DNA from: a virus
Direction: 5' to 3' (one strand)
IMG/VR virus record: IMGVR_UViG_3300025759_008281
Coordinates: 1 to 58,433 of that record
Length of the DNA stretch: 58,433 nt
Part shown: piece after piece, positions 1 to 58,433 of the stretch
Layout: each line of letters opens with the position of its first letter
Numbering within the stretch: the stretch's first letter is position 1
The notes under the pieces: generated by a model
Seen by the model: only the letters and a program-made list of their open reading frames with translations
Told to the model about the DNA's origin: nothing
The model's database searches: none
Program-made: the position numbers and the translations under genes

Positions 1-2
1 AA

Positions 3-971
3 TTTTATAGTTTAACATCTAGTGATGGCTCAGTTGATATTGATCTTATAACAAATGACAATGTTATTGATCTTAATTCAACAGGTGAAGCCAATACTGC
101 ATCTAATGTTGGTGGTCAAACAGGTTTATTCAAAGGAAAAACTGGAGTTGATTTAGAGTTTAAAACACTAGAAGCAGGAACAAATGTTACTTTTGATACT
201 ACTACAACTGATGTAATTAAAATAAACTCAAGTGGTGGTAACACTAGTGATTATGAATACTTACAAGGAGGTAGATTTAAATGGACTGAGGATTCAAACA
301 TCACAGACTTTAATACTACACTTACAGGTGTTACTGAATATGGAAATGGTTATTATAACCTACCTGACATATCAGGAAGTCCAACAGGACTACTAGAACC
401 AGTAATATTTGGAGATAAAACTAGTTTAGGACAATTTGCAGTTTTTGTAAGAACTAACAACAATGGTCCTGGTTCTGGAACTTTTGTGGTAGATTATAAA
501 GCTATCTCAAGTGATAGCATAATAAAATTTACTTTTAAATGTTATGCACATGTAACTGTACCTCCTACAGTTATATATTTAGGGTTGCATTGCCGTAATG
601 CAACTACACCAATTACAAGTAACTCAGATATAGAATATGGATGGCAAGCTGTTGGTGTGGATCCTGATACAAATAATCAAATAACACAAATACAAGCAAC
701 TTGGTGCATAAAACAATCTGAGTTAAAAGATTCACTAGGCCGTCTTCTTAATGACCCTGCTGCAACAAATGATGTAGAGTTTCATCTTCTGGCAGGTTCA
801 AATGCAGGAAGCTCTAGTGCAGATGAGTTATTCTTTGGTGCTCAGTGGAATGCTGATATACCAACACAAGTAGACTTTCCATGGGTAGGACCAGCAACAT
901 ATGATATTGAGCTTATTGATGGTACAAATAATCAAAGATTCTTTGACAATCCAAGTCAAATATATGAATAA
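3..971 (+). CDS. Structural/appendage protein, C-terminal part (5' end outside window)
   Basis: The reading frame is open from the window edge to the stop at 969-971, so only the C-terminal ~322 residues are seen. The visible part is rich in Ser, Thr, Asn and Gly with beta-type alternation, as in phage tail fibre or appendage proteins. No signal peptide or catalytic motif is visible. The next gene starts with the base after this stop. Its plus orientation matches the late module at the other end of the window, so it probably closes that module on a circular genome (inference). The exact role is unknown. Confidence 0.6.
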   Translation, partial: FYSLTSSDGSVDIDLITNDNVIDLNSTGEANTASNVGGQTGLFKGKTGVDLEFKTLEAGTNVTFDTTTTDVIKINSSGGNTSDYEYLQGGRFKWTEDSNITDFNTTLTGVTEYGNGYYNLPDISGSPTGLLEPVIFGDKTSLGQFAVFVRTNNNGPGSGTFVVDYKAISSDSIIKFTFKCYAHVTVPPTVIYLGLHCRNATTPITSNSDIEYGWQAVGVDPDTNNQITQIQATWCIKQSELKDSLGRLLNDPAATNDVEFHLLAGSNAGSSSADELFFGAQWNADIPTQVDFPWVGPATYDIELIDGTNNQRFFDNPSQIYE

Positions 972-1376
972 ATGAGACTTTTAAATACCCATCCTGTTAA
1001 AAAATCAGATCTTGGTTTTCATGGAAATTTATTTGGGGGTAAGTTATTAGCATGGTTAGATGCAAGTGCAGCAGCCTATGCTACTGAAGTTTGTTGTACA
1101 CCTGGAATGGTAACAGTATCTATAGATAAATGTCACTTTATCAAGCCTGCAAAAGAAGGGCAGTTAATTAAGTTATATGGTGAAGTAGATAAAATGGGTA
1201 CAACAAGTATTAAATTAAATCTAGAAGCCCGGTTTCAAAATGTATACACTAAGAAACAAGAAATCATATTATCAACCTCAATAAAATTTGTAAGAATAGA
1301 TGAATCAGGAAACCCAATTCCCATAATGTCATCAATAGAAAAGGATAACTTAGACCAGGAAAGTATTAAAACCTAG
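972..1376 (+). CDS. Hotdog-fold acyl-CoA thioesterase (YciA/ACOT-like)
   Basis: A 134-residue protein whose N-terminal third reads like the YciA/acyl-CoA thioester hydrolase family: HGNLFGGKLLAWLDASAA (about residues 17-34) matches the family pattern N-x-F-G-G-x-L-x-x-x-x-D with the catalytic Asp on the central hotdog helix. The following strands (VTVSIDKCHFIKPAKEGQL) also fit the fold. Such enzymes hydrolyse acyl-CoA thioesters in the cytosol, usually as oligomers. The start abuts the stop of the structural gene upstream, so the two are probably co-transcribed late. A lipid-metabolism enzyme is unusual cargo for a phage. The fold is fairly secure; the substrate cannot be told from sequence. 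Confidence 0.8.
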   Translation: MRLLNTHPVKKSDLGFHGNLFGGKLLAWLDASAAAYATEVCCTPGMVTVSIDKCHFIKPAKEGQLIKLYGEVDKMGTTSIKLNLEARFQNVYTKKQEIILSTSIKFVRIDESGNPIPIMSSIEKDNLDQESIKT

Positions 1377-1424
1377 TCTAAGTTGTTGGTTTATCCTCTA
1401 TTATTAACTCCAGTAATACTTTTT

Positions 1425-1517
1425 TTAATCACTCTTTTTAGAAGCAACTTTATATAATAGGACTATACCTAGTATTAGACAAATGATTCCACGTAATATG
1501 TAATAACTAGTGTCCAA
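1425..1517 (-). CDS. Possible tiny single-span membrane protein
   Basis: After the stop of the DUF932 gene a short frame opens with TTG and encodes about 30 residues: a hydrophobic run (about residues 7-22, GIICLILGIVLLY) followed by the basic tail KVASKKSD. The composition is that of a one-pass membrane peptide. The non-ATG start and tiny size make this uncertain. It fills most of the gap between the convergent thioesterase and DUF932 genes. Confidence 0.3.
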   Translation of the reverse strand: MDTSYYILRGIICLILGIVLLYKVASKKSD

Positions 1518-1521
1518 TTAA

Positions 1522-2364
1522 TTATAAAGTTGATAAAGAATGATTAGGGTTTTGGTCTATATCAATATCATCTAAGAATGAAAACTCATCCTGAACTTCT
1601 TTAGTAGTATCAGACTTTTGAATTCCCATGTTAGATAACAAATCTGCAGTTATAAACTTATGAAAGTTTGCAGTGTCACTTATCCAGGTTCTTGGATGAG
1701 CTAACTTAAGACCATGAGTAACATGGTTATAAAATGCCCATGCATTATCTTGATCACACTTATAATCATAAGAAGGTTCTTTCATTTCTCTAACAATTTC
1801 ATTTAACTGTGTAGGTTTAATGATCTCTTCTGTTATAAGCATACGTCCTAAGTACTCTGCTTGTTTCTCTTGTGATAACTGAATTTTTCTCAATGTGTTT
1901 CTAACATCAATCACTTCTCTGAAATGTTTTTCAGCACTTTTAATTTGGTTAGAAATCTGCATCTTGATTTCTTGATCTGCAGTACCCGTATGCTTTCTTG
2001 CATAGTTTACTTCACCACATAGCATACCGTTGCTACATACTGCTACATATCCTCCAATAGCACACTGAAATCTTTTAGACTTATCATATGAGTTTGTCCA
2101 AGCAAACATCATCCCAAGCTCTGTTTCAGAAGCAACTAAGTTATCTGTTGCTGCCATAGGTTTAATGTGATATACACCTTGTGCTACTTTAGCATCAAGG
2201 CATGATCTATATAGTTCACGTTCAATGGTAAATCCACTGTCAGTCAACATTTTAATTGTATTGTTGATTACATCTCTGTGAGATACAACTGTATACCTTC
2301 CACCGTGTGTTGGAAGAGGTGCATTAATTAAATAATCTTTGGTAGTTTCTCCTGCCTTTAACAT
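1522..2364 (-). CDS. DUF932-family phage/plasmid protein
   Basis: 280 residues. The central segment (an NSYDKSKRFQCAIGGYVAVC block followed by SNGM, about residues 91-114) resembles the DUF932 family (phage/plasmid-like protein), in which a conserved V-C-x-N-G-M element follows a beta-rich domain. The C-terminal half is helical and ends in an acidic stretch (FSFLDDIDID). The biochemical role of DUF932 is not established; members occur on plasmids and phages. It is the last sizeable gene of the minus-strand block. Family call moderately secure, function unknown. Confidence 0.65.
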   Translation of the reverse strand: MLKAGETTKDYLINAPLPTHGGRYTVVSHRDVINNTIKMLTDSGFTIERELYRSCLDAKVAQGVYHIKPMAATDNLVASETELGMMFAWTNSYDKSKRFQCAIGGYVAVCSNGMLCGEVNYARKHTGTADQEIKMQISNQIKSAEKHFREVIDVRNTLRKIQLSQEKQAEYLGRMLITEEIIKPTQLNEIVREMKEPSYDYKCDQDNAWAFYNHVTHGLKLAHPRTWISDTANFHKFITADLLSNMGIQKSDTTKEVQDEFSFLDDIDIDQNPNHSLSTL

Positions 2365-2400
2365 ATTATAAACCTTTTTAGTTTAGTAAATATAAATAAT

Positions 2401-2703
2401 TTATTTGTCTTTTACAAATTGACCATTAACCATTTTACCAGTTCTTTTACTGATAACGTTATATGCAGATTCAAGACATTCTTCTAAAGAAAGATCCTGC
2501 ATCTTAGCCTGTATAATAAGGGTAACCATAATGTCCCCCATAGCATCAATAATCTCAGCTCTGTCATTGCTGTTCACAGCTGTACAAAACTCTGTTGTTT
2601 CTTCCAATGTCTTTAATGCTTGAGCCATTGGTGTTGCTTTAGAAAGTATACCTTTCTCCATTGCCCAGTGTTCCACTGCAGCTTCTAATTCAAAATAATC
2701 CAT
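2401..2703 (-). CDS. MazG-like nucleotide pyrophosphohydrolase
   Basis: 100 residues, all-alpha. It carries the MazG/dUTPase-like metal-binding pattern: E-E-x-x-E-like LEETTEF (about residues 33-39) followed by DAMGDIM (about 53-59), the EXXE...EXXD arrangement that binds Mg2+. Members hydrolyse (d)NTPs to monophosphates and pyrophosphate. In phages they are thought to clean nucleotide pools or lower alarmones. It lies just downstream of the SET-domain gene in the same direction. The length fits single-domain MazG proteins. Substrate not predictable. Confidence 0.75.
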   Translation of the reverse strand: MDYFELEAAVEHWAMEKGILSKATPMAQALKTLEETTEFCTAVNSNDRAEIIDAMGDIMVTLIIQAKMQDLSLEECLESAYNVISKRTGKMVNGQFVKDK

Positions 2704-2706
2704 ATA

Positions 2707-3027
2707 TTATAATTTATATAGTGAGTACTTAAGTAATATTTCTTCTCCAGGGCTTATATCCCTGATACTCCTTAATGCAAGGACACCAGGATCTATATCC
2801 CTACTCTTACCTGACCCTATTGTTTCTGTATTAGGATCATCAGAATGATTTATAAACCCACCTAAAGGAGTTCTTATAAGACCATGTTGGAATCTTTTAT
2901 CCCTAACATGTGTTATACCTATAATAGTATTCTTTTTAAAATGTTTTGTTGCAAACAATCCAAGACCTTCTATAGATGATTCTCTTATAGTTAGTCCTTC
3001 AGGCAACGGTCTATATGTGTTACTCAT
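2707..3027 (-). CDS. Minimal SET-domain protein (lysine methyltransferase-like)
   Basis: 106 residues with the hallmarks of a SET domain: GLGLFATKHFKKNTIIG (about residues 21-37, the SAM-contacting N-terminal element), GGFINHSDDPNT (about 57-68, matching the knotted NHS-x-x-P-N motif) and the C-terminal GEEILLKYSLY (catalytic Tyr element). SET proteins transfer methyl groups from SAM to lysine side chains. This copy lacks pre- and post-SET cysteine domains and is close to the smallest size the fold allows. Its start overlaps the stop of the upstream gene by 4 nt (ATGA). The target protein, host or phage, is unknown. Confidence 0.8.
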   Translation of the reverse strand: MSNTYRPLPEGLTIRESSIEGLGLFATKHFKKNTIIGITHVRDKRFQHGLIRTPLGGFINHSDDPNTETIGSGKSRDIDPGVLALRSIRDISPGEEILLKYSLYKL

Positions 3028-3254
3028 TCTATTAACTTTAATTCAGGAAGAATAGAGTCATTTAATCTGCCTCTTCTCTTCTCATCATGTTTAGCTATTA
3101 TATAATTTCTAAATGTTGTTGGATCAAAATTATCATACTTATCAGTAAATACATTACTAAATTCTACAATAACTTGATTCAACTCTGTGCCATTAATTCT
3201 TAAGTTAGCAATTGCATCTGCACAGTTGACAAAATCTTTACGTGTCATGCTCAT
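3024..3254 (-). CDS. Small protein of unknown function
   Basis: 76 residues, mixed charged and helical, not recognised. It sits between the DNA polymerase gene (1 nt gap) and the SET-domain gene (4 nt ATGA overlap), so it is almost certainly translated from the same message. No cysteines in pairs, no membrane segment, no clear motif. Confidence 0.6.
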   Translation of the reverse strand: MSMTRKDFVNCADAIANLRINGTELNQVIVEFSNVFTDKYDNFDPTTFRNYIIAKHDEKRRGRLNDSILPELKLIE

Positions 3255-3255
3255 A

Positions 3256-5250
3256 TTAAAATAATTTAATTTGATTAATAGAAACCTTTAAAATATTATC
3301 TATCTCAGATTCTATAGCCTTCATATAGTAAGCCATATCAATAGAGTATTGTTCCCATTTTGGGAATAGTTCCATGTCATTATATACAGTCTGCATCCAG
3401 TGGCCAGCCTCAAGTTGTATTTGCCTATCATCTTTAGCATTTATCTTTACAAGTTTGACACCTGATTTAGATATATAATACCTGTTGATTTTTTGCAGCT
3501 TATCCTCATTGTACTCACGGTCCTTGTCTACATACTTTGCAACTGTTTGCCAATCACCTTTTGATTTACTACCAATACAATAGTCAAGAATGTTTTTGTT
3601 TTCCTTAAGATAATCCTCTGGCAGAACATCTTTTACAAAGTAATGAAAGATTGCTTTAGGTATGACCAACTTAGACTTATTCTTGTGAAGAGCTAAGTCA
3701 TGAAAGTCAAATCTACCTTTAAGCTTTACAGGTGCAAACATAAAGTCCTGATTATGAATCTTATAGAGATAGTGAGGGTTATTCTCCTTAATCTTTCTCC
3801 ATGTAGTAAGATCAACTTTACTATATTCATTTATAGCAATATAGTTATTGACATCACCAAGTACCAATTTTTGGTACTTTTCATGTTCAAGATTAAGGTT
3901 AGTTATTCCTTCCCATTCACTACATATCTCTAAATATTCATCAACATACTCTTTTGGTATTCTAGTTTCTAAACCATCTGTATTCTGAAGTAATGCAACT
4001 GCCCCAGGAATTCTTTCCATGATCATTTCATACAACATCATTAGACTTAGTTGACCATTAACTGTAATTCTCATACACAGCTCAGGGTCATAGAAGAAAC
4101 TATTTACATCATTACTCAAACCAAATGTAGAGTTCAAAATAATTTTGTATACATAGTTCATTGGATTTGATTTAGGAATCTTTTTCCTTTCCTCAAAGAA
4201 CCATTCATACTGATCACAAAACTCATCTTTTGGAAAGTGTCCTGGAGACCATTTATTTCTAATACAAAGATTAGGATAGAAACTGGTAACATCTGATGTC
4301 ATTATAACATGATCATCATCTGATTTGTATACACCTGATCTTTTTGCACCATGCACACCACCTAAACCAAAGTCTGTTTTCACATCCTTATAGTTCACTG
4401 AATATTTAAAACTACCCTTGAGATTTTCAGGGTTAAGCTCTAATGATTCAAATCTATTAAGAAGATTTATGAATGTTGGAGAAGTAAATTTAATATAGGG
4501 TAAAACCAAATCCTTAACCTTAATTACGGATCTGGTAGTTCTCATCTTCTTTATTTCTCTTTTATCAATTCTTAACTTCTTAGATAGATAATATGCAAAT
4601 AGTTCCTTAGCAATTCTTGGTTCAGAAGCACTGAATAAATTAATATCATAAGTCTTGGATAACTCTTTCCTCAACTTAATCTGTGACTTAGATCTATTAA
4701 AGATTTCTTTAGTAGAAGCCACATCATTTATACAGTATTTAATAATTAAATCTATCTCCTCTTGGGTTTTAATACTTGTCCCATGAGGAATAGGCATATC
4801 AATTATGTTATCCCAATCCATGCTATACTGAATCCACTTTAAACTAGAACGTTTTGCTGGATTATCCCAGTGATGCATTTTAAATAAATCTATCTGTCCA
4901 ATACCCATTTTCCACAAAGGATAGTCTTGAAATTGTTTAGACCTACTTAATGATATACAATGACCAGCATATCCATAGATATCTCCTGCTATTCTTGCAG
5001 CAGGTAGCTTTGACAACCTTTCTCTATTTTCTATAATATAGTGAGTAACTTGTGCATCAAAAGCCAAACCATTAAAAGATATGTGCCACTCTTTATTCTG
5101 TTCATTCTCCTCAAAGAAGTTTAACAGATCCTGAAAATCATTTTGTAATTCATGAACTATAAAAATCTTTCTTTCACTTGTTTTGTAGTGTTCAAATACA
5201 CCACAAAAGAAGTTACTCAATGTCTCATAATCCATTACCCAGTGATTCAT
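3256..5250 (-). CDS. Family B DNA polymerase, compact, with 3'-5' exonuclease domain
   Basis: 664 residues. Exonuclease motifs are visible: Exo I DYET (about 7-10), Exo II NGLAFDAQV (about 59-67) and Exo III YCINDVAST (about 170). The polymerase domain has motif A DVTSFYPN (about 309-316), motif B KIILNSTFGLSND (about 360) and motif C as LLQNTDGLETRI, where the usual D-T-D is N-T-D-G. This is the replicative polymerase expected of crAss-like phages that carry PolB. It is shorter than typical cellular PolB (750-900 residues). No obvious terminal-protein domain is seen. A bidirectional-looking terminator separates it from the gene upstream (5327-5740), so it may have its own promoter or depend on read-through. 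Confidence 0.9.
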   Translation of the reverse strand: MNHWVMDYETLSNFFCGVFEHYKTSERKIFIVHELQNDFQDLLNFFEENEQNKEWHISFNGLAFDAQVTHYIIENRERLSKLPAARIAGDIYGYAGHCISLSRSKQFQDYPLWKMGIGQIDLFKMHHWDNPAKRSSLKWIQYSMDWDNIIDMPIPHGTSIKTQEEIDLIIKYCINDVASTKEIFNRSKSQIKLRKELSKTYDINLFSASEPRIAKELFAYYLSKKLRIDKREIKKMRTTRSVIKVKDLVLPYIKFTSPTFINLLNRFESLELNPENLKGSFKYSVNYKDVKTDFGLGGVHGAKRSGVYKSDDDHVIMTSDVTSFYPNLCIRNKWSPGHFPKDEFCDQYEWFFEERKKIPKSNPMNYVYKIILNSTFGLSNDVNSFFYDPELCMRITVNGQLSLMMLYEMIMERIPGAVALLQNTDGLETRIPKEYVDEYLEICSEWEGITNLNLEHEKYQKLVLGDVNNYIAINEYSKVDLTTWRKIKENNPHYLYKIHNQDFMFAPVKLKGRFDFHDLALHKNKSKLVIPKAIFHYFVKDVLPEDYLKENKNILDYCIGSKSKGDWQTVAKYVDKDREYNEDKLQKINRYYISKSGVKLVKINAKDDRQIQLEAGHWMQTVYNDMELFPKWEQYSIDMAYYMKAIESEIDNILKVSINQIKLF

Positions 5251-5265
5251 AGAATATTATTAGAT

Positions 5266-5295
5266 AAAAAAAGGGAAGCATTAGCCTCCCTTTTT
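5266..5295 (-). terminator. Rho-independent terminator (possibly bidirectional)
   Basis: Inverted repeat GGGAAGC/GCCTCCC with one mismatch and a 4-nt loop, flanked by A-runs on one side and T-runs on the other. Read on the minus strand it ends the transcript coming from 5327-5740; the symmetrical A/T flanks would allow function in both directions. Confidence 0.75.
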
Positions 5296-5326
5296 GGATA
5301 CATAAATAAAAAAATTAAAAAAACTA

Positions 5327-5740
5327 TTAAGGTGTTAATATAGGAGAAGTTTTTGTTTCCTTTGTATCTACATTAGTATACTTTTTGAATTCAAATGTGT
5401 CAGCATTAATTGCAAAAATATTAATGAAGTCCTCAATTTCTTTTTTATTTGTTATATAGAACTCAGAGAATGTTTCCATTTCTACTCTTTGTTCCTTCAC
5501 ACTTTTACCAGTTTCCTTATTTGGAAACTTAAGTCTTTGTGGTTGACCTTCTTCATTTAGTCTTGGGACCATATGAAAAGAATTTTTTGTAACCTTACTG
5601 ATTACTGCTAAAATGTTTGACGTTGGGTCATACATAGCTTCTACATAGGGTGAGTCATTGCTCACTGGGATCATGCTGAATGATTCAACATTTCTAAATG
5701 CTGATGTATATAACATCATGTTTTTACCTATATTACTCAT
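5327..5740 (-). CDS. Phage protein of unknown function upstream of polymerase
   Basis: 137 residues, beta-rich N-terminal two thirds and a helical C-terminal part, no cysteine motif or membrane segment. Not recognised. Located between an unknown 191-residue gene and the polymerase, with a terminator directly after its stop. Its position among replication genes suggests a DNA-metabolism accessory protein (inference only). Confidence 0.6.
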   Translation of the reverse strand: MSNIGKNMMLYTSAFRNVESFSMIPVSNDSPYVEAMYDPTSNILAVISKVTKNSFHMVPRLNEEGQPQRLKFPNKETGKSVKEQRVEMETFSEFYITNKKEIEDFINIFAINADTFEFKKYTNVDTKETKTSPILTP

Positions 5741-5754
5741 ATTATAATTTTTAA

Positions 5755-6330
5755 TCAGTCCAAAGATAAGTATTTATTTTTTAATAACTCAACTTCAGGT
5801 GGAAATTCAGAAACTAATGTTTCTTTATCTAGATTTGGAATACTGCAAACTTCATACACATCTTGGATTGTTTCTAAATCAACTTCAAGTGCATCTGCAT
5901 ATGATTGATGGTAGTCTTCCGGGTCCAGAAAGCTTTGTACATAATCAGACAACTTTCCTATTGTACCAAAAAAATTAGTTATTTGTTTTTTTGTTCCTAA
6001 AGAAAACTGTGAAAACTTTCCTTCAACAAATTTAACATAATCAAATCTGTAGGTTTTAAAGTTAAACACATAAACGTTTTTATCTTCAGGAAGCTGTATT
6101 GCACTTTCTAATAATGGATGCTCTTTCAAATATTTACTTTCAAAACTAATATAGTCTGGTGTTCTTTCAGAATGATATACACATATAAACTTGTAATCAG
6201 TTATACTATAGACTCCATCCCAACAGATATAAGTTTCTATTGGGACAAATTCTGCACCCTTCTTTAGTTTTAGCAAAGGGTATAAGAAGACTTTACTCTT
6301 CTGAAAATACTGTGTATATACCGACATCAT
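5755..6330 (-). CDS. Unknown protein in nuclease operon
   Basis: 191 residues, rich in aromatic residues (Tyr, Phe) and with an acidic C-terminal helix region. Not recognised. Two ATGs open the frame in tandem; either may be used. It starts 2 nt after the stop of the PD-(D/E)XK nuclease gene, so the two are probably co-translated. No catalytic motif is apparent. Confidence 0.6.
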   Translation of the reverse strand: MMSVYTQYFQKSKVFLYPLLKLKKGAEFVPIETYICWDGVYSITDYKFICVYHSERTPDYISFESKYLKEHPLLESAIQLPEDKNVYVFNFKTYRFDYVKFVEGKFSQFSLGTKKQITNFFGTIGKLSDYVQSFLDPEDYHQSYADALEVDLETIQDVYEVCSIPNLDKETLVSEFPPEVELLKNKYLSLD

Positions 6331-6332
6331 TC

Positions 6333-7316
6333 TTACAAACTAACTTTACCTGTTAGAAACTCATATGGAAGTGAATAATCTTTTTTATCATAATGGTACT
6401 TGGCTTTGTTAAGCACATTAGCTAGTTCACCTGCCCACATGTTTAATGTAGAATCAAGTACATCAAATACATAAACCTGATCATACTTGTCTATTACTAT
6501 AAAGTTAAAAAGAATTTTATAATCAGCCAATTCAATATCTAGATTCTCTATGACAAGTTTAGAATAAATAGCTGCTTGCATCCAATAGTTATAGAATTCA
6601 ACTGTTTCTCCAAACTCAGATATAGTTTTACCTGTAGTTTTTAAGTCACAAATTGTTACAGTTTTTGTATCAGTATTAACTTGATACCAGTCAATAATAC
6701 CTTTTAAACCAAACGGTTGGTTTTTTAAAGTACATTCTAATGGTTGCTCTACAAATGTTTGAATTGGATCTAGTTCAAAGTCAGTTACAGGAACATTTAA
6801 CATTTCTTTTACAAACTTATTGTTTCTAACTATCTCAACTTGTTCATTACATTTTTGCAACGTTTCTTGATCAACAACATCAACTTTGTGATTGTTTACA
6901 AACTCCCAATAAGGCTTATTATCTTCTAACCTTATTTTTGCAATCCTTTGGTCATCTGTTTTAAGAGATTGATACAAGTTCATATGCTTCAGAGAATCTA
7001 ATATAACTGAATCAGGGACCTTATCAAGATCCTTTTCTTCTGTATATAATGCCATATCTTTAAATACTTTTCTAACATTATCACTTGGTGTTTTACCAGG
7101 GACAATGCTAAACTTTTCTTTAACATTCTCAGGCTCAAATAATAAACAGTGAATAAGTTTACCTTCAACAAGATGCTTATCTGTTCTTATTTCTCTGTCT
7201 TTTAAAATATAGTCCTTATAAAATAAGGATGGGGAAAACAATAGTTTATTCAATGATGAATAACTAAACTTAAAATCCTTGGAGTAAAACTCCTCTTCTT
7301 TCTGGATATCTACCAT
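6333..7316 (-). CDS. PD-(D/E)XK nuclease (RecE/Cas4/RecB-like exonuclease)
   Basis: 327 residues. The N-terminal YSSLNKLLFSPSLFYKDYI element and the GKLIHCLLFEP segment resemble the RecE/exodeoxyribonuclease VIII-type superfamily. The catalytic core appears near residues 200-250: GIIDW (metal Asp), then CDLKTTGK (D-x-K), then a YNYWMQAAIYSKL helix (Q-x-x-x-Y of RecB-like nucleases). The protein would degrade DNA ends exonucleolytically, for recombination or host DNA breakdown. It lies 2 nt from both neighbours in a tight operon. A second member of the fold is encoded at 41323-42141. Confidence 0.8.
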   Translation of the reverse strand: MVDIQKEEEFYSKDFKFSYSSLNKLLFSPSLFYKDYILKDREIRTDKHLVEGKLIHCLLFEPENVKEKFSIVPGKTPSDNVRKVFKDMALYTEEKDLDKVPDSVILDSLKHMNLYQSLKTDDQRIAKIRLEDNKPYWEFVNNHKVDVVDQETLQKCNEQVEIVRNNKFVKEMLNVPVTDFELDPIQTFVEQPLECTLKNQPFGLKGIIDWYQVNTDTKTVTICDLKTTGKTISEFGETVEFYNYWMQAAIYSKLVIENLDIELADYKILFNFIVIDKYDQVYVFDVLDSTLNMWAGELANVLNKAKYHYDKKDYSLPYEFLTGKVSL

Positions 7317-7318
7317 AA

Positions 7319-8164
7319 CTAAAATATGTATCTAATTGTTTCTAATTTAAAATACTTACCATACAAAGACTTGAACTCCTTCAATAATCTAGACTTATGT
7401 TGCAATGGATACCTCATAACTCCTGAACTGTTCTTTATCTCATATGATCTTCTCATTAACTCTTGTGCTTCTGGACTAGCCTTGGCCATTTGATTCTTGT
7501 GATTAGTTAATGCAATAACTTCACACTTAATATCATTCTTAACAGCAGCCTTTACCTCAGCAAATAAGTTATTATACTCCTCTTTCCATCCTGGATAAAA
7601 TACTAATGGACTATAGTTAAGATGAACTTGCCATCCTAAATCTTGTAGTCTTTGTATATCAGATATTCTTGAGCCGATTAATTGCATATTTGGCTCAAGC
7701 ACATCAGAATATTTCTGAGGCATGAGACTTACACGTATCCTTGGTGATTTATTAAAGTGATTTACATCTAACTTTAACAATCCCGGATACTTAGTAGCCA
7801 TTGTTGTGTTAAGATTTTTGTGTTTATCATACATAAGCAGGTAATCATGTAAAGAAATTCCTGTTTTCTTTATATGTTTCTGCATAAGTACTAAATCTGT
7901 GTTGCAAGCAATATCTACCATAGTATATACAGGATCTTGTTGATCTGGTACTTTAACAAAGTTCTTTTCCCATTCAACAACAGATTGAAATATCTGATCC
8001 ACATTTGTATTAACAAACACTCTATGACCATTATACCTAGACATATAACAATAAGTGTCTACACAGCCCCCAAAACATCCGTAGATTAAGTTAGGAGCTA
8101 TGCAGTTTGCACTATTGTTATTGTCCTTAGTAACTAAGGTCTTTGTTTCTTGATAATTTATCAA
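7319..8164 (-). CDS. Spore photoproduct lyase-like radical SAM protein
   Basis: 281 residues. A cysteine cluster at residues 30, 34 and 39 (GCFGGCVDTYCYM) matches the radical SAM region of SplB-type lyases but with CX3CX4C instead of CX3CX2C spacing. Downstream, RIRVSLMPQ, then E-x-x-x-x-x-x-G-S-R and GWQVHLNYSPLVFYPGWKEE strongly resemble the SplB barrel (S-L-x-P, R-x-x-x-x-x-x-L-x-x-x-G-W, P-x-x-x-Y-x-G-W). SplB reverses the thymine-dimer spore photoproduct using a 4Fe-4S cluster and SAM. No ATG is available upstream of the cysteines; the frame opens with TTG overlapping the TGA stop of the previous gene. A role in repairing UV damage to phage DNA is inferred. Confidence 0.75.
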   Translation of the reverse strand: MINYQETKTLVTKDNNNSANCIAPNLIYGCFGGCVDTYCYMSRYNGHRVFVNTNVDQIFQSVVEWEKNFVKVPDQQDPVYTMVDIACNTDLVLMQKHIKKTGISLHDYLLMYDKHKNLNTTMATKYPGLLKLDVNHFNKSPRIRVSLMPQKYSDVLEPNMQLIGSRISDIQRLQDLGWQVHLNYSPLVFYPGWKEEYNNLFAEVKAAVKNDIKCEVIALTNHKNQMAKASPEAQELMRRSYEIKNSSGVMRYPLQHKSRLLKEFKSLYGKYFKLETIRYIF

Positions 8165-9342
8165 AATGGTAAATCATCTAAACCACTTAATATATCACCT
8201 GCTAGAACAGTATCTATAATATCAGCACCAGATTCATTCTTAATAATAGCAGATTTATATTTATCAGCTATCTTAATATCTTCTGGATCAAGTTCAAACA
8301 TACCTTTACCAAAACCAAAACGGTTAAGTCCTAACGTTACAATCTTCACAAGAATATTTTTAACAATAAATTCTGTTAATTGTTTCTCATCAATCAAAAA
8401 CTTTATAAGCTTCTCATAATATTGAGTATATTCATGATTGTTATTTGGTACAGGTAATACTTTTCTAAGAGCTTTTACATTTATGTGATTCCAATTCTTG
8501 CAATATCTAATAGTATTAAAGTTCATGTAATACAAGAAGGCAACTTTATCCATACACTTATCAAGATTACAGTTAGCCATCATCTCTAAAGCCATGGACT
8601 TATCATCATCTGATGTACTTTCCTTAAAGATAGTATTGAATGATTTAAACTCTTCTTCAGTCATTACATGTAAGTTACTGTTACATAGTTCTACAATCCT
8701 AGTATCTTTTATAAGATTAGTAGCAGAAGCAATAGTATTATAATCATTTACTAAAGTTTCTTTAATGTACCATGTGTATTTGTTTTTACCTGATGTACGG
8801 TCTTTATACAAAGTCATTAAGTCATTTGCTGCTTTACTTGAAGTACCACAACTCCAAGAACTATTAGCATTTATTTGAAATACACCTTCTTCAGGTAATA
8901 TGTTCTTTAAATGAAGGAATGCTTGATCAGTAAAAAGAACTGAAAATCTAACATCATTTAATAAATCATTAAGATCATCCTTTGTTATACACCGTGCCCA
9001 TAAATTCTCAATGGAATCAGTTATAAAACTTTCTGATGTAATAATGTAATCAGCTTTGCTTTCACTTCTTGTAACTTTTAAGTTACATTCTTCTTTTAAT
9101 AAATCAACCTTATTTCTAGGAAGTTTTAACTTAGGAGTTCTATAAATGCTTTTATCTCTTAAATCATCTTTAGATACATTAATAAAATTAATGTTCTCCT
9201 CTTTAACTATTTCAGCTATTGGTGTAGACCAACTGTCTGTAGTTAATAAAAACTGACCTTTAGTTTCTAACTCTATACTACCAGTTCTAACTTTTGAGTT
9301 TCCTTTTTCAAACTCAAAACTAAGTTTATATAATTTAGTCAT
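8161..9342 (-). CDS. Unknown protein, paralogue of the upstream gene product
   Basis: 393 residues, not recognised. Around residues 70-110 it contains LPRNKVDLLKEE...KVTRSESKADYIITSESF, which parallels LPKCPVSSDRIKEA...ITVTNDYEKADFIITHDEF in the gene product at 9335-10384. The two therefore look like diverged duplicates. The K-A-D-(Y/F)-I-I-T element is reminiscent of BRCT-like strand-helix units, but this is speculative. It overlaps its upstream neighbour by 8 nt and the radical SAM gene by 4 nt. It ends in GLDDLPF, an acidic/hydrophobic tail. Confidence 0.6.
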   Translation of the reverse strand: MTKLYKLSFEFEKGNSKVRTGSIELETKGQFLLTTDSWSTPIAEIVKEENINFINVSKDDLRDKSIYRTPKLKLPRNKVDLLKEECNLKVTRSESKADYIITSESFITDSIENLWARCITKDDLNDLLNDVRFSVLFTDQAFLHLKNILPEEGVFQINANSSWSCGTSSKAANDLMTLYKDRTSGKNKYTWYIKETLVNDYNTIASATNLIKDTRIVELCNSNLHVMTEEEFKSFNTIFKESTSDDDKSMALEMMANCNLDKCMDKVAFLYYMNFNTIRYCKNWNHINVKALRKVLPVPNNNHEYTQYYEKLIKFLIDEKQLTEFIVKNILVKIVTLGLNRFGFGKGMFELDPEDIKIADKYKSAIIKNESGADIIDTVLAGDILSGLDDLPF

Positions 9343-10384
9343 CTTTTTTCTTTTTTAAATATTTACGGTATTCAGGTTTTACATGAACCTTAAAGACATA
9401 CAAGTCTCTGTTATGTATACTTATCTGTTTTCTTACTATAGGTTCTAGATATCTAAATGAATCAACATCTAATTTTTCTTCTTTTTCTAAATGAAGTATC
9501 ATGCTTTGTGCAGTGTAATGATAAAGCTTTCCTATATTAGCATTTTCTAACCAATACTGAACATCTTTATCCCTACTAAATCTATACATTTGATTGTATA
9601 TATTTTGTGCAAGTTGCCATAATAAATGGGGGCTCTTATCAGACCTAATAGTAGGTAGGACTTTTGCAACTAAAGAATAGTTCTCTTGGTTATAACTTTG
9701 CATCCATCCAGATATATCATCAACTAATGATTCAGTTAATTCAATTTTGTTAGCAGATTGACATAACATATCATCTACATCAACAACATCTAATTCATTT
9801 GTGTCAACCAGATGTGCTAAATTAATAGCTAATCCGGGTAAAACACATTCATCATAAAGACTTTCAGGATCATCTATTCTATAAGAACTACGAAACTCAT
9901 CCATACGTAAATCCCATAGCACTGATTTTCCAGTTGTTTTATGATACTCATCAACAAATTCCACATAACCATTAGTTCCCGGAAAAGCCTCATAGTTCCA
10001 CAACTTGTACATTGTCATACTTGTAAGGATCTTTTCTCCATCTCTAAACTTTTTATAAAACTCATCATGAGTTATTATAAAGTCAGCTTTTTCATAATCA
10101 TTTGTTACAGTAATCTTATGTTCCTTACAAGCTTCTTTGATTCTATCAGATGATACAGGACACTTAGGAAGTATAAATGCTTTTTTGTAGTTAGATAAAT
10201 CTACAGTAGCATTTGTATTATTTGATAATATGTCTCTAACTTTTTCAAAAATAGTTACATCTTGTGTTATAAGCACATCATGTATTTCATTAGAAGAAAA
10301 AACCCCATAAAAGGGGCTTTCTTCTAAATTAAAATGTTTGAGTGCATCTTGATTATACTCTTGGTATACAGATTTGTTTGCCAT
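9335..10384 (-). CDS. Unknown protein, paralogue of the downstream gene product
   Basis: 349 residues, not recognised. It shares an N-terminal module with the 393-residue neighbour (see 8161-9342): a proline-led strand, a short helix, then KADFIITHDEF. The C-terminal third is helical with several Trp and Tyr and a very basic tail (RKYLKKKKDD). It lies 1 nt below the MoxR-type ATPase gene, so all three are likely co-expressed. It might be a substrate or partner of the ATPase (inference from position only). Confidence 0.6.
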   Translation of the reverse strand: MANKSVYQEYNQDALKHFNLEESPFYGVFSSNEIHDVLITQDVTIFEKVRDILSNNTNATVDLSNYKKAFILPKCPVSSDRIKEACKEHKITVTNDYEKADFIITHDEFYKKFRDGEKILTSMTMYKLWNYEAFPGTNGYVEFVDEYHKTTGKSVLWDLRMDEFRSSYRIDDPESLYDECVLPGLAINLAHLVDTNELDVVDVDDMLCQSANKIELTESLVDDISGWMQSYNQENYSLVAKVLPTIRSDKSPHLLWQLAQNIYNQMYRFSRDKDVQYWLENANIGKLYHYTAQSMILHLEKEEKLDVDSFRYLEPIVRKQISIHNRDLYVFKVHVKPEYRKYLKKKKDD

Positions 10385-10385
10385 C

Positions 10386-11648
10386 TTATTTCATAGTCAT
10401 TTTAATAATCTCTGGCTTCATCATAAGCTTGTTAAACTTAGACTTGTTACCATTAAAAATAGTTCTAACAATCAAGTACTTAAGATCATTAGTAAAGTAA
10501 TCTTTAGTACATAATGCTTCCAATCTATCAGTAATCTTCTGAGTAATTGTATTCTCTTTAGAATATACTACAGAGAAGTTTGCCAACCTTGTTGCCAAAG
10601 TAGATGCAATGTCTGCTCTATAAGTATCTCCAGATCCAATACATCCTTTAAGTTCACCTAAGATGTAGCTCTCATTATCATGACTCAATAAATCTTTAGG
10701 TGTAACTAACTTGTCCAACTTGTTATTAATGAAAGTAGTGAACATAGATGCAAAAGCATCTCCTACAGAACCTTCACCAATCATTTGAATCATAGATAAG
10801 TTATCCTCAAAAGAATCAAAGCTAGATATAGAGTTAAAGAAAGTTGTGATAGATCTTGCATTAGTTTCTTGAGTTACTAACTCAGGGTGTAACAATAAGA
10901 AGTTAATACATCTTGTATCAATCCCAGCACCTTCTGCCCATTGAGCCCATACATTCACATCAAACTTTAGATTTGCAGTGATGTATCTTGTCTTTTGTGC
11001 AGAGTCAATACTATTAACCATATAATCCCCATTGTCTGGGTTTGCAGTTAATATAATATGCCAGTCTTTTGGAAGAGTCCAAGAGATATAAGTTTGTCTA
11101 TCAATCAACTCCATAACAGCTTGAATAAATCTAGTGTCTGCACGGTTCCAGTCATCAAGAAGTAATATACCTCCATCTTTTTTATCTGCTATCCATTCAG
11201 GTGCACAGTAAGACATTCTATTCTTACCAGTCATCTTCCAACCTTGTCTTAAATATTCTTCAACAGCTAGTTCATCAACCCATTGCCCAACTTTTTTTGT
11301 TACAGTAGAGTTAGCAACTTGTGCTGATGCAGCAGCTTTCTGAGCAGCAGTGTAATTAATATCATTGCTTTTAGAAGCTACTTTCTTTTCTTTATACATT
11401 TGAAATTGACGTACAGGGAAACCAACTAAGTCACCAAGTTCTTCAATTTGTGCCAAGTTTAGTTTTACAAAGTTCAACTTATTCTCTTCAGCAAGTTCAA
11501 CAACTGTAGATGTTTTACCAATACCTGATTCACCTACAACCTCAATTGCTACAGGGCCCTTACCATTCTCTTGTAAGAATCTGTTGTTAGTAATAATGTG
11601 ATTTACAAAACCTTTTAAATCTTCAATGTTTAAATTTACTTGTGCCAT
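10386..11648 (-). CDS. MoxR-type AAA+ ATPase
   Basis: 420 residues. Walker A GESGIGKTS (about 39-47), Walker B GGILLLDDWNRAD (about 160-172) and a sensor-type ILTANPDNGDY (about 200-210) define a AAA+ module of the MoxR group, followed by a helical lid and C-terminal region. MoxR ATPases act with VWA-domain partners as chaperones or metal-insertion/remodelling machines. The gene immediately downstream encodes such a VWA protein. The motifs are intact, so it should hydrolyse ATP. Its client in the infected cell is unknown. Confidence 0.85.
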   Translation of the reverse strand: MAQVNLNIEDLKGFVNHIITNNRFLQENGKGPVAIEVVGESGIGKTSTVVELAEENKLNFVKLNLAQIEELGDLVGFPVRQFQMYKEKKVASKSNDINYTAAQKAAASAQVANSTVTKKVGQWVDELAVEEYLRQGWKMTGKNRMSYCAPEWIADKKDGGILLLDDWNRADTRFIQAVMELIDRQTYISWTLPKDWHIILTANPDNGDYMVNSIDSAQKTRYITANLKFDVNVWAQWAEGAGIDTRCINFLLLHPELVTQETNARSITTFFNSISSFDSFEDNLSMIQMIGEGSVGDAFASMFTTFINNKLDKLVTPKDLLSHDNESYILGELKGCIGSGDTYRADIASTLATRLANFSVVYSKENTITQKITDRLEALCTKDYFTNDLKYLIVRTIFNGNKSKFNKLMMKPEIIKMTMK

Positions 11649-11659
11649 ACTTTTTTTAT

Positions 11660-12820
11660 TTAATTTAATTTGATTTTCTTCCCTGGTAATTCCTCATTAA
11701 TACCTGATATACTACTATGAACCCATAATGTGTTCTTTGGACAGTTATCAGGTGCATAAGCTTCACCATCTGTTAAATATATAAGGGCTGTGTAATGCCC
11801 TTTCTTTTCATTGTAATGATCAACAACAGGTTGAAATGAAGTACCACCTCTACCTTTGATCTCCCAATCTTTCTTTGGGTTAAATTCCTCTATTGAATTT
11901 ATTCTTGTGTCACACTGCACTACTGTTATTTTATGTCCAGTCTTATGCATGTGTGTTAACTCACTCATAAATTCTTGTAGCTCTTGGTTATTTACAGAGC
12001 CTGATGTATCTACACCAACACAGATGTGATTCTTAAACTTGATCTTTAAACCTGGGTTCTCTACATATCTTTTGTTGTACTTTCTTCTTAGCTTCTTAGT
12101 ATAAACTATAGAAGAGTTTCCAACAAATCTTCTGAGATAACCTTTCCAATCAAATTTTGGTGGTTCAACATGTCTAAGTCTTTGAATAAGATCAGCAAGC
12201 TCACCTGGAATATGACCTTGTCTTTTCTCAGTCATCTCTGCTGTATCTTTAAGCTGATGTTCAATTTGTTTTTCAACCAATTTCTTTTCAGCTTCACTTA
12301 AATCATCAAACTCATCCCATGTAGAATGATCATATTCTGTTTCACCATTCATCCTATCTAAAAGGTTATTTAGATTTGGACAAGAACCAGACTGTTGAGC
12401 TTGTTGTAAAGCATCATAATAAGCTTTGGTTCCTGCTCTCTCAGGTAAACTAAGTTCAGGGAATTGGTCTAATGTTAATCCACCTTCAGGTAAATACTTT
12501 GATTCAATATACTGATTGATCTCCAAGTCAGCTGCTATATTAAATAGCTTCTTGTCTGGATAAGCATCACGGATTGTTAAGTGACCAAATGAAATATGTA
12601 ATAGCTCATGCTTTAACAAACCAATTCTATGATCTTCACTAAGACCACCAAAGAATTCAGGGTTAACTGTAAGCTGTACACCTATTCCATTTTGACTAAC
12701 ACCTGCTGTAGGTATAGTTGTTTTATACTCCTTGTTAAGGCCTATTAGAAATAGACCATAAAAAGGTTCTTTAAATATTAAGTTTTTGCTAGTCTTTGCT
12801 AGCTGGTCCTGTACTACCAT
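11660..12820 (-). CDS. VWA-domain protein with N-terminal metallopeptidase-like domain (DUF2201-like)
   Basis: 386 residues. The N-terminal half has a zincin-type helix, LLKHELLHISFGHL (about residues 65-78, H-E-x-x-H), as in the putative metallopeptidase domain found beside MoxR ATPases. The C-terminal half is a von Willebrand A fold: VGVDTSGSV (MIDAS D-x-S-x-S) and later LTDGEA. This arrangement is the standard partner of MoxR proteins. The gene follows the ATPase's upstream neighbours in one operon and overlaps the preceding 133-residue gene by 7 nt. Whether the HExxH site cuts protein is untested. Confidence 0.8.
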   Translation of the reverse strand: MVVQDQLAKTSKNLIFKEPFYGLFLIGLNKEYKTTIPTAGVSQNGIGVQLTVNPEFFGGLSEDHRIGLLKHELLHISFGHLTIRDAYPDKKLFNIAADLEINQYIESKYLPEGGLTLDQFPELSLPERAGTKAYYDALQQAQQSGSCPNLNNLLDRMNGETEYDHSTWDEFDDLSEAEKKLVEKQIEHQLKDTAEMTEKRQGHIPGELADLIQRLRHVEPPKFDWKGYLRRFVGNSSIVYTKKLRRKYNKRYVENPGLKIKFKNHICVGVDTSGSVNNQELQEFMSELTHMHKTGHKITVVQCDTRINSIEEFNPKKDWEIKGRGGTSFQPVVDHYNEKKGHYTALIYLTDGEAYAPDNCPKNTLWVHSSISGINEELPGKKIKLN

Positions 12821-13215
12821 ACAATATTTATTTTTACATTGTCAATAAATTCATATGCACCACTAAGTGTTTCATTAAATTCATTCCTTACTACATAATG
12901 AAATATATCTTTCAAGTTGATTTCTGCATCAGGAAAGTTTTTGATTTCTTCATATAGATTTCTATACGTAATATTATCATTAGTATACCAAGAACCTATT
13001 ACACCAAACTTGCTGTTAAATGTATGTCTTCTAGTGAAAGTCAATTCTTTATATAATAACTTTATTATAATGTTCCATTCTTTTGAATCATCTCTAAGGT
13101 TATCAATATTAGACAGTGCTACCTCAAAATCTTCTTCACCAGCAAGCAACATCTTTACAATTTGGCTATACTCCTCTACTGTTAATCCTCTATTTTTAAC
13201 GTCTTTTGCATCCAT
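12814..13215 (-). CDS. Unknown protein upstream of the VWA gene
   Basis: 133 residues, mostly helical, not recognised. It overlaps the DUF6915-like gene upstream by 34 nt and the VWA gene downstream by 7 nt, which indicates translational coupling. No motif apparent. Confidence 0.6.
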   Translation of the reverse strand: MDAKDVKNRGLTVEEYSQIVKMLLAGEEDFEVALSNIDNLRDDSKEWNIIIKLLYKELTFTRRHTFNSKFGVIGSWYTNDNITYRNLYEEIKNFPDAEINLKDIFHYVVRNEFNETLSGAYEFIDNVKINIVW

Positions 13216-13529
13216 TCTGGTCTACTTTTATTTGTTAAGTGAATAATCCATTCTTTTGCTGAGGGTATGTAGTTATTACAATCCTCTTTAACATGTTGCT
13301 CTCCAACATATCTTGTATATACAGTTTTACCAACTGAATTAGTAAAACTTACTCCAAATACTTTTTCTGCTTCAAAAATTCCTTCAGAGTGATGACGGTA
13401 AAGCCTATGGTTAGAGTGTCCTAACCATGCTTTTGTTTCATCAAACCATTCATGAATATGAATATAGTCTTCAATCTCACCACCCCACTTTTTAACAGAA
13501 CTCTTAGCATGAATTCTTGGGTGAGCCAT
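13182..13529 (-). CDS. DUF6915-like protein
   Basis: 115 residues beginning MAHPRIHAKSSVKKWGGEIE and continuing with IHEWFDETKAWLGHSNHRLY, HHSEGIFEAEKVFG, YVGEQHVKED and an IPSAKEWI-type end. That order of histidine-rich elements is what I recall of the DUF6915 family, small His-rich proteins of unknown function seen in phages and bacteria. The regular His spacing suggests metal or nucleic acid binding (inference). It abuts the DUF6878-like gene. Confidence 0.65.
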   Translation of the reverse strand: MAHPRIHAKSSVKKWGGEIEDYIHIHEWFDETKAWLGHSNHRLYRHHSEGIFEAEKVFGVSFTNSVGKTVYTRYVGEQHVKEDCNNYIPSAKEWIIHLTNKSRPEWMQKTLKIED

Positions 13530-13879
13530 TATTGAAATAAAGGTTCTACTGGAAAGTCTGCTTCTTGTACAGTACGTTGATAGTATTCTACATAAGAAGT
13601 AAGGTTGATTACATCAATATATAAATATCCATAACCACCTTCATTGTTAACCCAATCACCTATTGTATGAACTTTATTGTTAATCATTGTATAACAAGCA
13701 TTACCAAGTTTATCTTCATCTTCATTAGATAAACCATTTTCTACACTTTTTTCTGCTTCATCATAGTGTTCAATCCATTGGATATCACCATCATCTCCAG
13801 AACCATCAAAATGTACTGTAACTTTTGCTACACCAAGATCTTTAAGTTTTGTTATTAATGCTATGTCTTTTATTTCCAT
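13529..13879 (-). CDS. DUF6878-like protein
   Basis: 116 residues. The pattern VTVHFDGSGDDGDIQWIEHY, then a helix, then GDWVNNEGGYGYLYIDV matches what I recall of the DUF6878 family (G-x-G-D-S/D-G-D-I ... W-x-x-N-x-G-G-x-G). Function unknown. It overlaps the RusA-like gene upstream by 38 nt and its stop shares a base with the next start, so it is part of the same polycistronic message. Neighbouring DUF6915 and MoxR/VWA genes suggest one functional cassette (inference). Confidence 0.6.
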   Translation of the reverse strand: MEIKDIALITKLKDLGVAKVTVHFDGSGDDGDIQWIEHYDEAEKSVENGLSNEDEDKLGNACYTMINNKVHTIGDWVNNEGGYGYLYIDVINLTSYVEYYQRTVQEADFPVEPLFQ

Positions 13880-14252
13880 CTTTCAAAATTTCTATGTACA
13901 CTCCCGGATTTTTTTTATCATAACTGTAATGCTCAAACACGGGAATAATAAAATCAGCATTATCATCTTCAATCCAACCTGCTTTAACCATATCATCTTG
14001 TACAGTTTGTGCTGGATTTATATAGTCAAACTTATGTCTACTTCCTCTAATGAAAGTAAACCCTATTTTAACTGGGGTTTGGTACTTTTCAAACTCTTTT
14101 TTAAATGCCTTAGCATGTTTAGTATAGTGGTCTTTAGTATTTTTTCTGTAAGTCATTACTGTCTTACTAGAAATAAAATACTTTCCAGTCCATCTTCTAC
14201 CATTCTTACTACTAGGGACATTAAAAGGTATAAACCATTTAGTCTTTGCCAT
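13842..14252 (-). CDS. RusA-like Holliday junction resolvase
   Basis: 136 residues. N-terminal PFNVPSSKNGRRW resembles the start of RusA-type proteins. The acidic catalytic cluster appears as FDYINPAQTVQDDMVKAGWI followed by EDDNADFI (about residues 76-103), the D-x-x-N-x-x-K/Q-x-x-x-D...D-D spacing of RusA active sites. RusA dimers resolve four-way DNA junctions, useful for debranching concatemers before packaging. It overlaps the primase gene by 14 nt upstream and the DUF6878-like gene downstream. Confidence 0.7.
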   Translation of the reverse strand: MAKTKWFIPFNVPSSKNGRRWTGKYFISSKTVMTYRKNTKDHYTKHAKAFKKEFEKYQTPVKIGFTFIRGSRHKFDYINPAQTVQDDMVKAGWIEDDNADFIIPVFEHYSYDKKNPGVYIEILKDGNKRHSINNKT

Positions 14253-15234
14253 TGTATCTATTTAAATAATGTTTTAATTTGGGACCAAGCTCTTTATGCA
14301 CCTCTTGGATACCATGTTCTGAGACAGCATCTGATATATCCTTACATATAGAAAGACAAAAACCACTGATATTATATGTATTCTCATATACTTCAATAGC
14401 TTTCTTGCCTGCCTCATCATTATCAAACAACGTTATAATGTTCTTGTATTTATTTTTAAGATTCTCTATAACATAAGGTTTGATAATAGTATTCTCACTG
14501 TTAGGTGCAATAACTTCTAACTTGTAACCAAAACTTCTTAAACACATAGCATCTTTTAAAGATGAACATATTACCAAATAATCAGGCTCATAAGTTAGTT
14601 GGTCCAACCCTTGAATGTAAGGTTTAGTATTATAAAACTTTTGCTTCTTACTACCTGGACTATATATTTTATACACTTCACCAGTGTGATCATAGTATCC
14701 ATAGGTTAAAGGAGATCTAGCTTTAAATGTTTCTACCTTACCATCTATTTCTTTTGATAAGGAATAGTATTCAATGGGTCTAACATTATACTTATCTAAA
14801 AGACTACTACCAATATTATAAGACATCCAGTAGTCAGCATCTTTTTTCTGCCAACCTCTGTTCTGTATATAGTCTAGTTTCCATTTGGGTTGTACAACTA
14901 TTTTTGAATCCTTACTAACACTATTAGTCTTTAGATAATTATTATAATCATCTATCATTTTATCAATAGCAATGTTATAAGGAATGTTAAATAGTTCTTG
15001 TATCAAACTAATTTTACCACCATACTTACCTGTTGAAAAGTCTTTGTACATATATTGCATCTTAGTTTTATCAACAAAAATGCAGAAACTTGGTGTTCTT
15101 TCTGATGGATTAAAGATTGATTTAATCTTTATATCCTGACCAGTTAACTCTTCAGATAAGTTTAAGTAATATTTAAAAACCCAATAACTTGGTACACTTG
15201 ATTCATCTATTACAATTTTTTTTGTGCTTAACAT
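14239..15234 (-). CDS. DNA primase with Toprim domain, degenerate zinc finger
   Basis: 331 residues from the ATG at 15234; a TTG three codons earlier is less likely. The N-terminus keeps the frame of a CHC2 zinc-binding domain (ERTPSF near residue 45, then YMYKDFSTGKYGGKISLI) but the zinc cysteines and histidine are replaced. The Toprim part shows LVICSSLKDAMCL (Glu position changed to Ser-Ser-Leu), then IITLFDNDEAGKKA (D-x-D metal site, about residue 285). It should make RNA primers for the replicative polymerase, near the helicase and SSB genes. A hairpin terminator lies just upstream, so transcription into this gene may be reduced or restarted. Confidence 0.8.
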   Translation of the reverse strand: MLSTKKIVIDESSVPSYWVFKYYLNLSEELTGQDIKIKSIFNPSERTPSFCIFVDKTKMQYMYKDFSTGKYGGKISLIQELFNIPYNIAIDKMIDDYNNYLKTNSVSKDSKIVVQPKWKLDYIQNRGWQKKDADYWMSYNIGSSLLDKYNVRPIEYYSLSKEIDGKVETFKARSPLTYGYYDHTGEVYKIYSPGSKKQKFYNTKPYIQGLDQLTYEPDYLVICSSLKDAMCLRSFGYKLEVIAPNSENTIIKPYVIENLKNKYKNIITLFDNDEAGKKAIEVYENTYNISGFCLSICKDISDAVSEHGIQEVHKELGPKLKHYLNRYNGKD

Positions 15235-15257
15235 ATTTATCAATCAATAAAGTAAAA

Positions 15258-15279
15258 AAGGAGAGCTTATGCTCTCCTT
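15258..15279 (-). terminator. Rho-independent terminator after SSB-like gene
   Basis: Perfect 9-bp inverted repeat AAGGAGAGC/GCTCTCCTT with a 4-nt loop; on the minus strand it is followed by T-rich sequence (TTTTTTACT). It ends the transcript of the SSB-like gene upstream of the primase. Confidence 0.85.
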
Positions 15280-15301
15280 AAATTACTCTATTATATTTAG
15301 A

Positions 15302-15985
15302 TTACAAATCAAAATCATCACCTACACTTGTTCCAGCTGTTTCAAAAGGAACACTAGTATCAGTAGTTGTATTATTAGTTTTGTTTTGTAATTCTCTAAC
15401 ATGCTCAGCTTTGTTGAATGTCAACAATCTAGAGTTTTCAGTGTTAGCAGCTTCCATAGGAACTCCATCCTTAGATGGTCTTGGGAAGTATAAGTCATAA
15501 TTCACATAACCTTCTTTATTTTCCCATTCTCTACCACCAACACAAGCATTAAAGTAACCTGTTCCAGAGAACAAACTATTACATGCTTTCATAAAGTCCT
15601 CAATAGTCTCTGCTTCAATTAAATCTAAATCAGATCTTAAACCAAGAACTTCAGACAAAGTAATCATAGCTTTCATGATCTCTGTGTCTCTATTTACTAC
15701 TCTACCACTTGGCAATGTAGCATCTTTATATGCATAAGGGGACATTCTAATTCTTCCTACTTGCCCTTCATATCTTTCACCATTAGGATCATTTACATTC
15801 TTAAGGAAACCTGTAAAGTCTCCTTTAACTGGTTCACTTTCACAATGTAGTGTAACATTATAAGCTTCTGTATCATATGGTGTTTGATCCATAGTGATAG
15901 CATTGATCTTAATTAATTGGTTACCTACTCCTAAAACTGGTTTCACTTTTCCTGCTCCTGCAGACATGTCTTTAGTACTTAACAT
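15302..15985 (-). CDS. Single-stranded DNA-binding protein (phage SSB-like)
   Basis: 227 residues with a beta-rich core, a Ser/Thr/Asn-rich linker (about 200-215) and an acidic tip ending GDDFDL. That tail is the usual protein-docking peptide of SSBs. It is followed by a strong terminator and flanked by primase and Sak4-like ATPase genes, which fits a highly expressed SSB of the replication/recombination module. The core is not close to classic E. coli SSB, so the call rests on tail and context. Its N-terminus begins MLSTK, as does that of the primase. Confidence 0.65.
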   Translation of the reverse strand: MLSTKDMSAGAGKVKPVLGVGNQLIKINAITMDQTPYDTEAYNVTLHCESEPVKGDFTGFLKNVNDPNGERYEGQVGRIRMSPYAYKDATLPSGRVVNRDTEIMKAMITLSEVLGLRSDLDLIEAETIEDFMKACNSLFSGTGYFNACVGGREWENKEGYVNYDLYFPRPSKDGVPMEAANTENSRLLTFNKAEHVRELQNKTNNTTTDTSVPFETAGTSVGDDFDL

Positions 15986-16018
15986 ACACTTTCTTTTTTT
16001 TGGTTAAACATTAAAAAA

Positions 16019-16702
16019 TTATTCTTCATACTTCAATATACAATCTTTAACATACTGAAGATCATTTGGGATTGTAAGATCTTCAAACATTCCCATTGGT
16101 GATTTACAGGTATTCTCTCCATTAGTTTGAGTTTCAAACACATATTCAAGACTACCATCTTCTTGCTTGATAGCTTTACCAAACAAAACTATAGAAAATA
16201 AGCCCTCCAAAGTTAATGCATTATCTATCATTTTACCAACAGTTTTTGCTTTAACTTTTCTATGACCATTAATATCAGTTGAATCTTCTGAATGAGTTAA
16301 GAAAAAGATGTATAAGTCTTCCCTCAAATCTTTTGGCATCTTTGCTACTTGTGCTAAGTTAGAAGCAATTTGGGTAAACTTATCATAACCTTTCTCATTA
16401 GCTCTATCAAAATATTCAAAGCTAGACATATACTGCCAATCATCAATAACAATGTTTGTGATGTGTGGCATTTTATCATTAACATGTTTCAAGGCTTTTA
16501 CAATACCAACAGAACTTGAAGTTGATGTCAAGTTACCATTAGGATTATCTTTACCTATTTGCTTATACTTACCCTTCCATCCTTTGAATGGTAAAGGTTT
16601 ATTAGCAATGTTTATAATGAAGGTTTCTTCAGGGTTTAAGTTTCTGATTGAGGTTGATTTACCTGAACCAGACTCTGCAATTATTAACGTGCTTTGTGCC
16701 AT
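16019..16702 (-). CDS. Sak4-like RecA-fold ATPase (single-strand annealing/recombination)
   Basis: 227 residues with a P-loop at the very N-terminus (IIAESGSGKSTSI, about 7-19) and a Walker B-like IVIDDWQYM (about 84-92). The FFLTHSED segment (about 132-139) fits sensor II/Q-loop of the core-only RecA/Sak4 group. Proteins of this class promote phage recombination with SSB, encoded directly downstream. The size is typical for Sak4 (220-240 residues). It lacks an N-terminal RecA domain. Confidence 0.75.
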   Translation of the reverse strand: MAQSTLIIAESGSGKSTSIRNLNPEETFIINIANKPLPFKGWKGKYKQIGKDNPNGNLTSTSSSVGIVKALKHVNDKMPHITNIVIDDWQYMSSFEYFDRANEKGYDKFTQIASNLAQVAKMPKDLREDLYIFFLTHSEDSTDINGHRKVKAKTVGKMIDNALTLEGLFSIVLFGKAIKQEDGSLEYVFETQTNGENTCKSPMGMFEDLTIPNDLQYVKDCILKYEE

Positions 16703-16703
16703 A

Positions 16704-17240
16704 TTATAATTTTTTCTCTAATATATTTGCTATTCTATCTATTGACTTAGTTAATCTCTCTATTGAGGCAACTACAGTCATCTCTTTTTCATCCGGGTTA
16801 GGAATATCATTAAGATCTAACTGAATGTTTATAATGTCTTCTTTGACTTTGTGTGTTATATCTTTGAGTGCTTTTAACTCAGATACAGGAATAAGATGTG
16901 TTTGAAAACCACTACGGCTTTCATGTACTTCATACTCCTCATCCCAGAATGGATTAAACTTAATGTAATACAAAGTTCTCTTTGGATCTTCACATTCATA
17001 ATCCATGCTAACAAACTCCGTGTAGATGTCTTGTTCTTTTTTCAACTCACTAGGAAAGAATGAAACATGTAGTTCATCTTTACCACTTGGTCTAAAAGCC
17101 ATCTTAGGAATGTATAATGCATCTTCTAGATTATTTTTTTTAAAATAATCCTCATGCTCTTTTCTAAGTTCTGCTACTTTTGCTTTACGTTCTGCAGGTG
17201 TCATAAAACTTTTTTTTTCAACTTGTTTAGTATTAATCAT
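16704..17240 (-). CDS. Unknown replication-module protein
   Basis: 178 residues: a basic helical N-terminus (TPAERKAKVAELRKEH), a beta-rich middle with many aromatics, and a C-terminal coiled helix (ERLTKSIDRIANILEKKL). Not recognised. It lies between the replicative helicase and the Sak4-like ATPase with 1-10 nt gaps, so a helper role in replication or recombination is inferred from context only. Confidence 0.6.
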   Translation of the reverse strand: MINTKQVEKKSFMTPAERKAKVAELRKEHEDYFKKNNLEDALYIPKMAFRPSGKDELHVSFFPSELKKEQDIYTEFVSMDYECEDPKRTLYYIKFNPFWDEEYEVHESRSGFQTHLIPVSELKALKDITHKVKEDIINIQLDLNDIPNPDEKEMTVVASIERLTKSIDRIANILEKKL

Positions 17241-17250
17241 ATCTAACTAT

Positions 17251-18204
17251 TTATCTACTTGCTTGTGCTGGTGTTGGCATTTCTGCAATCTGCATCTTCT
17301 CAAACTCTGCTTTGAAAAAACTCATTCTAGCATCACCATTACGTGCTTTAAGAAAGTGCAAACACAATGTTCTATCATTCTCAATAATATATCTATCAGG
17401 ACCATAAAACCTTATCTTCTGTTTTGCAGGACGGTTAATACCAATTAATGTATCAGCATGTTGTAACATAGCATCTGAACCAAAGATATCTGATTCAAGA
17501 ATATAGTTACCATACTTACCATTAACTGCTCTATCAGGGTTATCAATATTCCTATTCAACTGTGATAGTGCAATAAATAAACAAGGATAATCACGTTTTA
17601 CTTGTGTAAAGAACTCACCTAACTCAAACAACATATCTAATCTATTAGTTTGATATGGTGCTCTCTTAACAAGTATGGTATGATCTAATGTAATAATTGT
17701 TTTCTTACCTTTATGTTCATTCATGTATGCATCTATCTGTTCCCTCATTTGGTTAACAGTCATAGGTGTACTGATTATATCAACAGGATGCTTGATTCTT
17801 TCTTTAGCATACTGATGACATGTATTTATAACATCATTAGTTATCTTACCACCAGCTGAACATAACTCTTTGTATGTCTTACCAGTAATAGAACTAAATT
17901 CTCTGATTGCAGAAGTTCTTCCAACCATCTCAAACTGAAACTCAAGAACTCTGAAATCATCATCAGGATTTAGAATAAAAGATTCTCTTACAATTTGATC
18001 TTTAATTAATGTTTTACCTGAACCAGGTCTACCACCAATTACAGTAAGAGTATTCCACTCCAATCCATCTGTTGTAGCCTCATTAAACTTTGGCCACGGA
18101 GTATATATAGACTTTTCTTCACCAGTCTGTCTTTTCTGCATGTATTTCAATGCCTCATTAAATGCATTGTATTGACCAGCCCAAGCCTTTTGAAATTTAC
18201 TCAT
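17251..18204 (-). CDS. DnaB-type replicative helicase (SF4, C-terminal domain only)
   Basis: 317 residues. Walker A GGRPGSGKTLIKD (about 57-69), Walker B KTIITLDHTILV (about 168-179), and the H3-like LFIALSQLNRNID (about 210-222) followed by GSDAMLQHADTLIGINRP are those of the DnaB RecA-like motor. The N-terminal primase-interacting domain of full-length DnaB is missing or very short. It should unwind the fork as a hexamer. It overlaps the upstream 193-residue gene by 4 nt; that gene is a candidate loader. Confidence 0.85.
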   Translation of the reverse strand: MSKFQKAWAGQYNAFNEALKYMQKRQTGEEKSIYTPWPKFNEATTDGLEWNTLTVIGGRPGSGKTLIKDQIVRESFILNPDDDFRVLEFQFEMVGRTSAIREFSSITGKTYKELCSAGGKITNDVINTCHQYAKERIKHPVDIISTPMTVNQMREQIDAYMNEHKGKKTIITLDHTILVKRAPYQTNRLDMLFELGEFFTQVKRDYPCLFIALSQLNRNIDNPDRAVNGKYGNYILESDIFGSDAMLQHADTLIGINRPAKQKIRFYGPDRYIIENDRTLCLHFLKARNGDARMSFFKAEFEKMQIAEMPTPAQASR

Positions 18205-18782
18205 ACAACTTTTTCTTTAAAATGAAAGTTTTCATCAGGCTCTATACCATCTCTAACCATATCACAATAGTCTGCAAGCTTTGAGGTTTTAACCTTATGC
18301 TTATCTTGTTTTGCTATTGTATACTGACTATTCTGCATATATTCCCAGTTAACTGCTCTATACTGTGTAATATACATGTTAATAGCTTTATGAACTTCTT
18401 CCCATGTATAATCAAACTCATCAAAGAACCATCTAAAGTTCTCTGTCAATATTTTTACATTGTTTCTAGCAGGTACACCAGAAGGTAACTTGCCAGGAGG
18501 AAAAGACTCTCTGTATTTTTTTACATTTTCTACATAATCTTTACCCATTAAATCACTAGCTGTTTTCTTTTTAGCTTTAATAAAGTAATTATCTAAACTT
18601 CTCATTAGCTTCTTGCCATGATCAGTTATCTTTGAGTCTTTGTAAAAACCTTGGTCAATTAAATTAACCATGTCTTCCTCTAAGTATGTTGAAGGTCTAA
18701 CACCTTCTTTAAGTGAATACAACAACAAACATTGGTTTGGTGTTATATTATTCTTCAGTATTTTCTGTAGTAGATCCCACAT
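18201..18782 (-). CDS. Unknown protein, candidate helicase loader/primosome factor
   Basis: 193 residues. The first ~70 residues look like a winged-helix unit (NQCLLLYSLKEG...LIDQGFYKDS...ITDHGKKLMRSL). The remainder is helical with many Trp/Tyr. Position directly between a DnaA-like gene and the DnaB-type helicase (4-nt overlap) suggests an origin or loader function. No ATPase motif, so it is not a DnaC-type loader. Identity uncertain. Confidence 0.5.
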   Translation of the reverse strand: MWDLLQKILKNNITPNQCLLLYSLKEGVRPSTYLEEDMVNLIDQGFYKDSKITDHGKKLMRSLDNYFIKAKKKTASDLMGKDYVENVKKYRESFPPGKLPSGVPARNNVKILTENFRWFFDEFDYTWEEVHKAINMYITQYRAVNWEYMQNSQYTIAKQDKHKVKTSKLADYCDMVRDGIEPDENFHFKEKVV

Positions 18783-19215
18783 CTTTAAAATTTAAATTAT
18801 AATACTCCGTTAATAATGTAAAAGCTCTAAAAAATCCTGGATCTTTAGAGTAAAGGAAATCATTTCCTGTTTTTCTGCTGTGTATTGCTGTAGCATGATT
18901 AATTCCTAAGAATCTACCTACCTCTGTTACACCAAGGTTATAGGAACAAATTGCAATATACCTAAATGCATGTTTGTAATTCATTACAGCCTTAACCCTT
19001 GTAGGAATATTTTCTGTAAAGTAATGTTGTAATTCAGGATTATTTCTTTGAACTACTTTAATTAAACCATTATATAGATCATCCAAAGTAATAGGTCTAT
19101 CACTGCTTTCAACTAATTTATAACTAAGAATTAAATCATACTTATATTTCTCACGTAATTCTACCTCAAGTGCTTTTATATCTGCATAGAGTTTTGAATG
19201 AAGTTTTGCATTCAT
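18748..19215 (-). CDS. DnaA domain IV-like DNA-binding protein
   Basis: 155 residues. The C-terminal part, AICSYNLGVTEVGRFLGINH followed by ATAIHSRKTGND (about residues 95-128), resembles DnaA domain IV: a helix-turn-helix ending in the basic D/N-H-S/A-T-x-x-x-x-x motif that reads DnaA boxes. No AAA+ domain precedes it, so it would recognise origin DNA without ATP switching. It has a very good Bacteroidetes-type promoter upstream and the TTAAAAACCAA leader just before its ATG. It overlaps the putative loader gene by 35 nt. Confidence 0.7.
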   Translation of the reverse strand: MNAKLHSKLYADIKALEVELREKYKYDLILSYKLVESSDRPITLDDLYNGLIKVVQRNNPELQHYFTENIPTRVKAVMNYKHAFRYIAICSYNLGVTEVGRFLGINHATAIHSRKTGNDFLYSKDPGFFRAFTLLTEYYNLNFKDVGSTTENTEE

Positions 19216-19257
19216 AACTTGTTGGTTTTTAATGTATTAAGAATAATGCTGACCTTA

Positions 19258-19289
19258 CAAAGATAGCAATAAATTACCAGGTTATCAAA
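19258..19289 (-). promoter_or_regulatory. Bacteroidetes-type promoter for the DnaA-like gene
   Basis: On the minus strand TTTG (19289-19286) is followed by exactly 20 nt and then TATCTTTG (19265-19258), matching the Bacteroidetes primary-sigma consensus TTTG-N19/20-TAnnTTTG. The ATG is about 43 nt downstream. The upstream box lies inside the last codons of the UDG gene. The element suggests the helicase/SSB operon can be started by host RNA polymerase. Confidence 0.7.
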
Positions 19290-19969
19290 GATTTACCTTG
19301 TTTATTAAGTTCTTGGTTAATCTTATTAAATACATCTTTACTATCCCATTTACCACCTTTATATGCAGCAGATGCAGGATGAGGTACTTTAAAGATTGTA
19401 TTGTTATCCAAATGCTTAGCCCATGCTTCAGCTTTTTTACCTAACAATACAATTAAAAGATCATCTCTCTTATTTAACTGTGAGAATAAATGCTCAGTAA
19501 ACTTTTCCCATATTGAGTAGTGACTACCAATTTTACCAATTTGTACAGTCATTGCAGTATTAAGCATTAATACTCCTTGATTAGACCATCTTTTTAGATC
19601 TGTATCCCTACTTGCATCAGGATACTGATTCTTTAATTCATCAAAAATATATCTTAATGATGGTTGCTCCTTCATTGTTTTAGAACAACTAAAAGATATA
19701 CCATCAGCAACATCCTGTTGTGGATATGGATCTTGTCCTACAAATACAACTTTCATATCCTTATAAGGACATTCTACAAATGCATTTACAGTTTCTTTAA
19801 GCTTTGGGGTAAACCTATTACCCTCTGTATATTGATTATATAGATTGACTACTATATCATCAAAGAGATCACTATTTATAAAAGGAATCAAGCAATCCCA
19901 ACCAGCCTCTTCTAAGTTTATTAGAAAATTCTCCCGGTGTTTTGTTATGTTTATAGCTAATTCTGACAT
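19274..19969 (-). CDS. ung: Uracil-DNA glycosylase, family 1
   Basis: 231 residues. Water-activating motif VFVGQDPYPQQDVADGISFS (about 73-92), LMLNTAMTV (about 126-134) and the C-terminal HPASAAYKGG (about 198-207, the H-P-S-P-L-S loop equivalent) are diagnostic of family 1 UDG. The enzyme removes uracil from DNA. It is frequent in crAss-like phages, either for repair or to protect uracil-free DNA. The length is normal for the family. It ends in a promoter-bearing gap before the DnaA-like gene. Confidence 0.93.
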   Translation of the reverse strand: MSELAINITKHRENFLINLEEAGWDCLIPFINSDLFDDIVVNLYNQYTEGNRFTPKLKETVNAFVECPYKDMKVVFVGQDPYPQQDVADGISFSCSKTMKEQPSLRYIFDELKNQYPDASRDTDLKRWSNQGVLMLNTAMTVQIGKIGSHYSIWEKFTEHLFSQLNKRDDLLIVLLGKKAEAWAKHLDNNTIFKVPHPASAAYKGGKWDSKDVFNKINQELNKQGKSLITW

Positions 19970-19977
19970 ATTTATAC

Positions 19978-19985
19978 TATATTTG
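19978..19985 (+). promoter_or_regulatory. Possible -7 element for the plus-strand gene at 20006
   Basis: TATATTTG fits TAnnTTTG, the Bacteroidetes -7 box, 20 nt before the ATG of the only plus-strand gene in this block. No TTTG is present at the expected upstream spacing, so the assignment is weak. Confidence 0.3.
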
Positions 19986-20005
19986 TTTAAATAAAAAAAC
20001 TAATT

Positions 20006-20437
20006 ATGAGTGAAACAAAAAGATACAAAAGACACAACACATATGATTACACTAAAAGTGTAAATATTGACATCAATACTAGTTATATTGAAGGTCTTGA
20101 TAATATCATAAGATACTTTTTGTTAAATATTGTTGAAGATCCAACAACAATTCCACAAACTTTCCAAAGATTTGCTACTGTTCTTGGAGGTAAAAAATTA
20201 GATAATCAACTAACTCCAGTAGAGAGTATGATCTTTATTTTATATACCATTGTTACAGAACTTAAATCAAAAGCTAAGGAAGCAGGTTATGAAAGAGATA
20301 ATGAGAATGATGAAAGTTATACTCATGATGAAGTTGTTGATGGATTAAAAACAATCTTAAATGAAAAGGGTCATGATATAGATGAAACTAAAGTAAAATC
20401 TTTACTAAGCATTTTACAAAACAAAAAATCATCTTAA
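20006..20437 (+). CDS. Isolated plus-strand gene, unknown function
   Basis: 143 residues, acidic C-terminal half (ERDNENDESYTHDEVVDGL), helical, no cysteine motif. Not recognised. It is the only plus-strand gene between 1.4 and 32 kb. It is divergent from the UDG gene and overlaps the end of the convergent gene at 20429 by 9 nt. A leader of A-rich sequence precedes the ATG. The opposite orientation could mean separate timing or acquisition on its own. Confidence 0.6.
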   Translation: MSETKRYKRHNTYDYTKSVNIDINTSYIEGLDNIIRYFLLNIVEDPTTIPQTFQRFATVLGGKKLDNQLTPVESMIFILYTIVTELKSKAKEAGYERDNENDESYTHDEVVDGLKTILNEKGHDIDETKVKSLLSILQNKKSS

Positions 20438-20812
20438 CTGTATTCCTTGTTCATCACCTATTCTCATACATTCTTGGATACATAGATTAAGCTCTTGCTT
20501 ATCACAATCTGCAAAAGATTTACAATACTCTGTTTTATCTTTCATAAAACATAGACCTGTTTGTCTTTTTACAAGGAGCTTCATCTCCATAAAGGTATAC
20601 CCAATGTCACTTGCAAGTTCTCTTATCATAGCATGGAGTCTTGCAAGTTGTGCATTTGTACCATTATCAGTACTTACACTTATAAACATTTCTATCCTGG
20701 CTCCATCTGGAACATCAGATAAAAATGCATTTAATCTAGTCTTTTGAATTTTGGCAGGAAAAGTAATCTCACCACCATTTACCTGTGCAGGTATAAAAAT
20801 ATTATTCTTCAT
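20429..20812 (-). CDS. NinB-like recombination protein (tentative)
   Basis: 127 residues. The central part (NAQLARLHAMIRELASDIGY, then KLLVKRQTGLCF and FADCDKQELNLCIQECMRIG) has the look of NinB/YbcN-type proteins, which bind single-stranded DNA and aid phage recombination. The match is from general pattern only. It overlaps the 59-residue gene upstream through an ATGA junction and converges on the plus-strand gene at 20006. Confidence 0.4.
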   Translation of the reverse strand: MKNNIFIPAQVNGGEITFPAKIQKTRLNAFLSDVPDGARIEMFISVSTDNGTNAQLARLHAMIRELASDIGYTFMEMKLLVKRQTGLCFMKDKTEYCKSFADCDKQELNLCIQECMRIGDEQGIQLR

Positions 20813-20988
20813 AAAGATTTGTTCAGATCTATCACAGAATCAACAGCCTCAGCTTGTGCCCTTCTAACCTTGTTAATCATTTTTTGAGTATGAGGATCTT
20901 TAGTCTTCATGTGATTCTTAATTAGTTTGATCTCTAGATCAACTAAGTACTCAATTTTTTTCTTAACTGCTGGTGATAAATTTTTCAC
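20809..20988 (-). CDS. Small basic helical protein, unknown
   Basis: A 59-residue frame opening with GTG at 20988 and ending in TGA that overlaps the next ATG (ATGA). The product is helical and basic (VKKKIEYLVDLEIKLIKNHM, KMINKVRRAQAEAV). The overlap and coherent composition support a real gene; the GTG start is the only in-frame option that includes the conserved-looking N-terminal helix. Confidence 0.5.
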   Translation of the reverse strand: MKNLSPAVKKKIEYLVDLEIKLIKNHMKTKDPHTQKMINKVRRAQAEAVDSVIDLNKSL

Positions 20989-21003
20989 TTCATGTTTATT
21001 TTC

Positions 21004-21102
21004 TTAATAAAAAATATCTTCTTCTGAAGATATATAAATTACTTTTATAATGTTTGATCCTGGTTGTTCATCTCCGGGATCACTTACTACAATCTCTTTC
21101 AT
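21004..21102 (-). CDS. Very small acidic protein, unknown
   Basis: 32 residues from ATG 21102: MKEIVVSDPGDEQPGS then a beta-like stretch and the acidic end SSEEDIFY. It overlaps the end of the membrane protein gene by 23 nt. Small but with a sensible ATG and overlap; uncertain. Confidence 0.4.
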   Translation of the reverse strand: MKEIVVSDPGDEQPGSNIIKVIYISSEEDIFY

Positions 21103-21556
21103 TATATTCTTTAATTGTTTTAAACTTTAATAAAAATAAATAATGGTGCAAACTAGCTGTAAAGATACAAATGATTTCACCAAGTAATAAATTATAAACA
21201 CAACATAATAGACCTATCATAAAAATATATTTTAAATACGTATATCTTTTAGATCTGGTTAGTGCATAAAAAATTGATAAGAAAAATGCCACAGCAAATA
21301 TGTTATGCAGCATCATATACTTCTCAACTGAAAATACAGTTAAAAATAAAAGGAGCACCCCAGGGATACTCCAATCTTTTAACTGTAAGAAATAATATAC
21401 TGTTGCTATATTACATAATAGATATAAAGGTTGTACAGAGGTATTAAAATATTTTGACAAAGATATTTCATACCCATCAATTAGAACACATAAAACTGGA
21501 TACAAACAACAACCAACTATTGTAGAGAGTCTCCAATAATACCCATATGATTTCAT
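21080..21556 (-). CDS. Multi-pass membrane protein, unknown
   Basis: 158 residues with about five hydrophobic segments (around residues 10-28, 42-56, 64-75, 84-98 and 106-128) and a basic cytosolic-type C-terminus (KFKTIKEYNERD). Not recognised. The candidate phage promoter motif TTTGTATATTA lies 40 nt upstream on the same strand. It could act in superinfection exclusion or lysis timing, but nothing in the sequence decides this. Confidence 0.6.
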   Translation of the reverse strand: MKSYGYYWRLSTIVGCCLYPVLCVLIDGYEISLSKYFNTSVQPLYLLCNIATVYYFLQLKDWSIPGVLLLFLTVFSVEKYMMLHNIFAVAFFLSIFYALTRSKRYTYLKYIFMIGLLCCVYNLLLGEIICIFTASLHHYLFLLKFKTIKEYNERDCSK

Positions 21557-21595
21557 ACTTTTCTAAAATAATTATACAGTTTGTGATTAATCCTG

Positions 21596-21606
21596 TAATA
21601 TACAAA
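21596..21606 (-). promoter_or_regulatory. Candidate phage promoter motif TTTGTATATTA (minus-strand copy)
   Basis: Exact copy of the 11-mer that precedes four late genes on the plus strand, here reading into the membrane-protein gene at 21556. It is 40 nt from that ATG, similar to late copies. Confidence 0.45.
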
Positions 21607-21609
21607 AAC

Positions 21610-21843
21610 TCATTTGAATCTTAATGAGTTTTCCACTAAAATAAATTCTTGCCCACAATTAAAACAATCCAGTTGATCATCTTTTTTATTAAGATTTGAT
21701 GCCAAACAATTTGGACATAATGTATCAGATCTTTCAGCAATAGGTGTTGCATATTCTGCAACAACTTGTTTTAGATAATCATTAGGTTCTCCAAGAAAAC
21801 CTTCCTCAATCATTTGGATGTAGACTTCTTTCATACGTCCCAT
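21610..21843 (-). CDS. Small zinc-ribbon protein
   Basis: 77 residues with two CXXC pairs, CPNC (about 43-46) and CFNC (about 59-62), separated by 12 residues: a zinc ribbon. The N-terminal part is helical. Such proteins often modulate transcription or bind nucleic acid. It starts 1-2 nt after the ClpS gene ends, so it is co-transcribed with it. Confidence 0.65.
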   Translation of the reverse strand: MGRMKEVYIQMIEEGFLGEPNDYLKQVVAEYATPIAERSDTLCPNCLASNLNKKDDQLDCFNCGQEFILVENSLRFK

Positions 21844-21844
21844 C

Positions 21845-22201
21845 TTATTCTATCTCCACTGTTAACCCATATTCCCCAAGAATAGAAGCAACAGGTTTTA
21901 ATTCATCAATAGGACCTGTCTTGACAGAGCATTTACCATTGTTATGTACAATGATTGCACACTGTTCTGCTTGTTGCTCAGTGTGTTGACAGAAAGACAT
22001 TAAGCACTCTATAACGTACTTAAATGTGTTTTCTTCATCATTGTATAATATTATGCTCTTAGTTTCCAACATCTCAGTTATTTCACTGATATCAATATCA
22101 GTAATTTCTTCTTCTAAATGTTGGTTCTTATTATTAATATACTCTTTATATAATTTAAAGTTAAAGTTATCCCAATATTTATTGTAATTTTCTTTCTTCA
22201 T
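21845..22201 (-). CDS. clpS: ClpS-like adaptor of the Clp protease
   Basis: 118 residues from ATG 22201. The C-terminal domain reads as ClpS: SIILYNDEENTFKYVIECLM (about 52-71, with the N-D-x-x-x-T/F loop that grips the N-degron amine), QQAEQCAIIVHNNGKCSVKT (about 79-98, with the pocket histidine), and a closing beta strand GLTVEIE. ClpS brings N-end-rule substrates to ClpAP/ClpCP. A phage copy could redirect host proteolysis. The frame stays open upstream to 22309, but residues encoded there look out-of-frame (see the frameshift note), so the internal ATG is preferred. Confidence 0.8.
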   Translation of the reverse strand: MKKENYNKYWDNFNFKLYKEYINNKNQHLEEEITDIDISEITEMLETKSIILYNDEENTFKYVIECLMSFCQHTEQQAEQCAIIVHNNGKCSVKTGPIDELKPVASILGEYGLTVEIE

Positions 22202-22309
22202 CCTTAAAATATTTATCCTGTAGGTATTCCTCCCATTCCTGACGTTTAAAGCCATTAACAAAAAACCAACCTACATTTAATTCAATCCATTTGTATGCAC
22301 TATAAAACA
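22179..22309 (-). pseudogene. Small gene apparently split by a 1-nt frameshift at an A5 run
   Basis: From ATG 22309 the frame reads MFYSAYKWIELNVGWF and then, at a run of five A (plus strand, 22259-22264), runs into the ClpS frame. If one extra A is assumed, the frame continues as VNGFKRQEWEEYLQDKYFKD and stops at 22179, overlapping the ClpS start, giving a plausible 43-residue protein. Either the sequence has a homopolymer error, the gene is broken, or slippage is used. The start overlaps the helicase stop by 10 nt. Confidence 0.5.
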
Positions 22310-23412
22310 TTACTACTTGTTTTTAAAGGTTCATAATAATAAATCTTCTTTGAGTCAAAACCTTTTAAAGCATTACTGACCCATGTTTCATCTACGGTAT
22401 CTCTGTAACATAAGATATGACACAAAGATGTTTGAGATGGATTAAGTCTTAATAACCTACCTATTCTTTGTGCAGCTTTTCTTTCATTACCATATGCATG
22501 CATAATAATACCTTGCTTTAGATTAGGTATAGTAACACCTTCACTAAGTTGTAATACACAAGATAAAGTATTAATCCTTCCATCAGAAAACAATTCTAGA
22601 TTATCATCAGAGGAATTGTTACCAGAATGGTAACTATGACTACATAGCTTATCTGCTTGTTGCTGAGTATTAGCAAAAATAATACACTTAGACTTTACTT
22701 TATTTAATAATGATGTAACATACTCTTCTTTAGTAGGATAATCCATCATACTTTTCATTCTCATAATAGAACTAATAGCTTTAGATTTACCTGGTCTAGA
22801 GTTTAATACCCTTTGACTATAATAACTATAATCATCTCTTTCAGATGTATACCAATGACCACCATTCTTATTCTTTTTCTTGAGAGTCTTAATCTTAGAC
22901 AACTCAAGCATGTGAACCATGATCTTATAATCATTTAGAATATTACTACTTGTTGCATCATCAACACTAAACTTGTATTTAACAGGACAATACTTCTGCA
23001 CCATCTCATATTTTTCTGATCCCCTTCTTTCCGGAGGAGTACCAGTTAATCCTACAATCTTACCCTTAAAATTGGATAAAAATTCATCATGACTATATAG
23101 TAAACTATGACATTCATCAAGATATATTACATCATAGTCATTAGGATTCTTTTTATTTAGTGATAAGTATGTAGTAAAGTGAACATAGTTAGTTAAATCT
23201 TCATGATTCATCTTTCCAAATTCATCTATCCAGGATTTTAATATTGTTTTTTTAGGAGCAACAACTAAATACTGAACCATAGGATGAAAGTTTTTAACCA
23301 TATGGTTTACACCAATTCTAGTTTTACCTACACCCATTGATATTCCTAAACTACATCTATCATTTTCTAATAATACTTTTAAACCTTTATCTTGAACTTC
23401 TTCTCTATTCAT
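22300..23412 (-). CDS. SF2 helicase/DNA translocase (DECH-type)
   Basis: 370 residues. Motif I SMGVGKTRIG (about 25-34), motif Ia VVAPKKTILKSW, motif II IYLDECHSL (about 95-103), motif III GLTGTPPERRG (about 120-130) and motif VI QRIGRLLRLNP (about 331-341) are complete. The protein is a short superfamily 2 helicase of the type annotated as SNF2/DEAD-like in crAss-like phages. The role is probably replication, recombination or remodelling of protein-bound DNA. Small genes overlap it at both ends. Confidence 0.85.
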   Translation of the reverse strand: MNREEVQDKGLKVLLENDRCSLGISMGVGKTRIGVNHMVKNFHPMVQYLVVAPKKTILKSWIDEFGKMNHEDLTNYVHFTTYLSLNKKNPNDYDVIYLDECHSLLYSHDEFLSNFKGKIVGLTGTPPERRGSEKYEMVQKYCPVKYKFSVDDATSSNILNDYKIMVHMLELSKIKTLKKKNKNGGHWYTSERDDYSYYSQRVLNSRPGKSKAISSIMRMKSMMDYPTKEEYVTSLLNKVKSKCIIFANTQQQADKLCSHSYHSGNNSSDDNLELFSDGRINTLSCVLQLSEGVTIPNLKQGIIMHAYGNERKAAQRIGRLLRLNPSQTSLCHILCYRDTVDETWVSNALKGFDSKKIYYYEPLKTSSNVL

Positions 23413-23584
23413 ATCTATTTAGTTTTTTTTCCATATCTAACATAATTAAAGATTGTTGTTTAATCATTGATCTATACTTGAATATGTAAGATGTTTGAAA
23501 CCCTAACATGATTGCAAGTATTGCTATATAAAAGTACCAATGTAAACTCTTTGTAAAGTTTATTCTTTTTAAATTAGTTTTCAT
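23405..23584 (-). CDS. Small single-pass membrane protein with helical tail
   Basis: 59 residues from ATG 23584. A basic N-terminus (MKTNLKRINFTKS) leads into one transmembrane span (WYFYIAILAIMLGFQTSYIF) and a helical tail (MIKQQSLIMLDMEKKLNRYE). Topology resembles small spanin/Rz-like or anchor proteins, but context is not lytic. The stop overlaps the helicase start by 8 nt; its ATG is in an ATGA junction with the gene upstream. Confidence 0.6.
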   Translation of the reverse strand: MKTNLKRINFTKSLHWYFYIAILAIMLGFQTSYIFKYRSMIKQQSLIMLDMEKKLNRYE

Positions 23585-23754
23585 ACTTGTTTTCTTTTTA
23601 ACCAGCTGTTACCATCATCAGTACAGATGTAATGAGTTTCTTTAAGGTCATTAATAATAAGTATTGAATTCATATAAGCAGACCATGCCTCAAAAGTCAT
23701 TTCTCTTTCAAACATTGTCTGAATCTTATGATCTTTGTTTTTATCTAAACTCAT
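23581..23754 (-). CDS. Small protein, unknown
   Basis: 57 residues from ATG 23754, hydrophilic with a central helix (MFEREMTFEAWSAYMNSILI) and a C-terminal CTDDGNSWLKRK. ATGA overlaps with both neighbours (23751 and 23584) make it a convincing gene although not recognised. Confidence 0.55.
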   Translation of the reverse strand: MSLDKNKDHKIQTMFEREMTFEAWSAYMNSILIINDLKETHYICTDDGNSWLKRKQV

Positions 23755-24017
23755 AATCTTCTTTTGTATTTTATAAAATACTCAATCCCTGAGTGGACTA
23801 CAATCAAATGCTTGTCTGTTCTTAAGTAATTGTATGGGTTATAAAAGTTCAAGGCTAATCTTGCATATAGCTCAGGCAAATGTTCCTTAACTAACTTATT
23901 GATTTCCTTTTTACTTCCTCTCTTTGCTCCATCCATCCAACTATTCCATTGCTTAAAGTCAATAGATGTGCAGTCAGCTACATATTCTAAGTGGTCTATA
24001 TTATTGTATGTAAACAT
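23751..24017 (-). CDS. Small protein, unknown
   Basis: 88 residues, basic and helical in the middle (GAKRGSKKEINKLVKEHLPE), aromatic-rich at the C-terminus. Not recognised. Part of a chain of ATGA-coupled small genes above the helicase. Confidence 0.55.
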   Translation of the reverse strand: MFTYNNIDHLEYVADCTSIDFKQWNSWMDGAKRGSKKEINKLVKEHLPELYARLALNFYNPYNYLRTDKHLIVVHSGIEYFIKYKRRL

Positions 24018-24048
24018 ATTATAATTTTTTTAATTAGTCACTTTTAGT

Positions 24049-24249
24049 TTAATCTTTCCAAATCCATTTACATTTGGTGCACTGCTTATATCCAGAATCA
24101 AATGTGTTATACTCTTCATGTTTACAATCAGACTCTACAGGTTTTTCATAACCTTTAAGAATATCTATCATTTCATATAACTCTTGTCTTGTAAAAACTC
24201 TTTGTTTAGAGTTCTTTATCTTCTCTCTTAACTTCTCCAGGTCCTGCAT
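24049..24249 (-). CDS. Small protein with C-terminal zinc-binding motif
   Basis: 66 residues: an N-terminal charged helix, then CKHEE...QCTKCKWIW (about 42-64). The C-x-H plus C-x-x-C arrangement is a likely zinc site. It overlaps the HTH gene upstream by 44 nt. Function unknown; a host-takeover regulator is possible. Confidence 0.5.
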   Translation of the reverse strand: MQDLEKLREKIKNSKQRVFTRQELYEMIDILKGYEKPVESDCKHEEYNTFDSGYKQCTKCKWIWKD

Positions 24250-24397
24250 CTATTAATAATTTAAAAGTTGAATAATTTTTTCTTGACCCATTAATCCAAC
24301 ATCTTATTGTTGAATGAGGAATATTAAATTCATCAGCAACTTCCTTAGCAGAGTTATAAATCTTACCAGTTCTAATGTCTATAATTTTGTTTGCCAT
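24206..24397 (-). CDS. Small helix-turn-helix protein (NUMOD1-like)
   Basis: 63 residues. IYNSAKEVADEFNIPHSTIR followed by CWINGSRKNYSTFKLL (about 13-48) is the NUMOD1/GIY-YIG-associated DNA-binding repeat: N-S-x-x-E-A-x-x-x-x-I-x-x-S-T-I-x-x-x-x-N-G. Normally it is the DNA-targeting part of homing endonucleases. Here it stands without a nuclease domain, so it may be a remnant or a free regulator. It overlaps small genes on both sides. Confidence 0.6.
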   Translation of the reverse strand: MANKIIDIRTGKIYNSAKEVADEFNIPHSTIRCWINGSRKNYSTFKLLIDAGPGEVKREDKEL

Positions 24398-24489
24398 ATT
24401 AGTATAGTTAATAAGAATAATCCAATGATTACCATAATACTTAAAAGTATCAGATAAATTGTTGCAATTATACTGTACTTAAACTTCAT
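24379..24489 (-). CDS. Tiny single-span membrane protein
   Basis: 36 residues from ATG 24489: MKFKYSIIATIY then a continuous hydrophobic span (LILLSIMVIIGLFLLTILI) and a WQTKL end. The start overlaps the stop of the gene at 24479 by 11 nt and its end overlaps the HTH gene start by 19 nt. Composition is that of a genuine membrane peptide. Confidence 0.5.
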   Translation of the reverse strand: MKFKYSIIATIYLILLSIMVIIGLFLLTILIWQTKL

Positions 24490-24736
24490 TACCAGACTTC
24501 TTTTTAATATAATTTGACAACAAGTCTTTGTGTTGTTTATAATACTTAATAAGCTTATGAAACTCTAGATCAGGATAGTCATTTAAATTAATCCTATCAA
24601 TGATTTCCCAGAATCCATATTTATCTATGTTTTCTGCTAGATATTTATACCTATCTTGTATAAACTTATTAAACTCTTCATTAGATACTTCATCTATGAT
24701 AAGTTTCTGCCACATTTTTAAATCTTCTTTGCTCAT
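24479..24736 (-). CDS. Small helical protein, unknown
   Basis: 85 residues, charged and helical with several Tyr/Trp (DLKMWQKLIIDEVSNEEFNK, YGFWEIIDRINLNDYPDLEF). Not recognised. ATGA-type 4-nt overlap with the HNH gene upstream. Confidence 0.55.
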   Translation of the reverse strand: MSKEDLKMWQKLIIDEVSNEEFNKFIQDRYKYLAENIDKYGFWEIIDRINLNDYPDLEFHKLIKYYKQHKDLLSNYIKKKSGNEV

Positions 24737-24996
24737 GTTCTACTAATTGAAAATCCTAACTCTTTTGCATCCTCTGGATTTAATTCAATCCATGTATGAC
24801 AATTCCTACATACAGAAAGCCATGTGGCAGTATCTAGATGATACTTGCCACGTCCTTTCATATGGTGCACATCAGTAGATTTTAAACTACATTGATGTAT
24901 TTTTGCTTGACACATTGGATACTTGCTTAGAAACTGTTTTCTTAGCTGGGTGTATTCTCTGTTTGCTTGAGCCATTTTTTTTGACACCTTTCTCAT
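24733..24996 (-). CDS. HNH endonuclease, small
   Basis: 87 residues. CQAKIHQC (zinc pair), DVHHMKGRGKYHLD (about 46-59, the H-H of the beta-beta-alpha metal site) and VCRNCHTWIELNP (about 67-79) make an HNH module with a structural zinc. It may be a packaging-associated or free HNH nuclease. It overlaps the C-terminal coding region of the upstream gene by 110 nt in another frame; an internal ATG at 24975 would shorten that overlap to 89 nt. Confidence 0.75.
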   Translation of the reverse strand: MRKVSKKMAQANREYTQLRKQFLSKYPMCQAKIHQCSLKSTDVHHMKGRGKYHLDTATWLSVCRNCHTWIELNPEDAKELGFSISRT

Positions 24997-25513
24997 TTGG
25001 GTCTGATTTTAATAATAAAAAATTCTTAGGAAGCAAACCTTCTTGCATAAACTTAAGTATGATATCCTCATATCTTATGTCTAACTCCTTGAGACTCATC
25101 TTATTATTATAATCAGGAAGATACTCAAAAGGTTGGTTTAAAAGCTGTTGTCCTGCCTCACTCTTAGCAAAGATACTAAAAAGAGAATTAGATTTCTGAT
25201 AACAAACGTACTGTTTTAGCTCATTTATTACATCTTGACCTCTCTTCCAAACCTTAGTGATTCTTCTCTTCTTATCCCAGTGCATGAATTTAACTTCATC
25301 TTTAGTATACATATTCAAACCATGCAACACTCTTTTAAACAAATAATGTTGATATGGGTTTAGTTTTGTATACTCTAAATTCTGTATTAAACTTTTAGGA
25401 TGTAGTTGGTATTCACTAAGTAGTCCTAGATAAGCATATCTTTCTTCTCTATGTTTTAGTTTATGAATTTCCTTAGCTGTTTGTAATTTCTGTAATTGTT
25501 TTTCTGATAGCAT
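24887..25513 (-). CDS. Unknown basic protein
   Basis: 208 residues, helical and basic, with a Lys/Ser-rich C-terminal tail (QRIHPAKKTVSKQVSNVSSK) that is encoded in the region overlapping the HNH gene. Not recognised. The terminator at 25557 separates it from the gene upstream, so it may begin a transcription unit; its ATG follows a TAAATTTTTTAGAC leader. Confidence 0.55.
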   Translation of the reverse strand: MLSEKQLQKLQTAKEIHKLKHREERYAYLGLLSEYQLHPKSLIQNLEYTKLNPYQHYLFKRVLHGLNMYTKDEVKFMHWDKKRRITKVWKRGQDVINELKQYVCYQKSNSLFSIFAKSEAGQQLLNQPFEYLPDYNNKMSLKELDIRYEDIILKFMQEGLLPKNFLLLKSDPNEKGVKKNGSSKQRIHPAKKTVSKQVSNVSSKNTSM

Positions 25514-25556
25514 GTCTAAAAAATTTATGGAGTTATTATAAAGTAGTGTAAACTAA

Positions 25557-25580
25557 AAGGGTGCACGTATGCACCCCCTT
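25557..25580 (-). terminator. Rho-independent terminator
   Basis: AAGGGTGCA, 4-nt loop CGTA, TGCACCC and C/T-rich flank. On the minus strand the stem GGGTGCA/TGCACCC is followed by TTTTAGTTT, ending the transcript from 25604-26263. Confidence 0.75.
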
Positions 25581-25603
25581 AGTGTAAAATATATAGTTAT
25601 AGA

Positions 25604-26263
25604 TTATAATTCAAAAGCATCATCTTCAAAGTCATCTATAACTTCTTCTGAAACTTCTTCTACAACCTCTTCAACAGTCTCTTCAACTTCAGAAGTTATT
25701 TCTTCAGGTTCTTCTTCCTGTTTAGCATTCTCTTCTTCAATTGCTTTTATACTGTCTTCTAAGTCAACTTGATTGTCTGTAGGTTTGGTTAAATCAAAAC
25801 CTGATTCTTTCTTATCAATGTTAAATAAGTTATTCAATGCACTCTTTTGACCTTGAGCATTAGCTTCTTTGATAGCATCACCATTAGTATGTGCTATAAA
25901 CTCATCCTCAACAGTACTTGTTGCATCATACATTGTCTTCCTATAAATAGGTTCACCATAATAGCAACATACAATGCCTGTTTTTCCAGCAATCTTTAGA
26001 TCTGAATCAGGATCATCTATGTTAAATGGTGTAGTAGATTCTTTAATTACAATTCTACCTGGCAACTCAGTCTTATTCTTCATGTCAACAACTTTAAAAT
26101 CTTCAAGCTTTGCATGTAATAATGCTGTTACTGGTTTAATACTTAAGAAATTATTTGAATATACTTCTTTGTTTTGACTTAATCTCACATAACCATATTC
26201 AGGATTTTGTGACTGTCTAATTACATTTCCCTTCTCATCAGGGATGATTTGAACTTTGTTCAT
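25604..26263 (-). CDS. Unknown protein with long acidic C-terminal tail
   Basis: 219 residues. The first ~135 residues are beta-rich (a DNA-binding OB-like fold is possible). From about residue 165 the chain is dominated by Glu (PEEITSEVEETVEEVVEEVS) and ends DDFEDDAFEL, an SSB-like acidic tip. It is a single-gene unit with a strong terminator after it, suggesting high expression. It could be a second DNA-binding protein or a nucleic-acid mimic; unresolved. Confidence 0.6.
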   Translation of the reverse strand: MNKVQIIPDEKGNVIRQSQNPEYGYVRLSQNKEVYSNNFLSIKPVTALLHAKLEDFKVVDMKNKTELPGRIVIKESTTPFNIDDPDSDLKIAGKTGIVCCYYGEPIYRKTMYDATSTVEDEFIAHTNGDAIKEANAQGQKSALNNLFNIDKKESGFDLTKPTDNQVDLEDSIKAIEEENAKQEEEPEEITSEVEETVEEVVEEVSEEVIDDFEDDAFEL

Positions 26264-26301
26264 GTTTTTAAATTTTAAAAGGTAAATAAAATGGGTTGAG
26301 G

Positions 26302-26559
26302 CTACTCCTCATTGTTGAAATACGGGTCATTCAACTTTTCACTTTCATCTATTTCATCAAGGCCTGGTTCATACTCTTCATCCATATCTTGGATGGCAGC
26401 ATTTTTACCTTTATGAAACATATTGTAAAAAGGATTACCCACATGTTTTGTATAGGATGTATTTATACCTTCTAGATCTTGCACCTCTTGATCACTGAGT
26501 GACAGATACACTTCTGTTGAGCACTCTATGATACGTCCGTTTGCAAGTTGAATAATCAT
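26302..26559 (-). CDS. Small acidic protein, unknown
   Basis: 85 residues from ATG 26559 (a TTG two codons upstream is less likely). The N-terminus is MIIQLANGRIIECSTEVYLS; the C-terminal half is very acidic (DMDEEYEPGLDEIDESEKLN). Not recognised. A possible -7 box TATTTTTG (26580-26573) lies close upstream, without a well-spaced partner. Confidence 0.55.
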   Translation of the reverse strand: MIIQLANGRIIECSTEVYLSLSDQEVQDLEGINTSYTKHVGNPFYNMFHKGKNAAIQDMDEEYEPGLDEIDESEKLNDPYFNNEE

Positions 26560-26650
26560 ATACAAATTTATTCAAAAATACAATACGGTTGTCAAAAAGG
26601 GTACAAAAATTTAGAAAGTTAACACATCTTTAATGCACTAATATAGCTAA

Positions 26651-26908
26651 CTACAAAAGAGTGATAATTAATCCATTTCTTTTTATGTAATTTTTAGCTT
26701 TAAGTTCTCTAAGATATCTCTTGATACTATCAAATGATACATTTAATTCATCTGCAAGTGTTGACTTCTTAGGGAAACATTTACGTTCCTTATTAGCATA
26801 ACAGCATAATAGTGCATATAAGCATTTTGCTTGCACTGATAATTCTGGATCTGTCATAACTCTATATGGAACAATACCAAATCTATCAGTCCTTTTGGAC
26901 GTATTCAT
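26651..26908 (-). CDS. Winged-helix DNA-binding protein
   Basis: 85 residues from ATG 26908; a longer frame to 26980 lies inside the upstream gene and is rejected. The sequence GIVPYRVMTDPELSVQAKCLYALLCCYANK and CFPKKSTLADELNVSFDSIK plus RYLRELKAKNYI is typical of replication-initiator/DnaD-like winged helices found in phage regulators. It overlaps the upstream gene by 23 nt. Likely an early regulator or replication factor. Confidence 0.65.
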   Translation of the reverse strand: MNTSKRTDRFGIVPYRVMTDPELSVQAKCLYALLCCYANKERKCFPKKSTLADELNVSFDSIKRYLRELKAKNYIKRNGLIITLL

Positions 26909-27137
26909 TTTGGATTTTATGATAAGCTTCACTGTACGGCAAGTAAGGAAGATCTTCATCACAGAAGTGATACTTTTCATTCATTATATGACCAAAAGAT
27001 AAGTAATCTTTGTCAATGTACATACAATAATCATGTACTATTTCATCTAACAAACTTCCTGATATATGATTAGCATCCATAGGGGATAAATAATCTACTG
27101 ATTCACTGTCTAATAATGATTGATTAATCCTTGCCAT
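26886..27137 (-). CDS. Small acidic protein, unknown
   Basis: 83 residues, acidic with many Tyr and His (DYCMYIDKDYLSFGHIMNEK). Not recognised. Overlaps the winged-helix gene downstream and the 165-residue gene upstream (14 nt). Confidence 0.55.
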   Translation of the reverse strand: MARINQSLLDSESVDYLSPMDANHISGSLLDEIVHDYCMYIDKDYLSFGHIMNEKYHFCDEDLPYLPYSEAYHKIQNEYVQKD

Positions 27138-27618
27138 GTTTTAATAATTCTTTATAGTAATTGTTAAAAAAATCAATATCTGATTTGTCTTTCTTTAAAT
27201 ATAATGAATTAACTGAATAATCATGAAAAATTGGTTTCTTATTTTCATCATGATAAATTAATCTAACTTTAAATAGAGCAGCATAACGGTTAAATGAATC
27301 ACTACTCCAGGTATCATCATCATATATGATGCCATACACATATCCTATTTGAGGCAGTAATTGTAGATCCTGAAGAACATCAATATGAAACTTATCATCA
27401 ATATGATAATCTATCATAGGAACTCTAACTATATCACCTTTCTCAAAACCTTCATATTTCTCTTTAAAAGAGTTTATAGTCAAAATATGATTAACTTTAT
27501 CTGAGTCAAGATTATCAACTATAATTGAGATAATTGCATCTTTGTTGACACTATCTGTAAATATACTACTAAAGAGGTGTTGAACTATGTCTGAACTTAC
27601 ATTATATGTTTTTCTCAT
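27124..27618 (-). CDS. Unknown protein
   Basis: 164 residues from ATG 27618, chosen because the leader CTAAATTTT lies 6 nt upstream as in three other genes here; ATGs further upstream fall in a stem-loop. Beta-rich C-terminal half (VYGIIYDDDTWSSDSFNRYA). Not recognised. Confidence 0.55.
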   Translation of the reverse strand: MRKTYNVSSDIVQHLFSSIFTDSVNKDAIISIIVDNLDSDKVNHILTINSFKEKYEGFEKGDIVRVPMIDYHIDDKFHIDVLQDLQLLPQIGYVYGIIYDDDTWSSDSFNRYAALFKVRLIYHDENKKPIFHDYSVNSLYLKKDKSDIDFFNNYYKELLKHGKD

Positions 27619-27633
27619 AAGCATAAAATTTAG

Positions 27634-27660
27634 AAGGGTAGAGGTTTTAATTCTACCCTT
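27634..27660 (-). promoter_or_regulatory. Leader stem-loop upstream of the gene at 27618
   Basis: Perfect 9-bp inverted repeat AAGGGTAGA/TCTACCCTT around a 9-nt loop. On the minus strand it sits directly before the CTAAATTTT leader and start codon, so it may protect the 5' end of the message or control translation. No T-run follows, so it is not a standard terminator. Confidence 0.5.
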
Positions 27661-27738
27661 CATTGTTACCACTACTAACAATAACTCTTAGCCATAATGC
27701 TAACAGTTAATATAACTTTAAATACTGGTTTTGTTATG

Positions 27739-27756
27739 GGGTGTATATATGCACCC
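27739..27756 (-). terminator. Hairpin terminator after 27758-28384
   Basis: GGGTG/CACCC stem extended by G-U and A-T pairs around a 4-nt loop, directly after the stop of the minus-strand gene. It is nearly the same stem as at 25559-25576 (GGGTGCA/TGCACCC). Confidence 0.55.
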
Positions 27757-27757
27757 T

Positions 27758-28384
27758 TTAACCCAACAAGTCAGGAGGAAGTTTATACTCTATAATACCT
27801 ACATATCCAGTGCTATCTGGCTTTATATCAGGATTATATGCTAAAACTTGAGTAAAAAACTCCTCATCTGACATGTTTTTAATAATATTAAGTAATCTTC
27901 TGGCCCTTTTATTCAGTTTGTTTTTAACTGATATCATCTGTGCATGATTATATAAACTTTTAAAAGAAGGATACTTCTCAAAAAATGTTATATGACTATG
28001 ATATTCTAGACAAAAAGTATAATCTTCAAACTCACAAATAAATTTAGGATGTCCATGATAAAGCTTATGTTTTGTTAGATTAACTTCAAAACTATCAAGT
28101 TTACTGCTTAACCACTTTGTAGGTGGTAAGAATAACCTATGATTTATTTGTAAAGATGTATCACCAGTGTTACTTATCCATTGATGACATCTATAGGAAA
28201 AGATAGAAGTATCAAAACATAATGTCCTGTTTGTTACAGTAATGTTTCCTGAATGACCTTTAAACAGTTTCCAAGCATCAAACCTGAAAACTGTTCTGTA
28301 GTCAAACTTTTCTTTTTCCTTAAACCTTTCTTCTTGTTTAGCTCTACCAGCTATTCTATTTTTGATTTTAGTAATAATATCCAT
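27758..28384 (-). CDS. Unknown basic protein
   Basis: 208 residues from ATG 28384, which overlaps the membrane-protein gene by 17 nt; the longer frame to 28429 lies inside that gene. Basic N-terminus (MDIITKIKNRIAGRAKQEER), several His/Trp/Tyr clusters in the middle and a helical C-terminal third. Not recognised. Confidence 0.55.
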   Translation of the reverse strand: MDIITKIKNRIAGRAKQEERFKEKEKFDYRTVFRFDAWKLFKGHSGNITVTNRTLCFDTSIFSYRCHQWISNTGDTSLQINHRLFLPPTKWLSSKLDSFEVNLTKHKLYHGHPKFICEFEDYTFCLEYHSHITFFEKYPSFKSLYNHAQMISVKNKLNKRARRLLNIIKNMSDEEFFTQVLAYNPDIKPDSTGYVGIIEYKLPPDLLG

Positions 28385-28703
28385 AACCCTCTTCTTTTTT
28401 AACTCTAGTTCTCCAATCAAATGACACAACTACAAAAGGAAGAGTAAGGAATGCTTGTTTATCCTTAAATCCAAACGCTAAACCAAAACCAAAGTAATAA
28501 TCTGTACTTGTTTTTGGTATCATTTTTATTTTATTCATATAAACAACCCACATAAGTGCTTGTAATATTGTGAATAAAGTAAAAATAACTAACATGAGTT
28601 TACTACTAGAGCTATAGTCAGTATATGCTAATGCATTCACTGTAAAGATCATCATGCTTATAGGCATAATAATAGTAAATATAAATTTAATTAACTGTTT
28701 CAT
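28368..28703 (-). CDS. Membrane protein, two to three spans
   Basis: 111 residues. Hydrophobic segments at about 5-25 and 36-54, and a weaker one near 82-93. Basic loop (MNKIKMIPKTS) between them; C-terminus ends KEEGYGYYY. Not recognised. ATGA coupling with the 50-residue gene upstream. Confidence 0.6.
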   Translation of the reverse strand: MKQLIKFIFTIIMPISMMIFTVNALAYTDYSSSSKLMLVIFTLFTILQALMWVVYMNKIKMIPKTSTDYYFGFGLAFGFKDKQAFLTLPFVVVSFDWRTRVKKEEGYGYYY

Positions 28704-28852
28704 GCTTCTTGTTTTATATAAGTTTGAGTATGCTTTCCATTTTCATATACATGTATTTCATTTGCTGACCTTGCATAAGCAAGATCAACTGAAGGTGTAT
28801 GATACATTTTTCCAGAGTAGTCTGTGTAAGTGTAATAGTAATTCTTCTCCAT
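28700..28852 (-). CDS. Small Tyr-rich protein, unknown
   Basis: 50 residues from ATG 28852 (MEKNYYYTYTDYSGKMYHTP...), beta-like, hydrophilic. The stop overlaps the ATG of the membrane-protein gene (ATGA) and it starts 2 nt below the next gene's stop, so it fits perfectly in the operon. Confidence 0.6.
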   Translation of the reverse strand: MEKNYYYTYTDYSGKMYHTPSVDLAYARSANEIHVYENGKHTQTYIKQEA

Positions 28853-28853
28853 T

Positions 28854-29153
28854 TTAATTGTATTCTAGTGAGTAATTAATAAAATCTATAACATCTTGAT
28901 AGCTTTCTTCTACTAAGTCAAGAGACTTTGCAAAGGTAAGAAGATGTTGATTATCCATCAACTCTTCTGTCAAGTGGTGTAATAATACATCACCTAGGCT
29001 ATCATTTTTGGCAACTTGCCATTCTTCATCATTAAACCATATTACACTACGGCTTAATCCTTTCTGTGAATTTGGGATCACAACCCCTATCTCACCCTCA
29101 AAATTTTTGAAGGCAGATAAATCTTTAATTGTTAGTTTCAATGTGGTAAACAT
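28854..29153 (-). CDS. Small acidic protein, unknown
   Basis: 99 residues from ATG 29153 (ATTAAAATG context); the frame extends further up but without support. C-terminal helices are acidic (SLDLVEESYQDVIDFINYSL). Not recognised. Confidence 0.55.
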   Translation of the reverse strand: MFTTLKLTIKDLSAFKNFEGEIGVVIPNSQKGLSRSVIWFNDEEWQVAKNDSLGDVLLHHLTEELMDNQHLLTFAKSLDLVEESYQDVIDFINYSLEYN

Positions 29154-29182
29154 TTTAATTAATAAAAAATACACTTCTGTTA

Positions 29183-29207
29183 CTAGGCTCATGTGCTCAA
29201 GCCCTAG
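29183..29207 (-). other. Intergenic stem-loop
   Basis: CTAGGCT (29183-29189) pairs with AGCCCTAG (29200-29207) with one bulged C, around a partly palindromic loop. It lies between two minus-strand genes without a T-run. It could be an RNA processing or weak termination element. Confidence 0.35.
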
Positions 29208-29210
29208 GTC

Positions 29211-29456
29211 TTAACCAATAGGATTCTTAGCAAGATGCATGTTGATTTCATCAACAGAAAGATATCCTTGGACATCACTCTCTCTAAAATCATACATCTC
29301 AAACGTTTTCACTCCGTCACCATACAACCCATGACCACCACCAACAATGCTAATGATAGCTTCATCATCATCATTGTATAGTTTCCATTGAGTTGCATTT
29401 GGAACAACAGAATGTGTTTGTTTGCTGAAAGAATCAGGGAATTTAATCTTTTCCAT
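29211..29456 (-). CDS. Small acidic protein, unknown
   Basis: 81 residues, with WKLYNDDDEAIISIVGGGHG and a C-terminal VDEINMHLAKNP. Not recognised. Ends before a stem-loop and starts 3 nt after the membrane-protein gene. Confidence 0.55.
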   Translation of the reverse strand: MEKIKFPDSFSKQTHSVVPNATQWKLYNDDDEAIISIVGGGHGLYGDGVKTFEMYDFRESDVQGYLSVDEINMHLAKNPIG

Positions 29457-29459
29457 AAC

Positions 29460-29639
29460 TTATTCTTTCATACTACACGCAGGTAGTAACATTAAAAAAA
29501 TTATTGTAGGTATTAAGAATACCATAACCATGTCATCATTGTCATTATAGCCAAAATATAATCCATTCAGTGCAAAGAATGCAATAACAGATAAGTTAAG
29601 ACCATATGCAGTTCTAGTCATAAATCTAAAAAACTTCAT
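29460..29639 (-). CDS. Small membrane protein (lipobox-like C-terminus is not N-terminal)
   Basis: 59 residues from ATG 29639. Two hydrophobic stretches (about 12-24 and 36-52, VMVFLIPTIIFLMLLPA) around an Asn/Asp-rich turn. An upstream GTG would place the start inside the terminator of the structured RNA and is rejected. First gene after that RNA on the minus strand. Confidence 0.55.
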   Translation of the reverse strand: MKFFRFMTRTAYGLNLSVIAFFALNGLYFGYNDNDDMVMVFLIPTIIFLMLLPACSMKE

Positions 29640-29658
29640 TCTATATAATTTAACTAAA

Positions 29659-29689
29659 CAAAAAATAAAACCTAGCACTACTCGGTTTT
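29659..29689 (-). terminator. Terminator at the 3' end of the giant RNA candidate
   Basis: AAAACC/GGTTTT stem around an 11-nt loop; on the minus strand the T-rich tail TTTTATTTTTTG follows. It coincides with the end of the structured non-coding stretch. Confidence 0.6.
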
Positions 29690-30455
29690 AACATCAATGA
29701 CCTACCATCTCTGATAGTTAGCACACGGAAGAGAAAACTTCCTTCATTGACTTTGCCATACTATGATTGACTGCATAGTAACAGAATAGGGTACAGTTGT
29801 TCTACTCTCACATCATCCTATTGGCCTATAGGACTTTGGTTAAGTGTTATATCATCAATGCTGGCACAAAGAATCAATAACCCCTTTCGGGATACACAAA
29901 ACATTTCTGCTTTATGATTAGGCACTTCCAACTAATACCATAAGTGTTTGGGTATCTCACCCTTGTCCAGTTCTCTTTTTAGTTTAGAACTTAGCATTTT
30001 ACGTCTTACTAGGATAATCACTCAAATCCCTAACTTTATATGCAACCACGTATTACTTGCAGGCAATACTCTTTACATATAACACTGATAGTTTTAGTGG
30101 TCTGCAAACCCTTTGTACTATCCACCCTTGTGTGCAACTGCTCCCCTTACAAGAAAGGTACTGATTACACGGTGTTCTGTATATTTCTCACTATAGTTCA
30201 ACATCTATAGTTTATACTCCCTACAGCATGGGAGTTGATATGTTATACTCAGACATATTGTAACATAACAAAGCAACATGAATTTTATCTACAGTTTTTA
30301 GTGTGGTGTAGACAATGATCCCACAATATTTAAGGCAGTTTTATATGATTACCTATAAGCATAGAGTTTTGCAACATCCAGGTTCTCTCCTGTGCCTACA
30401 ACTTATAGGGTAGGATTCTTCCACTAGTTTTAAGTGCTAATGAAGACCAAGTACA
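29690..30455 (-). ncRNA. Candidate giant structured non-coding RNA (~770-800 nt)
   Basis: No open frame of note exists on either strand from 29640 to 30472, while the base composition is less AT-rich than its neighbours and inverted repeats are dense. Perfect stems (plus coordinates) include 29694-29700/29744-29750, 29727-29731/29738-29742, 29759-29765/29774-29780, 29969-29974/29986-29991, 30057-30062/30102-30107, 30190-30196/30205-30211, 30216-30221/30230-30235, 30239-30245/30261-30267 and a 10-bp stem 30350-30359/30402-30412 with one bulge. The stem at 29880-29893 has a GAAA tetraloop on the minus strand, which sets the likely strand. TTAGCAC 29718-29724 can pair with GTGCTAA 30434-30440, bridging the ends. 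A terminator follows. The size matches GOLLD-class RNAs; sequence identity to any known class is untested. No clear promoter was found; it may be cut from the operon transcript. Confidence 0.75.
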
Positions 30456-30472
30456 CACTAAATATAAAAATA

Positions 30473-30619
30473 TTAATCATCATCATTATAATGACGTTTA
30501 AGATTCTCTCTATCTTCCTCCTCACACTGTTGACAAATATGAAATTCATCACAAGTGCAAGTTAAGGAAGGATCTATACTATACAGATCCATCCTATCAT
30601 TTGCTTCTTCAAAGGTCAT
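30473..30619 (-). CDS. Small Cys-rich acidic protein
   Basis: 48 residues from ATG 30619: MTFEEANDRMDLYSIDPSLT, then CTCDEFHICQQC (about 21-32, C-x-C and C-x-x-C with His, a probable zinc site) and an acidic end (HYNDDD). ATGA overlap with the gene upstream; the giant RNA starts just after its stop. Confidence 0.6.
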   Translation of the reverse strand: MTFEEANDRMDLYSIDPSLTCTCDEFHICQQCEEEDRENLKRHYNDDD

Positions 30620-30819
30620 ACCATCTCTTTTAGTTCTAACTCACATTGAGTTACTTGATCTGATAAATAACTTACTATATCCTCTAAAGCATAAAGAGGC
30701 ATATCATATTCTTCAATACACTCTTTGTCACCACTAACACTTGCAAGTGCTTTCTTATTAATACTAAGTAAGTTCTTATACTTAGCTAACTGCTTCTCTA
30801 ATTTTATAAAGTCTTTCAT
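30616..30819 (-). CDS. Small coiled-coil protein
   Basis: 67 residues, two charged helices (FIKLEKQLAKYKNLLSINKK and LEDIVSYLSDQVTQCELELK). Not recognised. It is linked by ATGA to the Cys-rich gene. Confidence 0.55.
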   Translation of the reverse strand: MKDFIKLEKQLAKYKNLLSINKKALASVSGDKECIEEYDMPLYALEDIVSYLSDQVTQCELELKEMV

Positions 30820-30852
30820 AATTCTATTTTTTAAACAAGTAAAGTAATCAAA

Positions 30853-30882
30853 TAGAACATTACCAATACTGGTAACGTTCTA
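30853..30882 (-). terminator. Hairpin at the end of the gene 30860-31189
   Basis: TAGAAC-TTACCA / TGGTAA-GTTCTA around a 4-nt loop. On the minus strand the central mismatch becomes a G-U pair, giving a continuous 13-bp stem followed by TTTGATT. It includes the stop codon of the gene above it. The weak T-run suggests partial termination or RNA protection. Confidence 0.55.
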
Positions 30883-31189
30883 CTGTTTTCCACTCAGGAT
30901 TAACACTAGCCAACCACTGAACATGGTTTAACACTTTAACCTCTTCTTTAAAGACTTCTGTTAATACAGAAGGTTTCTTTTTTGAAAGATCATCCATAGT
31001 ATCAAACGTTCCAATGTACTCATTCTCTTCATCAATGAATGTGTACTTAGACCACATATGGTTAGCACTAATACCCATAGGAGATCTATACTTCTTGTAT
31101 AACTCCATAGTAATAGCACTATCTGTTCCTGTTAGACATCTTGATGATTTTGTTTCATCAATGTCTGTTCTCATAATTAATATCTTCAT
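30860..31189 (-). CDS. Unknown protein
   Basis: 109 residues. Its ATG lies 5 nt after the CTAAATTTT leader. Mixed alpha/beta, with WSKYTFIDEENEYIGTFDTM and a Trp-rich C-terminus (WLASVNPEWKTVERYQYW). Not recognised. Confidence 0.55.
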   Translation of the reverse strand: MKILIMRTDIDETKSSRCLTGTDSAITMELYKKYRSPMGISANHMWSKYTFIDEENEYIGTFDTMDDLSKKKPSVLTEVFKEEVKVLNHVQWLASVNPEWKTVERYQYW

Positions 31190-31199
31190 GACACAAAAT

Positions 31200-31313
31200 T
31201 TAGAAAGAGGTGAACAAATTAAGATTCTTGATTACTTTCTCACCTTCTTCATTAAGGTAAGTGACAGTGTAATCTCCATTACTGTCTGCTGAGGTTTGAG
31301 ATATGAATTCCAT
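31200..31313 (-). CDS. Tiny protein, unknown
   Basis: 37 residues from ATG 31313 (MEFISQTSADSNGDYTVTYL...), a beta-hairpin-like composition. The ATG follows CTAAATTTTGTGCA, nearly identical to the leader of the next gene (CTAAATTTTGTGTC), which supports it being real. Confidence 0.5.
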   Translation of the reverse strand: MEFISQTSADSNGDYTVTYLNEEGEKVIKNLNLFTSF

Positions 31314-31449
31314 TGCACAAAATTTAGATTCCGGATACCAATATAGTAATCTTCCTATATAAGAACACATAAGAGAGAAACATAACCATAAACTACTAAC
31401 AGTTTTAGTAACTGCTATAATTATTAGCTATATATATTGTTAATCCAAT

Positions 31450-31668
31450 TAAAGAAAAAATAGTGTGTGCTATTGTTATGATATGGGTAAATAAGGTCTC
31501 ACATAATAACAGTAACACACAACAAAATAAAAAAAGGGTAACCTAAATCCTGTGTAAAGGTGTTAACCTCAGCCCATTTCAGGGTTATACTAGGATTTAG
31601 TAGCAAGCTATAGTAACAATAACTAGTAACTATACTTGGTGTCAAGTGCAGCACCTGGTTTACCAGGT
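31450..31668 (-). ncRNA. Second structured RNA candidate, downstream of the 108-residue gene
   Basis: No coding frame is evident from 31314 to 31677. Inverted repeats follow one another: 31653-31658/31663-31668 (ACCTGG/CCAGGT), 31635-31638/31643-31646, 31609-31614/31629-31634, a 9-bp stem 31543-31551/31592-31600 enclosing two small hairpins, and GTGTG 31463-31467 plus TGTTAT 31474-31479 pairing with 31516-31520 and 31506-31511. On the minus strand the last is followed by TATTTTTTCTTT (terminator-like). A short RNA or a 3'-UTR structure is inferred. The remaining 31321-31449 shows only a CAGTT/AACTG hairpin at 31400-31414. Confidence 0.5.
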
Positions 31669-31669
31669 A

Positions 31670-31689
31670 GAAGTAGATTACACTACTTC
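31670..31689 (-). other. Stem-loop over the stop codon of the 108-residue gene
   Basis: GAAGTAG/CTACTTC, 7 bp, 6-nt loop, overlapping the stop of the gene 31678-32004. It probably protects or ends the upstream message together with the hairpins that follow. Confidence 0.45.
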
Positions 31690-32004
31690 CACCCAGTACA
31701 GACCAGACTCTGAACCATCCTCTTTGAGGACTGGCTCATGAGTCATTCTGAACCCAGGCATTTCTTGGCCTTGTTCCAAGCCAGAGAAATTCTGGTGCAT
31801 CTTTGAGTTGGCTTTACTCACTTGACCAGTTTCTGGATCACGTGGAGTGAAGACACCAAAGGTTGCACTTGAACCTCTTGAGCCAACTTCAAAACCTAAT
31901 GTGTCATTAGTTTTGATTGCTGTAAGAGGTTTGTCAGAAGTAATTACTGAGATGTTTCCAGTAGATGTTTTTCTGACCTTGTAAAAGTAAACTGAATTTG
32001 CCAT
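31678..32004 (-). CDS. Unknown, probably highly expressed early protein
   Basis: 108 residues from ATG 32004 (MANSVYFYKVRKTSTGNISV...), preceded by the CTAAATTTT leader at 6 nt; the longer frame to 32103 begins inside the untranslated leader and is rejected. Beta-rich, Gly/Ser-rich middle (GFEVGSRGSSATFGVFTPRD). Its codons are less AT-biased than its neighbours', consistent with strong expression. First gene of the minus-strand block after the divergent promoter region. Not recognised. Confidence 0.6.
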   Translation of the reverse strand: MANSVYFYKVRKTSTGNISVITSDKPLTAIKTNDTLGFEVGSRGSSATFGVFTPRDPETGQVSKANSKMHQNFSGLEQGQEMPGFRMTHEPVLKEDGSESGLYWVEVV

Positions 32005-32210
32005 TTTATAAAAATTTAGAGTTAATATTGTGTGGGGGTATCCCACTGTCAAAAAGTAGCCGGGGAGCAGAATTGTAGGACCCAACAAAAACTTAACACA
32101 CACAATTTTTATTTTAGGGAGGGGTATGAAAAATGTGTGATCAAGTGGGGGGGTTAATTGAAAAATTATGATTTTATTTGTATATTAATGTATAAGCAAA
32201 TGTATTAGTT
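32005..32210. promoter_or_regulatory. Divergent intergenic region between early and late blocks
   Basis: It separates all minus-strand genes from the plus-strand late module. It contains a GTGGG/CCCAC leader hairpin (32031-32045), G-runs GGGAGGGG and GGGGGGG on the plus strand (32117-32153), and the TTTGTATATTA motif near its right end. It is the natural place for divergent promoters and possibly a replication origin, but no iterons are visible. Confidence 0.5.
32177..32187 (+). promoter_or_regulatory. Candidate late promoter motif TTTGTATATTA
   Basis: One of four exact plus-strand copies (32177, 33814, 54474, 55789), each in a gap before a structural gene. This one is 24 nt before the ATG at 32211 and is followed by TATAAG. 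Confidence 0.5.
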
Positions 32211-32549
32211 ATGGCAGATGATTTTTTTGAAGGAACTGATTATGATGATTTGTCAGACCATGAAAAAGAAATGGCAGAACAAAAAATAATTGCTGATGCC
32301 TTTGAGAACTCATATAGGGTTATAACTAAGAAGACAACATTTGAGGATCTACTGGATGAGATGGCAAAAGGTCAGATTAGTGCTGCATTGATGGCACACA
32401 ATCCAGATGAGAATCCTAAGTTAGAAATATTAGAGAATATGATCTTGCATTTTAGTTCTCCTGACTATGAAGAGTATGAGAAGTGTGTTGAGTTGAGAAA
32501 TGAGATGAATAAGTTGTATCCTGAAACCATTGGAAAATTAATATTGTAA
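32211..32549 (+). CDS. Small acidic protein, first late gene
   Basis: 112 residues, acidic N-terminus (MADDFFEGTDYDDLSDHEKE), otherwise helical. Not recognised. Its stop overlaps the ATG of the following basic protein (TAATG), so both are co-translated. Acidic and basic partners could bind each other (inference). Confidence 0.6.
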   Translation: MADDFFEGTDYDDLSDHEKEMAEQKIIADAFENSYRVITKKTTFEDLLDEMAKGQISAALMAHNPDENPKLEILENMILHFSSPDYEEYEKCVELRNEMNKLYPETIGKLIL

Positions 32550-32764
32550 TGCCACCACGTAAAAAGACATCAACCAAGAAGAGTACTGCTAAGAAGAAGA
32601 GTACAGTAAACTCAGCTGGGAATTACACTAAGCCTACACTTAGAAAAAGATTATTTAGTCAGATTAAAGCCGGGAGCAAAGGAGGTAAACCTGGACAGTG
32701 GTCTGCACGTAAAGCACAAATGTTAGCTAAGAAATATAAAGCCTCTGGAGGAGGATATAAGTAA
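32549..32764 (+). CDS. Small basic Lys/Ser/Ala-rich protein, putative DNA-binding
   Basis: 71 residues, very basic N-terminus (MPPRKKTSTKKSTAKKKSTV) resembling histone H1-like tails, then SARKAQMLAKKYKASGGGYK, a C-terminal element common in marine phage and viral proteins near DUF5872 members. Likely a DNA-condensing or virion-packaged protein. Coupled by TAATG to both neighbours. Confidence 0.65.
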   Translation: MPPRKKTSTKKSTAKKKSTVNSAGNYTKPTLRKRLFSQIKAGSKGGKPGQWSARKAQMLAKKYKASGGGYK

Positions 32765-32940
32765 TGGGTATAGTTGAAAGGATTATGGCTGCCAATACAA
32801 AGAAGTATGGCAAAATATGTAAGAATGAGGATTGTAGAATGCATGAAGTATTCTGTAGATGTAAAAGTAAAACCGTAGAATATGGCAAAGAAGAGAGTAA
32901 AAGCACCAGCCGGATACCACTGGATGAAGAAAGGAACTAA
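32764..32940 (+). CDS. Small basic Cys-containing protein
   Basis: 58 residues from ATG 32764 (TAATG overlap). Contains CKNEDC...CRC (about 19-33), a possible zinc site, and a Lys/Ser-rich end. It overlaps the next gene by 59 nt in a different frame. Not recognised. Confidence 0.5.
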   Translation: MGIVERIMAANTKKYGKICKNEDCRMHEVFCRCKSKTVEYGKEESKSTSRIPLDEERN

Positions 32941-33040
32941 GTATATATTAATGAAGCATCCTGGAACTTTCGTACCTCATAGAGGGGCAAGTCTGTTTGC
33001 TCCATTTGATGTAATGAAAAAACATAAAAAGAATGGCTAA
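32882..33040 (+). CDS. Small basic protein
   Basis: 52 residues from ATG 32882, MAKKRVKAPAGYHWMKKGTK...RGASLFAPFDVMKKHKKNG. Strongly basic with a Lys-rich end. The stop overlaps the ATG of the DUF5872-like gene by 8 nt. One of four consecutive basic proteins. Confidence 0.55.
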   Translation: MAKKRVKAPAGYHWMKKGTKYILMKHPGTFVPHRGASLFAPFDVMKKHKKNG

Positions 33041-33275
33041 GAAGAAACAACAGAAAAGCTTGGACAGGTGGACTAAACAGAAATGGAGAACTGCTTCTGG
33101 TAAAAAGTCATCTGAAACTGGGGAAGCCTATGCCCCAGCAAAGACTATAGCAAAGCTTAAAAGTACTGCAGCAGGTAGAAAAAAACTAGCAGCAGCTAAT
33201 AAGAAAAAAAGAGCAGCTACCAAGAAAGGTAAGCAACATGCTAAACATGGTTTACATAAAGGAAAGAAAAGATGA
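33033..33275 (+). CDS. DUF5872-like basic protein
   Basis: 80 residues. SLDRWTKQKWRTASGKKSSE followed by TGEAYAPAKTI (about 9-40) is the pattern of DUF5872, small proteins found in phages and giant viruses. The rest is Lys/Ala-rich (KKKRAATKKGKQHAKHGLHK). Probably binds DNA in or for the virion; function not established. Stop overlaps the next ATG. Confidence 0.7.
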   Translation: MAKKKQQKSLDRWTKQKWRTASGKKSSETGEAYAPAKTIAKLKSTAAGRKKLAAANKKKRAATKKGKQHAKHGLHKGKKR

Positions 33276-33793
33276 GTAATTTTTTACAAGATATTATGGG
33301 GATGCTTTGGAAGAAGCAAAGAGTGTCACCCAAGAGAGATGATATTATTGGTATTGGAAGATATCTAAGCAAAGAGGAAAAGGTAAAGCCTAAACCTCAG
33401 ATCACTACTAAGGTGATAACCTTAGCAGATCTTAAAACGTTTGTAAGCACTGAGGGGCTTGTCACTCTAAAGCCGTATAATCTTATAGCTGGGGCTGGAG
33501 GATCTTCAACAATGCCTAGTAATTATAATTTGATTGACATATCTTGGGATGGTCTTGGGAATGGAACGTATGTTCTTAATTTACCACCAGCACCATCCTT
33601 ACCATATAGAAACATCAGAATCATTACAGATGGTAGCTTAGATAATGGTGCACAGGATAAGATTCAACTTACAGCAGCTCCAGGAGATAGTATAGATGGT
33701 GCAGCTGATTTTGAAATTTCTAAGAGATATGAAGGTGTATCTATTTGGTCTGATGGTACAGAGTGGATTGTGATACAAGCAAAAGCACATTAA
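33272..33793 (+). CDS. Virion-associated protein, beta-rich
   Basis: 173 residues. Basic helical N-terminus, then a beta-rich C-terminal domain (NGTYVLNLPPAPSLPYRNIR, IITDGSLDNG, WSDGTEWIVIQ) of the type seen at the tips of phage fibres, often carrying a GTYxL...W-xx-W pattern. Likely an appendage protein. Followed by the TTTGTATATTA motif. Confidence 0.55.
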   Translation: MSNFLQDIMGMLWKKQRVSPKRDDIIGIGRYLSKEEKVKPKPQITTKVITLADLKTFVSTEGLVTLKPYNLIAGAGGSSTMPSNYNLIDISWDGLGNGTYVLNLPPAPSLPYRNIRIITDGSLDNGAQDKIQLTAAPGDSIDGAADFEISKRYEGVSIWSDGTEWIVIQAKAH

Positions 33794-33813
33794 TTTTCAA
33801 ATCTAGCTAAGTT

Positions 33814-33824
33814 TTTGTATATTA
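33814..33824 (+). promoter_or_regulatory. Candidate late promoter motif TTTGTATATTA
   Basis: Exact copy followed by TAATATAG, 62 nt before the fibre gene at 33886; the 13 bases TTTGTATATTATA are shared with the copy at 54474. Confidence 0.5.
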
Positions 33825-33885
33825 TAATATAGAGCTAGTAAACAAGTATGCCCTGCATACATTATAAACAATTAAAAAATAAACA

Positions 33886-36099
33886 ATGGTTCCTTATAGA
33901 CAGAGAGTCCAGGCCTACCTGACCAAGAGTGTAGATAGCCTATTCCGTACAATACAATTCTCTAACGGTGTTGTTAGAGCAATGGATAAAGTTGTATTAT
34001 CAGATTTAAAAGATGTATCAAACACAGCACCAGGAGATGGTGATGTTTTAGAATGGAGTGCAGCCCAAGGTAAATGGGTTCCTGGTCCAGGTGGGGGAGG
34101 AGTGATTCCAACTTTACAACAAGTAATGGATCAAGGAGCTGCCTATTCAGGAACTAATAACTTTAGCATGGCTTCTGCAACAAGTAATGTTACAGACCAA
34201 GGGTTTAATTTAGCTCTAGGAAATGCTAGTGGAAGTTTATCATCTGCCTCTGTATATGCAGCACAATCATTACACCATTTATCTACAGGAACGTCAGGAA
34301 CTGCAGAATTGGTTTTAGATGCTAACGGATCTGTAGACTTAAATTGGAAGAGTGGAGCTAATGCTAGTGGATTTACTATTGACGGAACCCAAATGCTAGT
34401 TACAGATGCTAATAACACTAAAGGATTAGAATATGCAGGAGCTTATAAAGGATTTTTCACTACTCATTCATTAGTAGATAAGGATTACGTAGATACTCAA
34501 ATAACAGGAATACCTGGTTTAGCTATTGGAAATCCTATTACTGGAGGAGGAGCTAATAGAATTCTTTATCAAAATTCAAGTCAGCTATTGACATCAGATG
34601 ACGATTTGTTATTTGATGGACTAGGGTTTGCTTTACATACAGCTATTGATAGTAATAAAGCAATGAGTTTGAATGGAGGTATTTCTTCACATTATACTAC
34701 TTTATATGTTCAACAAGGAAGTTCAGGTACTGCAAATAGATATGCTATTGAAGCTGTTGGTATTGCTGGACATGCATTTGACTCTGTAGGTATTAAATCC
34801 ACTGCTCAAAATACAAGTACAGGAGATGCTATTGCAGGAGAATTTTCTGCAACTGCACCTACAGGTTCAGGAAATGCTTATGGTATTAAAGTAACATCCT
34901 CTAATGTAGGTACTGGAATAGCTTATGGTATTTACCAATCAGGGACTACGGCTATAAACTATTTTGCTGGGCAATTAAAACTTGGTCACACTGCAGGAAC
35001 AGCAGGTCAGTTTTTAAAATCAGCAGATACAGCAGGTAATGCTGTGTGGGCTGACGTTCCAGCAGGTGCTACAAGTATTGGTGAATTATCAGATGCTGCT
35101 ACACCTGCAACAGACAATGTAGGATTAGGTAGTGGTGCTTTAAGTTCTATAACAACAGGAGATTACAACGTTGCTGTAGGTGTTAATGCAGGTTTAGGAG
35201 CATTAGGTGCTTCAAGAAATGTATTTATTGGTAATGATGCAGGCCGAAATGTTACAGGTAGAACAGATTGTGTAGCTGTTGGTGAAGGAGCTATGGGTGT
35301 AGGTACAGGAGGAAACACAAATATAGCTGTTGGTGCTAATGCTTTAAGTGGAGTTACTGGACAAGGTAACGTAGCAATGGGAAACTCAGCAGGTTCTAGT
35401 ATTACATCTGGAGGATTCAGTCTTTTTCTAGGACGTAATGCCAATGGGGTTAATACTCAATCATACCAAATTGCAATTGGTACAAGTGTAGTAACAACAC
35501 AAGCAAGTTCATTAGCTTTAGGTAGATCTGGTAGAATTTTATTACACGGAGAGTTTGCAACTGCTGGTAGAACTAAATTAGGTGTAAACTTAGGTAATAC
35601 ATACGTTACTCCAACAGCTAACTTACATGTAAAAGGTAATGCAAGTGATCCTACTACTTTTTTAGTGCAAAATGGTGCAGGTAGTAGTATACTACAAGCA
35701 AATCAAAACGGTAATATAGGTATTGGTAATAATACACCAACTGAAAAGTTAGATGTTAGTGGTAATTTAAAAGTAGATGGTCAAGCATATTCCTCTACAC
35801 ATACATTGACAGCAGGGGCTACAGTAACACCTGACTTTGATAACGGTAATGTACAAACAGTTACATTAGATCAAGCTACTACACTAGGTAACCCTACAAA
35901 CCTTAAAGATGGAGCAACATATATAGTTATAGTAAAACAACCAGCAGCAGCAAATCACACATTGGCATTTGGAACAGCTTATAAGTTTGAAGGTGGAACT
36001 GCACCAACAATAACAGCAGCTAATGGTGCAACTGATGTACTTACTTTTGTAAGTGATGGTACTAACCTATACGGAGCAGCAGCATTAAATTTTAGTTAA
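33886..36099 (+). CDS. Tail fibre/appendage protein with YadA-like head repeats
   Basis: 737 residues. N-terminal RVQAYLTKSVDSLFRTIQFS (about 6-25) resembles the N-terminus of the protein at 37556 and is probably a virion anchor. The middle is Gly/Ala/Ser-rich beta structure. Residues about 405-550 contain repeated N-V-A-V/I-G-x-x-A-G/A units (NVGLGSGALSSITTGDYNVA, NVFIGNDAGRN, NIAVGANALSG, NVAMGNSAGS), as in trimeric YadA-head and phage fibre repeats. The C-terminal ~90 residues form a separate beta domain. It likely forms a trimeric receptor-binding fibre on the virion. No intramolecular chaperone protease was recognised. Confidence 0.75.
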   Translation: MVPYRQRVQAYLTKSVDSLFRTIQFSNGVVRAMDKVVLSDLKDVSNTAPGDGDVLEWSAAQGKWVPGPGGGGVIPTLQQVMDQGAAYSGTNNFSMASATSNVTDQGFNLALGNASGSLSSASVYAAQSLHHLSTGTSGTAELVLDANGSVDLNWKSGANASGFTIDGTQMLVTDANNTKGLEYAGAYKGFFTTHSLVDKDYVDTQITGIPGLAIGNPITGGGANRILYQNSSQLLTSDDDLLFDGLGFALHTAIDSNKAMSLNGGISSHYTTLYVQQGSSGTANRYAIEAVGIAGHAFDSVGIKSTAQNTSTGDAIAGEFSATAPTGSGNAYGIKVTSSNVGTGIAYGIYQSGTTAINYFAGQLKLGHTAGTAGQFLKSADTAGNAVWADVPAGATSIGELSDAATPATDNVGLGSGALSSITTGDYNVAVGVNAGLGALGASRNVFIGNDAGRNVTGRTDCVAVGEGAMGVGTGGNTNIAVGANALSGVTGQGNVAMGNSAGSSITSGGFSLFLGRNANGVNTQSYQIAIGTSVVTTQASSLALGRSGRILLHGEFATAGRTKLGVNLGNTYVTPTANLHVKGNASDPTTFLVQNGAGSSILQANQNGNIGIGNNTPTEKLDVSGNLKVDGQAYSSTHTLTAGATVTPDFDNGNVQTVTLDQATTLGNPTNLKDGATYIVIVKQPAAANHTLAFGTAYKFEGGTAPTITAANGATDVLTFVSDGTNLYGAAALNFS

Positions 36100-36116
36100 A
36101 ATATAAAAATAAAACA

Positions 36117-36437
36117 ATGGCATTATTAATTTCAAAATCAGAAACAGCATCATTAACTATTGAAGGAACCTCTATTGGTTTAGATAGTGTTTATGCAAGA
36201 ATTAGTCTCTCAGCAAACCAAGATGGTGTAGGAATGCAAGTTGTTCCTTATCACTATGAAAGTTTAGCAGCATTTGATGCAGGAGCAGCACCATTAAGTA
36301 TTGTAGGCATGGAGCCTGATTATCTTTTTAATGCTGATTTAGCAGCAGGAGAGACACAAACTATTTTATTAGCATCAGAAAAAGTTAAAGCTTCTTTAGA
36401 AGCAAAAGGATATACAGTAGAAATTGTAGAATTATGA
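36117..36437 (+). CDS. Small structural protein next to fibre
   Basis: 106 residues, beta-rich with Ala/Ser repeats and a C-terminal helix (EKVKASLEAKGYTVEIVEL). Not recognised. It follows the fibre gene by 17 nt and overlaps the lectin-like gene by 4 nt, so it is probably a fibre chaperone or cofactor. Confidence 0.55.
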   Translation: MALLISKSETASLTIEGTSIGLDSVYARISLSANQDGVGMQVVPYHYESLAAFDAGAAPLSIVGMEPDYLFNADLAAGETQTILLASEKVKASLEAKGYTVEIVEL

Positions 36438-37279
36438 TAACATTCCCAACATCATTATATGCCGGAGGTGATTCTGGTGGAGGAGGTTATACCCCTCCTC
36501 AAACGGATTTAGTAAGTGATTGGAATCCTGTTGCTGCTACCTTACAAAATTCTTCTAGTGGTGCAATAGCTGATGGAGAATTAGTTAGTAGATGGGATGA
36601 CAGCAAAACAGGCTCTAGTTTATACATGGACCAAGGTAGTAATGCAGCTATGCCTGAATGGTTTGAATCAGATTCTAATAGAAATAATAAACCATATATA
36701 AGGTTTAATAGAAATGCAAGTGGTAGTAGTACTGGAGTTACATGGCTTCAAACTAGCAGTCAATTTGCCTATGATGATTCAAGAATGACTTTTTATTTAG
36801 TAATTGATTATGACTCTAATACAGAGTCTTATACTGATGTATTTACTAATACTATTGATTCTGGATGGGATGAAGGTTTTAGTATTCATTCTCAATCTGC
36901 TGGAAGTATTCATGGATCTGTTGCAAGTTGGGCAAGCAATGATGTTACAATAAAATCTTCTTTTTCAAGCCCTAGAGTTATTGTTTATAAATTTAGAACA
37001 GGAACAACACCTTATTCTAATAGAGGAGGTTATACATTTGGTAGTAGTGTAACATGGAATAGTGATTCAAGTACTACTAATATGAACCAACCTAGACAGA
37101 ATTTAGGATCAAATTATTCTAGAGCTCTTTTAGGAACTGGTAGAAACAGCAGTGGTAATTTACCTTACTACGGTATGGGATTTAATTTGTATAGAATGCT
37201 GATATATGATGAGAATCATACAGATGCAGAATCTGAAGCAATCATGGCTGATTTAAAAGCAGAATATAATACTTTATAA
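36434..37279 (+). CDS. LamG/concanavalin-like lectin domain protein
   Basis: 281 residues. After a Gly-rich leader the chain has a jelly-roll pattern: LVSDWNPVAATLQNSSSGAI, VSRWDDSKTG, PYIRFN, MTFYLVIDY, and the closing MLIYDENHTDAESEAIMADL, a typical last strand plus helix of LamG/ConA-like domains. Such modules bind glycans. Likely an adhesion protein of the virion. Starts by ATGA overlap. Confidence 0.65.
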   Translation: MITFPTSLYAGGDSGGGGYTPPQTDLVSDWNPVAATLQNSSSGAIADGELVSRWDDSKTGSSLYMDQGSNAAMPEWFESDSNRNNKPYIRFNRNASGSSTGVTWLQTSSQFAYDDSRMTFYLVIDYDSNTESYTDVFTNTIDSGWDEGFSIHSQSAGSIHGSVASWASNDVTIKSSFSSPRVIVYKFRTGTTPYSNRGGYTFGSSVTWNSDSSTTNMNQPRQNLGSNYSRALLGTGRNSSGNLPYYGMGFNLYRMLIYDENHTDAESEAIMADLKAEYNTL

Positions 37280-37280
37280 T

Positions 37281-37556
37281 ATGATTAGATTAATTGTTAA
37301 AGATACTAAAGAAGAATTAAGGGTTGTTGAGCAAACTATAGCAGATGTTATAAATAACGGAAAGCCTTATCTACTGGAAGAAAACTGGTTGCAAAATATT
37401 TCTAATCCTAATAAATGGGCTATATGGGTAAATACACATTGGGAAAATGAAATAAAATCAGCAATAGGTCAAGAGGCTTGGGATAACTGTATAGAAATAG
37501 AAAATCAAGATCCAGATTGGTTTGAGCCAAAATCTCTTACAAAATTAGATAATTAA
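37281..37556 (+). CDS. Small protein, unknown
   Basis: 91 residues, mixed alpha/beta with several Trp (EENWLQNISNPNKWAIWVNT). Not recognised. Between lectin-like and anchor-type structural genes, with 1-nt spacing on both sides. Confidence 0.55.
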   Translation: MIRLIVKDTKEELRVVEQTIADVINNGKPYLLEENWLQNISNPNKWAIWVNTHWENEIKSAIGQEAWDNCIEIENQDPDWFEPKSLTKLDN

Positions 37557-38017
37557 TGCCCGTTCCTCACAAACATAGGGTTCAAAAATGGTTAACTGAA
37601 TCTTTGGATTCTTTGTTTGCTACAATGCAGTTTAAAAAGGCTGTAAGAAATGTACTAAAGAGTAGGCAGACCAAGGTGTCACAGTACACAGGTTTCTTAA
37701 GTAATCTAGAAAGAGGAGATGAAATTGTTATTGCTTCAGAGAATATTCAATATGCTACTGGAATACATGTACTAGGTACATTTACTGACAGTACAAAAGA
37801 GCACCTTAAAATGGTTGAATACTCTGTTGTGGTAACTGACACTGGCTTGGTAGGAGATAATGCCTTAGCTAAGTCCTATGTGGGTGGTGCAGGGGATGGT
37901 CAATTTGAGTACACCATCAATGGTGACAAAATAGAAGTAAAAGCTATAAATATAACTAGTACAAATCCTGCAAGGATTTTTAATTTATCATATAAAGTTA
38001 CAGTATTTTATAAATGA
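37556..38017 (+). CDS. Appendage protein sharing the fibre's N-terminal anchor
   Basis: 153 residues. The N-terminus (HRVQKWLTESLDSLFATMQF, about 7-26) matches RVQAYLTKSVDSLFRTIQF of the 737-residue fibre. The rest is a beta-rich domain. Probably docks at the same virion site. Overlaps the methyltransferase gene by 4 nt. Confidence 0.6.
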   Translation: MPVPHKHRVQKWLTESLDSLFATMQFKKAVRNVLKSRQTKVSQYTGFLSNLERGDEIVIASENIQYATGIHVLGTFTDSTKEHLKMVEYSVVVTDTGLVGDNALAKSYVGGAGDGQFEYTINGDKIEVKAINITSTNPARIFNLSYKVTVFYK

Positions 38018-38526
38018 TTGATCCCTATAGTATAGAAAAAGGTGTAAAAATTCAAGCCCCATCACCAGGGGGTACTTATGGAGAGTTACTTCAAGAGGGG
38101 GTGGATAAGTTTATTGAGATTGCAGGCATAGATGAAAACACTACTGTTGCAGATATAGGGGCTTGCATGTTTAGAGCATCTGCATATCTTGCTTTAAAAA
38201 CTAAAGCACAAGTTATAGCAATAGAACCTGTTGAAAAAAGGGTAAACTTTGCAAAAAAATACTTTAGTGAAATACCTAATTTAGAAATAGTACAGGATAG
38301 ATGCCCATGTGAGCTAGAAGATGTTGATGTTTATCTACTACATATGTGTGCATTTCCTGAAAAAACTCAAATAGAAATCCTGGACAGTATCCCTAAAGGT
38401 AAAGATATTCTTGTAAATGGGACTGTTTGTTTATCATACATGAGAAAGCATGATATTAAAAGGAAGTACATTAACATTCCAACTACATATACAATAGCAG
38501 GATTTTATTTTTTTCAAAAAAAATAA
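38014..38526 (+). CDS. Class I SAM-dependent methyltransferase-like protein
   Basis: 170 residues. TTVADIGACMFRASAYLALK (motif I, D-x-G-x) and VIAIEPVEKRVNFAKK (acidic ribose-binding motif II, E then following helix) are followed by DVDVYLLHMC (motif IV region) and a short C-terminal strand. The Rossmann pattern is clear although motif I is G-A instead of G-x-G. Placed among appendage genes, so it may modify a surface sugar or protein; DNA is also possible. Confidence 0.65.
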   Translation: MIDPYSIEKGVKIQAPSPGGTYGELLQEGVDKFIEIAGIDENTTVADIGACMFRASAYLALKTKAQVIAIEPVEKRVNFAKKYFSEIPNLEIVQDRCPCELEDVDVYLLHMCAFPEKTQIEILDSIPKGKDILVNGTVCLSYMRKHDIKRKYINIPTTYTIAGFYFFQKK

Positions 38527-38556
38527 ACAAACTTTTTATATTTAAACTTCTTTAGT

Positions 38557-38564
38557 TATATTTG
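38557..38564 (+). promoter_or_regulatory. Possible -7 box TATATTTG
   Basis: Matches TAnnTTTG in the gap before 38595, 31 nt upstream of the ATG; no clear TTTG partner upstream. The leader TTAAAACCAA follows at 38581-38590. Confidence 0.3.
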
Positions 38565-38594
38565 TTTTATTACTAATTTTTTAAAACCAAGAAT

Positions 38595-38933
38595 ATGACA
38601 AAGGTTAAAGAAATGCCTAATGTGGCAGAAGAAGTTGTAAATGAGGAAGCTACATTATCTAAGGAAGAATTAGAGCAACGTAGAAAAGAAATCACTACAT
38701 TTTACAAGGAGAACATTAAGAATCTTAAGGTGCAGTTAGAGTATGAGAAACTTTTAACTGATATTGAAAAAACAAGAGCTGAGAGACTACAAGCTCAAAT
38801 GTTTGTAGCACAGACATATGCACAACAAAATGCTAATGAAGCTGCTACTGGGAATACTTCAGAAGCTGCTGAAGAGTTTGAGACTGCTAAAGAAGGTAGA
38901 ACCCTTAAACGTAAAGCAGATGAAACTGCTTAA
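38595..38933 (+). CDS. Coiled-coil protein, unknown
   Basis: 112 residues, almost entirely helical and charged (LSKEELEQRRKEITTFYKEN, KVQLEYEKLLTDIEKTRAER). Likely an oligomeric structural or scaffold-type helper. It overlaps the amidase start by 14 nt. Confidence 0.6.
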   Translation: MTKVKEMPNVAEEVVNEEATLSKEELEQRRKEITTFYKENIKNLKVQLEYEKLLTDIEKTRAERLQAQMFVAQTYAQQNANEAATGNTSEAAEEFETAKEGRTLKRKADETA

Positions 38934-39843
38934 GCAAGGATTAAAAGGACCAGAAGTAGTTAAGCTACAGAAGTTGCTTAAGATAACTCCTGATGGTGAC
39001 TTTGGACCTATGACACATAAAGCTGTCATAAGGTTTCAAATGCACAATGAGTTACATCCTGATGGCATTGTTGGAAATACTACTTGGGGTATGCTATTGC
39101 ATGCTCCAAGATTATCCAATGAAGCTATTGATGAGGATACTGATGTAAGATCACAGTACTATACAACAAACTTTGACCAGACTATACATAGACATTACCT
39201 AGATAGTAATGAGTATTTAAAAAAACCTGGCAAGAATGAATATTTCTTTTTACATCATACTGCAGGAGGTTCTAATCCATACAACTGTATAGATCAATGG
39301 AATAGAGATAGCAGAGGTAGAATAGCAACTGAGTTTGTTTTAGGTGGTCAAGACCATAAAACAAGTAATGATGAGCATGATGGTGTTATGGTTCAAGCAT
39401 TTCCAGAAGATGGTTATGGTTGGCACTTAGGTAAAACTGGTTCAGGTTATATGAATAAGCATTCTATTGGTATTGAGATATGTTCAATGGGATATCTTGA
39501 TAATGATAATAGAACTTATGTGGGATCAAAGGTTGCAGATAATCAGATTATTACTTTAGAAGAAGCATTTAGGGGTAAACTTAGATGGCATAAATACTCT
39601 GACAAACAAATTGATGAGGTACATAAACTCATACTTTATATTCAAGAAAGAGATCAAATAGATATGAGAATTGGTCTCCAACAGTTTATAAAGAAATATG
39701 GTCCAACTAAAGCCTTTGAGTTTCAAGAGGATGCTTATTATGGAAAGATAAAAGGATTGTTATCACACACTAATGTGAGAAAAACAAAAATGGATGTGTA
39801 TCCAGATCCTAGATTAATTGATGTTATAATGAGTATAAAATGA
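38920..39843 (+). CDS. N-acetylmuramoyl-L-alanine amidase with peptidoglycan-binding domain (endolysin)
   Basis: 307 residues from ATG 38920. Residues 1-60 form a PG_binding_1 domain (LLKQGLKGPEVVKLQKLLKI, DGDFGPMTHKAVIRFQ, DGIVGNTTWGML). The rest is Amidase_2: FFLHHTAGGSNP (zinc His), YGWHLGKTGSG, HSIGIEICSMG and a C-terminal LLSHTNVRKTKMDVYPDP (second zinc His and the catalytic Lys). It cleaves the amide bond between MurNAc and the stem peptide. No signal peptide, so release needs a holin or it acts as a virion enzyme. The internal ATG is chosen because upstream sequence is an out-of-frame part of the coiled-coil gene. Confidence 0.88.
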   Translation: MKLLKQGLKGPEVVKLQKLLKITPDGDFGPMTHKAVIRFQMHNELHPDGIVGNTTWGMLLHAPRLSNEAIDEDTDVRSQYYTTNFDQTIHRHYLDSNEYLKKPGKNEYFFLHHTAGGSNPYNCIDQWNRDSRGRIATEFVLGGQDHKTSNDEHDGVMVQAFPEDGYGWHLGKTGSGYMNKHSIGIEICSMGYLDNDNRTYVGSKVADNQIITLEEAFRGKLRWHKYSDKQIDEVHKLILYIQERDQIDMRIGLQQFIKKYGPTKAFEFQEDAYYGKIKGLLSHTNVRKTKMDVYPDPRLIDVIMSIK

Positions 39844-40286
39844 CACAAGTAAAAAAAGTTGACCAAAGAGTTAAAACTACAATAGAAAACACAGTAAAGT
39901 ATCAGATACTTACTTACTGTTTTTTTAATGAAATACGTGTAAATGATTCTGATTTAAGTTTATTAACTGAATTAGCATTATGTGGAAATACTGAAGTACC
40001 TAAGTTTTGTAAGATACTAACTGATAAGAATATTTTTAAAAGTTTGCAGTCTGCAAGAAATGCTATATCTAAAGCACACAAAAAGAATCTTGTAGATAAA
40101 GATTTACAAAAGAAAATATTTTTAAATAGAAGCATTAATGTACAATCAAAAGGATTAGTTCTTCTTGACTATAAAATATTGGGGCAGAAGAAAGAAGTTT
40201 CTGAAGAAGAGAAATCAAATAGAATAAATGTAATAGAGAGAGACACTAATACTGAAGAGCATTATGAAAATGAAAACAATATTTAA
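39840..40286 (+). CDS. Unknown protein downstream of amidase
   Basis: 148 residues, helical with a wHTH-like middle (LTELALCGNTEVPKFCKILT) and Glu/Asn-rich C-terminus. Not recognised. ATGA overlap with the amidase gene and 23-nt overlap with the following membrane gene. Confidence 0.55.
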   Translation: MTQVKKVDQRVKTTIENTVKYQILTYCFFNEIRVNDSDLSLLTELALCGNTEVPKFCKILTDKNIFKSLQSARNAISKAHKKNLVDKDLQKKIFLNRSINVQSKGLVLLDYKILGQKKEVSEEEKSNRINVIERDTNTEEHYENENNI

Positions 40287-40485
40287 ACTACTGATAAGGA
40301 ACACATTAACTCAAATTGCTGTATTAGGAGTTATTATGGTGGGATCTGCAATACTGTCAAACTATATAGATTGGTTTTACAACATAACAGTTATATCTGC
40401 TTTTTTACTTAGCTTGATTGCTGTAGCATTTATTATAAGTAGTATTATTTACGGGATTTTTAAAAAGTTTGATAAAGACAAATGA
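40264..40485 (+). CDS. Two-span small membrane protein, candidate holin
   Basis: 73 residues. Basic N-terminus, two hydrophobic segments (IAVLGVIMVGSAILSNYIDW about 18-37 and ITVISAFLLSLIAVAFIISS about 41-60) and a short basic C-terminus (KKFDKDK). Size and topology suit a holin, and the endolysin is one gene upstream, but no holin family was recognised. ATGA-type overlap with the IHF-like gene. Confidence 0.5.
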   Translation: MKMKTIFKLLIRNTLTQIAVLGVIMVGSAILSNYIDWFYNITVISAFLLSLIAVAFIISSIIYGIFKKFDKDK

Positions 40486-40850
40486 ACCCAAAAAAGTACA
40501 AAGAGTTTAAGGAAGGGATAGCAGAAGAACTTCAAATCCATCCTGATGTAGTAGATGACTTTATAGCTTTCTATTATAATGAGGTTAGAAAAAGTTTATC
40601 TTCCCTTTCTGCTACTCACATTTGGGTGCAAGGTCTTGGAACATTCTCTATGAAGAAAGCAAAGCTAGAGAAGTCCATAAAGAAAAAGAAAAGTCTTCTT
40701 GGCAATTTTAACAAGATGGCATATAATGGCATAGAGAAATCAATGGCAATAAAAGAACAACTTGGGTTGCAAGAAAAAGCATTGGAGATGCTTAATGAAA
40801 GCATACAAAAAAAGAAGGAGTTTAAAGAAAAAAAGAATGGGTCTAAGTAA
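40482..40850 (+). CDS. IHF/HU-like protein
   Basis: 122 residues. The order of helices (EGIAEELQIHPDVVDDFIAF and YNEVRKSLSSL), followed by the strand HIWVQGLGTFSMKKAKLEKS, corresponds to the HU/IHF fold (I-x-L-x-G-F/L-G-T-F). The usual DNA-binding arm is replaced by a basic helical extension. Such a protein is regularly encoded near the terminase in crAss-like phages. Likely bends or packages DNA. Confidence 0.6.
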   Translation: MNPKKYKEFKEGIAEELQIHPDVVDDFIAFYYNEVRKSLSSLSATHIWVQGLGTFSMKKAKLEKSIKKKKSLLGNFNKMAYNGIEKSMAIKEQLGLQEKALEMLNESIQKKKEFKEKKNGSK

Positions 40851-41163
40851 GTACATAGGAGCATTTAAGAATAGTTCAAAGATACTTGAGGGTATCAAGA
40901 ACAATATATTTAAATCAGAGCATGTTGAAGCAGAAGCAGCTCTAAGAATTGATGTTTGTAATAAGTGTAACTTTTTAGATACATCTGGATCAAAGTGTTT
41001 AGTCCCTGGAACACAGCCATGTTGTGGAAGTTGTGGTTGTAGTCTGACTTTAAAAACAAGATCATTATCTTCAGAATGTCCTGAAGGTAAGTGGCCTGCA
41101 TTAATGACTGAAGATGAAGAAGATTTATTAAACCAACAATTAGAAGAAGATGGCAGAGATTAA
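40837..41163 (+). CDS. Cys-rich zinc-binding protein
   Basis: 108 residues from ATG 40837 (the longer frame lies inside the IHF-like gene). CNKC ... C ... PCCGSCGC ... C (about 41-80) gives at least eight cysteines, likely two zinc sites; the C-terminus is acidic (TEDEEDLLNQQLEEDG). It resembles small phage proteins annotated only as hypothetical. Overlaps both neighbours. Confidence 0.6.
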   Translation: MGLSKYIGAFKNSSKILEGIKNNIFKSEHVEAEAALRIDVCNKCNFLDTSGSKCLVPGTQPCCGSCGCSLTLKTRSLSSECPEGKWPALMTEDEEDLLNQQLEEDGRD

Positions 41164-41320
41164 AACTATAGGAGACAGTAACCATAAGTTTGATATTATT
41201 GAGTTTGAGAATTATATTTTTCCAGAGATTCTTAAAATGAAAAAACAGTATCCAAATGATCAAGACTTTGGCAAACATGTAAGAAGACTTCTGACACTTA
41301 ATAACCAAAAAAAATTATAG
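41150..41320 (+). CDS. Small protein, unknown
   Basis: 56 residues from ATG 41150: MAEIKTIGDSNHKFDIIEFE..., ending RRLLTLNNQKKL. It overlaps the Cys-rich gene by 14 nt and ends 2 nt before the nuclease ATG, fitting the operon exactly. Confidence 0.6.
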   Translation: MAEIKTIGDSNHKFDIIEFENYIFPEILKMKKQYPNDQDFGKHVRRLLTLNNQKKL

Positions 41321-41322
41321 TC

Positions 41323-42141
41323 ATGGGTATACAATTTAAAGAAGAAGGTCATATATATGAGAGCATTGATAATGCCGGAATTGAATGGACAAGTGTAACA
41401 TCTTTTGTTGGAATGTTTAAACCAAAGTTTGATGCTAAAGCACAAGCTAAAAAGTCTGCAAAAAATAAAAGATCTAAGTGGTACGGAATGACAGCACAAG
41501 AAATACTTGATGCATGGGAAGGTGAAACACAAAGGGCTATTAAACTGGGTAACTTTTACCACAACCAAAGAGAAGCAGATATTTTAAACTTCAAGACTAT
41601 AGAAAGAGAAGGGGTAGAAGTACCAATTATTAAACCAATATATGATGAAGCAACTGGTGCAAAAATTGCAAGAGTTCAAAAACTAGAAGAGGGAGTGTAT
41701 CCTGAACATATGGTTTACCTTAAGTCTATAGGTCTATGTGGTCAAGCAGATTTAGTAGAAGTTGTTAATGGTGTAGTAAACATACTTGACTACAAGACTA
41801 ACAAAGAAATTAAAACTAAAGGGTTTACAAATTGGGAAGGAATTACATCTAAGATGTATAATCCTGTAAACCATTTAGATGACTGTAACTATAACCATTA
41901 TAACCTACAATTAAGCATTTATATGTATATTATATTGAAGCACAATCCAAAGTTAAAACCTGGCAAGCTTACAATTCAACATGTAAAGTTTAATGAATTA
42001 GGAAAAGATAAGAATGGTTATCCAATCAATGAACATATAGATGGAGAACCAGTATTTGATAAAATAGAACTATATGAAGTACCTTATTTAAAAGATGAGG
42101 TAAAGAATTTAGTATCATGGTTAAAAGAAAACAAACTGTAA
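41323..42141 (+). CDS. PD-(D/E)XK nuclease, late copy
   Basis: 272 residues. GNFYHNQREADIL (His of the N-terminal motif), GLCGQADLVEVV (metal Asp, about 145), NILDYKTNKEI (D-x-K, about 158-168) and YNLQLSIYMYIIL (Q-x-x-x-Y) define a RecB/Cas4-type nuclease. The position just before the packaging genes is conserved in crAss-like phages; it may trim DNA ends or debranch before packaging. Confidence 0.8.
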   Translation: MGIQFKEEGHIYESIDNAGIEWTSVTSFVGMFKPKFDAKAQAKKSAKNKRSKWYGMTAQEILDAWEGETQRAIKLGNFYHNQREADILNFKTIEREGVEVPIIKPIYDEATGAKIARVQKLEEGVYPEHMVYLKSIGLCGQADLVEVVNGVVNILDYKTNKEIKTKGFTNWEGITSKMYNPVNHLDDCNYNHYNLQLSIYMYIILKHNPKLKPGKLTIQHVKFNELGKDKNGYPINEHIDGEPVFDKIELYEVPYLKDEVKNLVSWLKENKL

Positions 42142-42152
42142 AATATTAAAGT

Positions 42153-42473
42153 ATGCCTATAATATATAATCTAGATTACAAGTGGGAAGAATTAGACACA
42201 TTTATTCCAAATGTTCAAAGTACTTTAGGACAAGGAACCAAGCCAGAAGAAATACCACCTATTTCAACTGTTGTAACTTTTGAAATTGGACCACCAATAA
42301 AATTAAATATGGCTGAAGTTATCTATTTTCATACATATTTTAATAATGATGACAGAGTTAAAAATTATGAGAATAATAAGCTAGTTGTTTATCTTAAAAG
42401 TGGAGGTCTTTTATATATAGATAATAAAACTGTTAGTGCCTTTGAAAATCTAATAATACCAGACACTCAATAA
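42153..42473 (+). CDS. Unknown late protein
   Basis: 106 residues, beta-rich with a Pro-rich middle (GTKPEEIPPISTVVTFEIGP). Not recognised. Between the nuclease and the 172-residue gene upstream of terminase. Confidence 0.55.
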   Translation: MPIIYNLDYKWEELDTFIPNVQSTLGQGTKPEEIPPISTVVTFEIGPPIKLNMAEVIYFHTYFNNDDRVKNYENNKLVVYLKSGGLLYIDNKTVSAFENLIIPDTQ

Positions 42474-42475
42474 TT

Positions 42476-42994
42476 ATGATAATAAAACTATTTGACATAC
42501 AGAATAATGAAGTGATTCCAAGTGAACACTGTTATGCTTTAGAGTTTTTAAAAGTTATAATGGATGAATATCCTGAAACTTATCTACAAGTTTACAAGTA
42601 TTTGTTTTATATGACTTGTCCAAACCCAGATATGAACCCTTTCTTTCATCTTCCTGAGAATGATAAAGAAGAAATTATTATTGAAGAGGTAGGATTAGAA
42701 GAATCTACAGAAGATGATTATATTGTAAAAGCTTTAGTTAAGTGTCAAAAAATGTATGAGACACCTACACACAGAGCTTATTTGGGTATAAAGAAAGCTT
42801 TAGATAATATGGCAACATATATGGCTAACACTCCAATTACAGATGGTAGAGATGGTAATATATCTCAGATCCGTGCTGTAGCAAAAGACTTTGATGCAAT
42901 AAGACAGTCCTTTAAAGGGGCATATAAAGATTTACAAGATGAACAACAAACATCTGTAAGAGGAGGTCAAGGATTGGCCTATGACCAAATGTAA
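42476..42994 (+). CDS. Unknown protein in pre-terminase position
   Basis: 172 residues. N-terminal helical half with acidic segment, C-terminal half helical with TPITDGRDGNISQIRAVAKD. Its place shortly before the large terminase gene makes a small-terminase or packaging-accessory role possible, but no DNA-binding motif is evident. Confidence 0.5.
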   Translation: MIIKLFDIQNNEVIPSEHCYALEFLKVIMDEYPETYLQVYKYLFYMTCPNPDMNPFFHLPENDKEEIIIEEVGLEESTEDDYIVKALVKCQKMYETPTHRAYLGIKKALDNMATYMANTPITDGRDGNISQIRAVAKDFDAIRQSFKGAYKDLQDEQQTSVRGGQGLAYDQM

Positions 42995-43015
42995 TTAATA
43001 ATTAAAACTAACAAG

Positions 43016-43237
43016 ATGGAATTTAAAAGATCCGGTGTAATTAAAGCCCTCTACCTAAAGGCACAAGCAGACAAAGCCAAAGCAGAAATGGCTTTAGATT
43101 TATTAGAAAACCAAGCAGTAGGTATTGGTGATCACACAGCTAATGATTTTTTTCAGGATGCTGAAGAAGCTTTACAATTATTAATTGATGCTTCTGATAA
43201 AATTAGTTTGATAGAGGAAAGATTTGATATAGAATAA
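43016..43237 (+). CDS. Small helical protein, unknown
   Basis: 73 residues, two helices (VIKALYLKAQADKAKAEMAL and AEEALQLLIDASDKISLIEE). Not recognised. Leader ATTAAAACTAACAAG resembles the TTAAAACCAA element. Confidence 0.55.
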   Translation: MEFKRSGVIKALYLKAQADKAKAEMALDLLENQAVGIGDHTANDFFQDAEEALQLLIDASDKISLIEERFDIE

Positions 43238-43249
43238 AAACCAATAGTT

Positions 43250-43516
43250 ATGAAAGTTATACCAGTTGGGATGAAAATCCTATTAAAACCAAAAGAAGCA
43301 AGCAAGTATTATCCAGGAACTGAAATACTTATTCCTGAAACACAGCAAAAAGCAGAACCAAAAGGTACTGTTGTAGGTGTAGGAGATAGTGTAACAGATA
43401 TCAAAGAAGGAGACTTTGTTCAGTATAGTGACAGTGCATCAATTATAAAGATGGAGCACAATAATGAAGAGCACTATTTAATTAATAAAGGGGATATTTT
43501 TGCAATCCTGAGATAA
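43250..43516 (+). CDS. groES: GroES-like co-chaperonin
   Basis: 88 residues. MKVIPVGMKILLKP, then GTEILIPETQQKAEPKGTVV, GVGDSVTDIKEGDFVQYSDS and a C-terminal INKGDIFAIL align over the whole length with bacterial GroES (I/V-x-P-x-x-x-x-I/V-L, mobile loop with I-P-x-x, G-x-V-x-x-V-G, V-K-x-G-D). It would cap host GroEL to fold phage proteins, most likely the capsid or portal encoded next. Only the GroES half is present, as in T4 (gp31) and related cases. Confidence 0.85.
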   Translation: MKVIPVGMKILLKPKEASKYYPGTEILIPETQQKAEPKGTVVGVGDSVTDIKEGDFVQYSDSASIIKMEHNNEEHYLINKGDIFAILR

Positions 43517-43519
43517 TAT

Positions 43520-45706
43520 ATGGGTAGATTAATTCCAACATATGAAAAAGGGGTATGGTCAGAGTCTTCATTTGAAACAGATGAGGACTTTGCCAGTTTC
43601 TTAAAAGATATATTCAAAGAGCCAGGTCAGTATGACTTTGATGAGACTGCTTATTTATTTAATGAACAAGCTAGAATCTTTAACACTAAAGGAGTTTACT
43701 GTGATAAACCTTTTAGGTCTAAAGACTTTATGGCTTATTGGGATGATCAGAAGAATAAATGTAGGAATGGTGTAATCTACAAGAATGAAGGTAAGATATG
43801 GTATGTAGCCAGAGATTACTACATGTGGTTAAACTTCTTACCTATATTTGACAAAGAAGAAAAGGCATATGGTTTTGCTAAAGTAAGAGATGCACAGTAC
43901 CATATGGCATTATATGAGTTATTGGCAGAGTTAAACAACAGACATTCTGCAATATTTAAGAAAAGACAGATTGCCTCATCTTACTATCATATGGGTAAAG
44001 TAATAAACCAGTATTGGTTTGAAGAAGGTTCTGTTTGTAAAATTGGTGCAAGTTTAAAAGACTACATTAATGATAAAGGTTCTTGGAAGTTCTTAGAAGA
44101 ATATAGAGACTTTCTTAATGAGCATACAGCTTGGTATAGACCAAGTAATCCTGAAAAAGTTTTACTATGGCAACAACAGATTGAGGTCAGAGTAGGAAAC
44201 AAAAAAACCAATAAAGGATTAAAGTCTAAGATACAAGGTGCATCATTTGAGAAGAATGCAACAACAGGTGTAGGGGGTCCAACAACTTACTTCTTTCATG
44301 AGGAAGCAGGGATTGCTCCAAAGATGATGCAGACATATGAGTACTTACGTCCTGCAATGTCATCAGGAATGTTAACAACAGGTATGTTTATTGCAGCAGG
44401 ATCAGTGGGGGATTTAGATCAATGTGAACCATTAAAGGATATGATACTAAATCCAACTAATAATGACATCTATGCAGTAGAAACCAACCTTCTTGATAAA
44501 GATGGGACAATTGGATTATCAGGTTTGTTTATACCAGAGCAATGGTCCATGCCACCATACATTGACAAGTATGGCAACTCAAAGGTAAAAGAAGCACTTG
44601 CTGCAATATTCAAAGAAAGAGAAGAATGGAAGGCAAAACTAAACCCAGAGCAGTATCAATTAAGGATATCTCAGAAACCAACTAATATTGCAGAAGGGTT
44701 TGCATACAGAAAAGAGTCCATATTTCCTCAAGGGATCCTTTCTAAGCAACTTAAAAGGATTGAAGATAAGGAATACTCATATGAGCATATTGAGCTCACT
44801 AGAGATGAGCAGGGAATAGTTGCAAAGAGAACTACTAAACTTCCAATATCTCAATTTCCTGTAGATAAAAAGATGCAGGATAAAACAGGTTGTTTAGTTG
44901 TATGGGAAAGACCTGTAAAAAATCCAGAGTTTGGAATGTACTATGCATCTATTGACCCCGTATCAGAAGGTAAAACAACAACATCAGATTCATTGTGTAG
45001 TATCTTTGTATATAAGAATCCAGTTGAGGTAACAAGAGAAACTTCAGCAGGATTAGAACAGTTTGTAGAGAAAGATAAAATTGTAGCTGCTTGGTGTGGT
45101 AGATATGATGACATTAATAAAACACATGAGCAATTAGAAAAGATTATAGAATGGTACAATGCATGGACAGTAGTAGAGAACAACATCTCATTATTTATCC
45201 AGCATATGATAAGAAGAAGAAAACAAAAGTATCTTGTACCTAAACAACAAATTGTATTCTTAAAAGATTTAGGATCCAATAAATCTGTGTATCAAGAATA
45301 TGGTTGGAAAAACACAGGTACTTTATTTAAAAGTCACCTCATCTCATATGCATTAGAATTTATCAGAGAAAGTATTGATGATGAATTAGATGAGAATGGA
45401 GAAATAATAAACCAAACTTTTGGGGTTGAAAGGATACCAGATCCGTTGTTATTAAAAGAAATGCTTGCATACTATCCTGGTTTAAACGTGGATAGACTTG
45501 TAGCATTTTCTGCATTGATAGCATTTGCAAAACTCCAACAGTCCAACAGAGGGTATGCAAAAAGAAGGGAATCTGAAACACCAGAAACCTTGCAAAATTC
45601 AGAAAATTTGTATAAATTAAAATATAACCCTTTTAGGAATATGGGCCGTTCCATGTCTAAAAGTAGCACTAAACAAAAAAGATCAGGATTTAAAAATTTT
45701 AAATAA
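43520..45706 (+). CDS. terL: Terminase large subunit
   Basis: 728 residues. ATPase part: KKRQIASSYYHMGK (about 153-166) at the place of the Walker A/adenine motif region, Walker B TTYFFHEEAG (about 256-265). Nuclease part: YYASIDPVSEG (metal Asp, about 474-484), VVENNISLFIQHM (about 552-564) and a late Asp-containing VDRLVAFSALIAF, as in RNase H-like TerL nucleases. The classical G-K-S/T P-loop is not obvious, as in other divergent crAss-like terminases. Packages DNA through the portal. Followed by TAATG into a 50-residue gene, then the portal. Confidence 0.88.
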   Translation: MGRLIPTYEKGVWSESSFETDEDFASFLKDIFKEPGQYDFDETAYLFNEQARIFNTKGVYCDKPFRSKDFMAYWDDQKNKCRNGVIYKNEGKIWYVARDYYMWLNFLPIFDKEEKAYGFAKVRDAQYHMALYELLAELNNRHSAIFKKRQIASSYYHMGKVINQYWFEEGSVCKIGASLKDYINDKGSWKFLEEYRDFLNEHTAWYRPSNPEKVLLWQQQIEVRVGNKKTNKGLKSKIQGASFEKNATTGVGGPTTYFFHEEAGIAPKMMQTYEYLRPAMSSGMLTTGMFIAAGSVGDLDQCEPLKDMILNPTNNDIYAVETNLLDKDGTIGLSGLFIPEQWSMPPYIDKYGNSKVKEALAAIFKEREEWKAKLNPEQYQLRISQKPTNIAEGFAYRKESIFPQGILSKQLKRIEDKEYSYEHIELTRDEQGIVAKRTTKLPISQFPVDKKMQDKTGCLVVWERPVKNPEFGMYYASIDPVSEGKTTTSDSLCSIFVYKNPVEVTRETSAGLEQFVEKDKIVAAWCGRYDDINKTHEQLEKIIEWYNAWTVVENNISLFIQHMIRRRKQKYLVPKQQIVFLKDLGSNKSVYQEYGWKNTGTLFKSHLISYALEFIRESIDDELDENGEIINQTFGVERIPDPLLLKEMLAYYPGLNVDRLVAFSALIAFAKLQQSNRGYAKRRESETPETLQNSENLYKLKYNPFRNMGRSMSKSSTKQKRSGFKNFK

Positions 45707-45858
45707 TGCCAGAGTATCACGTAACATGTTCAGTAAACTATAATCAAATAACTTATTCCTATTGTGATATGAAGCTAGGAGTAATGTATGAATCAGTTTA
45801 TGAATTTGAGTATACACCCCAGGTATTATTTTCATACAGCCATAAGAGTATATCATGA
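45706..45858 (+). CDS. Small protein between terminase and portal
   Basis: 50 residues from ATG 45706, overlapping the terminase stop (TAATG) and ending in TGA that overlaps the portal ATG (ATGA). MPEYHVTCSVNYNQITYSYC..., beta-like and Tyr-rich. Not recognised, but the two couplings leave little doubt that it is translated. Confidence 0.65.
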   Translation: MPEYHVTCSVNYNQITYSYCDMKLGVMYESVYEFEYTPQVLFSYSHKSIS

Positions 45859-48620
45859 GAGTATTAAATGCAATGCAAATAAAAAGTGGGGCTAAGTCAG
45901 AAGGGTATCCTACTACATCAAGTCTTACACAACCAATACAGTTTCTTCCATCAAAGAAGAAAGATGATGACTGGAGAGCCTGGAACATGGATTGGCTAGA
46001 GCTACAAGGTATTGAGTTTTTAAGATTGAATGCAAGAAAACTTTTGAAGAACTATAAGTTAGCCAAAGGTATTATTGATAAAACAGATTACATTGTTGAA
46101 GAGGATAATGAATACAAAGGCATGATGGATGTTCTTACACAAGAAGATTCATCTGCTTTAGAATTAAAGTTCTATCCAATTATTCCAAATGTAATTAATG
46201 TACTATCAGGAGAGTTTTCAAAAAGATATTCTAAAGTACAGTTTAGAGCTGTAGATGATTTATCATACAATGAGATGCTTGAAGCTAAAAGAGCTCAAGT
46301 AGAAGAAAACTTACTTGCAGATGCAGAAGCAAAGTTGGTAGCTAGAATGTTAGAGATGGGTATGGACCCAGGATCTGAAGAAGCACAACAAGAACTTAAT
46401 CCTGAAAAAATTAAAACACTTCCTGAAATAGAAGACTTCTTTTCTAAAGATTATAGAAGTATGGTAGAGGAGTGGGCATCACATCAGTTAAATGTAGATG
46501 AAGAGAGATTTAAAATGCAAGAACTAGAGGAAAGAGCATTCCGTGATATGCTTATTACTGATAGAGAATTCTGGCACTTTAGAATGTTAGAGGATGATTA
46601 TGATGTTGAATTATGGAATCCTGTTTTAACATTCTATCAAAAATCTCCTGATACTAGATACATATCTGATTCTAACTTTACTGGAAAGATAGACTTAATG
46701 ACTGTAGCTGATGTTGTAGATAAATACGGATATTTAATGACAGAAAACCAGCTTCACTCACTGCAAGACATCTATCCAGCTAAATCAGCATTGTATCAAG
46801 TTAATGGGTATCAGAATGATGGAGCATATTATGATCCTTCTAGGTCTCATGAATGGAATACACAAATGCCTGGTTTAGCTTATAGAAAGTTTGTAAGTAA
46901 CTGGTCAGATGATCCTGCAAGAGGTGGTGATATTATAAGTGCTATCCTAAATGAAGGGGATGATGTTACTCTATGGGGTGAAGGTGAGTTAATGAGAGTG
47001 ACTACAGCATACTGGAAAACTCAAAGAAAAGTTGGTCACCTTACTAAGATTGAGAAGGATGGTGAAATTATCCAAGAAATAGTTGATGAGACTTTTAAAG
47101 TTACATGCAAACCAATCTATGATACATCTATCTTTAAAAATAAAAAGAAAGAGAATTTAGTAGAAGGAGAACATATTGACTGGATATGGGTTAATGAAGT
47201 TTGGGGTGGTGTTAAGATTGGACCAAACTTACCTGCATTCTGGAGATCAAATATGTCTTCTGATAATATTAATCCTATTTACTTGGGTATTAATAGAACT
47301 AAACCAGGAAGAATACCATTCCAGTTTAAAGGAAATAATAACCTATATGGGTGTAAACTTCCTGTAGAAGGTAGAGTATTCTCTGATAGAAATACAAGAT
47401 CTACATCACTGGTTGACCTTATGAAGGCATATCAAGTAGGATATAACATGGTAAATAACCAAATAGCAGATATCCTAGTAGATGAGCTTGGTACTGTAAT
47501 CATGTTTGATCAGAATGCATTACCAAGACACTCAATGGGAGAAGATTGGGGTAAACATAATTATGCTAAAGCTTGGACAGCAATGAAGGACTTTAGTATG
47601 TTACCACTTGATACTTCTATTACAAACACTGAGAATGCTACAAACTTTAATCATTATCAGACATTAAACTTAGAACAAACAAACAGATTGATGTCTAGGA
47701 TTCAGTTAGCTAACTATTTTAAACAACAGTGTTTTGATGCTATTGGTATTAATCCTCAGAGATTAGGTTCTCCAATTGGACAAGAAACTGCAACAGGAGT
47801 TACTCAAGCATTGAACCAATCATATGCACAAACAGAAACTTACTTTACACAGCACTCAGATAACTTAATGCCAAGAGTACACCAGATGAGAACAGACTTA
47901 GCACAGTACTATTATAGTTCAAATCCAAGTGTTAGGTTACAGTATATATCTTCAGAGGCTGAAAAAGTAAACTTTACAATAAATGGTACAGATTTATTAC
48001 TAAGAGATTTTAATATCTTCTGTACAACTAGGACAAACCACAGACAAATTCTTGAGCAGCTTAAACAATTAGCTCTTACTAATAATACAACTGGTGCATC
48101 AATCTATGACCTTGGTAATATTGTTAAGGCTGATAGTATTGCAGAAGTTTCTGATATACTTAAAGATGCTGAAGCTAAGCAAATGCAGATTAGACAGCAA
48201 GAAATGCAACAGCAACAACAAATGCAGCAAGAGCAAATCCAAGCTAAGCAGCAAGAAGAACAAATGAAGTTACAGTTTGAGCAAGCTGAGAATGAGAAAG
48301 AAAGACAAAAAGATGTTTTAGTTGCTGAGATTAGATCTGCAGGTTATGGAGCTGGGCAAGACATTAACCAAAACTTACAATCTGATTTTAAAGATTCTAT
48401 GGATGATTTAAGAAAGAGGTCTGAATATAGGGAGCAAATGGACTTTAAAAGAGAGCAAGCTTCTGTAAAAAATTCTATGGATAAAGATAAGTTAACTATA
48501 GAAAGAGAGAAGTTGTCAACTCAAAGGGATATTGCAGATAAAAACTTGCAGATAGCTAGAGAGAATAAAAACAAATATGATGTACAATCACCTAAAAAAG
48601 ATAACAAAAAAGATCAATAG
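45855..48620 (+). CDS. Portal protein (large crAss-like type)
   Basis: 921 residues. Helical N-terminal domain beginning about residue 40, a long clip/wing region (repeated aromatic strands, GEHIDWIWVNEVWGGVKIGP) and a C-terminal low-complexity Gln/Glu/Lys coiled coil (QQEMQQQQQMQQEQ near residues 780-800). The large size, position right after TerL and before scaffold/capsid, and QETATGVTQALNQSYAQTE segment fit the oversized portals of crAss-like phages. Forms the dodecameric DNA channel. Confidence 0.8.
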   Translation: MRVLNAMQIKSGAKSEGYPTTSSLTQPIQFLPSKKKDDDWRAWNMDWLELQGIEFLRLNARKLLKNYKLAKGIIDKTDYIVEEDNEYKGMMDVLTQEDSSALELKFYPIIPNVINVLSGEFSKRYSKVQFRAVDDLSYNEMLEAKRAQVEENLLADAEAKLVARMLEMGMDPGSEEAQQELNPEKIKTLPEIEDFFSKDYRSMVEEWASHQLNVDEERFKMQELEERAFRDMLITDREFWHFRMLEDDYDVELWNPVLTFYQKSPDTRYISDSNFTGKIDLMTVADVVDKYGYLMTENQLHSLQDIYPAKSALYQVNGYQNDGAYYDPSRSHEWNTQMPGLAYRKFVSNWSDDPARGGDIISAILNEGDDVTLWGEGELMRVTTAYWKTQRKVGHLTKIEKDGEIIQEIVDETFKVTCKPIYDTSIFKNKKKENLVEGEHIDWIWVNEVWGGVKIGPNLPAFWRSNMSSDNINPIYLGINRTKPGRIPFQFKGNNNLYGCKLPVEGRVFSDRNTRSTSLVDLMKAYQVGYNMVNNQIADILVDELGTVIMFDQNALPRHSMGEDWGKHNYAKAWTAMKDFSMLPLDTSITNTENATNFNHYQTLNLEQTNRLMSRIQLANYFKQQCFDAIGINPQRLGSPIGQETATGVTQALNQSYAQTETYFTQHSDNLMPRVHQMRTDLAQYYYSSNPSVRLQYISSEAEKVNFTINGTDLLLRDFNIFCTTRTNHRQILEQLKQLALTNNTTGASIYDLGNIVKADSIAEVSDILKDAEAKQMQIRQQEMQQQQQMQQEQIQAKQQEEQMKLQFEQAENEKERQKDVLVAEIRSAGYGAGQDINQNLQSDFKDSMDDLRKRSEYREQMDFKREQASVKNSMDKDKLTIEREKLSTQRDIADKNLQIARENKNKYDVQSPKKDNKKDQ

Positions 48621-48630
48621 GAAATAAAGA

Positions 48631-48641
48631 TTTGTACGTTA
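48631..48641 (+). promoter_or_regulatory. Variant of the late motif (TTTGTACGTTA)
   Basis: Nine of eleven positions match TTTGTATATTA and it is followed by GCTATATAC. It lies in the 136-nt gap before the scaffold gene, 115 nt upstream of its ATG. Confidence 0.35.
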
Positions 48642-48756
48642 GCTATATACTGCATAAAATGAAAATTATAGATTAAAATATTTTAAGTTTAATTACAAAA
48701 TAATATCTATATTGTATGTGTAAACAATAAGTTAATCATTTAAAACCAACAAAAAA

Positions 48757-50046
48757 ATGAGTGATTCAAAAGAAACAATGGAAAGTAAAGTAGAAACAGT
48801 AGACGTAAACCTTGATGAAATATTCAATGGAGCAGCAACTGCTGAAGGTGTTACTTTACCAGAAGAAACAACAACTCCTAAAGGTAACATATTTAACAAA
48901 CCAACTGAAACCTTTGATGATTCTTTTACAAAATCAGAAGAGTCAAAAGAAGAAGAAGAAGAAATTACTCCTGAAGCAGAAACAGAAGTAAAAACTACTT
49001 CTGAAACAAAAGAAGAAACAAAAGAAACTGCTAATGAAGTATTTGAAGATTTAGCAATTGATGAAGATCAAGAAGTAGAAGATGAAAAGAAAGAAACTAG
49101 AGGTAGAAAAGCTATTACAGGAATGGCAGATGTCTTTAGTAAATTAATTAAAGATGATAAGATTGTTCCATTTGATGATGATAAGTCTTTAGAAGACTAC
49201 ACAGCTAAAGATTGGACAGAACTTATTGAAGCTAACCTTGAAGAGAAAGCTAGACAAATAAGAAGTGAAACTCCAAAACAATTCTTTGAGAGTTTACCAG
49301 AAGAACTTCAAATTGCAGCAAGATATGTAGCAGAAGGTGGACAAGACATGAAAGGATTGTTTGCAACTTTAGCAGCTACTGAAGAGGTTAGAACTTTAGA
49401 TGTTTCAAATGAAAGGGATCAAGAAAGAATTATTGTTGATTACCTTACAGCAACGGGGTATGGTACATCTGAAGAAATAGCAGAAGAAATTGAAATTTGG
49501 AAAGACTTAGGAAAGCTTGAACAACAAGCATCTAAGTTTAAACCTAAATTAGATAAGATGCAAGAGAAAGTTGTAGCTCAGAAACTTGAACAACAAGAGA
49601 TGAAGAGAAAGCAACAAGAGCAAGCATCTAAGCAATACATGGAAAATGTGTATAACACATTGAAAGAAGGTTCTTTGAATGAGATTAAAGTAGACAGGAA
49701 AGTACAATCAATGTTATATAACGGATTAGTACAACCTAACTATCCATCAGTAAGTGGTAAGAATACTAATTTACTAGGACATCTACTTGAGAAGTATCAA
49801 TTTGTAGAACCTAACTATCCTTTAATTGCAGAGGCATTGTGGTTATTAGCAGATCCTAAAGGATACAAGTCTAAGATCATGGATAAAGGTGCTCAAGCAT
49901 CTGTTGAGAAAACAGTAAGGAAGTTAAAGACAGAACAGGTTAACAGTGGAGGAAGCTCTTTAGGAGTTGAACAAAAAGAGAAAGATGTTCAAAAATCTAA
50001 CAAGAGAAAGATTCCAAGAGGTAACAATATATTTAAGAGATTTTAA
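48757..50046 (+). CDS. Capsid scaffold/assembly protein
   Basis: 429 residues. Acidic, low-complexity N-terminal ~110 residues (Glu/Thr/Lys repeats such as KSEESKEEEEEITPEAETEV), then helical and coiled-coil regions (LEQQEMKRKQQEQASKQYME about residues 280-300) and a basic C-terminus (KRKIPRGNNIFKRF). Composition and place between portal and major capsid protein are those of a scaffold. Leader TTAAAACCAACAAAAAA precedes the ATG. Confidence 0.75.
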   Translation: MSDSKETMESKVETVDVNLDEIFNGAATAEGVTLPEETTTPKGNIFNKPTETFDDSFTKSEESKEEEEEITPEAETEVKTTSETKEETKETANEVFEDLAIDEDQEVEDEKKETRGRKAITGMADVFSKLIKDDKIVPFDDDKSLEDYTAKDWTELIEANLEEKARQIRSETPKQFFESLPEELQIAARYVAEGGQDMKGLFATLAATEEVRTLDVSNERDQERIIVDYLTATGYGTSEEIAEEIEIWKDLGKLEQQASKFKPKLDKMQEKVVAQKLEQQEMKRKQQEQASKQYMENVYNTLKEGSLNEIKVDRKVQSMLYNGLVQPNYPSVSGKNTNLLGHLLEKYQFVEPNYPLIAEALWLLADPKGYKSKIMDKGAQASVEKTVRKLKTEQVNSGGSSLGVEQKEKDVQKSNKRKIPRGNNIFKRF

Positions 50047-50104
50047 AGAGGTTTATTATAAACAGAAAACAATTATTAATTATTAACAATCAAAACAATC
50101 AAAC

Positions 50105-51721
50105 ATGGCAACTCCAGTATTAAACAATGGAATTTTCCTAAGAGATACAAGCTACAAAGCTAGTTCTCACGTTGATTCTTATCACTTGACACAGATGTTA
50201 GGATCATCTGAGCCAATGGATATGGGACCAGTAGACTTATGGGCAATGACTCAGAAGGTTGAAATGCCTTTATATCAAATGGCTTCATTTGGTGGTAAGA
50301 ACACAATTTTAGTAGACAATGCAAGAGGTGAATACAAATGGCAAACACCAATTGCTGAAGATCTACCTTTTAGTGTAGCACCTTTAACAGCTGAACCTTC
50401 AGTAGGTGCTGATGGTACAACTTTCCAAATCAAACTTTCTAAGAGAGCTTTTGGACATGGTGATATCATTACTTATGACAAGTACAATGGTCTTGAACTT
50501 TACATCACTGCTGATGATATTATTCCAGCTGGTGACGGGTTTATCTACACTGTACAATTAGTGAACAATGATAACGGGGCTGAATTAGACGTTGCAAAAT
50601 ATCTAGCTTCTGGAACTAAGTACTTTAGAAAAGGTTCTGCAAGAGGTGAATATGGAGAGAGATTCTCTGATATTGAAACTGGTTCTGGATTCAGAGAATT
50701 CTACAACTATGTAGGAGGAGCTGAAGCTCACGTACACTATTCAATTTCTTCTAGAGCTGATTTAATGATCAAAGGTGGAATGAATTCAGATGGTACTGTT
50801 CCTGTAACAGAGATCTGGAGAAACTTTGATCAAGATGCTGATCCTTCTGTTTCTTCTATTGAAGAATTAGTAGCTAGCATGGGTAAATCAGGTGCTAGAG
50901 ATGCATTTGAAAGTGGAAGATTATCTAGAACTTTCATTACTAACATGGAAGCAGCTCACTTAAGCAAGATTGCAAATGATATTGAGACTTACTTAATGTG
51001 GGGTAAAGGTGGTAGAATCAAACAAGACGGACCAGATGATATTAGATTATCTGTTGGTTTATGGTCTCAGTTAGATAACTCATTCAAAAGAATTTATAAC
51101 AAATCTCAATTTACATTGGATATGTTTAAATCTGAGTTATACAACTTCTACCAAGGTAAAGTTGAATTTAAAGGGCCAGATCCACAAAGACAACTTGTTG
51201 TTCAAACAGGTATTGGTGGTATGCAGTTAATCAACAAAGCAATTGCTAACGAGGTATTTGGTGCTGGATTAGTTCAAAATGCTTCTGACATTGGTGCTGT
51301 AACTGGTAAAGGAATGGATCTTGATTTTGGATTTGCTTATACAAGCTTTACAATTCCTTTCTTAGCTAACGTTAAGTTTGTACTTAACCCAGCATTTGAC
51401 AACTTACATACAAATGATATTGAGAATCCATTAATTGATGGAAGACCATTAAGCTCTTATAGCTTCATTATCTTTGATGTAACTGAAGAAGGAAATGATA
51501 ACATTCACTTATTGAAGTTATCTTGGGATAATCAACTTAAGTGGTTCTACCAAAATGGTACTATGGACTACATGGGAAGATCTCAAGGATTTGCTTCAAC
51601 TGGACAGTTTAATGGTTACAGAGTTTATATGACTCAAACTATGCCAGCTGTATGGGTGAAAGATCCAACTAAAGTTTTAAAAATTGTAATGAGAAACCCA
51701 GTTACTGGAGGATCATTCTAA
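50105..51721 (+). CDS. Major capsid protein (HK97-type, inferred)
   Basis: 538 residues, position portal-scaffold-MCP. Mixed alpha/beta, moderate acidity, high Gly/Asn/Phe, with features of the spine helix region (FESGRLSRTFITNMEAAHLS, residues about 277-296) and a strong terminator after the stop. The size fits crAss-like capsid proteins (about 490-550). Direct fold recognition from sequence was not possible, so context carries the call. Confidence 0.8.
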   Translation: MATPVLNNGIFLRDTSYKASSHVDSYHLTQMLGSSEPMDMGPVDLWAMTQKVEMPLYQMASFGGKNTILVDNARGEYKWQTPIAEDLPFSVAPLTAEPSVGADGTTFQIKLSKRAFGHGDIITYDKYNGLELYITADDIIPAGDGFIYTVQLVNNDNGAELDVAKYLASGTKYFRKGSARGEYGERFSDIETGSGFREFYNYVGGAEAHVHYSISSRADLMIKGGMNSDGTVPVTEIWRNFDQDADPSVSSIEELVASMGKSGARDAFESGRLSRTFITNMEAAHLSKIANDIETYLMWGKGGRIKQDGPDDIRLSVGLWSQLDNSFKRIYNKSQFTLDMFKSELYNFYQGKVEFKGPDPQRQLVVQTGIGGMQLINKAIANEVFGAGLVQNASDIGAVTGKGMDLDFGFAYTSFTIPFLANVKFVLNPAFDNLHTNDIENPLIDGRPLSSYSFIIFDVTEEGNDNIHLLKLSWDNQLKWFYQNGTMDYMGRSQGFASTGQFNGYRVYMTQTMPAVWVKDPTKVLKIVMRNPVTGGSF

Positions 51722-51744
51722 AGTTAAACATTAACCTAAAAAAG

Positions 51745-51774
51745 GGAGGGATTAATCTCCCTCCTTTTTTTTTT
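51745..51774 (+). terminator. Rho-independent terminator after major capsid gene
   Basis: GGAGGGA/TCCCTCC, 7-bp perfect stem, 6-nt loop, followed by ten T. It ends the most abundant late transcript. Confidence 0.92.
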
Positions 51775-51791
51775 ATATATAAATAGAAATC

Positions 51792-52598
51792 ATGGGAAGA
51801 AAAATTAGTTTATCAAACAGACAGGTTGCAGCTCCTGGTGAACAGGCAAGTAGAGCAACAGTAAATCAGGTTAATTTAGCTATTCAAGGTAAGTTAGCAT
51901 TGCCTGCTTATTTAGATGCATTTGAAGCAATTAAAGCAGGTGCAGAACCTGGAGACTTATTTCTTAAGTTAAGAAAATTAAATGGTGAAATACTTAGCAC
52001 AGGAGTTATTATTCCTATAAGTAAAGGTATATTTGAAATTTTTGAGGCAAGAGAAGGTATTGAAAGACTTAAGGATTTAAGATCTTCAATTGAAGTAAAC
52101 ATCAATGAATCTGAAGAGTCTATTAGTAAGATTAAGACTGAAGTAAAAGATAATGATGAGAAATTAAATGTCTTAAGGGAGGAGTCAAATGAGGCTGCAA
52201 CCAAAGTTAAAGACCTTCAAGTTCTAGTTAAAAAGTTAGAAGATAGTCTTGCTGAAGCTAAAAAGGCAGGTGATAAAAAAGCTGCAGAGGATTTTGAAAA
52301 AGACATTAAAGAAAACAGAAATAAGATTGCTATTATTTGGCAGACGTATAGAAAGGATGATAAAAGTATCTCTGAGATAAAATCTGATATACAAAAGTTA
52401 GATATAGATGGAAAAAAGATTCAGGAAATACTTGACAAGCTTCAAGAGTCTTTATCTAATTCTGAGACAAGTATTAAAGACCTTACTGAAAAAGCTGATA
52501 AATTAGAAGCAGAATTATCAAAAACAGGAAGTCCTGTTGCAGATGATATGTTTAGATTGGCTACTGATGAAGGGTATCCTGCTGGACCTCCTGCATAA
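51792..52598 (+). CDS. Coiled-coil virion protein
   Basis: 268 residues. After a ~70-residue N-terminal domain the chain is almost continuously helical with heptad-like Leu/Ile (VKDLQVLVKKLEDSLAEAKK, IQEILDKLQESLSNSETSIK) to about residue 245. It may be a head decoration or connector-associated rod. Begins 70 nt after the capsid gene, beyond the terminator. Confidence 0.6.
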   Translation: MGRKISLSNRQVAAPGEQASRATVNQVNLAIQGKLALPAYLDAFEAIKAGAEPGDLFLKLRKLNGEILSTGVIIPISKGIFEIFEAREGIERLKDLRSSIEVNINESEESISKIKTEVKDNDEKLNVLREESNEAATKVKDLQVLVKKLEDSLAEAKKAGDKKAAEDFEKDIKENRNKIAIIWQTYRKDDKSISEIKSDIQKLDIDGKKIQEILDKLQESLSNSETSIKDLTEKADKLEAELSKTGSPVADDMFRLATDEGYPAGPPA

Positions 52599-52610
52599 GA
52601 CTCAAAAACC

Positions 52611-52638
52611 TTAGTAAGCTAGGCAACTAGCTTGCTAA
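52611..52638 (+). other. 12-bp stem-loop with GCAA tetraloop
   Basis: TTAGTAAGCTAG pairs with CTAGCTTGCTAA (one G-U) around GCAA, a GNRA loop on the plus strand. No T-run follows, so it is more likely an RNA processing or stability element between two structural genes than a terminator. Confidence 0.6.
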
Positions 52639-52671
52639 AGAAATATTAATAAATAATTATACATAAATATG

Positions 52672-52679
52672 TATATTTG
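52672..52679 (+). promoter_or_regulatory. Possible -7 box TATATTTG
   Basis: TAnnTTTG match 38 nt before the ATG at 52717, after the GCAA stem-loop; no partner box at normal spacing. Confidence 0.28.
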
Positions 52680-52716
52680 AGTCAATTAATTATTAATTAT
52701 TTAAAACCAAACAAAA

Positions 52717-53733
52717 ATGGAAGATTACACAATTGTAGAAAAGTATCAGCAAAGAAAAGCAAAGACTATTGCTGTTAAACCATTTTTTAATCCTAACAAA
52801 CAAAACATGGGATTAGAAAACTATGGTATGGCTCTTTATGATGGAGTATGGCATGAAGAGAACTTAGCTTGTTTAGAAATGAACGGAGTTAAAAGATATG
52901 TTACAGGTCTAAATGAATTTGCACCTGAAGTAAAAAAATTATCTCCAGGAGAAAAAGAGATTAAAATAAAAGAGATTAGAAAGGTTGTTTCTGAATTAGA
53001 AAAAGATTTAGCAGCTAATGTTGTTGATCCAGAAGACAAAGACTTTTGGAATAAACTTACTTTGTTAAAACCTGATAATGATGCTTTTTGGTCTAAGATT
53101 TCTATTAGATGTGGTAATGATCCAGTATTTTTAGATCCTGCAACAGATCCTTATGATTTGATTAAGTTGTATGCAATTAAGGCTGGTGGATTTTCTATAG
53201 TTGCAAAATCTTTAAAAGATGCAAAAAAACAGAACCCAATTCCTAAGTTTTATTTAGATTCAGAAGAAGAATCAATTGCTACAAGAACAGAATATACTAA
53301 GCTTAGAAATAAAGCATTGGTTGCTTTAGAAGATATGTATAACAAGAATACAAGCAAGCTTTTATATGTTGCTAAAATTGTAGATTATGATAGCACACAA
53401 TATACTAAGTCTACTCCTACTGATGTTTTATATGAAAACATGGATATGTTTATTAATGGGGATGGGACAGAGACTAGTAAGAAGTTATCTGCAGAGAAAT
53501 TTATTCAAGCATCTAAGCTTACAATGAAAGACCTTAAAGTTACGGCAATTGTTAAAGATTGTATGTACTATAAGTTTATTACTAAAAAAGGTAGTGGATG
53601 GATTGAAACTTTAGATAGCAATGTTAAGTTAGGTAAGATTCCAGAAGAGGTGTCTGCTTTCTTAAAGAACCCTGATAATGAAGAAGTATTAAATAATTTA
53701 CAAGCTAAATTAGAGCCATACTGGAATTCTTAA
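52717..53733 (+). CDS. Unknown virion/head protein
   Basis: 338 residues, mixed composition with a helical middle (PGEKEIKIKEIRKVVSELEK). Not recognised. The TTAAAACCAA leader is present. The place between capsid and connector genes suggests a head-associated structural protein. Confidence 0.55.
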   Translation: MEDYTIVEKYQQRKAKTIAVKPFFNPNKQNMGLENYGMALYDGVWHEENLACLEMNGVKRYVTGLNEFAPEVKKLSPGEKEIKIKEIRKVVSELEKDLAANVVDPEDKDFWNKLTLLKPDNDAFWSKISIRCGNDPVFLDPATDPYDLIKLYAIKAGGFSIVAKSLKDAKKQNPIPKFYLDSEEESIATRTEYTKLRNKALVALEDMYNKNTSKLLYVAKIVDYDSTQYTKSTPTDVLYENMDMFINGDGTETSKKLSAEKFIQASKLTMKDLKVTAIVKDCMYYKFITKKGSGWIETLDSNVKLGKIPEEVSAFLKNPDNEEVLNNLQAKLEPYWNS

Positions 53734-53744
53734 ATATATAAGTT

Positions 53745-54452
53745 ATGAATAATGCCGTTCTACAAATAAAGATTAAGCAAAGACTTAATAAGTTAGATAG
53801 TGAAGACTATGATAATATTCAAACATGGGAAATGATTGAAGCTTTTAATAAAGCTCAGTTAGAATGGTGTAGAAGAAACTTACATGGAGGGAATATGTAT
53901 AAAGAAGGTGATGAAGCATCTAAGAGAAGAATAGATGATTTACAAATACTTCTTACAGAGTTATTATTAACGGGAACAGTAGAAGATACTTTTTTTAGAG
54001 CAACTAACTTTCCTGTTAATGATTACTTAGAATTTAAAAGGGTTAGTGTAGAAGCAACAAGTGAGTGTTGTCCAGAACCAAGATCAATGACAGTTTATTT
54101 AGCTGAAGAAGCAAATGTGAATCTTATATTAAGAGATCCATTGAAAAGACCTGATTTTGACTGGGGTGAAACTTTCTGTACTTTGATTGATAATGAGGTA
54201 CGTATATATAAAGACACCTCTTTTAATATTGTTAATCCATTACTAACCTATTATAGAAGACCAGTTTACATTCAAATAAATGGTGTGTTAGATCCATATA
54301 CAGGTCTAATATCTACTGTTGATGTTGAGTGTGAATTTAAAGATGATATTGTAGAATTATTAATTGATGAAACTGCTTCTATACTTGCAGGAGATATTGA
54401 TAATTACACAGAGATGCAAAGAAATCAACAAGCTGCAGAAAGATCAAATTAA
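53745..54452 (+). CDS. Head-tail connector/stabilisation protein
   Basis: 235 residues. The helical N-terminus (IKIKQRLNKLDSEDYDNIQT, EMIEAFNKAQLEWCRRN) and later beta region with a CC pair (SECCPEP) resemble head-completion proteins of the P22 gp4/ring type in podoviruses: N-x-x-Q-x-x-x-R. It would sit below the portal. Family resemblance is moderate. Confidence 0.55.
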   Translation: MNNAVLQIKIKQRLNKLDSEDYDNIQTWEMIEAFNKAQLEWCRRNLHGGNMYKEGDEASKRRIDDLQILLTELLLTGTVEDTFFRATNFPVNDYLEFKRVSVEATSECCPEPRSMTVYLAEEANVNLILRDPLKRPDFDWGETFCTLIDNEVRIYKDTSFNIVNPLLTYYRRPVYIQINGVLDPYTGLISTVDVECEFKDDIVELLIDETASILAGDIDNYTEMQRNQQAAERSN

Positions 54453-54473
54453 TGTTTGCAGTTTATAAAAAAC

Positions 54474-54484
54474 TTTGTATATTA
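54474..54484 (+). promoter_or_regulatory. Candidate late promoter motif TTTGTATATTA
   Basis: Exact 11-mer followed by TAGTATAC, 55 nt before the ATG at 54539, in an otherwise AT-rich 86-nt gap. Confidence 0.5.
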
Positions 54485-54538
54485 TAGTATACTTACACGG
54501 GGTAGGTATATATTTATTTATATTTTAAAATTTGAAAA

Positions 54539-55723
54539 ATGAGTTATTTTAATCATGCATTTTGTAAATCATTTGCTCCAATTGCTTTAGAAGCAGTGCC
54601 AGGAGAAAAAACAATTGATTTACTTCAACAAGAAATTGCAGTAGTGACTGAGGACTGGTTGACTGTAGATGGTACGGCAGCTGTCCCTCAAAAATTTTAC
54701 ATTGCACAAGGTGCTTACACAGATCAAGATAAGATTGGAAACAATCCTGGTCATGGTGGATACACAGAAAGTATTAAATCAAAAATGATTAATGCTAAGT
54801 ACATTACTAAATTATATTCAACTGAAGTAAAAGCTGGAGCAAATGCTACTGCATCTTTAGAAGTTGGATCTGATTGTGTACCATGTGGTGAAGTTTTATT
54901 AGTAAGACTTGATGTTAAAGGTTCTCCTGCATTAAGATTTTTAAACCATAATGCTTATGCAACTGCAGATTCTAGTAATATCTGTTGCACAGCAGATGGA
55001 CAAGAGTATATTGATCCTGCATCAGCTTTAGTTGAGGCAATCAAAGAAGTTACTGCTGATCCAATTGTTGCTCCATTTGTACAAGTAGCTGAAATTGAAG
55101 TTTCATATGAAGCAGCTGGTGTTCCGACAACAGATGTTTTTGCTTCTGTAGCTGCATTTGAAGCTGGATATACTGCATCAACAGATCCTGTAGGTGATAA
55201 AGTAGTTGCAAAAGTTACTTTAGAAGGGGCTTATGTTGATACTAGATTTGGTGATTGTTCTTTTGATACTAGAGATCATTATGAAAAAGAACCTGTATCA
55301 TTAATTCTTTCTGCAATTGATGAAACTGGAGATCCTTGTTCTGATTGTGGTGTTTCTGCAGCTACTCCTGGAGAGATGCAACAAACAAGTGGTGAGACTG
55401 TAGCAAGAAAGATTATTTTATCTGAAAGATACAGACAATCTCCTTACAACCAAGGTAATGCTGATTCTGCAAGAATTAGAGAGATTGAAGGTTCTGATGC
55501 TGTTATAGCTGGTGTTGATAGAGATGCTTTATACAAAGTGTTTGTTATTGAGCACGTAGTTCCAAGATTTAACAACCCATCTGGAGTTTTTGACAATGAC
55601 AGATATTTATATGAAATTTTTGTTAAGTCTTCAGATGTTGTATTGATAGCTGACTTAGATACTATATTTGCAAACATTGAAACTGTTTCTGGAGTTCCTT
55701 TCCAAGCAAACATTGATGCTTAA
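54539..55723 (+). CDS. Cys-containing structural protein, probably abundant
   Basis: 394 residues, beta-rich, Ala/Thr/Val-heavy, with paired cysteines (DCVPCGEVLL, NICCTADG, CSDCGVS). A promoter motif before it and a strong terminator after it mark it as a separately, strongly transcribed gene, as expected for a major tail or ring protein. Not recognised by sequence. Confidence 0.6.
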   Translation: MSYFNHAFCKSFAPIALEAVPGEKTIDLLQQEIAVVTEDWLTVDGTAAVPQKFYIAQGAYTDQDKIGNNPGHGGYTESIKSKMINAKYITKLYSTEVKAGANATASLEVGSDCVPCGEVLLVRLDVKGSPALRFLNHNAYATADSSNICCTADGQEYIDPASALVEAIKEVTADPIVAPFVQVAEIEVSYEAAGVPTTDVFASVAAFEAGYTASTDPVGDKVVAKVTLEGAYVDTRFGDCSFDTRDHYEKEPVSLILSAIDETGDPCSDCGVSAATPGEMQQTSGETVARKIILSERYRQSPYNQGNADSARIREIEGSDAVIAGVDRDALYKVFVIEHVVPRFNNPSGVFDNDRYLYEIFVKSSDVVLIADLDTIFANIETVSGVPFQANIDA

Positions 55724-55748
55724 TAGTAATAACAACTAATTAATTAAA

Positions 55749-55777
55749 GGCAGGTATTGATTACCTGCCTTTTTTTT
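55749..55777 (+). terminator. Rho-independent terminator
   Basis: GGCAGGTA/TACCTGCC, 8-bp perfect stem, 5-nt loop, followed by a run of T. Ends the transcript of the 394-residue structural gene. Confidence 0.92.
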
Positions 55778-55788
55778 ATTCTATTATT

Positions 55789-55799
55789 TTTGTATATTA
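55789..55799 (+). promoter_or_regulatory. Candidate late promoter motif TTTGTATATTA
   Basis: Exact copy directly after the terminator T-run and 37 nt before the ATG at 55836; the terminator-promoter arrangement supports a promoter role. Confidence 0.55.
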
Positions 55800-55835
55800 T
55801 ATGTGTAGTACTATATTTATTTAAAATTTATTTTA

Positions 55836-56387
55836 ATGGCCAATAAGCATATATTAAGTCTGGAAGTTCCTAGTGTATCCAATTGTGGGATTCTTTCAGT
55901 AAAAGATACCAGTCAATACACAGATGACTTAGGAGTTGATTGTGAAGAACTTTTAATAACACCTCCAGGATTTAATAGCCCTGCTTTAATTAAAGTAAAG
56001 CATGGATTTGATTTGAATATAAATGGTTGCTCTCTTGGCATCCAAAGCACTGATTGTGGTAGCACAAGAAGTGTACTTCCTGATGGTGTTTATATTATCA
56101 GGTATAGTGTTTCTCCAAATGACAAGGCATATGTTGAGTATAATCATTTAAGGGTTTGCTCTATTATGGATAAATACTACAAAATACTATGTGATATAGA
56201 TATGAAGCCTTGTGCTCCATCAAGTGAAAGAGCAGATTTACTAGCTGAGCTTGCATATATTAGGACACTAATTGATGCAGCAGTTGCTAAAGTTGAATAC
56301 TGCACAAGTGCTAATGAGGGTATGGAACTTTATAACTATGCAATGAAGAGATTAAATAAGATAGATTGTTCAGCAATCTGTTGTTAA
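55836..56387 (+). CDS. Cys-rich virion protein
   Basis: 183 residues. Beta-rich N-terminal ~110 residues (VPSVSNCGILSVKDTSQYTD, LNINGCSLGIQSTDCG), then a helix and the end DCSAICC. Nine or more cysteines. Not recognised; likely a tail component together with its neighbours. Confidence 0.55.
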   Translation: MANKHILSLEVPSVSNCGILSVKDTSQYTDDLGVDCEELLITPPGFNSPALIKVKHGFDLNINGCSLGIQSTDCGSTRSVLPDGVYIIRYSVSPNDKAYVEYNHLRVCSIMDKYYKILCDIDMKPCAPSSERADLLAELAYIRTLIDAAVAKVEYCTSANEGMELYNYAMKRLNKIDCSAICC

Positions 56388-56412
56388 CAGTTAAATATTA
56401 AAACCAACTAAT

Positions 56413-56598
56413 ATGAGTAATTGTGGATATTGTAATAAAGGATTTTCTTGTGGGTGTCAAAAGACTAAAGCTAAAGATGGAACAGTTGTACATAAGACAT
56501 GTAAACAAGCTTATGAAGCATCTGGTTTTCAAAAAGCCTCAACATCATCTGATCCACTGACCAAAAAAATTAATGAAGCAAAAAATAATTTAAAGTAG
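56413..56598 (+). CDS. Small Cys-rich protein
   Basis: 61 residues. CGYCNKGFSCGC (about 3-14) and a later Cys give a probable zinc knuckle. Preceded by TTAAAACCAACTAAT. Not recognised. Confidence 0.55.
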   Translation: MSNCGYCNKGFSCGCQKTKAKDGTVVHKTCKQAYEASGFQKASTSSDPLTKKINEAKNNLK

Positions 56599-56599
56599 G

Positions 56600-58423
56600 A
56601 TGGATACTGTAAAGATAATTGATACCCAACAGAAGTTTGCAAACAGTGTGTATCTTGATTTTATGTCAAAAAGATTTGGTATTACACCATGTTGTTCAAA
56701 AGATGTAGAATCTTCCCATATAAAAAAACAACTCTGTGATTGGCAAAGTTTAGATATCAAACTACCAGAAATTCTTACAATTACTTCAGAAGTATTTATT
56801 CCATCAACACCTCTTAATCCTTGCACAGATGCAAATGCACCATCATGGTGTGCAGATTGTTCTAATAACCCTCCTAATGCTGCACAACTAAATAAAGCAT
56901 TAGAAGAGATAGAAGCTACTTTAGAAGCACTAAACAAGGAAAAAGAAAGTTTAGAAAGTGATATTGAACAAGTAGAAGGAGATATAGAAATTAGACAAGC
57001 TGAAATAGATAATCTTACTACATTAATTAATCAATTAACACAAGAGATAGCTCAACATCAAGCAGAGCTTGCACAGCTTCAACAAACAGAGCAAGAAAAA
57101 CAACAAGAGTTAGATCTAAAACAAAAAGAGTATGATGTCAATTGTAATCCAACTGGACCAGAACCTTTCTGTTCAAATCTAGCTGCTGAAATAGATCAGT
57201 TAGCTTTAGAACTAAAAATATTAATAGATGACATACAGCTACTAGAAGAAACTATAGTTGAAAAAGAAGACTTAAAGCTAAAGTATGAGGACGCACTTCA
57301 ATTTCAGCAAGCTGAACTAGAAGAATTAGAAGCTGAACTTTCTAACTTACAAGAGGAGCTTGCTAACACAATAGCACAAATAGCTGCAAAGGAAGAAGAA
57401 AAAATATCTGTTGAAGCACAGTTTTGTGTTGATGATGCAGAATGCATTTTATTTGAAGTAGTTGATAGCAATGGAAATCCTATTAAAGATTTTGAATTAT
57501 ATATAGATAGGATTGGTACTGTATTAACAAATGGTGCTGGTCAATACAGACATACATTTTTTAATTCATCTGTAGATACAGAACATAGCTTACAATTATG
57601 TTATTGCTTTACAACTGCAGGAGCATGTAGGCAACAGAAAATTACACTTACTATAAAAGCAGATGAGGTTGAGGATTGTAAAGATGTAGTTCCATGTAAT
57701 ACAGTAACCATTACAGAGACTATTGTAGGAGAACAACCTGCACCAGAACCACCACCTCCAGGACCAACTCCATTAAACTGTCCTTTAGATGATTGTATAC
57801 AAATAGATGAACTTATATTTGATCAAACAGGTCTAGTTAAGTTTGCTATTAATTACAATGATATTGATGGATTTAAAGTTAGTAATGAAGAAGTAAACAC
57901 ATTTAATACTTCAGAATTTCAAGCTTCAGACTATAGGGCAAAAAGAGACGTATATCTTAAAACAATAAATGGGTATTCTATTGGTGTTTATCAAAATGGG
58001 GCAGATGCTAATGATACTTCAAGTATATCTTGTGAGCCTCTACAGATATTAAGTACAGGATCTAAATATGGGTTTACTAATTTAGCAAGTCCACAAGGAA
58101 TAAAAGCTGCACAATATGGAATTCCTTTTGAATTAATATATTTGGAACGAGTGCCTAATCTAGCTTCATTACCTCCTAGTGGTTCTCAAGGAGAGACTGT
58201 ATTTGTAGAAGATGAATTTGAATGGTATCACTGGGATCCAAATACAAACAGTTGGGTAACTGATTATACAGTTAATGGGATAAGCATTGATGCATATGCT
58301 TTATGGTCTAGATCTTGGAGAGATGCAACATTGAAAGCTTTAAATGAGTTTCAACTTGCTATAGATCCATTTAACTGGGCTAGTTTATATATACCTGATT
58401 TTCATTTAAATAAATATTTTTAA
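56600..58423 (+). CDS. Tail-associated rod protein with coiled coil and beta domains
   Basis: 607 residues. N-terminal ~95 residues with CC and C-x-x-C pairs, then a long coiled coil (about 95-275; repeated LEALNKEKESLESDIEQVEG-type heptads), a beta domain of carboxypeptidase-regulatory/Ig-like look (DSNGNPIKDFELYIDRIGTV, about 285-345), a Pro hinge (PAPEPPPPGPTP) and a C-terminal aromatic domain ending HLNKYF. It may be a stalk or fibre of the tail. Another frame starts with ATG at 58426, cut by the window edge. Confidence 0.6.
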   Translation: MDTVKIIDTQQKFANSVYLDFMSKRFGITPCCSKDVESSHIKKQLCDWQSLDIKLPEILTITSEVFIPSTPLNPCTDANAPSWCADCSNNPPNAAQLNKALEEIEATLEALNKEKESLESDIEQVEGDIEIRQAEIDNLTTLINQLTQEIAQHQAELAQLQQTEQEKQQELDLKQKEYDVNCNPTGPEPFCSNLAAEIDQLALELKILIDDIQLLEETIVEKEDLKLKYEDALQFQQAELEELEAELSNLQEELANTIAQIAAKEEEKISVEAQFCVDDAECILFEVVDSNGNPIKDFELYIDRIGTVLTNGAGQYRHTFFNSSVDTEHSLQLCYCFTTAGACRQQKITLTIKADEVEDCKDVVPCNTVTITETIVGEQPAPEPPPPGPTPLNCPLDDCIQIDELIFDQTGLVKFAINYNDIDGFKVSNEEVNTFNTSEFQASDYRAKRDVYLKTINGYSIGVYQNGADANDTSSISCEPLQILSTGSKYGFTNLASPQGIKAAQYGIPFELIYLERVPNLASLPPSGSQGETVFVEDEFEWYHWDPNTNSWVTDYTVNGISIDAYALWSRSWRDATLKALNEFQLAIDPFNWASLYIPDFHLNKYF

Positions 58424-58433
58424 TTATGGATTT

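Follow-up and report, generated by a model that had tools for sequence, protein, structure and literature searches.

The closest known counterparts of the RNA considered here are GOLLD and ROOL, which are often located close to tRNA islands of phages and prophages and which assemble into nanocages made of RNA alone by way of kissing loops and A-minor contacts (PMC12286853). A search of the open-access literature found no paper linking GOLLD with crAss-like phages. GOLLD assembles as a 14-mer RNA cage and ROOL as an octameric one. To our knowledge these are the only two classes of cage-forming giant phage RNA, and neither has a known function. The RNA described below is a candidate for a third class, shorter than GOLLD and exchanged with it among close relatives.

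The window analysed is the full length of a viral sequence record of 58,433 bases. Its major head protein (PHROG 'major head protein') is distantly related to those of crAss-like phages, with 24–28% identity. An early/replication gene block descends on the minus strand from ∼32.1 kb, and inside it lies a long gap, bounded by a gene for a 48-residue protein and by a small gene with its ATG at 29639. The features of this region are as follows.

30473–30619, minus strand: upstream gene, 48 aa, with the motif LTCTCDE.HICQQC; no PHROGs family
30244–30472, minus strand: stretch of 229 nt between the 48-aa gene and the RNA; no counterpart in homologues
29663–30243, minus strand: non-coding RNA of 581 nt, from 81% identity to the homologues L187 and L185, covariance models R2 and R3, and covariation
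29660–29688, minus strand: terminal hairpin with an invariant loop sequence (CCGAGUAGUGCUAGG) and a U-run, present in all nine sequences
29460–29639, minus strand: small downstream gene, 59 aa from its ATG, with a hydrophobic stretch; no PHROGs family

The 48-aa gene often adjoins the new RNA, and also GOLLD, in related phages. No tRNA gene was found within the window itself. Elsewhere in the early block, at 31360–31460 on the minus strand, a leader comprising TACCAC repeats, TATAGCTAT and then GTTCTCTCTCTATAGGATAAGAGACATAGTAACCG is kept in L009, L010, L013, L026 and L092, and is possibly an early promoter and transcript start.

The original prediction took the gap to be free of genes, and between the gene at 30473 and the ATG at 29639 there are indeed short, unconserved frames only. 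It had also named a conserved open frame in homologues as evidence against an RNA; none was found. A decayed or unrecognised protein-coding sequence would suit the intergenic location and nothing further. It is refuted by the alignment of homologues, in which all six frames carry stops, single-base gaps occur and the variable sites are spread evenly over the three phases, as well as by the compensatory pair changes described below, and we give it practically no credence.

Homologues and extent of the RNA

Single-sequence folding of 29660–30472 gives −213.2 kcal/mol on the minus strand (z −2.9) and −173.8 kcal/mol on the plus strand (z −1.4), relative to dinucleotide shuffles, and the z-scores of single member sequences are modest (−2.1 to −4.0). 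Since folding by itself would not settle the matter, the search for homologues is decisive. Searching phage and plasmid collections directly by DNA sequence returned no homologue. With the 48-aa gene as bait, however, L187 and L185 were recovered, each 81% identical to the window over ∼600 nt. Exact-motif searches added L189, then L199, L204 and L205, then L268 and L269, making eight homologues, all on viral contigs. Pairwise identities among the first seven members (L185, L187, L189, L199, L204, L205 and the window) are 73–92%. Two neighbour proteins used as bait gave two loci and none, respectively; the helicase and a 208-aa protein led to sister phages that lack the new RNA but expose GOLLD. 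Baits from the same gene block brought ∼100 loci, in several of which the same region has a long non-coding gap.

Covariance models agree with this membership. Model R2, covering the 3′ half and built from the first four members, scores 348, 322 and 298 bits on L204, L199 and L205, which are outside its training set, and 332 and 244 bits on L268 and L269. Since L268 and L269 had been picked up through a motif of the non-overlapping 5′ half, their R2 scores test membership independently. Model R3, covering the 5′ half, gives 289 bits on L268 and 255 bits on L269, neither of which was used in its building. A scan of bacterial genomes that required one exact motif produced 54 exact matches; R2 matched none of the 33 to which it was applied, and no prophage copy was found.

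Most of the homologues are carried by crAss-like or related phages. The L205 and L199 records share replication genes in the window's order, and the head protein in the L268 record is 77% identical to that of the window. One homologue, L269, belongs to an unrelated large phage, whose 166.5 kb record has no window-type head protein and encodes ribonucleotide reductase, SbcC-like and DnaB-like proteins. There the RNA is preceded by tRNA-Ile and tRNA-Pro genes and lies ∼60 nt downstream of the latter.

The ends of the RNA are well marked in these comparisons. The 5′ starts of the homologues coincide near window position 30243, their 3′ ends coincide after the terminal hairpin and U-run, and their lengths as aligned are 575–592 nt. 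The terminator with which the original prediction closed the segment (stem 29668–29688 plus U-run) is kept in all nine sequences, and the hairpin and U-run are, to judge from sequence, a probable intrinsic terminator and the 3′ end of the RNA; a simple terminator scan did not flag the hairpin. The stretch 30244–30472 probably lies outside the RNA. The span first proposed, 29659–30472, does contain an RNA, but its extent of ∼800 nt does not hold, the conserved part being ∼29663–30243.

The two ends of that longer span had been thought to pair through a 7-bp match, 29718–29724 with 30434–30440. The letters are present, but the pairing is not conserved: the match joins a conserved GUGCUAA to a site in the unconserved upstream stretch, and in L187, L185 and L189, the homologues examined for this, the 30434–30440 arm has no counterpart close to the RNA. 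Because this 5′ arm is outside the conserved RNA and is not seen beside it in those three, we attribute the end-joining pseudoknot to chance. Separately, a 4-pair end helix suggested by the consensus fold was dropped; it is 92.9% paired and shows no compensatory change.

Conserved secondary structure

The structure was modelled on an alignment of nine sequences, the window plus the eight homologues. The resulting model has 164 pairs, arranged as nested helices, two pseudoknots and one loop–loop contact, and includes 26 conserved helices, distributed as listed here.

29988–30243, minus strand: 5′ half, helices 1–11, including pseudoknot 1 and the loop–loop contact; matched by R3
30177–30226, minus strand: pseudoknot 1, hairpin loop 30222–30226 with 30177–30181, from covariation
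30058–30106, minus strand: loop–loop contact, 30103–30106 with 30058–30061, from covariation
29943–30022, minus strand: pseudoknot 2, 30019–30022 with 29943–29946, from covariation
29754–29996, minus strand: central domain, closing helix 29992–29996/29754–29758, helices 13–22, from the covariation model
29882–29891, minus strand: GNRA tetraloop hairpin CCC-GAAA-GGG, the loop being GAAA or GCAA throughout the nine sequences
29693–29751, minus strand: 3′ three-way junction, closing helix and two hairpins, helices 23–25, both sides changed in seven pairs

In the nine sequences 97.8% of cells are paired (88.4 ± 0.5% in 500 shuffles), the covariation score is 0.356 (0.163 ± 0.009) and both sides have changed in 69 of the 164 pairs (29.8 ± 3.4). 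No shuffle among the 500 attains any of these three values; the shuffle figures are not probabilities, because relatedness survives shuffling, and the count of 69 overstates independent events, because several members are closely related to each other. Slid controls, which are 35–46% paired with 7–10 pairs changed on both sides, agree with this result, as do the per-helix counts. Both the homologues and the covarying pairs that the original prediction had asked for are therefore at hand, and they bear out its giant structured RNA on the minus strand. We conclude that ∼29663–30243 of this strand is almost certainly a real structured RNA.

Three non-nested contacts were found in the first seven sequences, compared with a mean of 0.03 when rows were permuted. 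Pseudoknot 1 has five pairs, 100% paired in the nine sequences, three of them with changes on both sides. Pseudoknot 2 has four, also 100% paired, with two changed on both sides; it reads AGUG/CACU in the window and L269 and AGCU/AGCU in the others. The loop–loop contact, again of four pairs, is UGCA/UGCA, changing to UACA/UGUA in L205, L199 and L268, so that one compensatory change occurs in three sequences, and one pair is broken in L269. It could form within one molecule or between two. A pseudoknot had been expected at this locus, and although the one proposed from the end match is lost, these others covary.

The central domain holds a multibranched arm, 29790–29939, and a hairpin, 29759–29780. 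The GAAA tetraloop noticed on the minus strand at the outset is recovered in the stem at 29882–29891, with a GNRA loop in every homologue, and the hairpin placed at 29694–29750 coincides with the 3′ three-way junction region, where its helix shows a compensatory change. Unpaired stretches, for example GAAGUGCCUAAU, ACGUAAAA and GAUUUGAG, are invariant among the first seven members.

Comparison with GOLLD, ROOL and other RNA families

Rfam 15 was searched at curated cut-offs and again, with the filters relaxed, up to E 5. At the curated cut-offs the window has no match, and the permissive search of it gave irrelevant weak matches only. OLE, HEARO and raiA, which resemble the new RNA in being large structured bacterial RNAs, differ in that the window region has no match to them, nor to any other Rfam family, at E up to 5. 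The ROOL model (RF03087) has no match in the window, L185 or L189 records and scores only ∼7 bits in the L187 record, away from the RNA, and the GOLLD model (RF02032) has none in the window, L187, L185 or L189 records. These are the families that the original prediction had listed for checking, and the outcome favours the new class that it thought possible, the GOLLD and ROOL models being negative here though they detect GOLLD in sister phages and a ROOL control. The RNA very probably forms a class of its own, distinct from all Rfam families.

The new RNA shares several features with ROOL. At ∼570–590 nt the two are of similar length (the ROOL model has 574 positions), and both are phage-encoded, pseudoknotted and found in tRNA neighbourhoods, in L269 for the new RNA. 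However, the ROOL model scores 130.4 bits on a positive control, plasmid pMP118, yet gives the new RNA no match, and the long helix that joins the 5′ and 3′ ends of ROOL has no covarying counterpart in it. That the RNA is a divergent ROOL is accordingly a very remote prospect.

In two sister phages the gap aligns with the entire Rfam GOLLD model, at L031:4014–4420 (E 6e-17) and L078:1627–2022 (E 9e-21), both below the curated cut-off. GOLLD or GOLLD-like RNAs, likewise below that cut-off, are seen in the crAss-like contigs L031, L078, L092, L010, L104, L139, L171 and L176, and those of L092 and L010 are missed by the Rfam model. No record tested has both the new RNA and GOLLD. Terminase identity to the window is 85% for the L031 record (GOLLD), 82% for L187 (new RNA), 80% for L104 (GOLLD), 73–74% for records with a further element, type B, and 63% for L171 (GOLLD), such that phages with terminases 63–85% identical hold a GOLLD-like RNA, the new RNA or type B in the same region. 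In L185 the 74-nt 5′ flank of the new RNA is 92% identical to the GOLLD flank in L078 and 78% identical to that in L171; the 3′ flank is shared more weakly with GOLLD-bearing loci. Because these flanks are common to L185 and the GOLLD loci, different RNAs have been exchanged at the same place and, judged from such sequence comparisons, the new RNA takes GOLLD's place in related phages. The likeness to GOLLD and ROOL drawn in the original prediction was in this respect apt.

Two other elements were observed at these loci. Type B is an unrelated, conserved non-coding element of ∼430 nt (L026:5880–6320, L042:5557–6005, L011:5232–5680) in which a long predicted helix joins the ends; across three sequences both partners change in 10 of its 122 pairs, and it has no Rfam match at E≤1. 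The shared 3′ flank downstream of GOLLD or the new RNA (L185 1348–1800, L078 2030–2248, L104 4561–4726) carries an inverted repeat (GCAGTTGTAAT ... ATTACAACTG) and may be a separate RNA domain.

Could the new RNA be a very divergent GOLLD, with the same locus, role and ancestral fold but beyond the reach of the models? Both are giant structured phage RNAs with pseudoknots and loop–loop contacts, they share a genomic region and flanks in close relatives, all nine members of the new family are on viral contigs, and one (L269, tRNA-Pro) lies in a tRNA neighbourhood. By eye, the order of 3′ elements is also similar, with a hairpin, a three-way junction and a hairpin with a large loop. On the other hand, the new RNA is ∼580 nt long (581 nt in the window) compared with >800 nt, it is conserved over its full length whereas GOLLD is conserved mainly in its 3′ half, and the GOLLD landmark motifs (the UCAAAAG loop and AAAGCAAAAGU) were not seen in it. 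Covariance models match in neither direction. Model R1, trained on crAss-like GOLLDs with L092 and L010 among them and having 34 of 54 consensus pairs changed on both sides, scores 236 and 168 bits on the held-out GOLLDs of L171 and L176, but with filters off it does not rise above noise (∼11 bits at most) on the window RNA and its homologues; R2 and R3, conversely, find no GOLLD locus and no type B locus. A very old common origin is improbable on this evidence, and it keeps some weight because the Rfam GOLLD model is insensitive to L092 and L010. A hairpin similarity between the two RNAs (UACUAUGCAGU) was rejected as a sign of homology, having no model support and differing in L269.

Possible mode of action

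The RNA is hundreds of nucleotides long and non-coding, has a covarying multi-domain structure with pseudoknots, and resides in phage genomes, as expected of a large ornate phage RNA. We consider it likely that it represents a new class of this kind, alongside GOLLD and ROOL. Among possible modes of action, we favour the following. The infected cell would contain the RNA as a discrete and abundant transcript, made together with the early genes to judge from its position, and the RNA would function as such and not as message. It would then form a homo-oligomer made of RNA alone, shaped as a cage or ring, in which kissing loops and other contacts through the invariant unpaired stretches join the copies, and the complex would hold or exclude a component of the infected cell, perhaps the translation machinery or tRNA. 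The homo-oligomeric step, for which the argument is by analogy, is quite possible, and we put it forward tentatively. Still more tentative is the suggestion that this is a third independent RNA-only multimer class, unrelated to GOLLD and ROOL, which took over the locus and the job of GOLLD; if so, it is the function that matters and the fold that is replaceable.

The observations themselves need no oligomer. A structured RNA could act as a monomer or with protein, as a ribozyme, as a scaffold or as a decoy that diverts host factors or defence, and its invariant single-stranded stretches are possible binding sites for protein or RNA. We regard this as rather unlikely, in that no gene is common to all contexts, with the neighbours in L199, L204, L205 and L269 all different, and no Rfam ribozyme family matches the RNA; because the neighbouring genes vary, no dedicated protein partner is apparent. 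A role as a cis-regulatory leader might be read from the position of the RNA, which precedes early genes of the same strand, and from the terminator-like hairpin at its end. However, the downstream genes vary between phages, the terminal hairpin and U-run are always of one kind, and known leaders are far smaller than an RNA of 580 nt and 26 conserved helices, making such a role very improbable.

For the proposed class of ornate RNA, the natural replacement at one locus offers a way to approach the job itself, by asking what the new RNA and GOLLD have in common in binding and timing and whether they are interchangeable. A further point is that current annotation misses giant structured RNAs in crAss-like phages, which are an abundant group.

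Further elements adjoin or lie near the RNA in individual phages. Those at L187:4852–4923, in L189 at about 1141–1216 and in L204 at about 1009–1090 are tRNA-like, with acceptor and T arms and an odd anticodon arm, and are not called by ARAGORN. In L185 a Hatchet self-cleaving ribozyme is found at 158–295, ∼460 nt upstream of the RNA, with a score of 86.7 bits, above the cut-off.
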